From contig CP136068.1 in the NCBI GenBank assembly GCA_032622095.1, positions 51,888,443 to 51,952,442 of the forward strand: a DNA stretch of 64,000 nt. The letters are read 5' to 3'. Within the stretch, counting starts at the first letter, position 1. The number at the start of each line of letters is the position of its first letter. Below the pieces are notes generated by a model. That model was not told where the DNA came from. It was given only the letters and a program-made list of their open reading frames with translations, and ran no database searches. Position numbers and translations under genes: made by a program. Positions 1 to 64,000 of the stretch are shown in pieces. The stretch is from Siphonodentalium dalli. Its lineage: Eukaryota > Mollusca > Scaphopoda > Gadilida > Siphonodentaliidae.

Positions 1-127
1 GGCATTGAAATTAGGGGTATATCAGATTTTCTTCAAATGTAAGCTCAAAGTATTATCTTATTTTGCAATAGTACAATTTGAAATGGCTAAAGGGCGTATT
101 TTGCCACGCCCTAGCGATGCTCTTGTT
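1..127 (-). repeat. Dispersed repeat, short form
   Basis: The reverse complement matches both ends of the repeat at 40,021-40,677: it starts at GAGCATCGCTAGG and ends at the mirror of GATATACCCCTAATTTCAAT. The roughly 545-bp middle of the 40-kb copy is absent here. This copy therefore shows the state before that middle segment was inserted. No coding potential. The left edge of the window may cut it. Confidence 0.7.
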
Positions 128-149
128 AGGAAATGAGGTCCCCAGAGGG
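128..149. repeat. Left part of a 'GAGGTCCCCAGAGGG' foldback repeat
   Basis: GAGGTCCCCAGAGGG is the arm of the palindromic repeat seen intact at 14,513 and 58,040. The repeat is interrupted by the hAT-type element at 150-1,054 and resumes at about 1,055-1,115 with TGAACTCGGTGATGTTAG and a mirrored AAATTCACCTG. This gives the order of events: foldback first, hAT second. Confidence 0.7.
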
Positions 150-1054
150 CAGTGTTCGCGCTGTCGGTAGCCAAATTAGCCAATGGCTAATCTTTTTCGA
201 ATTTGGCTAATAAAAATCTCATTTGGCTAAACTTTTGGCTAAAAAATTTTTGACCCCAAATGGAGACTGAAAGCATGAATTTTTGGCAAGTGAGTTTTCA
301 ATTCTATGATGTGAACGATCTACATGTAGTCCGAAAACACACGTAAGTGGGAATAAATCGCCGACTGTACAAAGGGAAACCCGTCACTCTGCACGAAACA
401 GCATTTTACATTTAATCCGCTAATCCCCCATTGTCTCACGGGGCTCCTGCACAATGCATGTTTATGATGACATTGTATTTATGACGGTCAAGGTTTATGA
501 GCACCATATGTAAGACAATAGATTAATCAGCCAAATGTGAATCACGACAGATATTTTGTGGCTATTTGTCGTCAATGCCGATACATTCAAAATAATATGC
601 ATGCTTTCATGACAGACTGTAATTTGATAATGTCGTAACAATATTAAGTTATTAGTTTCCAGATGTCCAATATTTAATGATTTAAAAAAAAGATATTGAT
701 ATAAAACAAAAAAATAATGACATTAAGAAGGACAATCCCGGGTCACCCCCCCCCCCCCCCCCCCCCCAAATCACTCTTTCACATAAAGATTAATAAATTT
801 TTAATAAATGATATATATAAAAAAAATTCTAGTTCATCAAAATTAGTAAAATTATTGTGTATTTTACCTGTCTGTTAGTTTTGAAGTTTTAGTCATTAAT
901 TGTGAACCGATCAGAAAACGATGATTTAATTTGGCCATAGTTTTTTTTAATTTGGCCAAAAAACATTTGGCTAAAGTTTTTTTCATTTGGCTAATAAAAG
1001 TTTCATTTGGCTAAACTTTTGGCTAAAGTTTTTTTCGGTCCAGCGCGAACACTG
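150..1054. mobile_element. Non-autonomous hAT-type DNA transposon (905 bp)
   Basis: The termini are perfect 14-bp inverted repeats, CAGTGTTCGCGCTG at 150-163 and CAGCGCGAACACTG at 1,041-1,054. They are flanked by an exact 8-bp target duplication, CCAGAGGG, at 142-149 and 1,055-1,062. CAG-type ends with an 8-bp duplication are the hAT signature. No transposase frame is present. Subterminal blocks rich in TTTGGCTAA (201-257 and 985-1,040) lie in direct, not inverted, orientation at the two ends. A C22 run sits inside. The intact ends and duplication suggest modest age. Confidence 0.9.
746..767 (+). repeat. Poly-C run (22 C)
   Basis: Uninterrupted C run inside the hAT-type element. The length in the assembly is likely unreliable. 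Confidence 0.95.
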
Positions 1055-1114
1055 CCAGAGGGTGAACTCGGTGATGTTAGTCCATCTTGCAGAATAGTGT
1101 CATTAAATTCACCT

Positions 1115-1954
1115 GCAAAGGTCAGACACACTGAATACAGACTTGGCTGTTCCAATATTAGTTACTTATCCAGGTGAAATCATACCCTGATTTTTCAAAG
1201 AAAATTGGGGGGTATATTGGATATTGGGGGGTATATTGATATCACTAGATGAATGGATCTCATAGATGGGGATTCACATTTGTTCTAATAGGGCCAGAGA
1301 TAAGATTTAACTCTCCTCTATGCTGTTTGGTACTGGTATAATATTGATTTCTAGGCAGCCTGGTGGGGGCAATGTTTGAGGCAATGGGGAGGGAGTGTAG
1401 AGGGGTGGAGATTTGACCCCCTACTTTAATCAAAATTTAAACAGTTAAAAATTTCATGCCTGATAGTAATTCTTAGAATGACTTCTTCTCAAGAAACATA
1501 GAGCCGATTTAGCCTATATTTGGTATGGAGGGACCTTTGGTGACTGGGGTTCAGATTTGTTCAAATGGGGTCACTGGGTCAAATAGGGGCAGAGCCAGGG
1601 ACATAACTCTAAACACACAAAATTACATTTTTGCATTTTGACCTTCGATTTTTTTTTAGACACATCACAACTACCACCCCCACCCCACCTCCTGTCTCTG
1701 CCACACCACTCTGTACCATACCATATCATATCCCTGCCTAGTTCACCACATTAAAATCCTTGTTTTGTTTACAGCTGTAGGGGCTACATAATAACACTGG
1801 CCTTGCTCTGCACAGCTGTTTGTCCAGTCATTATAAACTAATTATCTCAATGTCCACATCTCTCCCAGACATAGCTGATAATGGGTTGCATGAATTAAAT
1901 TTAATCCCATGCTTATCTCAGATACAAATTTAATTGTTTGACAGTTTAAAGTTT
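1115..1954 (+). other. Gene-free stretch with decayed repeat pieces
   Basis: No exon seen. The part around 1,480-1,640 (CTTCTCAAGAAACATAGAGC, then a 'TTCAGATTTGTTCAAATGGG' block) is a diverged fragment of the repeat family intact at 2,706 and 29,731. The remainder shows nothing recognisable apart from short G-rich tracts. Confidence 0.5.
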
Positions 1955-1959
1955 ATTTT

Positions 1960-2440
1960 TGTTCCACTATTAAAATAGCCGGTGTCTGTCGTCCGTCGTC
2001 CGCCCGTCTGTCCACCCATTTTTGCGAGAGTTATGGCCCTTTTTCGACAGAATCTTGTAATTTTCATGTTTCCGGATGATAACTTCAGTTTGTGTTATCA
2101 TATCTGAACCAAATTTGGTATGTGAGTATATCAGCCCTATATACAGGTCAAGTTCGAATATGGGTTTGCTCCGCCCATTTTTGCGAGAGTTATGGCCCTT
2201 TTTCGACTTAGAATCATGTCAATTTCTGGTTTCCGGATGACAACTTTAGTTTGTGTGATCATATCTGAATCAAATTTAGTATGATAGTTTATCCACCATT
2301 TCAGGGGACACTGGTTGGATTGTTCTGAAATTTAGTATCGGATTTAGGGTCCTTGTTATTTTTTCAGAAAAGCTGATGCCCCCAATGAAGCCACTTTTTC
2401 GGGGGACACTGTGGCCGGACGGCCTTTTATTAGTATTAGT
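1960..2440 (+). repeat. Mollusc-type 'GAGTTATGGCCC' tandem repeat
   Basis: Two diverged units carrying 'TTTTTGCGAGAGTTATGGCC' (about 2,020 and 2,180), each followed by a 'GTTTCCGGATGA' block. The segment opens with a GTCCGTCGTCCGCCCGTC-rich head and closes with a CGGCCTTTTATTAGTATT tail. It is the plus-strand counterpart of the minus-strand arrays at 36,330-36,880 and 59,672-60,520. Repeat-derived and not a gene. Confidence 0.65.
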
Positions 2441-2654
2441 ATTAACCATTTCATGACCAGAGCTGTGCTGGTTCAGCAATGAAGACCCTGTGCTTGTGCA
2501 TTCTCTTATATATGCGAGTCTGCCATGGGGAGCCTCCCATATAAAAGTGAATGCACTGGCTTTCAAGGTCATGGAAATATTGTTAGGCCAATGTAGTCAG
2601 GCTTTCAAATAAATCATGTATGTCCTAGACTCACAGGGATGTCCCCACAGTGTT

Positions 2655-2671
2655 GGGGGGGGGGGGGGGGG
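2655..2671 (+). repeat. Poly-G run (17 G)
   Basis: Uninterrupted G homopolymer in non-coding DNA. Confidence 0.95.
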
Positions 2672-2705
2672 CGATATACAGATTTGTTCAATGAAATGTA
2701 ATTTT

Positions 2706-3095
2706 TAGCTCACCTGAGACCAAGTTGTAGTCGTCTCTTCTCATCCGTCACCTGTTCATCTGTCTGTCCATCCATCCATCTGTCAACAATTCTTTGGAAT
2801 ATCTTCTCTAGATCATAAGACCGAATGGGTTCATATTTTGTATGGATGTTTCCTAGGTGACTCAAATTCAGATTTGTTCAAATGAGGTCACTCTGTCGAA
2901 TAGTTGTGAAGCCAGGCCCATAACTCTTTCCCTCCATAGTAATTCTTTAAAACAACTTCTTCTCCAAGTACCATCGGGTCGAATGGGTTCATATTTGGTA
3001 TGAAGGGTCCTTGGGTTACTGGGGTTCAGATTTGTTCAAATGGGGTCACTGGGTCAATTGTGGGCTGAGCCAGGAACATAACTCTTTTTTTTAGA
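2706..3095 (+). repeat. 'TTAGCTCACCTGAG' dispersed repeat
   Basis: Starts with TTAGCTCACCTGAGACC and has a GTCCATCCATCCATCTGTC head. Two internal units of 'GGGTTCATATTTGGTATG' and 'TTCAGATTTGTTCAAATG' type follow, about 160 bp apart. The same organisation occurs at 29,731 (plus) and, reversed, at 58,845-59,672 and 61,450-61,798. No protein frame. A high-copy interspersed element, class unknown. Confidence 0.7.
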
Positions 3096-3340
3096 TTTAA
3101 CTCCTTGCTCAATTTAACGGGGGAAAAAAACATTAAAAAAATAGTTTTTAACATTTAAAAAAAAAAAAATTCATAAAAATATTATTTTTAATTTTATAAT
3201 TTAATTTTGAAAAACTAACAGCATTTTAACATCCGTCACGGTACATCGACTCATCCCACAAAATTTAGTTGAAACCAGTCCAGGGGTCTGGGAGAAAAAT
3301 CATGAACAGACAGATTGTTACCCTTGCAAATTGAGGGTTC
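3096..3340 (+). repeat. AT-rich repeat with 'GGTCCAGGGGTCTG' end
   Basis: An 'ACTTGCTCAATTTAAC'-like opening, an A/T-rich core and the terminal block 'GGTCCAGGGGTCTGNGAGAA' are shared with 9,320-9,490. Non-coding dispersed repeat of unknown class. Confidence 0.5.
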
Positions 3341-4025
3341 AATGTACAGTACGGTTTATGTACCCCTGTTACAAATGTTGTTCTTAAACATTCCTAATGC
3401 CTCGATGTTATTTGACAAGTCATCTCTTTCACTAATAATTTAAAGCTTGTATGCCTGCCATTCTCACTAATGTCTTCTGTGTATGAAATGAGATCTTATC
3501 TTATCTGAAGGCCTTTGATAAACAAATCACAGACAATGTTTATTTGTGTCATTCATTTCAATTTAAATTACATTAATTCCCATGTGCTGTGTTGTTGTAC
3601 AGTTGTACAGGCAAGTGTTATATTATGTTTATATAGTCTATTGACTTCTTTTCATCTATTATAATGATGTGTCTATTTATTATGCTGATGATTTCAAGGA
3701 ACAATGTTGATCTTCCCTTAATTGTGTAACATATTTTAATGAAAATGAACCCACTTCAACTTCTATAATATACCATTTGAGATTACTAGATCAATGGATC
3801 TCATAGATTGGGATTTACATTTGGTTCAACTAGGGGCAGAAATAGGAGATTTAACACTCCCGCACCCACCCTGTCTATGCTGTGAATTCATGTCTGGTAC
3901 TGGTATGTAGATTCATATATTACATGTAATACTTTTGACATATACCCGCATTTTCAGTAAGGTTTTGATAAATTTCCAACTGTTGGAGATCTTGATGTAC
4001 CAGTTGTAATTTAGTTGGGTCCAGT
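3341..4025 (+). other. No gene recognised
   Basis: AT-rich sequence with no exon-like open frame or recognised repeat, apart from a short diverged block near 3,785 ('CTCATAGATTGGGATT') resembling 1,258-1,275. Confidence 0.5.
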
Positions 4026-4290
4026 TGGGAGGTAATGGCCAATGATCTATTGGGGGGAAGGGGATGGATATGCAGTTAGAAATTTCAAGGTGGACATCTC
4101 CATATCCCCTTCCACATCCCCTTCCACCGTTCAGCTCTCTCTATCTGTGTCCCAGTTTAGAACTATTTGTTTTAAAGTTATTTGACAAGTACTGACTACT
4201 GTAGTCTTCAGAGTCCCAGTCTTCTTCGTCTTTACAGTCTGGTGAGCGACCCACAGTCATTGACTGTCTTGTTTCATTGTCTCATGACAT
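4026..4290 (-). repeat. 'GACAGTCAATGACTGTC' repeat family, reversed
   Basis: The reverse complement contains AAGACAGTCAATGACTGTGG, then 'GACTGTAAAGACNGGGACTC' and 'GTCCACCTTGAAATTTC'. The same order is found on the plus strand at 26,975, 28,422, 54,083 and 56,731. Each copy opens with a 17-bp near-palindrome, GACAGTCAATGACTGTS. Confidence 0.6.
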
Positions 4291-5185
4291 TCATTGGAAC
4301 TTGTGTTTTCTTTAGAAAAATCTCATGAAGGATTTGGGATATGTTGCATTGAATTTCTATCTAGATTTGTCATGGCGAATATGACACAGTAGTGACAGTA
4401 AGAAACTTAAAGACAGTTCAGTCAACGTATCACAAACCCCGTTGGAATGGAAGTCATTAGTCTACATTATTTAATAAAGATACTAAAGATTTGACACACT
4501 TGGACATGGGTACACCGTTCAGCTATACAATTGGTGTAGTCCGATACCAATGGTAGTTATCTGTTAAAACTTTTCACCCCCAATAGATCACACACCTACA
4601 TCACATATTCACACTAATTTCACAGTAATTGTCTTCAAGGAGGGGGATCCCAGAAAACAGACATAAATTACAAGTGTTAAATATTATCAACAAAATTCAA
4701 CCGGACGATGCAACGCGCTTGATTTCCAGAGAAACAGCAACTGAAAGCAGAAAATTTCTAGGAATTCTGCCGGCAGTGTCGCAGGTAACTGGTTGCACAT
4801 AATGACGTAATTTAAGAACGTAATAGACTGATTGTTCTAAGGTTTCTGTTCATTCCAATCTGTTTTGACGCGCATAACCGCGGCTGACATTGAATTTTAT
4901 TCATACAATCTGAATTGGATATCTGAAGTTCTAAACAAATGGTAATCAATTGAATTCCGCATCTTGGGATCACGCACCGTGTAGACAATTTATATAGTGT
5001 GATACAGATTAAATATATATGCGGTGAATGATCACCGTCACAGGTTGCGATTTAAGCACATAATTTGCATAATGCAATGGCATACATTACATTACATACG
5101 TTGGCTAACTTGTCAACCTTGTGCTTCAATTTTTATGATTTCAGGTCATTTGGCATGTGTTGTCTAGACGCAAATAACGAGACTA
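4291..5185 (+). other. No gene recognised (left of the AKAP9-like exons)
   Basis: Presumed intron of the AKAP9-like gene. No open segment with plausible splice sites was found, so the next upstream exon is probably outside the window. Confidence 0.45.
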
Positions 5186-5189
5186 CACC

Positions 5190-5299
5190 AAAGTAACACC
5201 GATTCGAAAATATCTGAATCGGCAAACCGATTCGGTGTCGATCTCGAATCGTGTGCCCGATATCAACATCGAAACGAATCGAGATTATTCGCAGGTCCC
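5190..5299. mobile_element. Possible hAT-like terminus (fragment)
   Basis: A cluster of CGATTCG/CGAATCG boxes in both orientations ends at 'GAATAATCTCG' read from TAGGGACCTGC on the minus strand. TAGGG-type ends with dense subterminal boxes resemble hAT termini. A second terminus and a target duplication were not found, so this is probably a solitary end. Related boxes occur at 11,222-11,300. Confidence 0.35.
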
Positions 5300-5490
5300 T
5301 ATTGTTGACTTATAATTTCATTATTATTTTGGATACTCAATCGTAACTAGTTCTACTTTTCCAATTATTTTTTTCAAATTGGTGCATGTATTTTATGGGT
5401 CTCACTTTAAAAGTTCAATATCCAATAGCCGAGTGAATCAACAACCCTACATCAATAATTAAGCCCATTTGCACAATGTGACCTTTTCAG

Positions 5491-5729
5491 GTACAGAGGT
5501 TGTATGGTAAATACCTGAGAGCTGAGAGTTTCAGGAAGAATCTGGTTTATCAGAAGAAATACCTGCTCATCCTACTCGGTGGATTCCATGAATCTGAGGC
5601 TAACATGTTGCAGTTCATAGCTCGCTTAGGTGTTTATCCAAATATGGAAGACATCAGGAGGCGGAGCCGGCACTGCAGGCCTTATATGAAATTCCGAAGT
5701 GCTGTCAGGGTCGTTATCACTTTGTCAAG
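5491..5729 (+). CDS. AKAP9-like: AKAP9/pericentrin-like protein, PACT domain exon
   Basis: First visible exon of the 3' end of a centrosomal scaffold gene. The acceptor is CCTTTTCAG at 5,482-5,490 and the donor is AAG|GTAAGT at 5,729/5,730. It starts in phase 0 and ends after two bases of an Arg codon. It encodes 79 residues containing KYLRAESFRKNLVYQKKYLL and, later, FRSAVRVVITLSR. Both are hallmarks of the PACT domain (pericentrin-AKAP450 centrosomal targeting), which in vertebrates anchors these coiled-coil proteins to the centrosome and binds calmodulin. The agreement with human AKAP9 (RYLRAESFRKAL, FRSAVRV) is slightly better than with PCNT, judged from memory. The N-terminal coiled coils expected upstream are not in the window. 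Confidence 0.9.
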
Positions 5730-6079
5730 GTAAGTGCTCATTAACGTAAATGAGAGCTTCGTACTAGACGCTGGAAAGTTTTAGAATTTTATAAAACTCT
5801 CCCGACGTAGAAAGTTGTTGAAAATGATTCAATTTCTTATTATGTGTCAGATTGTCGCCTTTCCAAATAGAAAATTAAAAATGCAGCTAAATCGCCAAGA
5901 ATGTTGACTGATAAGGACCAATAGCTATTACGGACCATGACTGACAATGCAATTATAAATTATAGGTCCAGCTCCAATGCAAGCATTCATTTTGTGGCTT
6001 AGGCTGGCTGGTTACCCTGCAGGATTAAAACTCAATCGATAACCGAGGTTGTGTTGGACGGCGTCTGTTCTAGTAAACT

Positions 6080-6152
6080 CTTGGTAACTAGTCTGTTTAT
6101 GTTGCTGGTAACTAGTCTGTTTACCTTGCTGGTAACTAGTCTGTTTACCTTG
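6080..6152 (+). repeat. 24-bp tandem repeat, three copies
   Basis: The unit 'GGTAACTAGTCTGTTTACCT' plus 'TGCT' is repeated three times with a few changes. It lies in the intron between the first two visible exons of the AKAP9-like gene, about 50 bp before the next acceptor. Confidence 0.85.
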
Positions 6153-6204
6153 TAATTACTGGCTTACATTCACTAAATTTGTAATCTTTTTTTTTCCTTT
6201 GTAG

Positions 6205-6232
6205 AATGAAGTACTTGGACCAGAAAGTGGAA
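6205..6232 (+). CDS. AKAP9-like: AKAP9-like, small exon after the PACT core
   Basis: The acceptor TTTGTAG (to 6,204) joins in phase to the previous exon and gives R-M-K-Y-L, matching RMKFL of human AKAP9. The preferred donor is GAA|GTGAGC at 6,232/6,233. This leaves phase 0 and fits the open frame starting at 6,866. A longer version to GAG|GTAAAT at 6,288 has a better-looking donor, but its phase does not fit either acceptor of the next exon. The conserved (V/K)-(R/K)-(R/K)-W after RMKFL is not read here (D-Q-K-V-E instead), but R-K-W-K appears in the +1 frame directly before the donor. The exact exon end is therefore uncertain. Confidence 0.6.
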
Positions 6233-6865
6233 GTGAGCTACGAAAATTGGTTCTCCTGTCGTAGCAAGCAATGCTCATTTGAATCGAGGTAAATTTATTT
6301 TCTATATTTCTATTTTCTTTATCAGTCTGTCCAGCCATTGTTCACTCGATCACCTTCTAAAACTCCTGGAAAGTTCTGGTTTTGAATTAGTCAGCCTTAG
6401 TATAGACAGGTATAAACACAGGACATTTCAACCACTTAACACACATTTTAAGAGCATATGAGTTCCTTGTTCTTTCTGTTTCACAACTTGTTTATTTTTT
6501 ATTGAAGCCGTATATTTATAAAATTAGAACAGACTGGCTATTGTAGCTACATTGAGCAATATACAATTAACATATAATCTCTAGTTATTGTGAATAACAA
6601 TGTTTCTACTATTCATATTGTATATAAACTATCCTATCTAGATCATTCCTGATTGTAGGCATGGCTATGTAACTTTTGACCAATCTACAATACTACAATG
6701 ACGGGTGACAAACATTTGAAGCTTTTGTCTGAAATCCCAACATGACAAATGACTCCCACAAAAATCTGTCAGATTGCCATTTTCAAAACTTAACATGTCT
6801 GCCGAGAGCCCTGAATACATCTTTAAAATAATCCTATCTTTATTGTTGCAGGCTATGTTGTACAG

Positions 6866-7113
6866 ATGAATGGATTCTCACCGCCACGACCCACCGCCTT
6901 GAATGTTCCGTCCAATAGACATTTAACATACTCTCCCCTTCGGCTTTCCAATGTGCTTCCCACCGAAAATGGTCTTCCTCATTCACATGCTGATGCTGTC
7001 CGCTCATCGAACCTCACTGTGCAGGATCGTGTGACTTTCAGCACTCCTCCGTGCAGAGACATTCCAGCCTCGCAAGCAAGACAGCATGATCTCAATTCTT
7101 CAGGGGCCAGAAG
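6866..7113 (+). CDS. AKAP9-like: AKAP9-like, Ser/Pro-rich exon
   Basis: An open segment of 82 codons, rich in Ser, Pro, Arg and His (for example NGFSPPRPTALNVPSNRHL). It lies between acceptor TTGTACAG (to 6,865) and donor AAG|GTAACA (7,113/7,114). It ends with two bases of an Arg codon, which match the start of the last exon. A stronger-looking acceptor 14 bp earlier (TTGTTGCAG, to 6,851) would need a different phase. In human AKAP9 the corresponding stretch between the PACT core and the C-terminal helix is also a poorly conserved Ser/Pro-rich linker. The call rests on frame continuity with conserved exons on both sides. Confidence 0.65.
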
Positions 7114-8117
7114 GTAACAAGAATAATGGATAGCCATTGTAGGATTCCAAATACAGTATATCCTGCTTTATCACATAGCCTCGGTGCAAGAGGAATTTAT
7201 GTTAATAAGCGTGTATGTTTATGTATGGGATTCCGATATTTTGCCCATTTTGTGTGTCCTTTGTATGGACATTTGACCACGTTTTCCGTCGCCATCATCA
7301 ATCATTGAATATGACGGTTGTTTTATTTATTTTTCTAATATTCTTCTTTTTATGTTTGGCGTATGTTCAACTTGTAACAAAGGACATACTAATAGTGCAA
7401 TTTTGTTCGATTAAAATGATAAATATCTCTTGAAAAATCATTGATAATTATAAGATTGAAATTCTCGCCCAGCTTGAATGGAAGCACATGTTCAGAAATT
7501 GGTAAACGCGCTGTTTCCTGGAAGCTTCTAATTAGTTCCTCGCATTGCTATTCAATACATTTTAAATAATATATAATAAATATTCGACATAAATGATTGA
7601 ACTTACTTATATTTTTAATTAATATAAACAAATTATATTATTAATATTTTTGTTCGGCATGTGACTTGATACAAATGAACAGGGAAAATATCCCAGTTAC
7701 GCAAACGTTATACTGAGATTTCGCTTATCTGTGACCGATTTAGGGCTAGGGAAAAATATATTTATATTGCACTATTTGGAAATAAAAAATCACTATCTAA
7801 GAAATAATACATAATCCAATATAAATCTCAATTTCACGTTGTCGGACTCCACGTAGTTCGCCCTCGCGACCTTGCAGAACACAGTTAACAAAGCAAAGCG
7901 TCTATGACAACAGCCGAAAACGCGAAGATTTTGCTGTTGGAAATACAAGTTATATTGAAAAGGTTTACATGGTGAAAATCTTCATAATATCAAACAAATA
8001 TACCAAATAATTTGATAGATAGCTATATTATTATATCAGCTTTCCATAGATACTAATAATGTTGGTCTTTGATTTGTTAAAAAACGCTGAAATATGGAGC
8101 CAAACAAAGAGGAACAA

Positions 8118-8205
8118 TATACGGCAGACCTAAATGCCGTTATGGCGGCAGACCTGGACGACGACAAATGCCGTTATGACGGCAGACCTGGACGCCGACG
8201 TGATG
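8118..8205 (+). repeat. GC-rich tandem, two units
   Basis: 'AAATGCCGTTATGNCGGCAG' followed by 'ACCTGGACG' occurs twice, about 45 bp apart, in an AT-rich intron. Confidence 0.75.
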
Positions 8206-8439
8206 GGTAAAGGGTTAATGGGTCAGCAGTGAGGTGGCTTATCTTGATCTATATTGTTGGTAGAATTTGATACATTATCATTGTAAACTTAAATTGGACT
8301 CTCTTAAACCAAGTATTCCATGTCCTGGTCACCATTCACATTTAACCCAAGTCTGTGGTGGTGCAGCATTACAGATCCTGTACCAGTGCATTCTCTTATA
8401 TAAATGCGAGTGACCCATAAATTCCAATAATTTGTGTTA

Positions 8440-8600
8440 TGTACATTTGTCGATAATAGTACATAAAAGTATACTCTTATAATTCAACACCAAAACTCTC
8501 ATTTATGATTCCGATCATAGTAATTAACTATCGTCAAGGGATGGGTTAACATCTGCCGGTCATGATCGGCCTCTCGTTTATTTTTCGAATTCCTGTAATT
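8440..8600 (-). repeat. Dispersed repeat end, paired with 34,837-34,905
   Basis: On the minus strand AAACGAGAGGCCGATCA(T/C)GA, then 'CGGCAGATGTT(T)AACCCAT', matches the plus strand at 34,840-34,890 with few differences. Probably one end of a transposon. Its other end was not identified. Confidence 0.55.
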
Positions 8601-9319
8601 TCGGGGATTCCCGAATGGTATGCATTGCAAATGGAATGTGTCCATTTCGTTTGCGGGTAAAACTGTAAGACAGATCATGTTGTATTTTCGTTTTCACCCA
8701 TACATGTCTGGTTGTAACCTTTGTAACTCGGGTTCATTTTAACTTATTTTAAATGAAGTTTTTGCTTAATATTTGTTAATAAATTGTGGAATGTGTGCAT
8801 TTCTTTTGGGGGTTAAACAGTAAGACGAGTCCAGTTTGTAGTTTATTCCAATTTTATGCTTTCGATTTTGCGTATATCCGGCTGTATCCGGTGGAATTCT
8901 GAGAATTTTCACTTACCGGGTAGTTTATACGAAATGTCTGCTTCTTTCTCTTCAATAAATGGTGGTATCTCCACTTACAGCAGCTCTATTATAGTTACCA
9001 CCAGGACATTCATTACCGTTTTATTTAGGTCTATATATTTATAAAATAAACACAAATATAAACTCATAAAAACTATGTATAAATCTTCATGAACATATTT
9101 GGCCATACCTCCCGAAAAAATCTCCCGGATTGACATTTTAAAATCTTAACAGGTCTGGTGGGAACCCCGATTCATAAGCTCACTTCCAAGAAAAATATTT
9201 ATGAAGTGTTAGTTTCATGCAGTCTTATTAAACTTAGTGTACGTTTGCTCCCACAGTCGCGCATGGTACGTCTAATCGAAATGGCAGTCTTTGATATATT
9301 GTTTTAATTTATTTATTTT

Positions 9320-9495
9320 TAGATTGAATTACTTGCTCAATTTAACAAAACCAATTTTATTTTATTTTTTTATTTCAAAATTTTGAAAAACTAAAACCAT
9401 TATAATATCCGCCATGCATGGTACACCGAGTCACCACAACAAATTTGGTTGAACTCGGTCCAGGGGTCTGAGAGAAAAATCCGGACAGATCCAAC
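9320..9495 (+). repeat. AT-rich repeat with 'GGTCCAGGGGTCTG' end
   Basis: Second copy of the repeat at 3,096-3,340. It shares 'ACTTGCTCAATTTAAC', 'TTTTGAAAAACTAA' and 'GGTCCAGGGGTCTGAGAG' in the same order. Confidence 0.6.
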
Positions 9496-10543
9496 TCGTT
9501 TATATATATACATGCACTAGTAGATGACAAACAGTCACAGCACTATACCAAACTTGGATACTTTAGGTCTTGTGAGAGATCATCTGAGTTGATAGACAGG
9601 CAAATAATTCACTGATTGGCTTGATGCACTGACGACAGATATTTTCTACCCATTGATAGTCACATTAACGTTTGAGACAGTTGCTCACTCTTTTTCCATG
9701 CACACAATGATCTAGGCTTTAGTTACATCAAGACAAGTTTATTTATTTCAGTTTTACATTTCTCGAAGCTTCCTTCCGAAGGGTGTCGGGAATGAATTTT
9801 TTCACCCCACCGTTCCATATGCAATATGCCATAATTTGCCCATGTGAGGTCCCAGTGACATACATATGGTGTTTTTGCTGTTATAAATTCGTATAATAGG
9901 TTTTAAACTGTTACAAATGTCAAATAAGGGCACAAAAGGTCTTTCGTAAAAACAATTGCATGAGGTTGTAAAAAGTTTTTATTTTTTGCCCCTCGGGACA
10001 CCCACCCACCCCGGCATACCTTTCTCCAAATGTTTTATTACCCCCTCCCACCACTGGAACAGTTTTGTTTTCGGATTTTCCATTCTGGAGTTATTCATGT
10101 TTGTTTATCTGGAAATGTTGGCTTATTGGTCTGTCCGATGTCTGTTCAGGTCATAACTTGAACAGTAGTCCTCGGATCTCAATGAAATGTTGTGTGGATG
10201 TTCACTACTATGAGTACATTCAATAGCTTGTTCTATCGTTTTGTTTAGGTTTTTCTTTCTATGAAAATGCTGATGTTTGGGTCCACCTGTCTATCAGTCA
10301 TAGGTTATAGATATGCCCACACCAGGCGGTATGCCACAAGGGGGTATGCACCGGACGACATTCCATTTCTTGTTATATTCGTTTTACATTGAATCTGTAA
10401 CGAATATAGTTGATTCAAGATTTTGTTTTCCGTTTCAAATAGAAACTTTAGTGGAAAGTATTTTTTTATTGACAAAACTGTTAATACTATTTAATGATAT
10501 TGGACAATATACTTAACTAAATTCTTCTATTCATATTTTACAG

Positions 10544-10652
10544 AAACCTCAGTTTCTCCGAAACGGGTGCTATTTCACCTCGGGTAATAGAAGACGAAAC
10601 ATTACACGATGATTACATACACCGATTAGAGAATCTACAGTATCGACTCTAG
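10544..10652 (+). CDS. AKAP9-like: AKAP9-like, C-terminal exon with stop
   Basis: Acceptor TATTTTACAG (to 10,543). One base completes the Arg codon from 7,113, then 35 codons run to TAG at 10,650-10,652. The protein ends DDYIHRLENLQYRL, the counterpart of TDYITRLEALQRRL in human AKAP9 and EYIHHLEVIQQRL in PCNT. This C-terminal match confirms the gene call, the frame of the preceding exon and the end of the gene. Together the four exons give 207 residues of the C-terminal region. A 32-bp minisatellite follows within 40 bp, so it should lie in the 3' UTR unless polyadenylation is immediate. Confidence 0.85.
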
Positions 10653-10689
10653 GGCTATCGACAGTGTAATCTCAGTAAGTATCGTAGAA

Positions 10690-11225
10690 ATGGCTTGGGG
10701 GCTGTGAGTAATTTAGACTCAGTAATTTGAGGGCTGTGGGTAGTTTAGGCTCAGTAACTTGGAGGCTGTGGCTAGTTTAGACTCAGTAACTTGAGGGCTG
10801 TGGGTAGTTTAGGCTCAGTAACTTGAGGGCTGTGGGTAGTTTAGGCTCAGTAACTTGGAGGCTGTGGCTAGTTTAGACTCAGTAACTTGAGGGCTGTGGG
10901 TAGTTTAGGCTCAGTAACTTGGAGGCTGTGGCTAGTTTAGACTCATTAACTTGAGGGCTGTGGGTAGTTTATGCTCAGTAACTTGGAGGCTGTGAGTAAT
11001 TTAGGCTCAGTAACTTGGAGGCTGTGGGTAGTTTAGGCTCAGTAACTTGGAGGCTGTGGGTAGTTTAGGCTCAGTAACTTGGAGGCTGTGGCTAGTTTAG
11101 ACTCAGTAACTTGAGGGCTGTGGGTAGTTTAGGCTCAGTAACTTGGGGGCTGTGGGTTACAGTTTAGACTCAGTAACTTGAGGGCTATAGGTAATTTATA
11201 CTCAGTAACTCAAGGACTATAGCTA
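10690..11225 (+). repeat. 32-bp minisatellite, about 16-17 units
   Basis: The unit is built from 'GGCTGTGGGTAGTTTAGG' and 'CTCAGTAACTTGAG'. Alternating variants (GGTAG/GCTAG, AGG/AGA, GAGGG/GGAGG) recur as pairs, suggesting amplification as a 64-bp dimer. It begins about 40 bp after the AKAP9-like stop codon. The last two units are diverged. Confidence 0.95.
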
Positions 11226-11300
11226 GGGTACGACGAATCGGCAATTTCAACATCAAATCGATTCTTGATAATGATTCGAAATCGATTCGAAGCAATTAAT
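11222..11300. mobile_element. Possible hAT-like terminus (fragment)
   Basis: TAGGGTACGACGAATCGGC followed by repeated 'ATCGATTC' boxes resembles the CGATTCG-rich end at 5,190-5,299. No matching second end or target duplication was found. Confidence 0.35.
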
Positions 11301-11848
11301 CTTCATGTTCTTAAAAGGAATTATTTTGTCAAAAAAAATATATTTTTACCATCATAATATTAATTATATATGTCTAACAGATTCATTTCGCCAAGAAAAT
11401 GCAAAATCGAGCAGATAATATTTTTATTATTATATTTAAAAAATCGCGGAAATATCGGATGATTTTACTCAGGTAAGTCATGACTGATTAGTGCGATCAC
11501 ATGATTACAACGCGGTCACATGACCGATCATCTGCATGATCGACGCGGTAATATTACCTGATTTGCTTACCGGTGATGGCGGTGGGCGGAGCTTGAAATA
11601 ATTCTGCCAATCGTGTTAACGAGTTGATAAATTAAATATGAAATATCTCAGTCTCTGATTATATACCTTTATCACATAATTTGGCCATAAAAGCAGTTTC
11701 ATAATTATCGGTAATAGACACGTTTAAAATCAGCGTGTGCGATGATGTCACGGCGTTCTTCAAATAACTTGTGATCGCTGTAGTTTATGATTGTTGTTTT
11801 CGATGAATATTTCGCGTTGCTTCGGGTTTATTTGATCATGTGATAAAA
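11301..11848 (+). other. No gene recognised
   Basis: AT-rich, with a small GC-richer island around 11,480-11,600 that holds several short inverted motifs (GATCACATGA, GGTCACATGACC, GATCATCTGCATGATC). No coding signal. Confidence 0.4.
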
Positions 11849-11994
11849 GGTATCTCACACTCGTCCTATTTTATACGTAATTTATCAACCTCGTCCTCTA
11901 AATTCTATTTGAGCCTCGGTAAACCTTGGCTCAAATCGAATTTAGTGAACTCGGTTGATAAATTCCGTATAAAATAGAAACTCATGTGAGATCC
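11849..11994. mobile_element. Foldback element (146 bp)
   Basis: Two arms of about 72 bp (11,849-11,920 and 11,923-11,994) are imperfect inverted copies with only two bases between them. Outer ends are GGTATCTCACACTCGT and the mirror of GGATCTCACATGAGT, and both arms share TATTTTATACG and AATTTATCAACC. The shape is that of a palindromic MITE. No clear target duplication was identified. Confidence 0.8.
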
Positions 11995-12890
11995 TCTATT
12001 TATACGATACATAGTGATCATTAAATAAAAGCTGTTTGAATGTGCTTATTATGAACTGGATTTACTAGAATGTTAGACTATATAACGAATAATGATGGCT
12101 AAAGTGTACTTTGAAGCGATAAAATTGGAGTGAAATGAGGTTAATTTATGCAGAATTACAATGAGCGGAATATAGTGCGATACGAAATTGAAGTGTTTCT
12201 GAAAGAATACAAGTTGGACATTCTAGCTTCTTCTTCATTGTATGGTAAACATTTCGGAAGCTATTATTTATACCACTGAAATAGTGTCATTGTCATACCG
12301 TTGTGCGCTTTTGGAGTCCAATTAAACACAAGTGGGATGTGATCAAAAAGGTCTTGGTTAATATACTAGTACATGATGGCTTATATTCGTCATAGTAATG
12401 TTCCTCTCTGTTTCTTCACACAGAGTCTTTTGTGAGGAGAAGTGCATGACTGTGGACCGCTTGCTAAAAATCCTTCCAGTCAAGATACGATCAGATAGTG
12501 TGTAAACAAAAGAATTAACTCGAACACACAACCAGGGTTTGCACTGCCACTTGCTCAATTCCTCAATAAATTTGAAAAATATCGGTCAATCAATACCATT
12601 CATTTTAGGAAACTATTACAATATAACTATATTAGCGGTGTTTATATGGTTTCGGAAATATTAACACCTCCATTAAGATGCCTCCAGTTAATCTGGTAAG
12701 TTTATTATCAATGGGTGGGATCATTAACAATATTTATTGTGATGGTGGTGTTTACATAGCTAATCCTCTTATGATGTTCCCTTCTGGTGAAGCAGCTCTT
12801 CTACCATTTTATTGTTCGGTGATTGGTTTATTATCGTTCAAACCGAGTGTCGAAACATAAAACTCATTCAAGGTTGCAGGAAATGATACT
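11995..12890 (+). other. No gene recognised
   Basis: AT-rich sequence. Open frames at 12,358-12,558 (minus) and 12,678-12,860 (plus) have no recognisable domain, no convincing splice context and repeat-like composition. Confidence 0.4.
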
Positions 12891-12897
12891 ATCAGGG

Positions 12898-12985
12898 ATA
12901 ACATTTGGCAAATTCTAATAGAATTTGGCAAAAAATATTTTCATTTGGCAAATTATTTGGCAAAAGTAAATTTTGGTCCAGTATA
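12898..12985 (+). repeat. TTTGGCAAA cluster, relative of the hAT subterminal block
   Basis: Four 'TTTGGCAAA' or 'TTTGGCAAAA' motifs are spaced like the TTTGGCTAA motifs at 985-1,040. The linkers are comparable (TTTTCATTTGGC) and the terminal 'TTTTGGTCCAG' is equivalent to 'TTTTCGGTCCAG' there. A possible start is CAGGGATAAC at about 12,892. Probably a decayed or distinct hAT subfamily. Confidence 0.5.
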
Positions 12986-13002
12986 GGCATTTGACATAAC
13001 GG

Positions 13003-13610
13003 CATTTTTTTTCTAAATTGAAGGCGGGCATTGTTTTCAGTTTGCCACGTGTTTGTTGTTAATTTTTTTACCGTTTTGATGGCAGATATTGACCTTCATG
13101 AGAGGATGTTTTTAATTGTTGTTCGTCTAGAAAAAATCCAATGATCACCTTAGCTAATAAAGAGCGTCTATGCTTTCGTCGCCCAAACGCGACAATAAAG
13201 AACGTTCTCAATTATGAACGCGATCGTTTTCGAGGTATCATGGGTGATTTTGTATGTTGTATTGTGACATTTCAATATATTAATTAGGCACTTTGGCATA
13301 AGGCATTTTTCTAAATTGAAGGCTAGCCAGGCATTGTTTTTCAGTTTGTCACGTGTTTGTTGTTGGTTTTTTTTTCGTTTTATTTTTCGTTTTGTTGGCA
13401 GATATTGACATTAAGAGAGAAAGTTTTTAATTTGTTTTCATCTGGAAAAAAAATCCTATGATCACCCCAGCTAATAAGGAGCATCCATGTTTCCGTCTCC
13501 CAAAAAAGGCAGACAATAAAGAGCGTTCTAAATTACGAACGGTGTTGTCTTTTTGGGGGTACTATATAATGGTGACCTGTATGTGGCATTCGAATATATG
13601 AATGATTGAG
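13003..13610 (+). repeat. Diverged tandem duplication of about 290 bp
   Basis: Unit 1 (13,003-13,290) and unit 2 (13,297-13,610) share, in order, 'TTTCTAAATTGAAGGC', 'CACGTGTTTGTTGTT', 'GGCAGATATTGAC', 'CCNATGATCACC', 'AATAAAGANCGTTCT' and a final 'TTCNATATAT'. No coding frame. Part of the unit (ATCCAATGAT...ATAAAGAGCGTT) recurs inside the element at 16,591-17,505. Confidence 0.75.
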
Positions 13611-14512
13611 AATTTGGAAAGAACAACAAATGAAATTCCTGATATATAGTTAATATTTCGCCAGTGTTTTTATAACGTTTGGGGGCTTCTTATGACAAAG
13701 TTGATTCGATCGTCTGCTGCCATTACCACTCACTTCGGGTCCCAATTTTATAGTGCAAACAATTTAGCCAGTCGGCACTGATGAATAGTCGCTGAGTGAC
13801 TATCAAATTTAGCACTGAAGTAACATCGATTCAAGAAACCAAACGCGCGGCGGTATGTTATTTATGGCTGCAAAAACAATTATCATATGCGCTAATCATT
13901 ACTTTATTAATATAAATATATGGTCTGCTGTACGATAATGACTTCCAAAGTGAACCACGCTATCTTGATTTACTGAAATATCTCATCGCAGTTATGTAAT
14001 CTATATATACACCATACACGCATTTTAAACCAATTCCGCATTTAGTATCGGCTGACTACGATTATGTAATCGTAGTCGGCATAATAAACTCCGGCTCCGA
14101 GTCTGTGTTTTTAATTTGTTCGCCCACAACTACGTCATCCGTAGTTTAGTCACGGAAATCTCTGAATATCGGTGGTTGTATTATTTATTAATTTTTCGGC
14201 ATATTTATTATGCGATCGGAATGGGACTTGGGTCATTTTAATCTTTTAACAGAGAGGGCTTTCCGATTGTGTTTGCTAGTTTCTAGACCGAATAAAACCT
14301 TCAATTTCTATTTCAGATTCAAGTTTAAACCACCAGTCAAATCTTCGGCCGGATGCCTCGGTGATAGTTTGTGAATCTTCTTTTTTATAAATATATATTT
14401 TTTTTTATTTATTGAGTATTACAATCATATGGTGCCATTGTTGATACACATATCTCTGTCTGTCTCACATCTCAAGCAAGCCTGGAAATAGTGTGTCTGG
14501 CATGTGTAGAAT
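13611..14512 (+). other. No gene recognised; one hairpin
   Basis: AT-rich and non-coding. A 30-bp hairpin occupies 14,051-14,080: perfect arms GACTACGATTA/TAATCGTAGTC separated by TG. Nothing else recognised. Confidence 0.5.
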
Positions 14513-14591
14513 GAGGTCCCCAGAGGGTGAATTTAGTGATGCTATCCCTCACAGCAAGCTAGCATCACCAAATTCACCTTCTGGGGACCTC
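14513..14591. mobile_element. 'GAGGTCCCCAGAGGGTGAAT' foldback repeat
   Basis: Nearly the whole 79 bp is an imperfect palindrome with arms beginning GAGGTCCCCAGAGGGTGAAT and a GCTANC-type centre. The following 14,592-14,875 carries the companion sequence ('TTCCCCAGTTGGAAGTTGGT', 'GCAAATTAGGGGATATAGAA', 'AGATGATGAGGCC') and another arm at about 14,812. The same association occurs at 57,700-58,440. Confidence 0.75.
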
Positions 14592-14880
14592 AATCTGCTT
14601 AGGCCTCAACTGCTATGGGAGACCTAGGATAAGATTGAAGTTCCCCAGTTGGAAGTTGGTGATATTCACCCATTAGTCACCTCGTTTATACATTTTATCT
14701 ATTGCAAATTAGGGGATATAGAAACAGAACAGAAGGGAAAAGTAACAGAAAACAATGTTAATTTGAGACTAAAGACACTTCCCAGATGATGAGGCCAAAG
14801 CAGAAATGAGGTCCCCGGAGGGTGAATTTGGTGATGCTAGCCTGCTGTGTGAGGTCCCCAGATGTTAAACACTCTATTTC
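14592..14880 (+). repeat. Companion segment of the foldback family
   Basis: Colinear with 57,712-57,910 and 58,140-58,390: 'AAGTTCCCCAGTTG', 'GGTGATATTCACCCATT', 'AATTAGGGGATATAGAAAC', then the arm 'GAGGTCCCCGGAGGGTG'. Together with the palindrome it forms a unit of about 360 bp. Confidence 0.65.
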
Positions 14881-16590
14881 CAGACTTGATCTAAAGTTCT
14901 AGTGCTCGTACAATTTTTTATTAACATGTGACGATCGATGTCTGCCTAGGGGCTAGTCCAGGATTAATTTTGAGAGACCTTTGTTGCCCATAAGCAATGT
15001 GACCCTTCTGGATTAGCCCTATTTGGGCACTTTGTTTTGATACCTCACATTCACTAAGAGTTTCCTATATTTTGTTTTAACTTTCTTCTATATATGTTGG
15101 GCAATATAATCATCTCGTGATTGAAATCTTTTGTTCAGAAAGCCAGCATAAGATTGGAAATGTTTATTGTTTCATTGTGGCTAATAACACAAAAATAAAC
15201 AGGTCAAAGTTGCATGTTGCTTTTAAATAGATTATTACTACAGAATTCTAATGTGGAAAAATACAAAACACTGCGATGTGCAATATATATCCTCAAGTGA
15301 AAGAATGTTGAATATTATAAGTTATCTCTGCAAACATCGTTGTACATGGAGATTACCTGGAATGTAGATTTTGAACCAATTGAGTCGGAAGTTTAAAAAA
15401 AGAGACATCCAGATATCAAATCTCCATGTACCCCACGATACTGCCGGAGGTAAAGATTATGTCCCCACAAGTTCACAATACTAAGCAAATGGACTCAAGT
15501 TAAGTGTGGCTTTCATCCATCCTCACATTAATTCACACCAATAAGAATTCAGTATATATAGCTGACCTATGGATCTGGGTTTAGGTGATGTCAAGCACAA
15601 CATGCTAGAGCAACTGCCAATGCAAGTGTCATTTATATACTCCCATATGCTAATATACCCCCGATGTTTCGTGCATGTTCTCTTATACCCCGCTGTCAAG
15701 GGTGACAGGGAGACTTGGTGATTTAAATGTGGCGTTGTAGCCAATCACATTGCTCGTTACAACCGGATGTGGGGACAAGTAGTTTTAATCTTTGCAACTT
15801 TTTTCATGAGCATACAAAATCAAAAGAGCATTGAGAAGCAGTGACATTAGTTAGATTATACCATGCAGTCTGGTTAATGAAATGGCATGCTTTATATGGA
15901 TCATCCAACTTTCCAATGTTTAAAGGGGCACTTTGATTATTGCGACATAACGAAGAAGCGGGCCCCGTTGGTTAATTAATCGAGTGTGCTTCTCACAGTA
16001 CGAGCTAACTGCATGGCCTCCTATAGCCTGATACCGGAGTACGCTGTGTGTGTCTCTTTGGAAAGCAGACGAAATTCCTAAACGATGTACATCTGTTAGT
16101 AATTTCGTCGGCTTTTCTAAGACAGGCTATTTGGCCATGCGTTTGTCACAACAGACCTGTTTCTTACGTGCATGCATAATTCGTGTTTATTGATTGTAAT
16201 GATGAAAAGAGTAACGGCTTGTATTAATCGAATAATATAAATGAAGTTAGTTTGCCGCGTATCGTAATCAGGATGGACTTTATTTTACCTATAGACCATT
16301 TTACAGATAACCATTTTGACTGTTGCATTGTGGGCCAGAAAGTATCCAAATAAAGCCACGTGCTTTACGGTCGCATGCATTTACTATGGGGCATTTAGGG
16401 TGGGTCTATAAAACTAATTATAACTTTGGTATCTGTCATAGTTTACGCGATAAATTTTAAACATATATCAGGGACATGTACCCCTTCTAGAATGTTCAAA
16501 AACATTTCCAGTTGCTTGTCGTATTTTAAATGATTTTATGCGATGAAATAATGCGAAAATTTAGAAAATTGCACTATAATTTCTCAATAC
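14881..16590 (+). other. No gene recognised
   Basis: About 1.7 kb with no splice-flanked coding segment and no repeat recognised within the window. The frame at 15,523-15,744 (minus) shows no domain. Both strands were read for tRNA A and B boxes; none was found. Confidence 0.4.
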
Positions 16591-17505
16591 TTTGCGGTTT
16601 TAGTAAACGCCTGATAAAAGTATTTCTATTGGGAATTTTTACACCAAATTTTCAGAGAATATAGAGTAAACACAGTACTATCGGAATATCGTAAAGGAGT
16701 TCTGTGCATTTGGGATTGATTAACCCTCAGACTGCCGAAGCTGTCGTCAATAAATTCGCTTTTTCGTGTTCGACGAAAATGAAACTTGTCTGTTTAAAGG
16801 TCCCATTTCGTGTCGAATGGTGAATTTGGCTGCAACAACACCCGTGATGTTTTACTTCAACTTTCAAAAGAGGAAGTTTGAACACATTTTGTATTGTTTT
16901 TTTTTTTTGCCTAGAACAATATCCAATGATTGCGTCCATTAAAAACCTTCTTGCGCAAAAGCGCCGCTACACGATAAAGAGCGTTTTCATTTACAATCGT
17001 TTTTACTCGTTTTCAAAACTGATGTATATTGTTTTGTGAATGCTCATTGGTCACGCTATTTATTTTACGTATTTTTTTCTGTTGTATTTGAACATTTGTT
17101 ACACAGGCTTCGCGATTATTAACTTCAACTGATAAGCGCCGACTGCGCAACGTATGCGCTCAACAGTTTGTCTCAAATAAATTGTTATAAAAAACACAGG
17201 TTTATGGCCGCGGACATAAGCCGATTAAGTGTGATGTAATTTATCCATGAACTTGACAACTGGAGATTATATCACCATTCGACACGAAAATTGGACCTTT
17301 AAACAGACAAGTTTCATTTTCGTCGAACGCGAAAAAACGAATTTATTGACGGCAGCTTCGGCAGTCTGAGGGTTAATCAATCCCAAATGCACAGAACTCC
17401 TTTGCGATATTCCGATAGTACTGTGTTTACTCTATATTCTCTGAAAATTTGGTGTAAAATTTCCCAATAGAACGACTTTTATCAGGCGTTTACTAAAACC
17501 GCAAA
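16591..17505. mobile_element. Element with 233-bp terminal inverted repeats (915 bp)
   Basis: Left arm 16,591-16,823 and right arm 17,272-17,505 match over about 233 bp. Outer ends are TTTGCGGTTTTAGTAAACGC and its mirror; inner ends are TTTCGTGTCGAATGGTGA and its mirror. Differences are few substitutions and single-base indels. The 448-bp centre has no transposase but includes a stretch (16,915-17,010) related to the tandem units at 13,003-13,610. No convincing target duplication was found, so the superfamily is open (MULE-like or foldback). Confidence 0.8.
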
Positions 17506-17554
17506 CTTATTCTCTTCCCTATATATTCCTTATTTTCAAAAATGTCGCTTTCGG

Positions 17555-17810
17555 CTGACTTGACGGCATGGGTGTGTGGCCCGCCCCGAATACCACATAG
17601 AAACACTCCGACCTCCACCCATCACCCCCCCCCCCCCCCCCCCCCCCCCCAGTGGCACCACCCCGAGTGGTGAAAATTGGGTATGGACCATTTTCGAGAA
17701 TGGTAAGGATTTCGACCGATTTGACGGAATGTGTGGGTGGCCCGCCCTAAATACCACCTAAAAACACTCCGAGCCACCACGTATCACCCCGGGTGGTGGG
17801 CCTACCTCCC
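17555..17810 (+). repeat. Dimeric repeat with C26 run
   Basis: 'GGCCCGCCCNNAATACCAC', 'AAACACTCCGA' and 'GGTGG'-type blocks occur twice, about 165 bp apart (17,575 and 17,740). The two copies are separated by an uninterrupted run of 26 C (17,625-17,650). Frames read through it (Pro or Gly runs) are artefacts of the run. Confidence 0.75.
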
Positions 17811-18131
17811 AACCCAAAACATATAATAGCTTACTATATAGAGACTGGGACTCATATAATATATAATATTAGTCCCAGCTACATGTAGCTAAAATGTGAA
17901 CAGCAGACATCCTGAGATACAAACAATATATATTATTGATTGTTTGATTTTCCAACCAGTATTTAGTGGGGGGAATGTGTTGTTTTTAGACCAACAGCAG
18001 TATATTCTTCTACTTTTGGTCCAAAGTTTGGTCGGAATGGCTATCGGTTGAACAATTTAGGTTTAGAGGGTGTCAGGTTGGACATTTCATTTGGAAATGT
18101 TTGAGGTACCATTTGGAAAGTTCAACTGGGA

Positions 18132-18167
18132 GGGGGGGGGGGGGGGGGGGGGGGGGGGTGGGGGGGT
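18132..18167 (+). repeat. Poly-G run (27 G, then T and more G)
   Basis: G27 at 18,132-18,158 followed by TG(7)TGG. It lies about 480 bp from the C26 run and is complementary to it. Confidence 0.95.
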
Positions 18168-18660
18168 GGCAAAGTAGTATTTCGAGAACACTTGACTTTG
18201 GTCTGGTTCAAGGTACGTACATTTGGAAATGTCAAGGTGGACAAACCCAAGTTTCCCAACCACCCACCAATGGGGACCATCTACATGTAGCCACCTCCCC
18301 GATTATAAGGTATAAGAACACATTGGCTACATGGATGCGACTAGAGATCTCCATTGTGGGGGGGTCTCCAATGATAACTTACTATTATTATCACAGCTCT
18401 CAGTTAGTGGCCAAGACATAAATGCTATACGTGTAAGCATTCTCTCCAGTCAATTATTTACCAGATCGACATACTTCTAAGTTAGGAATGAAATAGACAC
18501 GACAAGAGAAAAATGTAATCCTGTCCATTTTGGTCAATACATGTAGGCGATCACTACCATAAATATGTTAATATAAATTTTTGCCTCAAGGCGACATATA
18601 ATATTTCCGAATGCCATGCTACATGAAACTAAATATGAAATGTTCCAGATACCATAAAAT
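18168..18660 (+). other. No gene recognised
   Basis: Non-coding. The 106-codon frame spanning 18,101-18,421 depends on the poly-G run and is not credible. Confidence 0.5.
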
Positions 18661-18663
18661 CTC

Positions 18664-19105
18664 TTACAGGTACCGGTACTTAATCCGATCAGAGGGTCCC
18701 CATATAATCACATTCCAACAACAACATTTTTTGAAATGACGCTTCAGTTTCAGAATCTAATAATTGCCCAAAAATAATGAAAAACACCATCAACTATAGT
18801 ATAAAATTGCACAAAACCTGTTATTTATCACCATTTTGTTCAACGAAATTTTACCGGTTTGTCAAATATCTGACACAAAAAGCCACTTGATTTTAGAGTT
18901 TAATATCCATCTTTGCCCGCAATTTGGTCAATGAAATTCTTCTCGTTGACTGTCTATTGGGCCACTATAATTAAAATAATAGATTTATAACATCGATATC
19001 TGATCACTCTGAGCTGTGGTTCCTCGACTCGAATCAAATATTTTTTACCCCCGAAGTCAAGGAAATAGTAATTGGCGACGGTTAATTCGGATTGAGTACC
19101 TTTAA
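18664..19105 (-). mobile_element. TTAA-type MITE, copy A (about 440 bp)
   Basis: Right end TCGGATTGAGTACCTTTAA; left end GGTACTTAATCCGA preceded by a six-base CCGGTA-type insertion. The interior ('AATNGCCCAAAAATAATG', 'TTTATCACCATTTTGT', 'TCTGACACAAAAAGC', 'GGGGGTAAAAAATATT' reversed) matches copy B at 34,949-35,371 in the opposite orientation. TTAA at the ends suggests a piggyBac-type non-autonomous element. Confidence 0.7.
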
Positions 19106-21180
19106 TATCTAACAGCAACCATATCTCAACCCCACTACAATCTGGGACTAATATATGTTATACATGTATTAGTCCCAGCTACAATCAGTGAACCTGATGA
19201 ATAATTTTAACAGCATCTGAAAATGAAAGAAACATCCCGCACCTTGTCTACGATATAATGAAAGCCATAATTGTAAATCAATCAGCTCTGCGTGTACCGG
19301 TATACATGTATATGTACACATATTGGACCCACATGAATTGCTATATTCTCCATATTAATTTAAAACGAGCGCACCACTTTAACAAACTCATTATTGAGTA
19401 TTATATCAATAGCGATGTGTTTGTTAAAGTGGCAAGGTCATTTTAGATTTATACTCCTTTTAACATCAGTAGGCCTACACAATCATTCGTTGCATAACTT
19501 TCATTAAATTTTCCTAGTACTGAATATAAACAGTACTGGTACAACACTAGCAGTACTTGAACCGACCATACTGTAGGTGTCTGGCCTGTTTATTACCTTT
19601 TTAATTTGTTGATAGTTCATTCAGACAACATCCTCTAAGTTGCCTAATAATAGAGACAAACTAATAATAGTGATGGTGGGATTTTTTAGCTAAAATTAAT
19701 AATAGTAACCACAGCAATTTCACTCTATGTCTCTTAGTGATCTGATCATGGGAAGTGTTCTCCAAATATAATAACAGTGTTGACACTATCATATTATTGA
19801 CACTATTATTGCACATGAGAGTACCATTACTAGTACATGTAGATGCTAATATGAGTAAGTCATTATCAAGTCTGGCTCTTCTTGAATTCAACTATCATAG
19901 TGATATTCAACTACATGTATTATAGCTTAATTGTACTACCATACACAATGTATACTGGTACGGTATATACGTAAACTCCAGGTTTTCTCTGTTTTTACTA
20001 AAACTTCATGGAATCATCTCACTTCGTAATGCACAACCACATTAAAGTGTACATGTATATAACACTATAATTTTAAAAGAGAAAATGAGAAGGCATCAGA
20101 TTCCAATATAAAAAGAATTCTACAGCTTATTGCAGGAGACCTGTTTATTTCATAATGGCAGAAGTACATATGTGCATGTATGCCATTTGAATGACATTTT
20201 AATAACTTCTCACCAAGATGATTTCAAAATTCTAACTACTAGTACAAGTAAATCAGTTAAATAATCAAAAATGCCAGCACCGATATATATACTGTACTAC
20301 ATGTAGTAGGTATACCGTACATGAGATATTGTCACCACTTCATAATAGTTATATGGTACATGTACCGGTACTTCATAATAGTTATATGGTACATGTACCG
20401 GTACAATGGAATTCAAGTTGTATCAGACCTGTTGTTTGGCATAACCAATGTACCAGTAAGTGACTTTGGTGATCACTGTTAGTCATTGATTTTGATAACA
20501 TAAGTTCATGATTTTAACAAAATAATTTTAATGAATCAAAACCATGTGCAGCCGCATGTGTAACATGTAACTGTCTTTGTCCATTAGTCATTATCCAAGT
20601 CTGGTTTAGTCTTGATCTAATGATCAAAGGCGGAATGTTACTAGTATGTACCGGTAACTTATTATCATGATCCGGGAGTACTGATGAATTATAATCCATT
20701 TCACAGCATTGTCCATGTCTGCATGTATCATGACATGTTTGGTAAACATCCTCACTCGATTCACTGACACTGGTGAGTGGTGCCATTGCCATTCTAATTC
20801 TCCATATCATGTTCTACCCTTCACAAGTTCACACACATGTAGCTACTGTACTTCTAATCAGTCTAATGTACTATTCAGAATGATAGAATCTGAATGAACA
20901 TTCAATGACCTTTTACGGCATCAGCGTTGACTGCATTTCAGCGTTGACTGCATTTCAGCATTGAAGGGATGAGTAGTCCAGAATAGAACTATAATCATCA
21001 TATTTTGCAATAATCATTACATTCACATTGTTTGCATTCTTCCATTGGGGTCAATCAGTGCTATTCTGTATTCACTTATTCGAGTCAATCAATGTCCATG
21101 ATAATAACAGCTGAATACGGCATAGTCTGACCTGCCACACTCAGTGACTCACACACAGTGTCTGTGACCAGTCCAGTGTT
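19106..21180 (+). other. No gene recognised
   Basis: About 2 kb of AT-rich DNA with many TGTACATGTA/ACCGGTAC motifs. It includes a 33-bp duplication at 20,339-20,403 ('CATAATAGTTATATGGTACA' plus 'TGTACCGGTACTT', twice). No exon was recognised; the frames at 19,661 (minus) and 20,514 (minus) show no domain. Confidence 0.4.
20339..20403 (+). repeat. 33-bp direct repeat, two perfect copies
   Basis: Two adjacent units starting at CATAATAGTTATATGG and ending in TGTACCGGTAC. Confidence 0.9.
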
Positions 21181-21189
21181 AGTTCAGTC

Positions 21190-21306
21190 ATGAACGTAGT
21201 GCGCATCCTTCTACGCTGGAAGCAGCAATCTGCGAAAGCGGTCATGTTGACCAACTTCACCAAGTCCAGTGTGCGATATTCGGATTGGTCCCGTCACTTC
21301 ACATGA
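21190..21306 (+). other. GC-richer small open frame, unidentified
   Basis: An ATG-initiated frame of 38 codons (MNVVRILLRWKQQSAKAVML...) ends in TGA at 21,304. It stands out by base composition from the AT-rich surroundings, and the opposite strand also has an ATG frame (MTAFADCCFQRRRMR). It could be a first exon or 5' UTR of an unseen gene, or nothing. No family recognised and no strong donor found. Confidence 0.15.
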
Positions 21307-21309
21307 TAT

Positions 21310-23845
21310 TTTCTGATAATTAAGCGGTATTTCTAACATCCAACGGGTTAAAACAGTCTAGATCTAATCCGTTGTGTACACGAAAGAATGAGATACACAT
21401 TTTCTGCGAATAATGAACGAAACAAGCAGATATGACAGATGAAAAAACTATTTATTTTTAACACATAAAAATTCGGAAATTCCACACCGGAAGTGTGAAA
21501 TAACGTACTCTAACTCTGGGAACAATTTATCCCCAATTTCATGTACAAGAATGTTTAAACATTATCATAACATATTCGACTTGTTTTTAATTTGTTTTCG
21601 TGAAAAGGAATGATAAAAGGCACGATAAACATATCTAGAACGACAACTAAATCCAAATTAGCCATTTCCCCGTCATATTTCGGTCAGGCAAGCGAGGTAC
21701 AAAAATGTATGAATCTGAGTACGAAAGTCGGAGTGTTCCTCTATCGCATTGCAATAATCGCCAACCTATTATAATATAAAAAGCTATGCAGGGGGATAAC
21801 TCGGAAAAAAAATTATTGTTGCGGAAAAAGTCTCATTGTGAGACTTTAACAAGATCTGCAGTTGTTATTCCAAATATGTTTATTTCTTAAAGATTATTCC
21901 ATCTCTTCCTAGAATGTTCTATATAGATTCAGTAGGGCTCCAGGGTATAAAATAGTAGACACCTGTCTGGAAATGCTTCTATCAATTAATATAAATTTTA
22001 TATAGAATTTTTTTATCACAATCCTGCGACAGTAAAAGGGGATATTTTTATAACAGAAATAATGCAAAAACGGTCGTAGCTTATCAAGAGGGAGAACTCT
22101 ATTTTGTTAGCACCCTTAATGGAATGTAGTCTTGAAATCGGGTTCTATTAAAATTATGTTGTTGTAATTGTGGGCCGGAAGAGATACAGCATGTTTAATT
22201 AATTAGTACTTATATCAGCCTTAGTGATTGTCATCTATTTAACTGTGATATTAAAGCACCCCTACTTTTCAATAAATATAGCTTGAAATTGTTGTTTAAA
22301 CCAGTCTATTTCCTGAATATTCAAGCGGTAATCAAATCATTTACATTTTGATTCATGTGCTATTATTTTGTGGGAATTCACAACGAACTTGACATTGTTA
22401 TAATTGTTGTGTATATACTTCCGCCTCTCTCGCTCTGTAAGCCTGTGTTATTCCATCATGATGACCTACTCACGGAATAATTCAATTCCTTCTGGCTTGA
22501 CGGGATCATTACATGCACAACCAGCTATTGTTATACAGGCCACTAGCAATGATCAGAGAGCTGATGACATCTCATGTAACTCTTGCGAGCATGGCTATTA
22601 TTTTGTTGGTTCAAATGTAACAAGTTTCTTGACAAAATCTTATATTTGATATATTTTTATCATGCCACCCCCTCAGATTTACTATATCCTTGCTCCCCAA
22701 GACATCAGTTGGAAACTATTTATAACTGAATCACTGATATACTAGCAGGCAATTTTCCCTCTCTTCTAGTTACCAGCAATAATGTTTTGTTTTAACAAAT
22801 ATTTGTCTTTAATAATTTTTTCTGTCTCGTATGGTGTCATTTTATGCAACATTTATGTTTGTCGATTTGTGAGATCTCGTCAGAGCATACAAAGACACCA
22901 TTTTGGAGAGATATCTTTGCCGATGCATTTACACATCTAATTGCAATTTTACTCCAGTTATTCCGCTAACAAATTCCTGTGTTTATTGATCAGCCACTAA
23001 GCATCATTTATAGAGTACAAAAGCAGTATAAGTAAAGTGATTATCTCAGCATTTATGTGACAATTGGTCACATTACAATTGAAAGTGGAGACAATAGAAT
23101 AGAAGGCTGATAATAATTTATGGGTTTATCGCTTGTGAATGTTTTGAGAACTTTAATTTGATGCTATGACTAATTAGGATGACAGCTACATGTAATCGTT
23201 AACTATATTGGTTTCTGACTATATCACTGAACCTAATTCAGTCAATCTCAGAGAATGTATAACTCTTAGAGGTGATCTTTGGAAATGTAAAACCTGGAAA
23301 TAGCCTTGAATTCAACAAATGTCCATTGAAGGAAAATACTTGAATTTTTAATGATTCCAATTGTATTTTAACATGACTAATTTGTAATAACAGTTGAAAA
23401 AAATCTTTAAATTGTCAAGTATTAGCCTTTAAAAGGCTTGATGTTTATAAATTCTGACCTGTGGGAGCTCTGAATTTGTAGTAGTTCTTAAGCGTTTCCT
23501 ACAGATCACCGAGACATGAATCAAGTCAGAAATGTTTCGCTAACGCTTATGACTATTGAAATTCTTTGATTTAAGTTTCAACTGCAAATTTACTGCACAT
23601 ATTTCCTTGACCAGAAATTTCAACAAAAAGACCTTAGTTGACAATCAAAATTTGTTCCATTCATGATGACAGAAATGTGGAAAATTCCTCAAACATCAAT
23701 TGGAGTGATTTCTCTTTACTTTATGTAGATTTCATGCTGTAACATGATTTATGCTCGGCTCGTTTATATTACTAGAAATGTGAATTTTCTTTTTTTTTAA
23801 AACAAGTATTTTCAGAATATCTCACTTATTGGCTATATTAAATCT
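21310..23845 (+). other. No gene recognised
   Basis: AT-rich 2.5 kb. The frame at 22,404-22,649 shows no recognisable domain and lacks a convincing splice context. No repeat shared with the rest of the window was noticed. Confidence 0.4.
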
Positions 23846-23849
23846 ACAT

Positions 23850-24833
23850 GAGAGCTTTCCCATGAATGGCAACAAGCCATATTTCCGACTAAATCCTGAA
23901 AAGTTATCCATAATTCTGCTGTGGTTAAGCAGTCGATTATTTAGAGCATTACTGTACATGAAAAATCTGTCTTTATAAATCAGTTGTAACTTCCAACTTG
24001 TAAGTTGAGTGTGTCACCAAATATTTCTGCCATGTTTTGAAGAGATGCTAATGTCTTCAAAACAAGTTTCATGAAATATTATAGTAGGAAGTGAGACCAC
24101 ATCTTCAGGGTTCGAAGAATTTGTGTCTGCAAATAACATGCTCTGAACGACATTCTCGAGAACTGATATCTGTATGTTTTCCATATGTCATTATGAAATC
24201 TATTTGTTAATTGTGATAACTTTTCTGTATAAAGGCAATTATTAACAAACTGCATTTAGATCTTGTATCTATATGAGTGTATATATTTTGTTACCAAAAA
24301 AGCACATGGTCAATTAAATTATTATTAATACAAAATGTCATCTTCTCATTTCTTCCTTGTTAATTCAATGCGACAGGGTCAAAGGGACCCAAGGCACTCG
24401 CAGAGGGTAAATGTCACTATATTAAAATATAAAATTCTAAACATGACTAAGTACATGGAGAAAACAGTCGCCACAGCAACACCAAATCATTTATCCCCGC
24501 AAGGTTGTCTTGAAAAGAGAATCAACACATATACGCAAGTAGCTCAGTTTTACAATGAATAGATATGCTGTAAGATCAGTTGCCTTTGAAACGATAGGAA
24601 AATCATTCTCTTGGTAAATAGCATTTGAGTACGATCCGGTCAAGGAACCTACGTCACCAATCAAGTCTCTAACCCAAGGTAGTTTTTTTTTTAAACATTT
24701 ATATAAACATAAAATTTAGCAGCTATCCGAACGTCTGAAGTGACAGTTTAGAGCTTATAGTTAATTAATCACGCCACTTCATAAAACGCATCGCTATAAA
24801 TATGTTACAAGGGAGATCACAGAATTGAATACC
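23850..24833 (+). repeat. Tandem segmental duplication, copy 1, first part
   Basis: Starts GAGAGCTTTCC(C)ATGAATGG and is colinear with 27,322-28,268, with scattered substitutions and small indels (for example a 31-bp AAAGGCAATTATT-type segment missing in copy 2). Includes 'GGGTCAAAGGGACCCAAGG' and 'GTTGTCTTGAAAAGAGAATC'. Ends at the ATACC target site of the inserted element. Confidence 0.9.
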
Positions 24834-26818
24834 AGTCTGGTCGTTGAGACTCGATTTTGAGGTGAACCTAGAACAAATTGTTTACAAGCTGTTTTCGGTG
24901 CATTTTGGTCAGAAAATTATACAATCGTGGCCATGAAATGGCTGTCAAAATGGCCGCAACTCCAAACCATACCACGTAGAAAGCAACATATTGGGTAACA
25001 ACATAAGAGTGAAAAACGTATTGGCAATATACAATTCGGTTGTTAAATATCTTTAAAGGTACACGCATCATTAAAACAGATCAATCTGAAGGATCATCGG
25101 TCACTGCACAGCAAGTCAACCCCCCAATGATTTACATTTTTAACGTTTGGGTGTTCTGCTTATCCAACATCCAACTGTTGGGAAAAACAAAAATAGCTCG
25201 TGCATGCAACACACGAACTAATGTTTCGCCTCACAGTGCATGGTAGTTTCATTCGGCATGGTGATTAAATATTGAATGCAACACCGAAATTTAAGTGCAT
25301 ACTCTAGAGGTATAAATAGTAGTTATATTTCCGGAATTGTCAATACTCCCGGTGATAATAAACGATACACGTATGTCGCAATGGTTATATACTGTAAAGA
25401 AACACTCATATCTTCAATGGATTAGCACCGAATCTCACCAGGTCAAAGAGACTGTACATAGTACATTGTATGTAAGACTAATTTTCATTCTGCTACCAAC
25501 CCGGTTTCTTAGTAGACAATTTTGTTAAAATTACTTCAGTGGCCACTTTACAACTAGAATAAGCTACAGCGCAATGCACACTATTAGTTTTCAGTATATT
25601 TTTGTTTGAAAATATATTACCATTACCACCCACGTAATCGTGCTAAATATCAGGTGATCATCGTTTAAGATGTTATTCCAACGTTGAACATTCACCCAAT
25701 ATTGTTAGTTGTTGAACAGACATGTGTAACATTATGGTAATTTATGGAAAATGGGTAAACGCGGTGATGCTGTTGAAGACAACGTAGTAAGTTTCGCGTA
25801 GATGTGGCCTTGGTGAATTCAACCAAATATAATTTCCAGGTATAAACAGTCTCCGTCAGATTATGTAGGCAATTTTGGTCAAGTTTTGAATTTATTGAAG
25901 ACAGTCTATGGTACTCATTTGTGATTTAATAAATTTAGTTCATGGAACACCATCATGCATTCTTGTGATAAAAGCGAAATATTCGTGTGTTTATCACTTG
26001 ATCTGAGGCAACTATAACAACTATTTTGAGACGCATACAATAGGATCTACGCATTCTCCCCAGTACAATATGAACATAATTCATACCGTTTTATAGCAAT
26101 TAATTTTTTTAAGTTTTATACCGTAGATATCAAAATAAATGGTGATCGGTCTCATTCGTGAGACTGCTCTGAATACATATATTTCTGCTTCCAGATAAAG
26201 GCCGCATAGTCAATACATCCCTACTAAATCCCGTTTAGCTGTTTAATTACACATATATCACACGATTCAAGATTAGCGGTACAGATAAAACTGCGTCATT
26301 TTTCCGTTTCTGGATGCCCAAAAGTCCAGATTTAACCGTTCCACAAGACCCTGATTTCGCTTGCTCTCTCGTGAGATACATCAGAAAGAATTCGTACATC
26401 TCTAATCAAAAGTTTCTCTTATAGTTGTAGTCATTCTTCCTCGCAATATTCGAGCGTTTGTTCACTCGTATATAGTACTAGCTATTCAATTTTGCACTAA
26501 ATGTAAATTTCATTCGATTTTGTCCATTTTGGTGGCCATTTTGGGAAAAATATTCTACATATATGGTTTACGACTAAGCAATGTTTGTGTATATTTCAAT
26601 TTATTACGAATTTGGCATTAATTGGAGCACCTGCCGCAGAATTCAGTATTTTCCGATAACAACCGACATTATGGACGCCATCTTCAATAGAGAATTTTCC
26701 CCAAAGCGGATTTTAGCTGATTTTGGATATGTTGTTCCCTACATTCTGCCCGACAATATGACACCAAAAACAGCTTGTAAACAATTTGTTCTAGGTCCAA
26801 TGCTTCAACGACCAATCT
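24834..26818. mobile_element. DNA transposon insertion with 5-bp target duplication (1,985 bp)
   Basis: Flanked by ATACC at 24,829-24,833 and 26,819-26,823. Copy 2 of the duplication has a single ATACC at the equivalent place (about 28,265), a true empty site. The ends are inverted: AGTCTGGTCGTTGA and, mirrored, AGATTGGTCGTTGA, then a shared block CCTAGAACAAATTGTTTACA. No transposase was recognised. The frame at 26,581-26,898 runs across the right junction and is not a gene. Superfamily not assigned. Confidence 0.85.
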
Positions 26819-27321
26819 ATACCTCTTCACTTCTAATGGCCATAATTCACAAACGCCTGAACCAATTCTTAAAATTCAAATGCCAATCGGTTGAGTAAAA
26901 GCTATATTTTCCAATTATGGTACACAATTCTAGGATTGACTGTTCCAAAACTTTGAAAACAACATGCTGAACAAAACAAGACAGTCAATGACTGTGAGTC
27001 GCTCACCCGACTAAAGACTGGGACTCTGAAGACCATAAGAGTTAGTATTTGTCAAAATCACATAAAAATAAGTAGTTCTAAACAAGAAAATAGCTAGAGG
27101 GTCTCTGTTAAGCAGTGAGGTGTCCACCTTGAAATTTTCACGCCCCTGATACCTCCCATCCCATTTAGTCCATAGCCTGTCTGTCGCCTCCCAACTTAAG
27201 CAAGCAGACTCCCAAGTTCGTAAAAAATCCTTTGCACATGTTGGAATTTTACAACTGATATCTCAAACTTTCCCAACTGTTGCAAAGTTCCAACCTGACA
27301 TTCCCCCTTTTTAGCTCACCT
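26819..27321 (+). repeat. Segmental duplication, copy 1, second part
   Basis: Resumes at TCTTCACTTCTAATGGCC and continues through the 'GACAGTCAATGACTGTGAG' block to 'CATTCCCCCTTTTTAGCTCA'. Matches 28,268-28,517 and then 29,294-29,735 in copy 2. Confidence 0.85.
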
Positions 27322-28517
27322 GAGAGCTTTCCTATGAATGGCAACAAGCCATATTTCCGACTAAATCCTGAAAAGTTACCCATAATTCTGCTGTGGTTAA
27401 GCAGTCGATTATTTAGAGCATTACTGTACATGAAAAATCTGTCTTTATAAATCAGTTGTAACTTCCAACTTGTAAGTTGAGTGTGTCACCAAATATTTCT
27501 GCCACGTTTTGAGGAGATACTGATGTCGTCAAAACAAGTTTCATGAAATATTATAGTAGGAAGTGAGACCACATCTTCAGGGTTCGAAGAATTTGTGTCT
27601 GCAAATAACATGCTCTGAATGACATTCTCGAGAACTGATATCTCTATGTTTTCCTTTTGAAATATATTTGTTGATTGTGAGAACTTTTCTGTCTAAAGAT
27701 CTTGTATCTATATGAGTGTATATTTTGTTACCAAAAAAGCACATGGTCAATTAAATTATTAATACAAAATGTTATCTTCTCATTTCTTCCTTGTTAATTC
27801 AATGTGACAGGGTCAAAGGGACCCAAGGCACTCGCAGTGGGTAAATGTCACTATATTAAAATATAAAAGTCTGTAAACATCACCAAGTACATGGAGAAAC
27901 AGTCGCCACAGCAACACCAAATCATTTATCCCCGCAAGGTTGTCTTGAAAAGAGAATCAACACATATACGCAAGTAGCTCAGTTTTACAATGAATAGATA
28001 TGCTGTAAGATAGGAAAATCATTCTCTTGGTAAATACCATTTGAGTACGATCAGGTCAAGGAACCTACGTCGCCAATCAAGTCTCTAGGTAGTTTTTATT
28101 TTAAAACAATTTTAAAACAATTATATAAACATAAAATTTAGCAGCTATCTGAATGTCTGAAGTGACAGTTTGGAGCACAGGGGCTTATCGTTAATTAATA
28201 ACGCCACTTCATAAAACACATCGCTATAAATATGTTACAACTTACAAGGGAGATCACAGAATTGAATACCTCCTCACTTCTGATGGCCATAATTCACAAA
28301 CGCCTGAACCAATTCTTAAAATTCAAATGCCAATCGGTTGAGTAAAAGCTATATTTTCCAATTATGGTACACAATTCTAGGATAGACTGTTCCAAAACTT
28401 TGAAAACAACATGCTGAACAAAACAAGACAGTCAATGACTGTGGGTCGCTCACCAGACTGTAAAGACTGGGACTCTGAAGACCATAAGAGTTAGTATTTG
28501 TCAAAATCACATAAAAA

Positions 28518-29293
28518 TGAAAGTGTCAATGACACTGTAGCTCAACTTAGGTAGGGGAATAATTTAATGGTTGACAGTAAATGGAGGAATGGGAAAGGTG
28601 CTAATTGAAATGTCTAACCTGCGCCAAAGGATTTAGTGATGCAAAGAGTAAAATACAAGATGGCTGCTGGCGGCCATGTTTTTAGGCCAATTGACCCCAA
28701 AAGGACTCGTTCCCATCTACGTGTCATTGTTAACATCCATGAGAAATTTTATGAAGATCTGACCAAAGTTACAACCTACAAATTTCATGATGATCAGATG
28801 AACAGTACCTGTAGACTGCGCCAATGGATTGAATTTTGAAATCCAAGATGGCCACTGGCAGCCATGTTTTTTTGCCGAATGACCCTAACATTACTCGTTC
28901 CCATCTACATGTCAATGTCAACATTCATGACAAATTTAATAAAGATCAGACCAAAGGTATGACCTGTAGCCCGTGCGAAAGGATTTAGTCATGCAAAGAG
29001 TAAAATCCAAGATGGCTACTGGCGGCCATGTTTTTTGGCCGAACGACCCCAAAATCACTCGTTCCCATCTACATGTCATTATTAACATTCATGACAAATT
29101 TCATGATGATCAGACAAACAGTACGACCTGTAGCCCGCGCCAATGGATTGAATCTTGAAATCCAAGATGGATGCCAGTGGCCATGTTTTTTGGCCGAATG
29201 ACCCCAAAATGACTCATTCCCATCTACATGTCAATGTCAACATTCATGACAAATTTCATAAAGATCAGACCAAAGGTAAGTAAGTTGAGCTAA
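28518..29293 (+). repeat. 'AAGTGTCAATGACACTG' element with internal tandem units
   Basis: Inserted in copy 2 only: copy 1 reads straight through at ATAAAAA|TAAGTAG. Starts TGAAAGTGTCAATGACACTG and has TAGCTCAACTTA near its left end, with the mirror TAAGTTGAGCTA at its right end. Internal units of about 170 bp repeat 'AAGATGGC(T/C)NCTGGCGGCC', 'TCGTTCCCATCTACATGTCA' and 'ACATTCATGACAAATTTCAT'. Open frames at 28,636 and 28,973 are repeat-derived. Other copies at 30,626 and 63,862. Confidence 0.8.
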
Positions 29294-29335
29294 TAAGTAG
29301 TTCTAAACAAGAAAATAGCTAGAGGGTCTCTGTTA

Positions 29336-29506
29336 GTTTAAACAGTATTTATTTTTCCCTCTATGGACATTCAGATAAATAATTACAATAGATACAAATT
29401 TAGAAGAAAAATGGGATTAGGCAACAAGCCATAGGCTTATTTGAAGCCCTCTCCCTTGACAATGGCACAGCCATACTTGACTGCAAGTCAAGTAGGGGTA
29501 AATAAT
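29336..29506 (-). mobile_element. LINE 3'-end fragment (171 bp) with 15-bp target duplication
   Basis: Flanked by AGAGGGTCTCTGTTA at 29,321-29,335 and again at 29,507-29,521; the paired sequence in copy 1 has it once. On the minus strand the insert has a 'GGCTTCAAATAAGCC' stem-like block and ends in an AT-rich tail. That, with the 15-bp duplication, fits a 5'-truncated non-LTR retrotransposon insertion. Confidence 0.7.
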
Positions 29507-29730
29507 AGAGGGTCTCTGTTAAGCAGTGGGGTGTCCACCTTCAAATTTTCAACTGCACGCCCCCGATACCTCCCATCCCATTTAGTCCATAGTCTGTCTG
29601 TCGCCTCCCAACTTAAGCAAGCAGACTCCCAAGTTCGTAAAAATTCCTTTGCACATGTTGGAATTTTACAACTGATATCTCAAGCTTTCCCCAACTGTTG
29701 CAAAGTTCCAACCGGACATTCCCCCTTATT

Positions 29731-30125
29731 AGCTCACCTGAGACGAAGTCTCCGGTGGAGCTCTAGTCATCACTCCTCGTCCGTCAACAATTCTTTAAAC
29801 CTCTTCTTCTTCCGAACCATAAGACCGAATGGGTTCATATTTGGTGTGGATGTTCCCTTGGTGACTCACATTCAGATTTGTTCAAATCAGGTCACTGGGT
29901 CCAATAGTTGCGAAAGCAGGGCAATAACTCTATTCCTCCATAGTAATTCTTAGAATAACTTCTTCTCAAGAACCATTGGGCCTATTTAGCTTATATTTGG
30001 TATGGAGGGTCCTTGGGTGACTGGTGTTCAGATTTGTTCAAATGGGTCACTGGGTCAAATAGTGGCAGAGCCAGGGACACAACTCTTTTTTCTTTAAATG
30101 TGGCCGCAATGGGCTTCCGTAATTT
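29731..30125 (+). repeat. 'TTAGCTCACCTGAG' dispersed repeat
   Basis: Starts TTAGCTCACCTGAGACGAAG and has 'CTCCGGTGGAGCTC' and 'GTCATCACTCCTCGTCCGTC' as in the reversed copies at 59,672 and 61,798. Two internal 'GGGTTCATATTTGGTNTGGA' type units follow, then 'CCGCAATGGGCTTCCGTA'. The 170-codon frame over 29,441-29,953 crosses repeat junctions and is not a gene. Confidence 0.75.
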
Positions 30126-30129
30126 ATTG

Positions 30130-30620
30130 CTCAATTTAAAAAATAAATAACACCATTATAACATTAACCAGGGTGACTCAACAAAATTTGGTTTAAACAG
30201 CTAGCAGATACTCAGCTCTATGAGATATGAGGAAGGTGTCTGCAATCACAGAATGTTTACTTAACACCATATAGAAGTCACATTGATTATAAAGTATTAA
30301 ATGAAATGGCAGTGTTAACAAAATCTGATTGGAATGACAGCTCCTTTGATTAATAGCCTAAAATTCTCTGCCTGTTAAAGAGTTTGTATATAAATGACCC
30401 ATAGCTTATGATAACAAACTCCCAAGGGCAAGTGTGAATGATGATTCTGACAGTTAGGCCAGTAAAACTAAATGCCTGTTTTCTCAGGCAAATACATATG
30501 GGAAACTGGATGAGAAAGGAGGCATTTTTTTTAGTTTACCTGAAATGAAGAATTGAGACATATTTTGTGTGAATGGTCCCTAGGTGGCTGGGATTCAGTT
30601 CTGTTCAAATGGGGGTCACA
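30130..30620 (+). other. No gene recognised
   Basis: AT-rich, non-coding. A short diverged copy of the 'GGGATTCAG...TTCAAATGGGGGTCA' block lies at about 30,580-30,620. Confidence 0.4.
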
Positions 30621-30625
30621 TGGTC

Positions 30626-31049
30626 AAATGAAAGTGTCAATGACACTGCAGCTCAACTTAGGTAGGGGAATAATTTAATGGTTGACAGTAAATGGAGGAA
30701 TAGGAAAGGTGAAATGTTTAAGTAAGACAAGATGTACATGTCAATATCAACATTCATGACAAGTTTCATAATGATCAGATCAGGGATGTGGTGAGTATGG
30801 TGTGCCAAAGGATTTAGTGATGCAAAGAATAAATTCTAAAATGGCCACCGGCAGCCATGTTTTTTTTCCGAATAACCCCCAAAATGACTCGTTCCCATCT
30901 AAATGTCATTGTTAACATCCATGACAAATTTCACGAAGATCTGACTAAAGCTACGACCTGTAGCCCGCGCCAATGGATTTAATGTTTTTTGGCCGAATGA
31001 CCCCAAAAGGACCCGTTCCCATCTGCATGTCATTGTTAACATTCATGAC
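30626..31049 (+). repeat. 'AAGTGTCAATGACACTG' element, shorter copy
   Basis: Same opening as 28,518 (GAAAGTGTCAATGACACTG, TAGCTCAACTTAGG is here GCAGCTCAACTTAGG) and internal '...GCAGCCATGTTTTTT', 'TCGTTCCCATCT' blocks, with deletions. Ends where the hAT-like element at 31,058 begins. Confidence 0.75.
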
Positions 31050-31057
31050 CTACTGTC

Positions 31058-32396
31058 TAGAGCTGAAACGGTTGACCCATTCTTCTAACCGGTTAACCGG
31101 ATTTCAACCGGTTAACCGCTAATTTCTAGCGGACTTCTCTCAAACTAATTATGTCGACATTATGCCATGCTCCAGGGACAAACCTAGGTGAGAAATAGTA
31201 GCTGAAATAAAGACCGTATTCACGGCATTTAACGATATTCAAAAACACGCATTCACTGTTCTTTTGCTGGCTCTTGTGATGGGGAATGAGCAAGTGAAAT
31301 TTGTGAATGGCAGGGAAGGTCGCTTATTTGCCGTGATCAGCATATGTTTGGGCATTTGTAAAACGAGTAAAATAGTATGGGTATTGGTAAAACGAGTAAC
31401 AAAACTATATATTAAAGATCTGTAATATATCATTATCATCATTGGTATATCCTCCAATGCATTATATATATAAAGACAAGAAAGTAATAACTATAGAACA
31501 AAAAGGAAGGTCAGTTAGGTCAGACTCGCAGTCCTATTCAGTATTCAAGCTATTCGTCGGTATCATGATAGCGGACACTAGTGTTGGGAGGTTATATAAT
31601 TTACGTTTCGGTTTCGTTTTTGTTGGTAAGAAAAAACCTGGTTTCGGTTTTAGTATGCAATCACTTAACATATAGCAATTACTGCCAAATTGAGTGTTAA
31701 TTAGTCCCACAGGCACAACCAGTTACAGAGTAGCATGGAGCATCAATTTCCTTGATAAAAGGGAAGATCATTGAAGAAGTTTTGGGTTGCTTCAACTACG
31801 ATTGAATTGATCATATTAGATCACAACAGGGAGGAAGAACGGGAAGAGTGAAGACATTGTGCAGCTGATCTCAATCTTCAAACTTTGTCGACTTCCATAG
31901 TTTTTATAAACCCCACTGTAAAACAGTTTTATATATAGTATGTAGTGGTGTGATTCCAATTTGAATCCATGTTGCTTCGTGCAGTATTAACTATTAAGTT
32001 ACAAAAGCACGCATTGCCACACAACGCCACTTTTACGTTGTCACTTCCTTGTGTGCATTCAGACTTGATACACAGTGACTGCACACGTGCTTTTGTCGGA
32101 AGAAAACTTCAAAGGGTCGGAATTGATTGAAGGTCGCCGACACTTCCAGACAGTTCGAGAATTGCTACTAAGTATCTGATACTACCGCGTGTACCAATTA
32201 ATGCTTGCTTGCACTCTACTATCGGTGACACAGGATTTAGTATTAGTTTTGCATCATTTAACCTAATATTTTGAGGATTATTCACGTTCACATTCAACTG
32301 ACAACGGGATGCGGTTACGTCCGGTTCATTTTTTTCTAACCGGTTACGTCGTTAACCGGATGCTAACCGGTTAACCGTCTAACCGTTTCAGCTCTA
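31058..32396. mobile_element. hAT-like element, TAGAGCTG type (1,339 bp)
   Basis: Terminal inverted repeat TAGAGCTGAAACGGTT and its mirror, then several AACCGGTTAACC boxes near both ends. Flanks CTACTGTC (31,050-31,057) and CTACTGTA (32,397-32,404) match at 7 of 8 bases, an 8-bp target duplication. The interior differs from the two relatives at 37,077 and 39,784. No transposase recognised. Confidence 0.85.
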
Positions 32397-32554
32397 CTAC
32401 TGTATGACAATGCCTGCCATTGCCTAGCCCCTGGTATGATAGTCAATGATATGATTGGGATATTTGGGTTCCAACTAGCTTGGATTAAGTTGTATATTAA
32501 TATAATATATAATAAAATATTCAAATTTGAATTCCGATATCTTATTTATAAATT

Positions 32555-32685
32555 ATATATATCAATAATTGTACAGCTGTTTTTTCACAAAATGAACGCA
32601 AAAACAAACAACAAATTTAATATGTTTACTTGTTTTGGCATTCAATTTGTGAAAAAAAAGCTATACAATTATTGATATATATTTC
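32555..32685. mobile_element. Small foldback (about 130 bp)
   Basis: Arms of about 40 bp: 'ATATATCAATAATTGTAC' and 'TTTTTTCACAAAATGAA' at the left, mirrored at the right with three or four changes. The loop contains ACAAACAACAAATTTAAT. The frame at 32,436-32,675 is a by-product. Confidence 0.75.
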
Positions 32686-32929
32686 CATTTCAAGAGATTT
32701 AAACATTTCTATGCAATTCTTCAAGAGTGCTATGCAATCTCCAGTTTATATGCATAGCAGTTTACTACGCAAAATTTAAAAAGTAAATCAGGCCCTGGTA
32801 CATTTTGTGGGGATAGTCACAGGTGTAACTGCACCCACTTGATGCCAGATGTACCAGTGCTAAAAATAGCACTCTTGAAACTGTATTCAGCAACTTACAC
32901 CCACTGCTCATTAGTGCTCAATGAACTGA

Positions 32930-33075
32930 AATTTCTTGTAATACCATATTGAATTTTAATGTGGAACAAAAACAACAAATCCTGAACTTCACCACATAGA
33001 TGTTTAATGTGGAAAACAAACAACAGGTCCTGACATACACCACAAGGATTGTTTAATGTGGTACACTAACCAGCA
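32930..33075 (+). repeat. Short tandem repeat downstream of ATP5MG
   Basis: Three diverged units of about 55-60 bp based on 'TTTAATGTGGAACAAANAAC' and 'CCTGAAC(T)T(A)CACCACA'. They lie just past the stop codon of ATP5MG on its 3' side. Confidence 0.7.
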
Positions 33076-33161
33076 CCAACAAGTACTTTAGCTCCTCACA
33101 AAACCATCTGTCATCATTTCTACTCAATGTCTGATAAATATAAAGTCTACGACCATGACAA

Positions 33162-33308
33162 TCAATGATGAACTTTGGCATATTCTGGCATTTCATACGT
33201 GACAGCGCCCGGTATGTAGTAACCGATTAGGTTTCTCTTTCCTATACATTCACCAATGTAGAAACAGAAGAGGACATCCAGAGCAATACAGGTGTTCACT
33301 AAAGATTC
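33162..33308 (-). CDS. ATP5MG: ATP synthase subunit g, exon 3 (C-terminus and stop)
   Basis: Minus-strand acceptor TTGTTTTACAG, then 48 codons and TGA (33,162-33,164). It encodes ESLVNTCIALDVLFCFYIGE, then CIGKRNLIGY. This is the single transmembrane helix of subunit g with its G-E-C-I-G (GxxxG) dimerisation motif and the conserved G-K-R. The human counterpart ends within a few residues of IGY. Here about 18 more residues follow (YIPGAVTYEMPEYAKVHH). The exon joins exon 2 in phase 0 at L-T-V-K|E-S, exactly as the conserved LTVKE. Confidence 0.95.
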   Translation of the reverse strand, partial: ESLVNTCIALDVLFCFYIGECIGKRNLIGYYIPGAVTYEMPEYAKVHH

Positions 33309-33572
33309 CTGTAAAACAAAAAAGTAGTATTAAAAAAGTGGAATTCAAAAACTGAATAAAGGTCAATAGCCAAAAGTGGTGATCAATTCAAATCACTCGA
33401 CTTGAACAAATACAATCAATAAAGAATCATGAAATATGTAAATCAGAAACAATAAACTTGATGTTTTGACACCGAAAAGGATGATAATTTGCTGCTCATA
33501 GCACCATTTGGAACATTTCATATGCATTTGTTAATAGTTGGGAATTTCAGTGTGCCGGACAAAAATGGCTGC

Positions 33573-33590
33573 GGGGGGGGGGGGGGGGGG
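33573..33590 (+). repeat. Poly-G run (18 G)
   Basis: Homopolymer within ATP5MG intron 2. Confidence 0.95.
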
Positions 33591-33729
33591 TTATATATGG
33601 TTAGTCAGTTGTACGTGTCACTATATGTGGACATATATAGTCCACTGATTCCAAGTACATGATCTGCAGTCTATTTGGTGTCTGGCACAAATGAAGCTTG
33701 TGTTACAGAACTTATGTGCAAATAATTAT

Positions 33730-34800
33730 TGGCAATATTACACACACTGTCTTACCCGGATACACTGGTGACAGTAACAAATATTACACACAGTCACACA
33801 CTGCATTACCCAGATACACTGGTGACAGTAACAAAAAGTGGTTGCACCATGGGTGCTGGGATACCCCCCATGGTGAAAATTGAAATATGTGCAGGTCGGA
33901 AACTAAATTGTGAAAAAAAATGTGATGAACGAACAAATTACTTGACATTTCTAATGAATGAGAGACGGACATCCAAGCGATTAGGGCCCATCTGGCATTG
34001 GGGATATGTGCTATATAAGCACCATTATTATTATAAATTTTTTCAGATAAAGAGGGATAACTCTTGAACGGAAAATGTGAACGTCAATGAACCCTCTTTT
34101 GAAAGCCTCCTGATGCCAAACCTGCGTATCAAATTTCATCAAGATCCGATAACACATGGTTGAGATTTATGAGCGGACGGACAGAAATCCAACATTTTCA
34201 GACAAACAAAGAGGGATAACTCTTGAATGGAAAATGTGAACAACGTCAATGAACCCTCTTTTGAAAGCCCTCCTGATGACAAACCTGCATACCGAATTTC
34301 ATTGAGATCTGATAACCAATGGTTCAGATATATGAGCAGACTGACACATATAATCCATATTTTGGGATGGGGCCGGGGTATATATATTACACACATTGTA
34401 TTACCTGGACACACTGGTGACAGTAACAAATAATACACACTGTTTTACCCGGACACACTGGTGACAGTAACAAATATTACACACACTGTATTACTCAAGA
34501 CACAATGGTGACAGTAACAAATATTACACACTGTATTAACTGAACACTCTGGTGACAATAACAAATATTACACACACTGTATTACTCGGACACAATGGTG
34601 ACAGTAACAAATATTAGACACTGTATTACCCGGACACACTGGTGACAGTAACAAATATTACACACACTGTATTACTCGGACACAATGGTGACAGTAACAA
34701 ATATTAGACACTGTATTAACCGAACACACTGGTGACAGTAACAAATATTACACACTGTATTACCCGGACACACTGGTGACAGTAACAAATATTACTAGTA
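33730..34800 (+). repeat. 46-bp minisatellite interrupted by an insertion
   Basis: The unit 'ACACTGGTGACAGTAACAAA' plus 'TATTACACACACTGTATTACCCGG' occurs about two times at 33,730-33,831 and about nine to ten times at 34,379-34,800. Units alternate between 44 and 46 bp. The 547-bp segment between the two blocks splits the array at AACAAA. Confidence 0.9.
33832..34378 (+). repeat. Insertion in the minisatellite, with a 165-bp dimer
   Basis: Starts AAGTGGTTGCACCATGGGTG. From 34,041 two units of about 165 bp repeat 'AGAGGGATAACTCTTGAA' and 'CAATGAACCCTCTTTTGAAA', then 'GATCNGATAACNNATGGTT'. Resembles other mollusc-type 'ATAACTC' repeats. No protein recognised. Confidence 0.7.
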
Positions 34801-34836
34801 TACACACTATTACCTGGACAATACTTATAAACAAGC

Positions 34837-34905
34837 CAAACGAGAGGCCGATCACGATCGGCAGATGTTTAACCCATACCTTGGCGATAACGATTAGCTA
34901 TTTTC
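34837..34905 (+). repeat. Dispersed repeat end, paired with 8,440-8,600
   Basis: AAACGAGAGGCCGATCACGA followed by TCGGCAGATGTTTAACCCAT; see the minus-strand copy in the AKAP9-like intron. It abuts the TTAA-type MITE at 34,949. Confidence 0.55.
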
Positions 34906-34948
34906 ATAAATCCTTACACCAACCTTTTCAACAATTCACATCTTACTA

Positions 34949-35371
34949 TTAAAGCTACTCGATCCGATTAAGCACCCCTCAGTTATGTTTTATTTGGCTT
35001 CGGGGGTAAAAAATATTTTATTCAAATCGAGGAACCCATTCCTCAAAGCTCAGAATAAGCAGATATCAATTTTTAAAATCTATTATCTTTAACCACCTGG
35101 CATATTTATTGGCCGTATGAAAGTTGATGAAGATGGATAACTATAAAATCAAGTGTTTTTTTTGTGTCAGATATATGACAAAGTAGCAAAATTTCATTGT
35201 ACAAAATGTTGATAAATAACTGATTTTGGGCAATTTTATACTAGTGGACTGTGGTTAGCATTATTTTTGGGCAATTAATTGACTCTGATAACAGAAGCGG
35301 AATTTCAAAAAAACTGTTGTTGTAGGAATCTGATGATATGGGGACCATCAAATCGGATTGAGTACCTTTAA
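34949..35371 (+). mobile_element. TTAA-type MITE, copy B (423 bp)
   Basis: Ends TTAAAGCTACTCGATCCGAT and, mirrored, TTAAAGGTACTCAATCCGAT, so TTAA occurs at both borders. The interior is the reverse complement of copy A at 18,664-19,105. Probably piggyBac-type, non-autonomous. Confidence 0.8.
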
Positions 35372-36324
35372 GTTCACAAGTGGCATAAGACTTATTGGGC
35401 ACCGTCCATATGGATATGGCATTTGATTCCAACCTATTAAGTCAGTTTAAAATAGATATATAGTCTTATAGAGCTCAGTCCATAGTCAGGCAGAAGAACC
35501 ATACATAACAGTTAAAGATAAACTATTTTAAAAATTTCGTAAAATATGATTGATAATGATTGGATATAACATACTTTAATGCATAATTATGAGATAACTA
35601 GAGGTCACCAGGGATATGAGATTGAAGATACCGGTATTAGATTTATTACATTGGATAGCATACTGTATGTCTGGAATGGGTGGGTTAATTTTGATAATAT
35701 TTTAAAGCAATTAAACCAAATGACCCTCTCTGTACAGGTTAGGGGTGTGTTATCATAAACTATGACTTGAAATATAATATAATCAATGACAAATATTTGA
35801 GTTATTAAATGAGATAGCAAGGGGTTGATCTTAATCACACTAATGAACTGATCAAAATAGTCTATAATTGCATGTATATGGATTTAGAAGCCCACACAAT
35901 AAGTCAGTCTCAAGAATACAAACAACATAATTATTATCCTGCACCCCAAATGCAATAGAGGGAATTTCAAAATAAGACATTTCCTCTAATGTTTTTAGAA
36001 ATCCTTATTGAACCTGGCTCAAAGTGAAAGATATAATTTAATATCTGCCTATCAGATATCATGTGTCTATGGAATGGGTTAATATTAATCCCAAAATTCA
36101 TGCAAGACCAGAGAGCTATGTTGGAGTTGATAAATCCTGAGAAGTCACTGTCCACACACTATGGAAATTCAATAAACAACAGATAGCTATTAAAGTGCAG
36201 CAGTGAGTATCAGATTTCATTACCAGGTATCAATAATAGAGATTATCTCTAGTCTCTCTTTACTGATACCTCAGTTGGAAGCTGCCAGTTATTTCTTGTA
36301 AGCAAATCTCAAATCTGTTCAATT

Positions 36325-36885
36325 CTTAGTTAAAAGGGGCCATAATTCTGGTATAAAAAACAGGATCTGACACATATTCAAACTAGATCTGTATTTTGAG
36401 TTGATAAACTCGCATACCAAATTTGGTTCTTATCAGTTGAAAAATGGTTGATTTATCAAAATATGCAGAAATTCTATAACAAAGGGCCATAACTCCTTTA
36501 AAAAATATCGGATCAAACCCATATTCGAACTCGATTTGTATTTTGGTCCGAGAAACTTGCATACCAAATTTGATTCTGAACAGATAATTTTTTTTTGAGT
36601 TATGGTAGCATGCATGAATTCTAAGTCGAAAAAGGGCCATTTATAACTCCGTAATAAAAAACTCGGATCGAACCCATATTCGAACTCGATCTGTCTTTTA
36701 TGCTGAGAAATTCAATTACAAAATTTGGTTCCGATCAGATATAAAATGTTTGAGTTATCGCACCATGCGTAAAGTGTCTACAGACAGACAGCCAGCCAGA
36801 CAGACAGACGGACGGACTAACGACGAGTGGTCAATCCGGACAACGACACTATGTTTACCATACTATGGTATGGGTAAACATAAAA
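36325..36885 (-). repeat. Mollusc-type 'GGGCCATAACTCC' tandem array
   Basis: Three to four diverged units of about 150-165 bp with 'AAAGGGGCCATAATTC', 'GGATCNNACCCATATTCGAA', 'CATACCAAATTTGGTTC' and 'AAATNNTTGAGTTATNG'. Ends with a CAGACAGACGGACGG run and ATGTTTACCATACTATGG, reverse-orientation relative to 1,960-2,440. Open frames on the minus strand here are repeat-derived. Confidence 0.75.
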
Positions 36886-36992
36886 AGCCAGAGAAGTATT
36901 TGTTTTGTTTTCTGCTCATTTTATAGTAGATTAACTCACAGCCATAAAACTGGTATCTAGTAATGTACTAGTACCGTACATTAACTTTAGGC

Positions 36993-38562
36993 CTGAATGT
37001 TACCAACTTACCTTTACGGTTAGTGCAGAATGAAAGAATGTTACCAATATACCTTTACGGTTATGGCTGAATGTTGTAGTGCTGAAACGGTTGACCTATT
37101 TTTGTAGCCGGTTAACCGCGACGTGTAACCGGATCATAACCGGATATCCGCTATTTTCAACCTATGACTTTACAGCCATTATTTACACCATAATATGTAC
37201 CAATATATCATCACAATTTGATTTATTAACTGTATGGCGAACTCATGTAATGTTTACACAGACATAGCTTGTATTAAATGAATGTAAATCACCAAACACG
37301 AACGGTAATAAGCCATGTGTTGACAACTTGACAGGTGACACAGTCAACTAAAACACTCAGTGTTTATAAATAGACGCGTCATGCTTGACCTGTTTGTATT
37401 GCAGTCGCAACTGCTGCCCGACTTTTTGTCATTCTCGTTTGGGAAGAATATTGTGTGACCTATATATATTTTCGTACATGCAAATCGTGGAAGTTTTTTA
37501 TTGTCAGTATAGCGATTGCGCGACTGGGCGAATATTAGGTCATGCGACTCAGGTATTCTTCAGCGATTTGAGATGCATAGGATGACCAACGGCAGATAAA
37601 CACAATTATGAAGTTTCATGAACTATGTAGTTAACAAATGCAACCTGCTGAAAACGGTGTTTTCTGTTAGAACACAATCAAATGCTGATAATTAATCATT
37701 GGGACGCAAACAAGTCCAACTGCATGGCAACACCACTTCGATGCGAGTTCATTGGAACTTCGTCCAATGAGATTACTCAAACTCAGTAATGTTAGAAGAT
37801 TAAACCATGCGTACGTAAATAGGATTAATTCTACAGATTTCGCATTTTGCGAATTTCTTTTTGTTATCGGAAATGCGCCCAGACATCTGATTTATGCATT
37901 TCTTGAGTATCCATGATACCGTCTACATGTAGTGAGTCGTAGCGTAGATGTCAAATGACCAGGCTGTACTCCATTGAAAATGATTGCATTGATCTTTGCC
38001 AACGACTCAGTGGTGTCAGTGCACATGTTTTACTGGACATTGGAACATCAAAGATGATGGCATGCATCTTCGATGTTTAGCCGACAAAGCCAGACTACTG
38101 GTATGTAACTTGTCATTCATGGAAGACTTTTTTTTATCTCGCACCAGATTTTGACTTTTAATACACGTAATTTCGACTATACTCCTCAGAGTGATAATGA
38201 TTGTAGCAAAATTGATAAAGTACACGTTGTTTAAAACCTACTGTTATCAGTCTCGTGCTGATTAAGAGCATAATATGTTAGTTTTTGTCGTTGGAATCGC
38301 GTGTGTGCAATACATAGCGGTTAACCGGTTGATAGTAGTTCAACCGGTTGTCGACAGTAGCCGGTTGTCAACTGAATATCCGTTTCAGCACTAGAATGTT
38401 ACCGATTTACCTTTACAGTTACAGCTGAATGTTACCAACTTACCTTTACGGTTAGACCGTTAGGGCTGAATGTTACCAACTTACCTTTACAGTTAGACTG
38501 TTACCTAGGGCTGTATGTTATCAACTTAGCTTTACGATTATGGATGGATGTCATCAACTTAC
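36993..38562 (-). repeat. Minisatellite made of ATP5MG exon-2 donor copies
   Basis: Read on the minus strand, the authentic junction ACCGTAAAG|GTAAGTTG at 38,563/38,562 is followed by six imperfect copies of the same junction plus 'GGTAACATTCAGCC'. Junctions fall at 38,530, 38,485, 38,444, 38,411, 37,053 and 37,012. Their first intron bases are CTAAGT, GTAAGT, GTAAGT, GTAAAT, GTATAT and GTAAGT. Units are 33-45 bp. A hAT-like element (37,077-38,393) splits the array between the fourth and fifth copies. The repeat unit includes true exon sequence, so it arose from the splice site itself or converged with it. Confidence 0.85.
37077..38393. mobile_element. hAT-like element, TAGTGCTG type (1,317 bp)
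   Basis: Ends TAGTGCTGAAACGGTTGACC and mirrored TAGTGCTGAAACGGATATTC, with CCGGTT boxes inside both ends. Flanks GAATGTTG and GAATGTTA match at 7 of 8 bases (8-bp target duplication). Colinear with the element at 39,784-42,134 once that copy's nested insertion is removed. No transposase frame recognised. Confidence 0.9.
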
Positions 38563-38723
38563 CTTTACGGTTAACGTCTTCCATTTTCCTGTTTTGGCTC
38601 CTGCTACAATATTGCCAATACGCTTCTGTATTTCTGGGATCTCAGAAGGTGCTGGTGGGCGCAGCTCTACCTTTGCATATTTCCAAAATGTCTGCAGACG
38701 TGGCTTTGAGAATGCGAAAGTCC
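38563..38723 (-). CDS. ATP5MG: ATP synthase subunit g, exon 2
   Basis: Bounded on the minus strand by GTCTCTTTCAG and GTAAGT. It begins with two bases of an Arg codon and ends in phase 0. It encodes 53 residues: TFAFSKPRLQTFWKYAKVEL, then RPPAPSEIPEIQKRIGNI, then AGAKTGKWKTLTVK. The human protein has SKPRLATFWYYAKVELVPPT and an A-x-T-G-x-F...LTVKE stretch at the same places, so this is the matrix-side amphipathic part of subunit g. Plus-strand frames over the same place are shadows. Confidence 0.97.
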
Positions 38724-39204
38724 CTGAAAGAGACAATTGTTGAAGTGAGCAAGCATGTAGCTCTCTCGTGAGACATTACATTGTCAGTATTGGTAATAGA
38801 CTATAGTCATGTTGTCTGTCTGGCTAATGGCTATGGTACCATGAACAGCAAATGAAAAAGCCTCTTATATCAGCACGCTCAGTGATTACCAGAAATTGAT
38901 TACCGTAAACACTCTGAAATGAAGGGTTTCAAGGGAACACTAACATTCATCTCGTAAAAACATATTATGTTTGTGTCCCGGCATGATTTTTCCAGGGTTT
39001 TCAAGGAGTGAATATGGTGACAGGGTGTAAAAGGTTTTTTAAGGGCCATTGACCCCTAGTCTCTATGATGTGATTCTTAGTTTGACATTCACCGACAAAG
39101 CATTACTAAGGACTGTGTAGACAACTGCCCATATGACATCACTGACATGTGTTACTGATCCAAGTTTTAATCAGGCATCAAGTGCTTGATTCTTTGCAAC
39201 CTGT

Positions 39205-39595
39205 TAGTGAGGGAGTTTATTCGGCCCATTGGCCGGCATAGCACAGTAAAGGGCAGTGCCTCATTTCCACTGTGGTCCCATGAGTCAGATAACTAATTTT
39301 ATCAGGAAATTTTGCCATGACTTCATCGCCATGGTAGGGTTCTTTAATGTGCGCATATTGTTATGTTCCTAGCACAGTGTCATCCCTAGACATGACACCA
39401 TAGAGAAGCCGAGGTATGAAATTTTTCAAATTTTGTCTGAGATTCTGGCATCAATGGTTGATTCATGATGCCCATGGTACTGGGAATGCAGATGGCGACA
39501 CAAAGTCCGACCGATACTATGTCGGATTCGAACCCTTGGCCATGTCGAATGTTTACATCAGAGGTCGGCCCACAAACCAACTGAGCTATCCGTTC
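39205..39595 (-). mobile_element. tRNA-derived SINE
   Basis: On the minus strand the head reads GGATAGCTCAGTTGG (39,577-39,591, A box TAGCTCAGTTGG) and GGTTCGAATCC (39,524-39,534, B box). They are about 43 bp apart, the layout of a pol III type-2 promoter in a tRNA-like head. Roughly 300 bp of tRNA-unrelated body follow ('CATTAAAGAACCCTACCATG', 'GCGATGAAGTCATGGC') and a 3' part 'GGGCCGAATAAACTCCC'. The tRNA cloverleaf is not intact, so it is not a tRNA gene. A second GAGCTATCC copy at 39,600 suggests a small duplication at the head. Confidence 0.8.
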
Positions 39596-40018
39596 CTCAT
39601 GAGCTATCCACTCCTCACGTTCAACGTCAGTGTCGGTGGTCGCCCTTCAGCCTTACTTGGGGGGAAAAGGGGGTTGAGCTTGGTGTGTCACTCAGTGGCC
39701 GTTTTGCGCCCAAATACAAGCTCATGGTTGGGGAGGGGAACATTAATCTGGGAACACCGATCGATCTTTAATGACTTTAAAAGTTGTGCTGAAATGGTTG
39801 ACCTATTTTTGTAGCTGGTTAACCGCGATGTGTAACTGGATCATAACCGAATATGCACTATTTTAAACCTATGACTTTACACTCATTATTGTTATTTACA
39901 CCATAATATGTACCAATTTATCATCGTAATTTGATTTATTAACTGTATGGCAAACTCACGTAATGTTTACACAGAGAGCTTATATATTAAACGAATATAA
40001 TCACCAAACATGAATGGT

Positions 40019-41068
40019 AACAAGAGCATCGCTAGGATGTGGCAAAATACCCCCTTTAGCCATTTCGAATTGTACTACCACAAAATAAATGAAAGGTCAG
40101 CTGACCGCCGCAGCCTGACCACAGTGTCCTCCGACAACGTGGCAAGTCGATGCCGCTTTGTTAAAGAAATTTAAATTTTTTTTTTAATTTTCTATGTCGA
40201 AAAGGGGTTAAAAACAAAACAAATTATAACTCCTTTAAAAACTAAAAAAAATTCCGTCATCTATATACATGTTGCACATCTCCAATATGTGGCTATATTC
40301 TGAATTTTCAAATATCTACGATCAAAACTGTAGGAGGAGTTGATTACACCATGAAGGTACCCTCATACAGAAAATTCTAAAAAATGTTGAAATTTTTAAG
40401 TCGAAAAGGGTTAATAACTTCGTCAAAAAATTATTTTTCCATCATCTATATACATATTGCACATCTTCAATATATGGGCAACAATATTCTGAAGTTTCAA
40501 ATCTCTGGGATGAAATCTGTAGGAGGAAATGATTACACCATGAAGGTACTCAAAAATGTGACGGACGGACGAATAGACAGAGCCCGTTTCTATAGTCCCC
40601 CTTTTCTTTCAGAAAGTCGGGGGGACAAATAATAATTTGAGCTTAAAAAGAATGTCTGATATACCCCTAATTTCAATGACAAAATGCGGTCAAATTAATT
40701 AATGGCTGTAATTACTCATGTGAAAATAATTGGACAGAAACTATATTCGAACTTGGCTTGTACTTTTAGTTGTGAAACACATACAAGCTTTGGTTCAGAT
40801 AAAATAATCCAACTGGAGTTATCGGTCAGAAACCGAAATGTTATGAAATCGGTCAAATTCTAAGTAGAAAAAGGGCCGTAACTCATGTGAAAATAATCGG
40901 ACGAAACCCATATTCGAACTTGGCTTGTATCTTTAGCTGGGAAATACACATACTAGTACCAATGTTGGTTCAGATAAAATAATCCAAACTGGAGTTATCG
41001 ATCGGAAACCAAACATTTTAACGGACGGACAAACTGACGGACAGACAGATGGATAGACAAAAGGGCGT
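40019..41068 (+). mobile_element. Repeat nested in the hAT-like element
   Basis: Interrupts the hAT-like sequence between GGTAA and AAAGCCATGTG, with TAA at both joints. It starts CAAGAGCATCGCTAGG, the family seen at 1-127, and continues after 40,677 with two units of 'AAAAAGGGCCGTAACTCATG' type. It ends in ACGGACGGACAAACTGACGG and AAAAGGGCGTTTAA. Confidence 0.7.
40089..40631 (+). repeat. Third-level insertion (about 545 bp)
   Basis: Absent from the related copy at 1-127, where AAATAAG joins directly to the ACTTTGAGCTT side. Flanked by AAATAA-like sequence at both joints. Contains two 'TCGAAAAGGGTTAA' units and ends in a hairpin AGTCCCCC...GGGGGGAC. Confidence 0.6.
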
Positions 41069-42139
41069 TTAAAAAGCCATGTGTTGACAACTTGACAGAT
41101 GACACAGTGAACTAAAACTTGCAGTGTTTATAAAGACGTGTCATGCTTCAAGATGCTTGATTTGTTTGTATTGCAGTCATGACTACCCGACGTACATTTA
41201 TTGCTCTCGTTTGGGAAGAATATTGCGGGAACATGCAAATAGCGGCAGCTTTTTATTGTCATAAAAGCTATTGCGGGACAGGGCGCCGTTGAGGGCGAAT
41301 ATTACGTCATGTGATTCAGGTATTCTAACTACTGGGTGTTCTTCAGCAATTTGAGATGCATAGGATGACTGACGACAGAAAAACATAATTATGAAGTTTC
41401 GTGAACTTTATGTAGTTAACAAATGAAAATTTTTAAATCAGCTAAACCTGCTGAAAAAAGTGTTTTCTGTTAGAACACAATCAAATGCTGGAGTCCGACT
41501 GCATGGAAACACCACTTCAATACAAGTTCATTTGAACTTCATCCACTGAGATAACTCAAACTCAGTCATGTTAAAAGTACAGACCATGCATATGTAAACA
41601 GGGTTCTACAGAGTTTGCATTCTGCGAATTTCTTTTTGTTTTCTGAAATGTACCCAGACATCTGATTTGTGCATTTCTTGAATATCCATGACACCGTCTA
41701 CTAGTAGTGGAGTCGGAGAGTAGATGTCAAATGACCAGGCCATACTGTATTGAAAACGATTGCATTGATCTTTGTCTCAGAGCATGTGTTTTACCGGACA
41801 TCGGAACATCAAAGATGATGTCATGCATCTTTGATGTTAAGCCACCAAAGCCAGACTATGTAACTTGCCATTCATGGAAGACTTTTGATCTTGCACCAGA
41901 TTTGGACTTTTAATACACGTAATTTAGACTGTATACCCCTCTGAGTGATAAAGTTTGTAGCAAAATTGATAAAGTACACGTGTTTAAAAATAGAAGCTAC
42001 TGTTATCAGTCTCGTGCTGATAAAGGACCTGAATACGTTAGTTTTTGTCGTTGGCATCACGTGGGTGGATTACATAGCAGTTAACCGGTTGCAGACGTTA
42101 GCCAGTTGTCATCCGGATAACCGTTTCAGCACTATTTAT

Positions 42140-43405
42140 AAGGCTGATTGATCGTCTACATTAGACCAATCGCCGATAATCGGTCTATTAATATTAAAAG
42201 CAATATTATTACTATAGATCGATCGGGAGTTTACCTCGACTTGTTTATTTACACTCCTTCGCTGCTTCAGCCTGTATCTGTATATTTTCTTAATTTCATA
42301 TACGGAGGCTAATTAAGCTTTATGAATGTGTCACAAATTCACATTCGTCAATTTCGTGACATTGTCGCTAGTTAATTAATTTAATGTCAATGTGTGGCTA
42401 ATGCCTAATGGGGTCGTTGTAATGTTTTATACATAGATGCACACCGTGTGCATTTCTGTATACATAAATGCACACCAGTCTCGCGTAGTGTCACGTGACA
42501 GGGTCATTGTCATACTAGTAGTGTTTTCTACATAAATGCACACGTGTTTTATATTTTTTGTAAGTTCATTTTCTTCCGTTCATCGATCAAACAACCATGC
42601 AGTTCTTGTTTAATATCGGTACTGATATCAATATGCGACCGATGATCAATTTAATTGCAGTTTTATCAGTGATAAAAGAATGCATTTAGGCCAAATAAAA
42701 AAATACTTTCGTTTCCGGTAACAGAGGGCAAAAAATTAGGGTAGGGAGGGGGGTAAACCTCTTCTCTTTTTTTTAAATTCCCATAACGCACAAGGTAATA
42801 ACAGCCCTTCCTTAACCCTTTGAACCCTGACGTCCTGAACGTTAAATGACCCCAACCCGAGTCGCCTGACGTTATATAGTGTTTCGACGACGTAACCCAT
42901 AAAGCTCTTAATTGGGACGTATATACATGTATACACGCTCAACTATACGGCAATCTACTATGGTAACTGAACAAGTGTGCGGTGAAATATGTCAATATAT
43001 TTCAACGAGACAGTCTATTCCTCGTTCAATATACATGTACATGTATATAGATATATTGCGGCTTCCTTTGGTTGCGCTATATATTTATAATGAAATTCTT
43101 ACACTTTGCCTACAATAGAAGGCGTTTCTTTAAATGCACCTGTGTGTTTGCGCGAAGAAACAGATCCCCTGTTTCCAATTTGGCTGCTAAAATCAGCGTT
43201 ATGAACATGTGACTCATTTGCGCAAAGTATAGAAGCACTATTCTAGTTAATTTGGGCTTTGATCGCGAAATTTCTAATGAAATACATCCCCTTTTCAGAC
43301 GTTAAAAAGCGGGGTTTTTTCTCAAAATAGGGGGGGGGGGTTCCGGAAACAAAGCTATTTTTTTTTTTATGCCTTATCAGAACTACAAAGTACAAAAGAA
43401 AAATA
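42140..43405 (+). other. No gene recognised
   Basis: AT-rich, with 'ATAAATGCACAC(C/G)' repeated three times around 42,440-42,545 and CTTTCGTTTCCGGTAAC (42,704) weakly mirrored by GGTTCCGGAAACAAAG (43,341). No coding signal. Confidence 0.4.
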
Positions 43406-43409
43406 GTCT

Positions 43410-43744
43410 GAATTGAAGCAGACGTGAGACGGCAATTATTTACGGCAACATTTCAATCTCGTGCCTGTGACAGTGGGGTGCCTTTATGTATAAAACGTTA
43501 CGACAATGTCCCCATTACAGGGACATTCTCCGAAAAATGGTCAACATTCGACAAAAACATGTCCAGACCTGTGTTGAATTGGGGTTTTAAAAAGATTGTT
43601 TTACCTCCCAATGACAATAACAGCATCAAACAATACAAAATAAAACAATCTCAGCTCAATCCATACGTCGATCGCATAATACGAGATGCTAAATGGGTAG
43701 GAAAATACCATTTTCTGCTTGTCCTTGATGCAGGATTTATTTGA
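43410..43744 (+). other. Coding-like open segment, unidentified
   Basis: About 110 codons without a stop, from 43,412 to TGA at 43,742. There is no ATG near the left edge. Balanced amino-acid composition (for example RRQLFTATFQSRACDSGVPL, then KWVGKYHFLLVLDAGFI) is unlike the neighbouring AT-rich noise. No family recognised. A second open stretch (43,748-43,945) follows directly in another frame and carries the QDMLP motif. It may be a relic of a mobile element or a captured exon; it lies in intron 1 of ATP5MG. Confidence 0.3.
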
Positions 43745-43903
43745 AAGTTGTCCAGAACTTACCGAAGTTTTCGATTGCAGTCGATCAGTTTATGGTTAAA
43801 TTTACCCTCATATCCTCTAAATGGAAATACCATAGCAGAAAATGTGTGGAATAATATGTTGTTTTCTTGTGGCATCGATATGCCAGTGTCCATTGGTACA
43901 CCA

Positions 43904-45977
43904 CAAGATATGTTACCACGAAAAGAGTGGTCGAAATCAAGTTGATATTTGCACCGCAAAAACTGAACACACCACAATGATATCCGCACACTATCATTGT
44001 TCACTTTGATATACAGTAAAGAATGTAGTTCAGACAAAGCACAATATGACAGTCACATATGTCCATGAAGACTAGTGTTACGATTGCAAGATACGTTACC
44101 TATGTTCAACATCTCTCCACGTGCAAGCGGCCATATCTTGAATGTTTGTAACTTTCAGTGAATGGGTGTGATTGTCCTGAATAATTATACCCGATAATTA
44201 ACAATTGAGTGTCCTGCCTAATCGCCATACTGCCAAAAATGAATTACGACAGCAAGATACGCTACAACAAGATATGTTACCGTCATTTTCCGATTTTGGC
44301 TGAATGTCCACAAAACAGCCATCGGCAGTTTCTGTGAATACGTTTGGACACTGATCGCAGTTACCCAAAGTCAAACCATATATATCAGCTGACATTTATT
44401 AACAGAAGATAATTTTATATTTAATGTTAGTCCATGCATTAATTGGCTTTGCTCTTAGAAAAACCAGCGAACGAAACTTTTACGAAAGCCAATCACAATT
44501 TGCAAAGTATTTGATTTCACAAATTCACTCTTCCCGACGTGCATGGCCACGGTAAATGAAAACCAAACAAACAGGAATCAATATCCAACTTGTTATAAGG
44601 TACATGTATCTAAATTTAATAAAGATACCAGTACTCAATTCAATTCAATCTGGACAAAACTTGGGGAATAACAGTATAGGCCCTGTAATAATTGCATGGT
44701 ACCGGTAACCGTAAAATATAATACATATGTTAACTTCAGTGTAACTGTAGGCTACATATAATATATTAATATAGCACACGTATGTAGCTGAAGGATCTAA
44801 TGACTCGCACGTATTGTCTATCGTGTGAAATATTACAGACTCGCACATGTCATTGAATGCAGGCGTTCTACGCTATACTAGTATATTGCCAAATTCCCAG
44901 TACATTGGACACATAAGTTCGTTTATAATATATAAAGCGAACGTACATGTATGTACCCACTGTACTGGGAATTTAAGTTATACATATATATAGTATAAAT
45001 CATGTGGCCCCTATATCATGTTTGCGGTGCAGATGCTCAAAGCGATGCATTTATTAATGACAGCAACGGGCCCCAGTGTTTGAAGTAAGCTATATAGTCC
45101 CCGGGTGAAAACAATTTTCTGCTCCATACACATGGTATGACCCTCAGTACCAAATGGTGAGACCCTGTATGTGAGCAATACATTTTAAGTGAGGACTCCC
45201 ACCTTGAGTCATAGTCATATGTCCAGACCCGTTCCTCCGCCAATAATCAATGCATCGCGAACGAAGAGAACAGGTCAGTTTTCCATGGGTTTACTCCGAA
45301 TTGTTAAGGTAATTTTCGGACAATTTTATACAGGCATAATTATGTTATATCTATTTGGGTAAGATGACATCCTGTACAGACCTAACTTGATCGGCATAGT
45401 GAACAAGATACGTTGCCATGCAAGTTAATTGAACAATTTAACTTATTAAGGCATGCAGCTGACATGTTGAACGACAAACATCAATATAAACCAAATACGA
45501 GTTTTAGTTGGGTTGACATATTAGTCGGAACATTGAACTTTGAGTTGACCCGATCTGCTATAACTTGCTGCAAGATACGTTACCTTCCATGCATGTCTAT
45601 ATGTTGATAATATCAGTGAAGCATTATGAATCATGCCCAGAAAATTTCGAATTTAAGAATAGAAATAGTGTGGCCATACACGAAGATTAGCTTGTTGAAT
45701 GCGTTTGCCGTATACAGATTTTTCACTTGATGATAGCGGATTATTCAGGATATAACCTCTACTGAAACCTTATGTGGCTCCTAATGGAGGTTTCCATGCT
45801 ATATACTGACTAAATTCCATGATTTCTGGATTTATACTGTATCTATCAAATATGTGTTAATCATAATGACACGCCAGTTACCGAAAAAACTTATGAGTGG
45901 ACTATCACTGTATCAGACAGTTCAGTTTTTTCCGATAACTGCATGAGACTAATATAGTTCGTTGGTAACGTATCTTG
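43904..45977. repeat. Seven copies of a 14-bp CAAGATACGTTACC motif
   Basis: Matches to CAAGATAYGTTACC lie at 43,904, 44,087, 44,253 (weaker), 44,268, 45,404 (one change), 45,571 and, inverted, 45,964. Several neighbours are 165-183 bp apart. The sequence around them is not visibly repeated. When translated in one frame the motif reads Q-D-T-L-P or Q-D-M-L-P. Confidence 0.75.
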
Positions 45978-46065
45978 TTTCTCATTGACGTGGAATTTAT
46001 ATTCATGCAATTCAAGTATCCAGTTCGCATATAAATATGACCAAACAAATTGCCCCAGTTATGCG

Positions 46066-46395
46066 GTCCTACTAAACAACGAACACAAACGAACATAAAC
46101 GAATACAGGTCCAAAAAGCGGAATAGAAGGGTGAAATTTGGTTTGTGGGTGCGTGTGGGTCCACTCTATGTGTATGTGGTGTTATTTCCAACTTTGATCA
46201 CTTATTTTTTGAGTTATTAGCATTATTTGAATACAAAGCTAATAAACAACGAACACAAACGAACATAAGATTAGCCGTATTGCAAAGGTGTTAATTAACT
46301 ACGGCTTACTCTTTGCACATCTGTGAGTTGTTTTTACTGCAAGGTGAATTTCAGTCACTGATGGCAATAAAACACGGGAAACATCAGAGGTCGGC
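46066..46395 (+). repeat. Inverted repeat, left arm
   Basis: About 330 bp, inverted relative to 49,674-50,290. Includes two direct copies of AACAACGAACACAAACGAAC (46,076 and 46,244), 'GGTCCAAAAAGCGGAATAGA', 'TAACTACGGCTTACTC' and 'GGCAATAAAACACGGGAAAC'. High similarity to the right arm, which additionally carries a 274-bp MITE. Confidence 0.9.
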
Positions 46396-47271
46396 GTTTT
46401 AATGCATATCTAACAAAACATTTGAGTTGCTCTTTTTATCGAGCTTATATATCATCGTGTGAGAATCAGATGGTTCTATCCAACATTTATCATTTTGTTA
46501 GGAAATCTATGTCAAAATTTCGAGACATAAATCGTTTTCAGTGTGTGTCGTCATGTTTTAAAATGTTAAAGCTAACTAAAATATTATTATATCCGAAGTC
46601 TCAGTTCTAGAAACTCGCCAGTTTTATAATAAAAGACAAAAATGTGTTTAGAGATAGAACCCTTTTGCTTACGAAACCATCGTCTCGCTTCCGGATCAGA
46701 GTGCACATGGAGATAGAACTCTCTAGCCTGAATTTTTCCTCCAATTTATGTAGGCCTATGTGATTAAATTCGACAGCAGTTAATCAAGAAATATGTTGTA
46801 TTTTCTCTCGCGGTTTGTGAGGGGATTCTGTTAGAGTATATGAGCGAGTGGTCACTATTCTTTGCCATTTTGGGAAACGAATGGTTGTCTCTTTCAATTT
46901 AATGGGTAAGAATGCATATATAGGCCTGAAAATGGCATGACGCGCAGAATCACTTCTCACATTTTCCAGGTTCACAAGCATTCACACACCATGGAAATGA
47001 ACGAAACAATAATTGATTTCTTATATTTACATATCAGAATGTTAACGAGGCAATAATGTGACATAAGTACTAGTATGCCACAGAAATATCAAGGATGGTG
47101 CCATTTTCGTTCAGTTGGTCTATTTGGCTCAAATGGGGAGTGTATTATCGACTAAAGCATGTCAACGATATCATAACCGTCTAATTAAATAGTTAGGTTA
47201 ATGTGTAAGTAGATCCGTTGTCTGTCCTTGACGATGTGTGTGATTCTCATAGTTCTAACGCATGCCCAGGT
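46396..47271 (+). other. No gene recognised
   Basis: AT-rich spacer between the inverted-repeat arm and the 1.85-kb element. Frames at 46,422 (plus) and 46,784 (minus) show no domain. Confidence 0.4.
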
Positions 47272-48062
47272 CAATCAAGTGGGAGCGGGTCGATTCGGTC
47301 CAGGGCTCTTTCGGTCTTCGACTTTTCGGTCCAGGGCTCTTTCGGCCGGGCTTGTTCGGCCGGGCTTGTTCGGCCCCTATTCAATTCGGGTAATTAGGTA
47401 GTGTGGGTGTTAATTGGACGGCATGTTAATTGCCTTTGATTTGGGACCGGTCTTTTGATGACAATGGAGATTTATGTTTGCAATTAACGTTTTATTCGCA
47501 ACAATAGTAATGGGTATACACACATAGTAATTAACACTGCAACAAATTCGAACAATAACGTGAATATATGATGAAAGATATGAACATTTATTGATTAAAA
47601 ACAAGTTAAAACAGTAAATATATACAGTTTACATGATAAAACATCTGGTTATTTAATGATTAAAAACAAGATAACACATGGAAAAATCAGTCAATACATT
47701 ATTTATTTATAAATATTAAAACATTGCGTAGGTCTTCTTCTTTCTTCTTCTTCTTTGCGTAGGTCTTCTTCTTTATTCTTCTTCTTTATTTCTTGGATTG
47801 GCCATTCTTGTAGATCGCGTTCACATCCTTCAGGAATTCGGTTGTCTTGGTGTAAACAATATTTATTCTAGCTCTCACATACATGTATACATAATAATTA
47901 CATAATAATAAGTGCAATTTTTAGTATTCTTGGTTTTGGTGAGTTTTTCTATTGTGAGATATGGAGGATCTGACAACAAGCTAAATGCTTTTATAAAGCC
48001 ATCTCCTCAGTGTGTTACTTCTGAATCAGAAGTTATTTCATTTTCAAGGAGTTTTTCCTTTT

Positions 48063-48525
48063 TTATCTTGTCCAAACAATTCTGGCAGCTTCATATTGTA
48101 ATTCTTCTAATAATCTTGAATCTTCAGCTGAGCAATTGTCCCAAACAGGGCTAGCATATTCTAATAGGGGTCGAATGAACGCAGTATATATCCTTTCAAG
48201 TGCTCTCCTGTTCAGTTGAAATTTATGTTTTCTAAGGATACCCACTCTTTTCCATGCCCGGGAAAGTATGTCCTCGATATGATTACTCCACTCCCCATGA
48301 TCAATAAATGTCAATCCCAAGTGTTTGTGTATTTTTACTTCTTGGATTGTCACTCCAGATAGATTAAGAGTTGGATGGTAAGTCTCATTCTTTTTACGGG
48401 AAATCAACATAGTCTCTGTTTTTTGAGGGTTGAAAGTAACCAACCATTTGTTTGCCCAATCTTAGATTTTGTTCATATCCTCATTTAATAAGTTTGCAGC
48501 TAGAACTGGGTCTTCCAAGCTGTGA
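48063..48525 (-). pseudogene. LINE reverse transcriptase C-terminal fragment
   Basis: On the minus strand, beginning near 48,520, the translation gives D-P-V-L-A-A-N-L-L-N-E-D-M-N-K-I, a stop codon at about 48,461, then DWANKWLVTFNPQKTETMLI. Further on come HKHLGLTFIDHGEWSNHI, then RRALERIYTAFIRPLLEYAS and PVWDNCSAEDSRLLEELQ. This is the thumb-side end of a jockey/CR1-like non-LTR reverse transcriptase (K-H-L-G and Y-x-x-F-I-R-P-x-L-E-Y motifs). The YADD catalytic part is missing. It ends after A-A-R-I-V-W-T-R with a stop where the family normally continues. A truncated, dead copy inside the 1.85-kb element. Confidence 0.9.
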
Positions 48526-48532
48526 AGAAGAC

Positions 48533-48655
48533 GAAATTTCATTAAGGTTGTTTGTACTTTTGTAGTTCAATAAAAATATGGTGAAGAAGACGAAATTTCA
48601 TTAAATTTGTTTGTACTTTTGTAGTTCAATAAAAATATGGTGAAGAAGAAGAAAT
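48533..48655 (+). repeat. 61-bp tandem repeat, about two copies
   Basis: The unit 'GTGAAGAAGACGAAATTTCA' plus 'TTAANNTTGTTTGTACTTTT' plus 'GTAGTTCAATAAAAATATG' occurs twice, with the start of a third. It abuts the 5' edge of the LINE fragment. Confidence 0.9.
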
Positions 48656-49140
48656 TTTTGGTTTATATAATGTGATAATAATACTCTTGTGATTGCATGA
48701 ACAAGTCTCAACTCACCAACTGAGTGATTCTCAACTCAGATCAATCACCATTTTATCTTGTCCAAACAAACATGCCAGAAGCCGTCCTGAGTGTAAAAAG
48801 GTAGATACAATCTATATAGTAACATATATCTACAACTTTATTATCATCTTTCTCACAGACAAATCGCAGGTAAGAATATTAAATCAAATCATAAGATCAA
48901 TATATATAATATAAACTAGAGCAATGCTACCCTTTTATACACTTTAATCAAAATATTAAACGCTTTATTATAATAATAAAATAACATACAAAAGAAAAAT
49001 ATATATAAACATCCAAATATCCTACTGATAAAAACATTTTTAGGTGAGACTGTTCGGCCCAAACCATGGGCCGAACAAGCCCGGCCGAACAAGCCCAGCC
49101 GAAACAGCCCTGGACCGAATCGACCCCGACCCAATCAAGT

Positions 49141-49673
49141 TACATACACTTAACGAAGAGCGGACGCGAAACAAAAGGGGAGCAAACTTAATAAAAGCCC
49201 TTGGGCTTGTTGTTTAATCCCCTTTCCAATCAATCGATTATTATATTATTCTGTCTTACTGTAAAATGTTTGTCAAATGTTTGAATAACAATGTTTCAAA
49301 ATGTTTAAAACAACAGCGCTTCCGCATTGAAATAGGAAAAACAGACACAAGTCTGGCGAATTGTCATGTCCATTATAAAACACAACAACCGATCAAACTA
49401 CATAAAATTTGTTCAACTTCATGTCGCTGCAATTCGATGTCTGAACTACGACGGGACTGACCTTACCTGTAGTAATCTTAAGATGGAAGTTGAACAAATT
49501 TGATGTGCAACTTTTTCGACTGATAAAAATAACGAACATAATATCCTCTATCGAGGAGAAGTGGAAAATCAAACGACGAAATTAAACTTAGAAAGAACCA
49601 TATGTATGTGTGGCTATGTGCGAAACAATAGTTCGTACTTCGGATCACATTCATACCTGAATTCATACATACC
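49141..49673 (+). other. No gene recognised
   Basis: Spacer between the 1.85-kb element and the right inverted-repeat arm. The frames at 49,266 and 49,478 (minus) show no domain. Confidence 0.4.
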
Positions 49674-50290
49674 GCCGACCTCTGATGTTTCCCGTGTTTT
49701 TATTGCCATCAGTGACAAAACTGACTATCACCTTGCAGTAAAAATAACGGCAATCTCACACGATTTCCCCGTCAAGAACATTTTGGGCTGAAGTTTGTTA
49801 GATAGTGCCGCTCACCTCCCCCAAGCCCACCCACCCTACAGGTGATTTTTCCTATAGTGTTTTTGAAATGTGTCTCTTTGTGGTGTCATTCTTTTGGTAT
49901 GCCCGTTATTTAGTAAAGGTGATTTTTTACTAAATAACGGGTATGTTAGAGTTACATTTCTTTGAAAAACTGAAAACATTGGGCGAAAAAATTTCTCGAC
50001 GGGGAAGTCGTATGATATTGCCAAAATAACTCACAGATGTGCAATTAACAAGGAGACAGAGTAAGCCGTAGTTAATTAACACCTTTGCAGTATGGCTATC
50101 TTATGTTCGTTGTTTAGTAGTTTTGTATTAAAATAATGCTAATAACTCAAAAAATAAGTGATCAAAGTTGGAAACAACACCACATACACATAGAGTGGAC
50201 CCACAGGGCCACACGCACACAAACCAAATTTCACCCTTCTATTCCGCTTTTTGGACCTGTGTTCGTTTATGTTCGTTGTTTAGTAGGACC
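49674..50290 (-). repeat. Inverted repeat, right arm (contains a MITE)
   Basis: Reverse complement of 46,066-46,395, plus one 274-bp insertion at 49,749-50,022. The arms are 3.3 kb apart and enclose the 1.85-kb element. Confidence 0.9.
49749..50022. mobile_element. MITE with 8-bp target duplication (274 bp)
   Basis: Flanked by AAAATAAC at 49,741-49,748 and 50,023-50,030. The opposite arm of the inverted repeat reads through without it (mirror of GAGTTGTTTTTACTGC). Ends GGCAATCTCACACGATTTCC and mirrored GGCAATATCATACGACTTCC, about 32 bp in all. A 16-bp perfect hairpin CCCGTTATTTAGTAAA/TTTACTAAATAACGGG lies at about 49,902-49,942. Confidence 0.85.
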
Positions 50291-50291
50291 C

Positions 50292-50615
50292 CAGTTATGT
50301 TCCGATATCCTGTGCCGTGGATACTCACTAGACACTACTCCGCTTTCTGGTGAAATTAATTTTAGCGCGATCTGTAAGAATTTGTTTTTGGCGAGTATGG
50401 TCAGCCCTATTTTGCACTTTTCTGGAGAATGGCCCTACACTACAGGCTACAGACATACAGTGATTACTGGAATTAGCAATCCCATCCCCAATGACAATTT
50501 TGAATGTGTATGCATAATCGATAATGATATTCAGGCTTCACTTCTTCACATTTACAAACTAACAGTAACAAACTTACAAAGACAAGAGTTCACAATAAAA
50601 ATTTATCTCGTATGA
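50292..50615 (+). other. Coding-like open segment, unidentified
   Basis: Open from the edge of the inverted repeat to TGA at 50,613. About 105 codons with normal composition (for example SDILCRGYSLDTTPLSGEIN, then HTVITGISNPIPNDNFECV, ending QRQEFTIKIYLV). No recognised family. The upstream part of the longer frame (50,136-50,291) is repeat sequence. Possibly a relic of the same element as the 43.4-kb segment. Confidence 0.3.
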
Positions 50616-50885
50616 ATCTCTTAGTTTTACCAAATGTGCCAGAAAGACGCTCACGTGGGTTTAGTAAGAAAATAGAATAGACCAAGTCGAACTTAAATGA
50701 TCGGAAGTTTCAAGGTCAGACTCGACATTCACACTCGCCGACTCGGGGAAGTTGGGTTATTATTCCCGTTACTCATTACTACATTAGTAATAGTTGGAAC
50801 AATATACCGAGTCACTTGAGAGGTTAAATGAAGCAATGTTGGGTGTGGGGGGAAACGCGTATATTCGTGATGGTGTGTGTCTTAC

Positions 50886-50949
50886 TTAGAGCTAGATCTG
50901 TGCTTTTACCAGCCAACTTGACAAGCTTGTTGCCTGCTGCACTCGCCAT
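50886..50949 (-). CDS. ATP5MG: ATP synthase subunit g, exon 1 (start codon)
   Basis: Minus-strand ATG at 50,949-50,947. It encodes M-A-S-A-A-G-N-K-L-V-K-L-A-G-K-S-T-D-L-A-L and then one base, with donor CTAA|GTAAGA. The single base pairs with the two first bases of exon 2 to give Arg. The N-terminus aligns with MAQFVRNLVEKTPALVNAAV of human ATP5MG by length and pattern. The three exons give 123 residues against 103 in human, mainly because of the C-terminal extension. Subunit g sits in the membrane part of mitochondrial complex V and helps dimerise it. An upstream in-frame ATG at 51,030 has no stop before it, but the MASAAG start fits family length. Confidence 0.93.
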
Positions 50950-50967
50950 GTTGTTTGTAGGCTGAAA

Positions 50968-50979
50968 TGCGCATGCGCC
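50968..50979 (-). promoter_or_regulatory. NRF-1-type site at the ATP5MG promoter
   Basis: TGCGCATGCGCC contains the perfect palindrome GCGCATGCGC (50,969-50,978), the consensus of nuclear respiratory factor 1. It begins 19 bp upstream of the start codon in an otherwise CpG-poor region. NRF-1 is known in animals to drive nuclear genes for oxidative phosphorylation, which fits the gene. Binding here is inferred. Confidence 0.65.
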
Positions 50980-51030
50980 AAACCAGGAACTGGAATATGG
51001 AAAAAGTATGGAACGCCTTTTTGACAACAT

Positions 51031-52160
51031 CTGCTGTTGTGCAAAACAGTTGACTTATAAGTTATATCTCTATTGATATTTAAATGAGAGTAACTATAAT
51101 CTTGGGATACAAAAATAATGTTGTAGATGACCATAGTAAATTTTTTTTTTACAACTTTATTAGATCAATCAACAGTTAGAGTTCAATACTACCAACTTTG
51201 GGAGGCCAAATTCACATTTATTAATAATTGTAATGACAATAGTAATGAAGCAGATCTCAATTGTGCTGAAGCGCAATCAATTGCACTAAAGTGCAATCAA
51301 TTGCGCTGAAACACAATTAAATTGCACTGTAATGACATTCATTGCACTGAAACGAACTCAAGTTGCCATTGGGCTAAAGCGAATTTCAATTATACTGAAG
51401 CATCTGATCGTGCCTCAGCGCAATAAAAACATATTTACCTACATATTAGTAACTATTTCGTTAGGCTGACTAACAACTGTAATTGTGAATACTGCATGTG
51501 CTTCTTCTACTGTGATAGACACTTCTGATATACCAGAAACTGATTGGTGCTTCAATAGAAGATCACATCATATCATACCTGTTCCCACAACGGAGGAAAC
51601 TAACTACATTGTTAACCAACCAACCAATGGCAAAGCCCTCTGAGACTAGTGAATAGCATACCGGTGCCGATAGTTTGGTCTTAGTCCAAAATAGCTTACT
51701 AGTCATTTGGCAGGGGTGTGAGATATTTAAATAATAATTGTGCATCAGCACAATTAAAGTGTGCTTTGCAGCAATAGTACCCTTAAAATAAATCACTGAG
51801 AAAATTCAAAAGTGTTGCTGATGAGATCAGGTTACTACATTCACAGATGTTCGTTGTTTTAGACCAGGAATTACCAACCAACCCCATTTGAACAGATCTG
51901 AATCTTTTTGATGACTACATGTTTCAACAAGTCTTAATCCAATCACCCAAAAAGGACTGATGTTTCAGAAAAGAGGATAGTATAGAAGATTCCCACTGGC
52001 GTCCGGTTTCACATAACATATCAAGTTACTACCATCTAGCCATGTAGAACCAGGGTTAAAACTCGATTAGGTCTTAATTAGTAATTCAAAATTGGAAAAC
52101 AGACATGGTCATTCTCAGTCTCGTTGAAACTAGATGAAGGTTTCATTACAATCAACATCT
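51031..52160 (+). other. No gene recognised upstream of ATP5MG
   Basis: AT-rich. At about 51,255-51,350 an imperfect series of 'CAATTGCGCTGAA'-like 18-20 bp units (CAATTG alternating with CACTAAAG/GCTGAAAC) forms a degenerate short tandem. Nothing else was recognised. Confidence 0.45.
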
Positions 52161-52168
52161 AGGAAAAG

Positions 52169-53532
52169 TAGTCCAAGTCTTCTTGTACTAAAACCAGCTA
52201 AGATATTGGGATGGCGATGCTGGCGTTTAGTCCAAGACCGCCCTATATGCTCGCTTATGACACGGCTTAAGCGTTAGTGACCCGCTCAAATAAAACCACA
52301 ATTATATGAAATAAAATATCACAATTGCGACAATAAACGGATATTTTCCGCAGAAGACATGCTATTTTATCTGAAACCCACATCAGTTGTGAATTTAAAA
52401 CGGTAATTTAATGCGAAAAGAGACATTTACCTCAATGTTTACAATTTTTTAAAAGTATGCGAACTCGGTTGACCTCGCGAACTGTGTTCGGCATTTTCCG
52501 TTGAAAATATTCCGTAGATTTTGGACAACAACGCAAATTACGAAGAATTCTCCATTGTAATCGTAATTATGTGTGTCAATAAATAAAATAATAAATAGAT
52601 TAATTAAACATTGAAGATATAAATGTAATACATTCAATAAATTACGGGGAATTACAACCCTCTCAAAGTTTAAAACAGTGTAAACACAACGAGTATTAGA
52701 ATAAATAATATGGTGCTACATTTCCCACATTTGGTGGACTTCGGCGAAATTAAGATATATACTAAGCGAACAGAGCAATATACTGCTCTTGTTAAGCACA
52801 CAAAAAATCAAACAAAATTTGTATAAATTTTTAACCTTAAGTTTGAAAAGTCCCACTAAAACGGACGAACTATATTTCGAAACTGTGTGATTCGGTTCTC
52901 CGATTATTTTATCAACACGAAAGTCAAAATGCACATGGATGAAAATCACACGGATGGAAAGTCAGACACAAGAGTTCTAATTTGCTCCAATTTTGACAAG
53001 TTGCTTGCGAAAATTGTCAACAAAACTACCGTTCTGATCCTCCATTATGTCATTAAGTTTTTAGTGCGGGAATTGTTCTGAAAGCACATAGAAAACTGGA
53101 CTTTCGGGCGATCGGTTTTCGACATTTTTGTTCGGAAAACCCGCGCTATATATAGAAACGGAAAGTAGAATTCCCAGAACAGACAGCGGATTATGCCGAA
53201 CTTATTCGGACCACTTCGGCTTTCGGTTAAAACGTAACAAACAGAGAAACAAATCGATGTTTATGGCAATTAACCGGAATATTCTATGTGTAATTTAACA
53301 TTAAAGTTAGATTATTATACACCATTGTGACCATAAGATGTAAGCCTTTCCGATGTATATAGCATCATGTATTGATTTGCTAGGTAAATCGAGTAAAATA
53401 CACCACAGATTCCCGCCACAGATCGTGGGCGTAAGTCGTGTGGTAGGATTGGTATGCAAGCGGGCTTGGACTAAACGCCAGCATCGCCATCCCAATATCT
53501 TAGCTGGTTTTAGTACAAGAAGACTTGGACTA
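52169..53532. mobile_element. Element with perfect 68-bp inverted repeats (1,364 bp)
   Basis: The terminal repeats 52,169-52,236 and 53,465-53,532 are identical over 68 bases. They begin TAGTCCAAGTCTTCTTG and contain a second TTTAGTCCAAG at the inner end. Flanks AGGAAAAG at 52,161-52,168 and 53,533-53,540 form an exact 8-bp target duplication. The interior has no transposase; frames at 52,887 and 53,353 show no domain, and the latter runs through the right repeat. Duplication length allows hAT, MULE, Merlin or P-type. Identical ends imply a recent insertion. Confidence 0.9.
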
Positions 53533-53540
53533 AGGAAAAG

Positions 53541-54080
53541 TGACCACTCTCATAAACATGTGCATGTTTATATGACTTCAGCAGCATGCAAAGATCTATG
53601 GGTGGATCACAGTTATAAATTTTAACTTATTTGAACATGTGAATATTAATTATTTTTTACAAAATGGGGATTCCCCCTTCATTCATGACATCAGTTAGAG
53701 TTCCAGTGTCATCAGACGTAGTCTGGATATTTCTCAGACTTGCATTCTCATTGTTACTGTTCAGATAATATACAACATCAAAGAAACAGCAGGCAACACA
53801 TTCTGCAAATACAATTGGGATTATATCTAGGACTTACACTAACCCTAGGAAATGAGCCATCATGAAGATAAGAAATTCAAGGTGTGAAGAAACTAACTGT
53901 AGCTTATGCCCCATACGCATGAGCATTTGGTTTTGGTCAATGACTGAATCATATCATGGCATACGCAGAAAATTTACTGTTATTGGTATTTAGACCAAAA
54001 AAATAGTGCATCTTATTTGTGTGTATCCAGAACATTTTACCTGCTCTTTCATATGCTGGTTTTGTGGCTTTCATCAACAA
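53541..54080 (+). other. No gene recognised
   Basis: AT-rich spacer without coding signal or known repeat. Confidence 0.4.
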
Positions 54081-54082
54081 GA

Positions 54083-54425
54083 GAGTCAATGACTGTGGAG
54101 ACGCTCAACAGACTGTAAAGACTGAGACTCGGAAGACCATAAGAGTTAATACTTGTTAAATTCACTTAAAAACAAGTAGTCCTAAAGAGGGACGTAGCCT
54201 AGAGGGTCTCCGTTGTCAGTGGGGTGTCCACATTGAAATATGGTCCAGAACTTCAGATCCCCCACCCCATATAGTCCATAGTCTGCTCCCTCCCAACTGA
54301 AGAAAACACACTCCCAAGTTCGTAAAATTCCTTTGCACACTGTTGCACATGTTGGAATTTTACAACTGATACCTCAAGCTTTCCTACCTGTGGCAAAGTT
54401 ACAACCTGACATGCCCCCCTTTTTT
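54083..54425 (+). repeat. 'GACAGTCAATGACTGTC' repeat family
   Basis: Opens AGAGTCAATGACTGTGG. Then 'GACTGTAAAGACTGAGACTC', 'AGAGGGTCTCCGTTG', 'GGGGTGTCCACATTGAA' and 'CCAAGTTCGTAAAATTCC' follow in the same order as 26,975-27,310. About 340 bp. Confidence 0.75.
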
Positions 54426-55175
54426 AATGGTGGACCCCATTCAAACAAATTTTGATCCCAACTCTCCATAGGCCATATACACCAAATGCCATTTCTTGAT
54501 TGGTCGAACCAATTTTAACAAATCTGTAACCAATTTTAACAAATCTGTGACCTAGTCCCAAGTAACACAAGGACCCTCCATACTAGTTACTACATATAAG
54601 CTAAATAGGACTGATGGCTCTTGAGGAGGAGCCATTTTAAGAATTACTATGGGGGAAGAGTTATGTCCCTGGTCGCACTCCTATTTGACCTGGTTAACCC
54701 ATTTCAACAAATCTGAATCCCAGTCACCCAAGGACTCTCTATAACAAAATGTATGCTAAATATGCCAAATGGTTCTTGAGAAGATGTTTTTAAAATAACT
54801 AATGAGGGAAAGAATTATGTCCGTGGCTCTGACCCTATTTGACGCAGTGATCCAATTCTGAATCAAATCTGAATCCTAGTCACCCATACCAAATATAAGC
54901 TGAATAGGCCTGATGGTTCATGATAGGAAGACATTTTAAGAATGACAATGGATGGACAAGTTATGTCCCTGTCTCTGCCCTTATATTTGACCAGGTGACC
55001 TCATTTTAACATATCTGTATCCCTGTCACTCAAGGACCATCCATATCAATTATAAGCTAAATAGCCCCGATGATTCTTGAGAGGATGTTTTAAGAATTAC
55101 TATGGATGGAAAGAGTTAGGTCCCTAGCTATGCCACTTTTTTGACCATGCACATGTGACTCCCATTTGAACAGAA
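54426..55175 (-). repeat. Degenerate array of 'GACCCCATTTGAACAAATCT' units
   Basis: Four or five diverged units of about 155-165 bp with 'CAAATCTGAATCCCAGTCAC', 'CAAGGACCNTCCATACC', 'TATAAGCTAAATAGG' and 'AAGAGTTATGTCCCTGG'. Reverse orientation relative to 29,731-30,125. Confidence 0.7.
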
Positions 55176-55187
55176 CTTAAACTTAAA

Positions 55188-55600
55188 CGTTTAAACGCAA
55201 TAGTAGCAAGTACAATGTATGTCAATGACGATGTAGCTATTCGTGTAGGCTAATACGATAAACATCAGATATCAGCAATAACATTCCGTTTAAACGCAAT
55301 AACATTCTGTTTAAACGCAATAATTTATTGCGTTTAAACGCGTTAATATATTGCGTTTAAACGCAATAACATTCTGTTTAAACGCAATAACATTGCGTTT
55401 AAACGCAATAATTTATTGCGTTTAAACGCAATATTTTATTGCTTTTAAACGCAATAATATATTGCGTTTAAACGCAATAAGTTTGCGTTTAAACACAATA
55501 ATTTTTGCGTTTAAACGCAATAGTAGCGTTTACAATGTATGTCAATGACGATGTAGCTATTCATGTAGGCTAATTCGATAAACATCAGATATCAGTCTGC
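55188..55600 (+). repeat. Array of TTGCGTTTAAACGCAATAA palindromes
   Basis: Eleven near-identical boxes centred on GTTTAAAC lie at 55,287-55,520 with a mean spacing of about 22 bp; one more lies at 55,188. The array is bracketed by direct copies of a 75-bp segment ('ATGTATGTCAATGACGATGT', 'AGGCTAATNCGATAAACATC') at 55,205-55,282 and 55,527-55,602. The same segment with four boxes returns inverted at 61,210-61,365. Confidence 0.9.
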
Positions 55601-56044
55601 TCGTGTGTTGCCTTTGTGCGGCGACCATTTAGGATCAGTTAGGGTGTATGGTTCACCATGGAGTCTTGGGGGCCACCCTACATCACCCATCATTTGATCT
55701 AAATTGGCCAAGGGACTAAGATACAACTTTTTCCTATTTTAGACCAATTGGGGTAGGGTGTTAGGAGGCCATTTTGGATTGGGGTTGGGTGTTAGGCAAT
55801 AGAAAGGATGTAATGAGACCAACACACAACACACTTTGTTTGACTGAGATCGAACAAGAGGGCTTATCAATGACATGAGCGGCGTCCATTTTTAACAGGT
55901 GGAGTGTTTCAAAATACTGTATTGTGTGCCAACTTACAATATGATGGCTGAGAAATGGCATATGGGTTCCATATTCGGATCCCTCTGTGCGTCCATTTTA
56001 ACCGGTGTTTCAAAAGACTGTTTTGTGGGCCACAGTATTTTTCT
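55601..56044 (+). repeat. Inner part of the palindrome-bearing element, left side
   Basis: 'GCTCGTGTGTTGCCTTTG', 'GCGACCATTTAGGATCAG' and 'GGGGGCCACCCTACATCAC' match the mirror of 61,100-61,205. A second, diverged copy of similar sequence lies at 60,770-60,900 in plus orientation. It appears to be one end of a large element spanning to 61,370. Confidence 0.6.
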
Positions 56045-56730
56045 CAGGCTTGTCAACCGGTACCAGTACCAGTACCAGTACCGGTACCGGCGGTACTTGG
56101 CCGTTTCAACGGTACCGGTTCTGATTATCCTCAGTACTGACGGTTCTCGGTAATCGCCAAAAACAGTAGATAGATCAGTATAGATCGATTAAAATTGAAG
56201 GAACTTTGCTCTTTTAAGTGTGCCGCAACTGCCGCTTGCATTATGGTATGCTACTATTATATGTGTCAACAGATCAAGCACGCGGCGGCGGATGGCGAGT
56301 CTTGAAGCTGTTATCATTTTATTCAACAATGTATATATGTGTCATTGACTCAATGTGTTTTACATTATAACTAACATATGGGGATTGCAGCCTTGCAGGT
56401 ACATAACATTTATTTCAGTCATTCACCATATATATATACCATCTTTCCGATGTACGTATTTGAGCGCCTGAAGCCCTAAACTTAAAAGTTCTAACACCTA
56501 TCAGGCTGCCTAAATTATGGCACATTTTAGGTGATTATTGTGGGTGATAAATCCAACTATTTCAGACTATACTAATGCATGTATGTCACACATTTATGTG
56601 TGGCTGCTGTGGCATACGTGCATTAGAATAGTCTGACATGGTTGTATTTGTCATCCACAACAATCACCAACAAGAGCTACGCTGGGCGTGCAATATACGC
56701 CCTCTCTTGGGTCGGCGGAAACTGGTAAAA

Positions 56731-57700
56731 CAAGACAGTCAATGACTGTGGGGTCGCTCACCAGACTGCAAAGACTGATAAGACTGGGACTCTGGAGACC
56801 AAAACAGTGAGCACTTTTCATAATCACTTTAAAAGAAGTAGATTTAAACAGGATATGTGGCTAGAGAGACTTCAAGTATGTAGCTTGGTAAAAAAACACC
56901 TTGAAATTGCCAACTGTAGACTACTGATCACCCCCTCCTCCAGCTCAACAAGTCCCCTCCCGACCGGGATCCAGACTCCCAAGTCTTAGGTTGGAATTTC
57001 ACAACCGACACCTCAAACTTTCTCAATTGTTGGAAATTTCCAATCTCACAAGCGCCTTTTTCTAAAACCATTTAAACATGTTTGAAGCCCACTTATCCAT
57101 GGACCCAAAACACAATACATGTATGTCAGACCAATCAGTCAGGTGGTTCCCAAGGTAGATGTTTTAATGAATTTGGTATTTCTATTATTTTATTGGACAC
57201 AAAAGTGTTAACTCCCCATAGACTGCCAGTTCTTGACAGGTTGACCTCATTTTAACAAATCTGTATCTCAGTCACTAAAGGATCTTCCTGATTCCTCCAT
57301 ACTATATGTAAGCTAAATAGTCCAAAATCCCTTGAGAAGACATTTTAAGAATTACTATAGACATATAGTTATGTCCCTGGTCCCACCCTTTTACCCTGGT
57401 GACCCCATCTGAATAAATTTTAATCCCAGACACCAAAGAACCCTTCATACATATCATAAATATCAGTCAAGTCAAATAGACCTGATGGTCCTTGTGAAGG
57501 AAGCATATTAAGAGGGAAACTGTCCTTCGCTTGGCCCCTATTTGACCAGGTGACCCCATTAAAAAAAAAACATTCCATTCTATATAAGCCAACTAGTTCT
57601 TGCAAACATATTTTAAGAATTACTATGTAGTGAAATAGTTAAGTCTCTGGCTCTGCCCTTATTTGACTTTGTGATCCCATTTTCACAAATCTGATAAGGA
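56731..57700 (+). repeat. 'GACAGTCAATGACTGTG' family followed by degenerate units
   Basis: AAGACAGTCAATGACTGTGG at 56,732, 'GACTGGGACTCTGGAGACC', then from about 57,050 minus-strand 'TTGACCTCATTTTAACAAAT'-type units as at 54,426-55,175. Same composite order as the 54-kb copy. Confidence 0.7.
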
Positions 57701-57704
57701 TAAA

Positions 57705-58445
57705 AATTAAGTTCCCCAGTTGAAGTTGGTGATATTCACCCATTGGGCACCTCATTTATGAATTTTATCTTCTGCAAATTAGGGGATATAGAAACTTCCT
57801 AGAAGGGAAATTTAACTAACAACAATGTAAATTTGATACTATAGATACTTCCAAGAAGATGAGGCCTAAGCAGAATGAGGTTGTCAGAGGGTGAATTTGG
57901 TGATGCTAGCCTGCTGTGCCGGATAGCATCACAAAAAGCGTGTCTGTTCCTACATTGTGTATGCCTGGCCTCAAGCAACACAATGTATTATACAACAAGC
58001 CTTGAAATAGTGTGATAGTGTGTCTGTAATTTGCAGAGCGAGGTCCCCAGAGGGTGAATTTAGTGACGCTAAATTCACCCTCTGGGGACCTCATTCTGAT
58101 AAAGTCCTCAACTGCTATGGAAGACCTAGAATAAGATTGAAGTTCCCCAGTTGAAATTGGTGATGTTCACCCATTGGGCACCTCAATCATGAATTTTATC
58201 TTCTGCAAATTAAGGGATACAGAAACTTCCTAGAAGGGGAATTTAACTAACAACAATGTAAATTTGATACTATAGATACTTCCCAGAAGATGAGGCGTAA
58301 GCAGAATGAGATCTTGAGACTCTAGATACTTCCCAGAAGATGAGGCCTAAGCGGAATAAGGTTCTCAGAGGGTGTATTTGGTTATGCTAGCCTGCTGTGT
58401 AGGATAGCGTCACTAAATTCACCCTCTGTGAACCTCATTCTACAA
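57705..58445 (+). repeat. Tandem of the 'GAGGTCCCCAGAGGG' foldback unit
   Basis: Two main units (57,712-58,092 and 58,138-58,440) and a partial one at 58,318. Each has 'AGTTCCCCAGTTG', 'GGTGATNTTCACCCATTGGG', 'TTCTGCAAATTA', 'AACTAACAACAATGTAAATT' and 'AAGATGAGGC'. The palindrome at 58,040-58,092 has perfect 23-bp arms around GTGACGC. Relatives at 14,513-14,880 and 128-1,115. Confidence 0.8.
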
Positions 58446-58840
58446 ATGCCAGGCACTCTTTGAGAAAATGAAATTAATCTGATTTTAATGACCACTGAGT
58501 GATAATATAAACAACAAGGGTGCTTCATTGATAACACCATTAATCTCATTTAAATTATGGATGACATGAATACACTCCCTGGGGACTCTGTCTAAGGCTG
58601 CAGAAGCTCTCTTTATCTCTCTATCTGCCTTGCCATGATTGTGTCATGTCTATCAGTTCATAGGAGAGTTGCCTTGTAATGGGAATTTAAATAAATATAC
58701 TTTATTTACCTGTGAGTTAGGATGTGAGATAGGGTGGAATGCTGTTGGTTGGGGGTGGGGTTCTGGGTCATGTGGGGGGGTGATATTTTTTGTTTGTATG
58801 TTAAATTGATCAAGGAGTTCCTGAATTTTTTATTATTTTT
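58446..58840 (+). other. No gene recognised
   Basis: AT-rich, then a G/T-rich stretch (58,735-58,790). Nothing recognised. Confidence 0.4.
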
Positions 58841-58844
58841 TGGG

Positions 58845-59578
58845 GAATTATGGCCCTGGCTCCACCACTATTTGACCCAGTGACCCCATTTGAACAAATC
58901 TGAACCCCAGTCATTCAATGACCCCACATACCAAATATAAACTAAATCGGCTTAATGGTTATTGACAAGAAGTCGTTATAAGAATTACCAAGGAGGAATA
59001 TAGTTATGGCCCTGGTTTCGCAACTGTTTGACACAGTGACCTCATTTGAACAAATATTAATGACAGTCACCTAGGGAACATCCACCCCAAATATGATCAA
59101 AATGCAAAAATGTAATTTTTTGGTTTTTAGAGTTATGTCCCTGGCTCTGCCCCTAATTGACCCAGTGACCCAATTTGAACAAATCTGATTCCCAGTCACC
59201 CAAGGTCCCTCAGTACCAAATATAAGCTAATTCGGCCCAATTTTTTTGTAGAAGAAGTCATTGTAAGAATTACTATGAGTTATGGCCCTGGTTTCTCAAC
59301 TAATTGACCGGGTGACCTCATTTGAACAAATCTGAACACCAGTCACCCAAGGACCCTCCATACCAAATATTAGCTAAATCGGCACAATGGTTATGGACAA
59401 GAAGTTGTTGTAAGAATTACTGTGGAGGAATAGAATTATGGCCCTGGTTTCGCAACTATTTGACCCAGTGACCTCATTTGAACAAATCTGAATGAGAGTC
59501 ACCTAGGGAACATCCACACCAAATATGAACCAATTTGGTATGATGGTTTCAGAGGAGAAGATGTTTTTAAAAAAAGTT

Positions 59579-59610
<32 letters not shown>

Positions 59611-59672
59611 GACGGACGACGGACGAGGAGTGATGACTATAGCTCCACCGGAGACTTCGTCTCAGGTGAGCT
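58845..59672 (-). repeat. 'TTAGCTCACCTGAG' repeat, long copy
   Basis: Four to five units of about 165 bp ('GACCCCATTTGAACAAATCT', 'CCATACCAAATATAAGCTAA', 'AGAATTACTATGGAGGAATA') run into a (CAGA)n run, GACGGACGGACGACGG and TCTCAGGTGAGCTAA at 59,660. Reverse complement of the 29,731 copy, with more units. Confidence 0.8.
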
Positions 59673-60525
59673 AAAAAGGGCATAACTCTGGTAAAAAATT
59701 GGCGGACGGAACTCAAATTTGAACTTGACCTGTGTTTTGGTGGGAGAAAGTAATATACCAAATTATCATTGAATCCGATAAGCTCTAGTAAAGTTATCAT
59801 CCGGACAACAAATTTCAGGGATTTTCTAAGTCAAATTACGTAAAATAAGGGGCATAACTCCGGTGAAAATTGGCGGACGGAACCCAAATTCGAAGTTGAG
59901 CTGTCTTTTCTCCTAATAAACCCACATACCAAATTTGATTGAAATCGGTTCACTCTAACTAAAGTTATCATCCGGACAACAAATTTCAGGGATTTTCTAA
60001 GTCAAATTACGTCAAAAAAGGGGCCATAAAACGAAATTCGGACTTGAGCTGTATTTCGATATATGTAATCCACAAAAAAACGGGTTTTGCGTATAAACAT
60101 TCCAAAATCGAGTTATCATCCGGAAACCAAAAAACATAAGGGGCATAACTCTGCCAAAAATGGTCACAGAACCCAAGATCGAACTTGACCTGTGTTTTGG
60201 TGGGAGAAAGTAATATACCAAATTTGGATTAATTCCGATAAACTATACTAAAGTTATCATCCGGACAACAAATTTCAAGGATTTTCTAAGTAAAAAAATG
60301 TTAAATAAGGGGCATAACTCCGGTGAAAATTGGCGGGCGGAACCCAAATTCGAACTTGAACTTACTTTTCGGCTAATAAACCCACATACCAAATTTTGGT
60401 TCACTCTAACTAAAGTTATCATCCGGACAACAGGTTAACGGAGGGACGCCCGGACGGCCGCCCGCCCGGACGGACAGACCAATACTATAATACGGCCTTT
60501 TTTTCAAAAGGGCGTATAAAAACTG
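59673..60525 (-). repeat. Mollusc-type 'GGGGCATAACTCC' tandem array
   Basis: About four to five units of 130-160 bp: 'AAATTGGCGGACGGAACCCA', 'CCAAATTTGATTGAAATCGG', 'AAAGTTATCATCCGGACAAC' and 'AAATTTCAGGGATTTTCTAA'. Terminal ACGGACGCCCGGACGGCC and AATACGGCC. Frames on the minus strand here (for example 60,012-60,221) are repeat-derived. Confidence 0.8.
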
Positions 60526-60702
60526 GCACAAAGTGCCATACATTACCAGTAATTACCACATTAGAATATACTCTTTTAAATGTGTGATATGTAGTGGAAT
60601 AAACAATACAACACCAGTACCGGTACCGGTACCGCGGTTCCAACGCAGTACCGGTACTGACTACCTTGGTACCGGCGGTACTTTGACAAGCCTGATTTTG
60701 CT

Positions 60703-61370
60703 ATAGAGGACAGCTTGACAGTAATGCGTCAATAACGCTGTACCTACATGATCGATAAAGCACAAGAAATCCGCTCGTGTGTGGCTTTGGGCGGCGACCA
60801 TTTTGGATCAGGTGGGATATTGTGCGTGGATCGAAATGAGGGAATATTTGGGGCCATGCACCGTCGTTTGACATAAATCAGCCAAGGGACTGATCGTGAC
60901 ATGGTTGCCCTATTTGGACTCATCTGGGCGGAGATTGTTGGGGTGTGAAAGTGTATAATGGGGGCATCATATAACATCCTTTGTTTGACCAAAGACAAAA
61001 CACGAGCAGACTGATTTCTGGTATTTTATCGATGATTATATAGCCTACATGTAGCTTGACGTACGTTTTTCCATCTACTATTACATTTAAATGGAGATAA
61101 ATTAGATCAAACGATGAGTGATGAAGGGTGGCCCCCATGACCCCCTTCAGAACATCCCAACTGATCCTAAATGGTCACGGCCCAAAGGCAACACACAAGC
61201 AAACTAATATATGGTGTTTATCGAATTAGCCTATATGTATAGCTACATCGTCATTGACATACATTATATCCTCTACTATTGCGTTTAAATGCAAAACTTA
61301 TTGCGTTTAAATGCAATGTATTATTGCGTTTAAACGCTATAAATGATTGCGTTTCAACGCAATAATTTTT
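60703..61370 (-). repeat. Right end of the palindrome-bearing element
   Basis: On the minus strand this reads four GTTTAAAC-type boxes (61,285-61,365), then 'ATGTATGTCAATGACGATGT', 'AGGCTAATTCGATAAACACC', 'GTGTGTTGCCTTTGGGC' and 'GGGGGCCACCCTTCATCAC', colinear with 55,520-55,700. A further diverged 'GGGCGGCGACCATTTTGGAT' copy at 60,789 lies in plus orientation. The two ends are about 6.2 kb apart and enclose the hAT-like element. Confidence 0.65.
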
Positions 61371-61449
61371 TTTTATTGTGACCGCAATGGGCTTCCGTAC
61401 GAAATTAATCTCAATTAAAATAAAAAACAATTATTTTCAAAAAAAAAGA

Positions 61450-61798
61450 AGTTTTTTTTAAAAGTTGTGTCCCTGGTTCTGCCCCTATTTGACCTAGTGA
61501 CCCCATTTGAACAAATCTGAACCCCAGTCACCCAAGGACCCTCCATATCAAATATAAGCTAAATCGTCCAAATGGTTCTTGAGCAGAAGTCATTCTAAGA
61601 ATTACTATGGAGGAATAGAGTTATTTGAACAAATATGAACCCATTCGGTCTTATGGGTCCGAAGAAGAGGATGTTTAAAGAATTGTTGACGGACGGACAG
61701 ATGGACGGACAGACAAGAGCGGTGCGACGGATGGATGGACGGACGGACGAGGAGTGATGACTACATCTCCACCGGAGACTTTGTCTCAGGTGAGCTAA
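61450..61798 (-). repeat. 'TTAGCTCACCTGAG' repeat, short copy
   Basis: Same family as 58,845-59,672, ending in ATGGACGGACGGACGAGGAG and TCTCAGGTGAGCTAA. Confidence 0.8.
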
Positions 61799-62480
61799 AA
61801 AGGTATCTGTTGTTATGGGTTGGTGAAATAGGGTATCAAATATCAATTTGGAAAATCTCTGCAAATTCAAATTTAAAACCATAAAATGTACTTTATTGAT
61901 TTTGGTTTTAAATGATGTGAAAATACAATGTGATGAAATGATGCTGATAAATATACATTAAAATTGTGAACAAATATAAATGCTGCATATCACAAAGTAC
62001 ACCAAAATTAAATACTAACAAACTGGAAGACAGCCAGTGGCATGATCTAAACTTCTTCTTAAAATGTGAGCTATTGTGTTTGGGAGAATATCATGGTGAG
62101 ATTATTATATTACCACAAAGCCAAGTTTCCCCTGCCTTTCAAGCCAATCATATCAGCCAAGACAGATATTGTCAAAGATAATATTCCACCCTATGGCTCT
62201 CTTATAACAGACGTGAGTGGAAGAGATGGACTAGTTTTCCATATTATGAAGGTTCAGTATTTCTGTTTATGATGGGAGATCATAAATGGACAATTATTTT
62301 CCATGACAATGGACTTCCTTCATGCTGTATCAATTTGCATAATACATTGAGAAATGGATAAGCTATAATAATTGAATGCATTATTTGCATAAAATTTCTC
62401 TTGGAAGCGAGGCCTCGATAATCTCAGGGCATAAGTCTTTCTGACTTTCTTACATTTAACACTTTTGTCAATGCTGCTAA
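61799..62480 (+). other. No certain gene; weak exon candidate at 62,120-62,272
   Basis: A plus-strand frame from ATG 62,066 to TGA 62,270 includes DIVKDNIPPYGSLITDVSGR, whose composition is protein-like. There is no recognised family and no good splice donor. The rest is AT-rich. Confidence 0.2.
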
Positions 62481-62483
62481 GTA

Positions 62484-62698
62484 CAGTAATGCCCTAAGTA
62501 ATCGACCTCTTAACCACATCAGAATTATGGGTAACTTTTCAGGATTTAGTCGGAAATATGGCTTGTTGCCATTCATCGGAAAGCTCTCCCCGAGAGCTTT
62601 CCGATGAATGGCAACAAGCCACATTTCCGACTAAATCCTGAAAAGTTACCCATAATTCTGCTGTGGTTAAGAGGTCGATTACTTAGGGTATTACTGTA
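62484..62698. repeat. Near-perfect palindrome, arms about 105 bp
   Basis: Head-to-head copies of the start of the segmental-duplication repeat (GAGAGCTTTCCGATGAATGG, CAACAAGCCAYATTTCCGAC...) meet at GCTCTCCCCGAGAGC (about 62,583-62,597). Both arms extend to TACAGTAATGCCCTAAGTAA and its mirror with only a few mismatches. Confidence 0.9.
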
Positions 62699-62699
62699 G

Positions 62700-63600
62700 G
62701 CATCACATATTTCATAAAAATGAACTCAGAAAAAGTAACCCTTTCTGACAGTATCCTGACAGTATCGACATCAAGGACAACTATGATGAGCTGTTAATAT
62801 AAAACATGATACATCCTGCCCCAGGATTTTTGTCCCATTCCAGCATCAACCACAACCGATATACCAGACTGACGTGGACGAAGGAAACTTAGTCTAATTA
62901 CCATGATAAATTGATTCTGCTCATTAAACACAAGTAAAATCTAATTTAAGTTTGCAGTGAAAATAGAGCCCTGTCTAATAAAATTGCTTCATAGTTTTAG
63001 ATGCAATAGGTAGCAATACACAATTTCCAGCAATTCTGGCCAAACTTGGGAGGAATACTGAACTTCAAATCTATACTGAGCCATTATCTTTGGAATAGAC
63101 CCTATCAGGATTTTTTAAATTTTTGACAGAAATGGTAGGTGTAAACAAATATCTGTACTATGGCTTGTTCATACAATTTGTCACAGAGTTATATGCCCAA
63201 TTTTCCCCATTTTTGACTAAAATTTATAATTTTTAACCCAAAAGCAGACCATGACAGAGCGAATGTCAGTAAGTATGCTTCTTCTACAGATAGAGCTATG
63301 GTAGGGTAGAGAAATATTTAATATCAGGGGTGGCACAGTGGGTGGCATCAAAAAAGGTTATCATAGCAATTTCAAAATATTGTCTTGCATGCGCAGATGT
63401 CAAAATTCAGGTGAGAGAAATCGGGCTATTTTCCTATAGTCAAACATACGTAGTTGGCCTACACTAAATATGAAAATCATGTTACAAATATTTTTTTTTT
63501 ACTTTTCAGTTTTGTAAAATAATTAAACCATCAAGCCAGTAAAATCACATTTAACACAGGCTACAATGGCAGTTATTCCCCCCAGATATTTATTTTTCTA
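62700..63600 (+). other. No gene recognised
   Basis: AT-rich, non-coding, no repeat shared with the rest of the window. Confidence 0.4.
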
Positions 63601-63608
63601 TTTTTCAG

Positions 63609-63687
63609 ACCTCCAACAAACAGTGAAATTGTGTACTGCTACCTTAGAAGAATGCAACATATACCGATATGGTTGATGTGCGAATAG
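63609..63687 (+). other. Candidate terminal exon, unidentified
   Basis: After a pyrimidine-rich tract ending TTTTTCAG (63,608) one base and 25 codons run to TAG at 63,685: PPTNSEIVYCYLRRMQHIPI followed by W-L-M-C-E. Composition is protein-like and the acceptor is good, but no family is recognised and no partner exon is certain. Could be chance. Confidence 0.2.
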
Positions 63688-63861
63688 GATAGCACTATTC
63701 TGCTAGACTATTTACAAATCATGGTATGTTATATACATGTTTCCATCCAAGTCACTGTCAGTAAAATGTTTGTCACCATTTTCTCGGTTGACACAATCAT
63801 CAGAAAGGTTTACAGAATGTCACAGAACAGATCTGATAATTCACTAAATTCCCATTATTAA

Positions 63862-64000
63862 TGAAAGTGTCAATGATCCTGAAGCTCAACTTGGAGAGAA
63901 GATAATTTCATACTTTATAGTCAATGGAGCGATAATGAATGCGGAAAGTTTAAATGTTTGAGCAATACCACAGGTCAACCCGAAGAGCCATATGAAGTTT
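63862..64000 (+). repeat. 'AAGTGTCAATGA' element, cut by the window end
   Basis: TGAAAGTGTCAATGATCCTG and AGCTCAACTTGG match the start of 28,518 and 30,626. The rest lies beyond the window. Confidence 0.7.

Follow-up and report, generated by a model that had tools for sequence, protein, structure and literature searches.

The 64,000-nucleotide stretch of Siphonodentalium dalli DNA analysed here, referred to below as the window, belongs to an assembly of 2.23 Gb in nine contigs and carries on its minus strand a gene that sequence matches support as a single-copy ATP5MG, encoding ATP synthase subunit g. The first-pass annotation had named the gene so, and the matches bear this out: exons 2 and 3 pass the curated PF04718 cut-off of 25 bits, with 31.3 and 31.8 bits, as the sole two matches in the genome, and subunit g chains in the PDB match the gene with a best E of 2.3e-27. 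A possible exon 1 is a weak candidate: with it included, the top PDB score of 98.3 bits goes up to no more than 100.8. The membrane-helix part of the protein is presumably encoded by exon 3. The features of the locus, together with exon-anchored donor arrays elsewhere in the genome, are collected in Table 1.

Table 1. Features of the ATP5MG locus (window positions) and exon-anchored donor arrays at other loci (contig coordinates). A slash marks the exon-intron boundary; energies are for pairing with the U1 5' end.
Feature	Position	Strand	Description
Exon 1, weak candidate	50886-50949	minus	MASAAGNKLVKLAGKSTDLAL then GTAAGA; from a pattern scan
Exon 2	38563-38723	minus	161 nt; ends ACC GTA AAG/GTAAGT; PF04718 and PDB subunit g
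Intron 2	33309-38562	minus	5,254 nt; contains the entire array
Exon 3, coding part with stop	33162-33308	minus	PF04718; start at 33308 preceded by TTTTACAG
True exon-2 junction	38546-38573	minus	register of 28 nt (11 exonic, 17 intronic); donor +1 at 38562
Junction copy 2	38513-38540	minus	donor position 38529; AAG/CTAAGT, GT lost; -3.9 kcal/mol
Junction copy 3	38468-38495	minus	donor 38484; AAG/GTAAGT; -10.6 kcal/mol
Junction copy 4	38427-38454	minus	donor 38443; AAG/GTAAGT; -10.6 kcal/mol
Junction copy 5	38394-38421	minus	donor 38410; AAG/GTAAAT; -6.8 kcal/mol
Junction copy 6	37036-37063	minus	donor 37052; AAG/GTATAT; -5.7 kcal/mol
Junction copy 7	36995-37022	minus	donor 37011; AAG/GTAAGT; -10.6 kcal/mol
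hAT-type element	37077-38393		1,317 bp; ends TAGTGCTGAAACGG / CCGTTTCAGCACTA
L033			LEM domain; Pfam above cut-off
L057	C1:65903841-65906930	reverse	USP47_C; Pfam above cut-off
L072			TSP_1 (TSP1); Pfam above cut-off
L075			amino-acid permease (SLC7); Pfam below cut-off; PDB amino-acid transporters, 3.4e-6
L081			TCP-1 (TCP1-zeta); Pfam below cut-off; PDB TCP-1 zeta, 5.3e-22
L082			MRP-S22 (MRPS22); Pfam above cut-off; match ends 12 residues short
L088			signal peptide peptidase (SPP); Pfam above cut-off
L089			second, near-identical signal peptide peptidase locus; Pfam above cut-off
L090	C7:173125986-173126606		STRAD alpha; PDB E 2.7e-7; no Pfam match

Downstream of exon 2, the intron repeats the junction at which the exon ends. 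Reading the minus strand over 36700-39200 confirmed that six extra copies are present, as first described, with three carrying GTAAGT and one GTAAAT; the remaining two read GTATAT and CTAAGT. Each extra copy is identical to the true junction at between 22 and 25 of 28 nt, and a 27-base unit pattern allowing up to 3 mismatches has 6 matches in the window (one of them the true junction itself, with the copy at 38529 missed), where 0.00 are expected from 100 shuffles. The copies fall into two blocks, one made up of the true junction and four extra copies at 38573-38394 and the other of two further copies at 37063-36995, with successive donors spaced by 33, 45, 41, 33, 1358 (across an insert) and 41 nt.

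This arrangement departs from the earlier description of one minisatellite tract over 36993-38562, since an inserted element of 1,317 bp separates the first four extra copies from the last two and rules out a continuous tract. Inverted ends and an 8-bp target duplication are the features that we take to mark hAT-type elements, and by its anatomy the insert appears to be one of them: it has inverted ends, and its flanks on the minus strand, TAACATTC and CAACATTC, form an 8-bp target duplication matching at 7 of 8 positions, as in hAT-type non-autonomous DNA transposons. One copy of the duplication is included in the end of junction copy 5. The element has at least 43 matches in the genome (from the 40 of 1,175 candidates that were scored), the closest of these besides itself being 97% identical. 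Both ends were found by pattern in 17 of the 20 element loci looked at, the ATP5MG copy included, and three loci were left unparsed; at the 16 other parsed loci the 8-bp duplication is exact in 15 and has 3 mismatches in one. Two of the element loci, L017 and L019, have the same flanks and represent one insertion event. Subtracting the insert and its 8-bp duplication from the interrupted spacing leaves 33 nt, a spacing found elsewhere in the array, and the array is therefore older than the insertion. An older second copy of the same family lies upstream of exon 2 at 39786-40024 and 41070-42134, in pieces 86% and 75% identical that are separated by roughly 1 kb of unrelated sequence. Beyond exon 3, at 31058-31099, a fragment of an hAT-type end is present (42 bp, 88%).

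Exon 2 is the likely source of the array unit. The exonic 11 nt of the unit end in ACC GTA AAG, encoding T-V-K, which occurs in two of the three PDB chains shown (the third has SVR), which points to the exon as the source. The derivation from the exon, proposed on first reading, is also borne out by genome searches, in which an 18-base unit core at 0 or 1 mismatch occurs at four places in 2.23 Gb, all of them at the ATP5MG array, and a 207-bp query of exon and array DNA matches this locus only. Copy 2, which adjoins the exon, has the true junction's base at +9, where the other copies differ; a base shared by the nearest copy is what outward growth of the array would be expected to leave. Tandem repeats are plentiful in the window and the genome and a transposon is present within the array, which might suggest that the unit is instead a dispersed satellite or transposon sequence resembling the exon junction by chance. 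However, with up to 2 mismatches the core is rarer than its reversed pattern (44 genome places compared with 172), and neither the unit core at 0-1 mismatch nor the 207-bp query leads to any other locus, so that a dispersed source is ruled out at the sensitivity of these searches and is, in our estimate, extremely improbable. No retrocopy preserving a spliced decoy form was seen, with the joined protein leading to two exon places and the exon and array DNA to one locus.

Splicing at a copy in place of the true donor would extend the transcript into intron sequence whose first in-frame codons, as stated in the first-pass annotation and confirmed by reading, are GTA AGT TGA. The stop lies two codons past exon 2 and ahead of exon 3, in support of the further claim that a decoy product would end before the membrane helix. 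With splicing at a GT-intact decoy, the transcript would gain between 78 and 1,551 nt, and the stop would precede the new junction by 69 nt or more; both minimum values, 78 nt gained and 69 nt from stop to junction, belong to the nearest AAG/GTAAGT decoy, at 38484. A stop that far before a junction leads to mRNA decay by the usual rule, and decoy mRNAs should therefore decay. The three intact extra donors and the true donor pair equally well with the U1 5' end, the sequence of which is confirmed by a U1 gene (L065) of the same genome. With three decoys equal to the true donor, sequence strength by itself gives the true site no protection. The U1 snRNA genes of this genome form a regular tandem array at C1:103842444-103879156, in steps of about 2,150 bp. 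Recursive splicing through AAAG/GTAAGT was considered and set aside, the unit being without a pyrimidine tract before AG.

Minisatellite copy number varies between individuals, and if the ATP5MG copies were measurably used, unproductive splicing could lower ATP5MG output and array length could tune expression. The equal U1 pairing of three extra donors is consistent with such use, as is a nearest strong decoy whose stop is far enough from its junction for decay by the rule above. In human IFI6, moreover, two repeat units serve as donors, as outlined in PMC4526556. Two of these points also count against the explanation that we prefer below, in which the copies are seldom used: the silence of decoys that equal the true donor is not explained by strength, and the IFI6 copies are used (PMC4526556). 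On the other hand, three of the six extra donors at ATP5MG are damaged, nothing connects copy number with expression, and the donor positions are no more conserved than other positions of the unit when judged against the consensus. On this evidence we think it unlikely that decoy use regulates the gene.

That last comparison was made over the six extra copies. Measured against the unit consensus, donor positions -3 to +6 are changed in 4 of 54 cells and the rest in 6 of 114 (Fisher p 0.73). With the true junction as the reference, 4 of 54 donor cells and 21 of 114 others are changed, and donor positions that are less changed than the rest count against the preferred explanation; much of this gap, however, comes from +9, +11 and +16, at which most copies differ jointly from the true junction. 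In the USP47-like array described below, 2 of 99 donor cells and 9 of 352 others are changed. With change rates similar against the consensus, and samples small, the array donors give no firm sign of selection either to keep or to erase them. The same numbers bear on the idea that downstream donor-like sites help the gene, with extra U1 binding strengthening the definition of exon 2 or shielding intronic polyadenylation signals. Intron 2 does hold three perfect U1 sites and six AATAAA motifs, but donor mutations are not depleted relative to the consensus, a distance of more than 1.5 kb separates two of the six extra copies from the exon, and we regard a helping role as very improbable.

Donor arrays at other loci were sought with a pattern of three perfect donors spaced 32-62 nt apart, using the words AGGTAAGT and AAGGTAAGT with the reversed words as comparison. 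The pattern occurs at 2,254 places for AGGTAAGT and 2,478 for its reverse, and at 131 places for AAGGTAAGT and 376 for its reverse, where places overlap within arrays. As single words, AAGGTAAGT occurs 15,062 times and its reverse 52,572 times, and the array places per word are alike for the donor-like word (131/15,062) and the reversed one (376/52,572). An excess of donor arrays as such is thus not seen in place counts, and a by-eye count of separate clusters in the first 84.8 Mb of C1, among the places listed, gave 9 compared with 11 for the reversed word. By eye, among the matches listed, roughly the first hundred, there are at least 16 distinct AGGTAAGT arrays, all on C1, and at least 21 distinct AAGGTAAGT arrays, on C1 to C7, making at least 35 distinct arrays over both words with two in common. 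Much of the listed AGGTAAGT places lie in a region of about 67 kb at C1:231991190-232058398 with many AGGTAAGT units in 52-bp steps. Two loci about 3.7 Mb apart, L049 and L050 (C1:24.34 and 28.09 Mb), have near-identical flanks and the same AGGTAAGT array, and related units seem to be present in L046, L047 and L062.

Exon-anchored arrays recur in this genome. Among the 34 arrays examined (all but the one at C1:232.0 Mb), nine have a frame that enters the first copies and shows homology extending up to the end of the exon or close to it (Table 1), and the arrangement is therefore not special to ATP5MG. Frames of 27 of the 34 were searched against Pfam, those of L047, L050, L062, L074, L078, L085 and L087 being left out. 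Exon-like frames at L038, L046, L049, L051, L052, L073, L080, L083 and L084 had no Pfam support, and L083 had no PDB match either; L071, L076, L077, L079, L086 and L103-L106 had only Pfam matches below the cut-off. The frame of L106 resembles what we take to be a tyrosine-phosphatase signature, and it had no PDB match. In a simple match run, the exon part of the unit spans 15 to 47 nt in the exon-anchored arrays, the upper end probably being too high, and 11 nt in ATP5MG. ATP5MG is itself absent from both array lists, its perfect donors lying too far apart for the patterns, and since it escapes both patterns, the class must be larger than counted. In the array at L057, some ten more units of 41 bp, nearly identical to one another, come after a USP47-like exon; about 33 of the 41 bp copy the exon end, and CAG/GTAAGT is kept in most units. 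In the STRAD alpha array, L090, the first perfect copy comes after imperfect ones, the unit is 42 bp and the frame is open across the copies covered by the analysis, so that decoy donors could add codons there as in IFI6.

Two sets of controls bear on whether such arrays form preferentially at donors. For the reversed words, twelve regions from 11 clusters gave 18 frames, all of which were searched (two regions were without frames), and an exon-like match was found in 0 of 18. One frame reading through the repeat lay just above the cut-off of a bacteriocin family (PF08109, 22.1 vs 22 bits) with a match of 9 residues and E 1.6e-4; we take this match for chance, although a strict reading of the cut-off makes the control 1 of 11 and not 0. 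For single AAGGTAAGT sites, all from the first 9.6 Mb of C1, no Pfam match was found in 20 frames from 15 of the 20 sites. With these controls set at 0, 7 of 20 arrays compared with 0 of 20 single sites gives a Fisher p of 0.008, in an uneven test where three of the seven rest on PDB searches and the controls were without them; counting only arrays above the Pfam cut-off, 4 of 20 compared with 0 of 20, again with controls set at 0, gives p 0.11. A broader proposal would hold that junction minisatellites are seeded genome-wide at the 3' ends of working exons, preferentially at transcribed donors, with position deciding in favour of the first donor. ATP5MG, MRPS22, TCP1-zeta and USP47 would then each carry a train of near-identical donors. 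We consider this proposal, with all its parts, possible but doubtful.

The ATP5MG array is probably best explained as a tolerated tandem duplication with seldom-used decoys, one of a recurrent class in this genome. A tandem duplication would have straddled the exon-2 donor, taking in 11 exonic nt and 17 or more intronic nt, and the duplicated junction would have expanded into a small minisatellite within intron 2, later split by the hAT-type insertion. The extra donors would be by-products of duplication. Exon 2 would still be spliced from its own first donor with the copies seldom used, and any use of a decoy would bring the stop two codons past exon 2 and transcript decay. The array may be tolerated since the first donor retains its exon context and is used, and would in that case be neutral.

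The ATP5MG array itself is most likely harmless, and it is of more interest as one of several in the genome than alone. How one donor is chosen among identical neighbours has been studied in artificial constructs. Here, one genome offers unrelated exons with trains of equal donors as natural tests of splice-site choice, and junction reads over these loci would reveal whether position alone decides which donor is used. If the decoys are used, unproductive splicing of this housekeeping gene would depend on the length of its array. At the level of titles and abstract openings, with few subscription journals covered, the literature gave no account of such arrays across many genes of one genome.

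Three known systems can be compared with the locus. In the Rogers model as outlined in PMC4974935, an intron is gained through tandem duplication of a segment bearing AG/GT, and the ATP5MG array likewise suggests tandem duplication of such a segment. In that model, however, the copies become both ends of a new intron within an exon, whereas the ATP5MG copies lie inside the existing intron 2, the acceptor of which is at exon 3. Genes in human segmental duplications have variable tandem repeats at exon-intron boundaries (PMC2812944, in outline), and these resemble the ATP5MG array in being minisatellite-sized repeats across such boundaries that are able to alter splicing. They belong to recent primate paralogs with transcript evidence, whereas ATP5MG is a single-copy housekeeping gene described from its DNA.

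The human IFI6 (6-16) minisatellite provides a precedent for a donor minisatellite of the ATP5MG type. Its repeat unit is 12 bp, and use of a later donor adds in-frame codons. At both loci an exon has a repeat at its donor end, and this repeat provides additional donors further downstream; the ATP5MG array begins at a real exon's donor, which it repeats. They differ in that the downstream IFI6 units are used, with two of them acting as donors to give three mRNAs according to the outline in PMC4526556, whereas the ATP5MG array is known from sequence alone. Unlike IFI6, ATP5MG has half of its extra donors damaged and its array split by a transposon. Because GTA AGT TGA ends the frame two codons past exon 2, ATP5MG is IFI6-like at most in its supply of donors.
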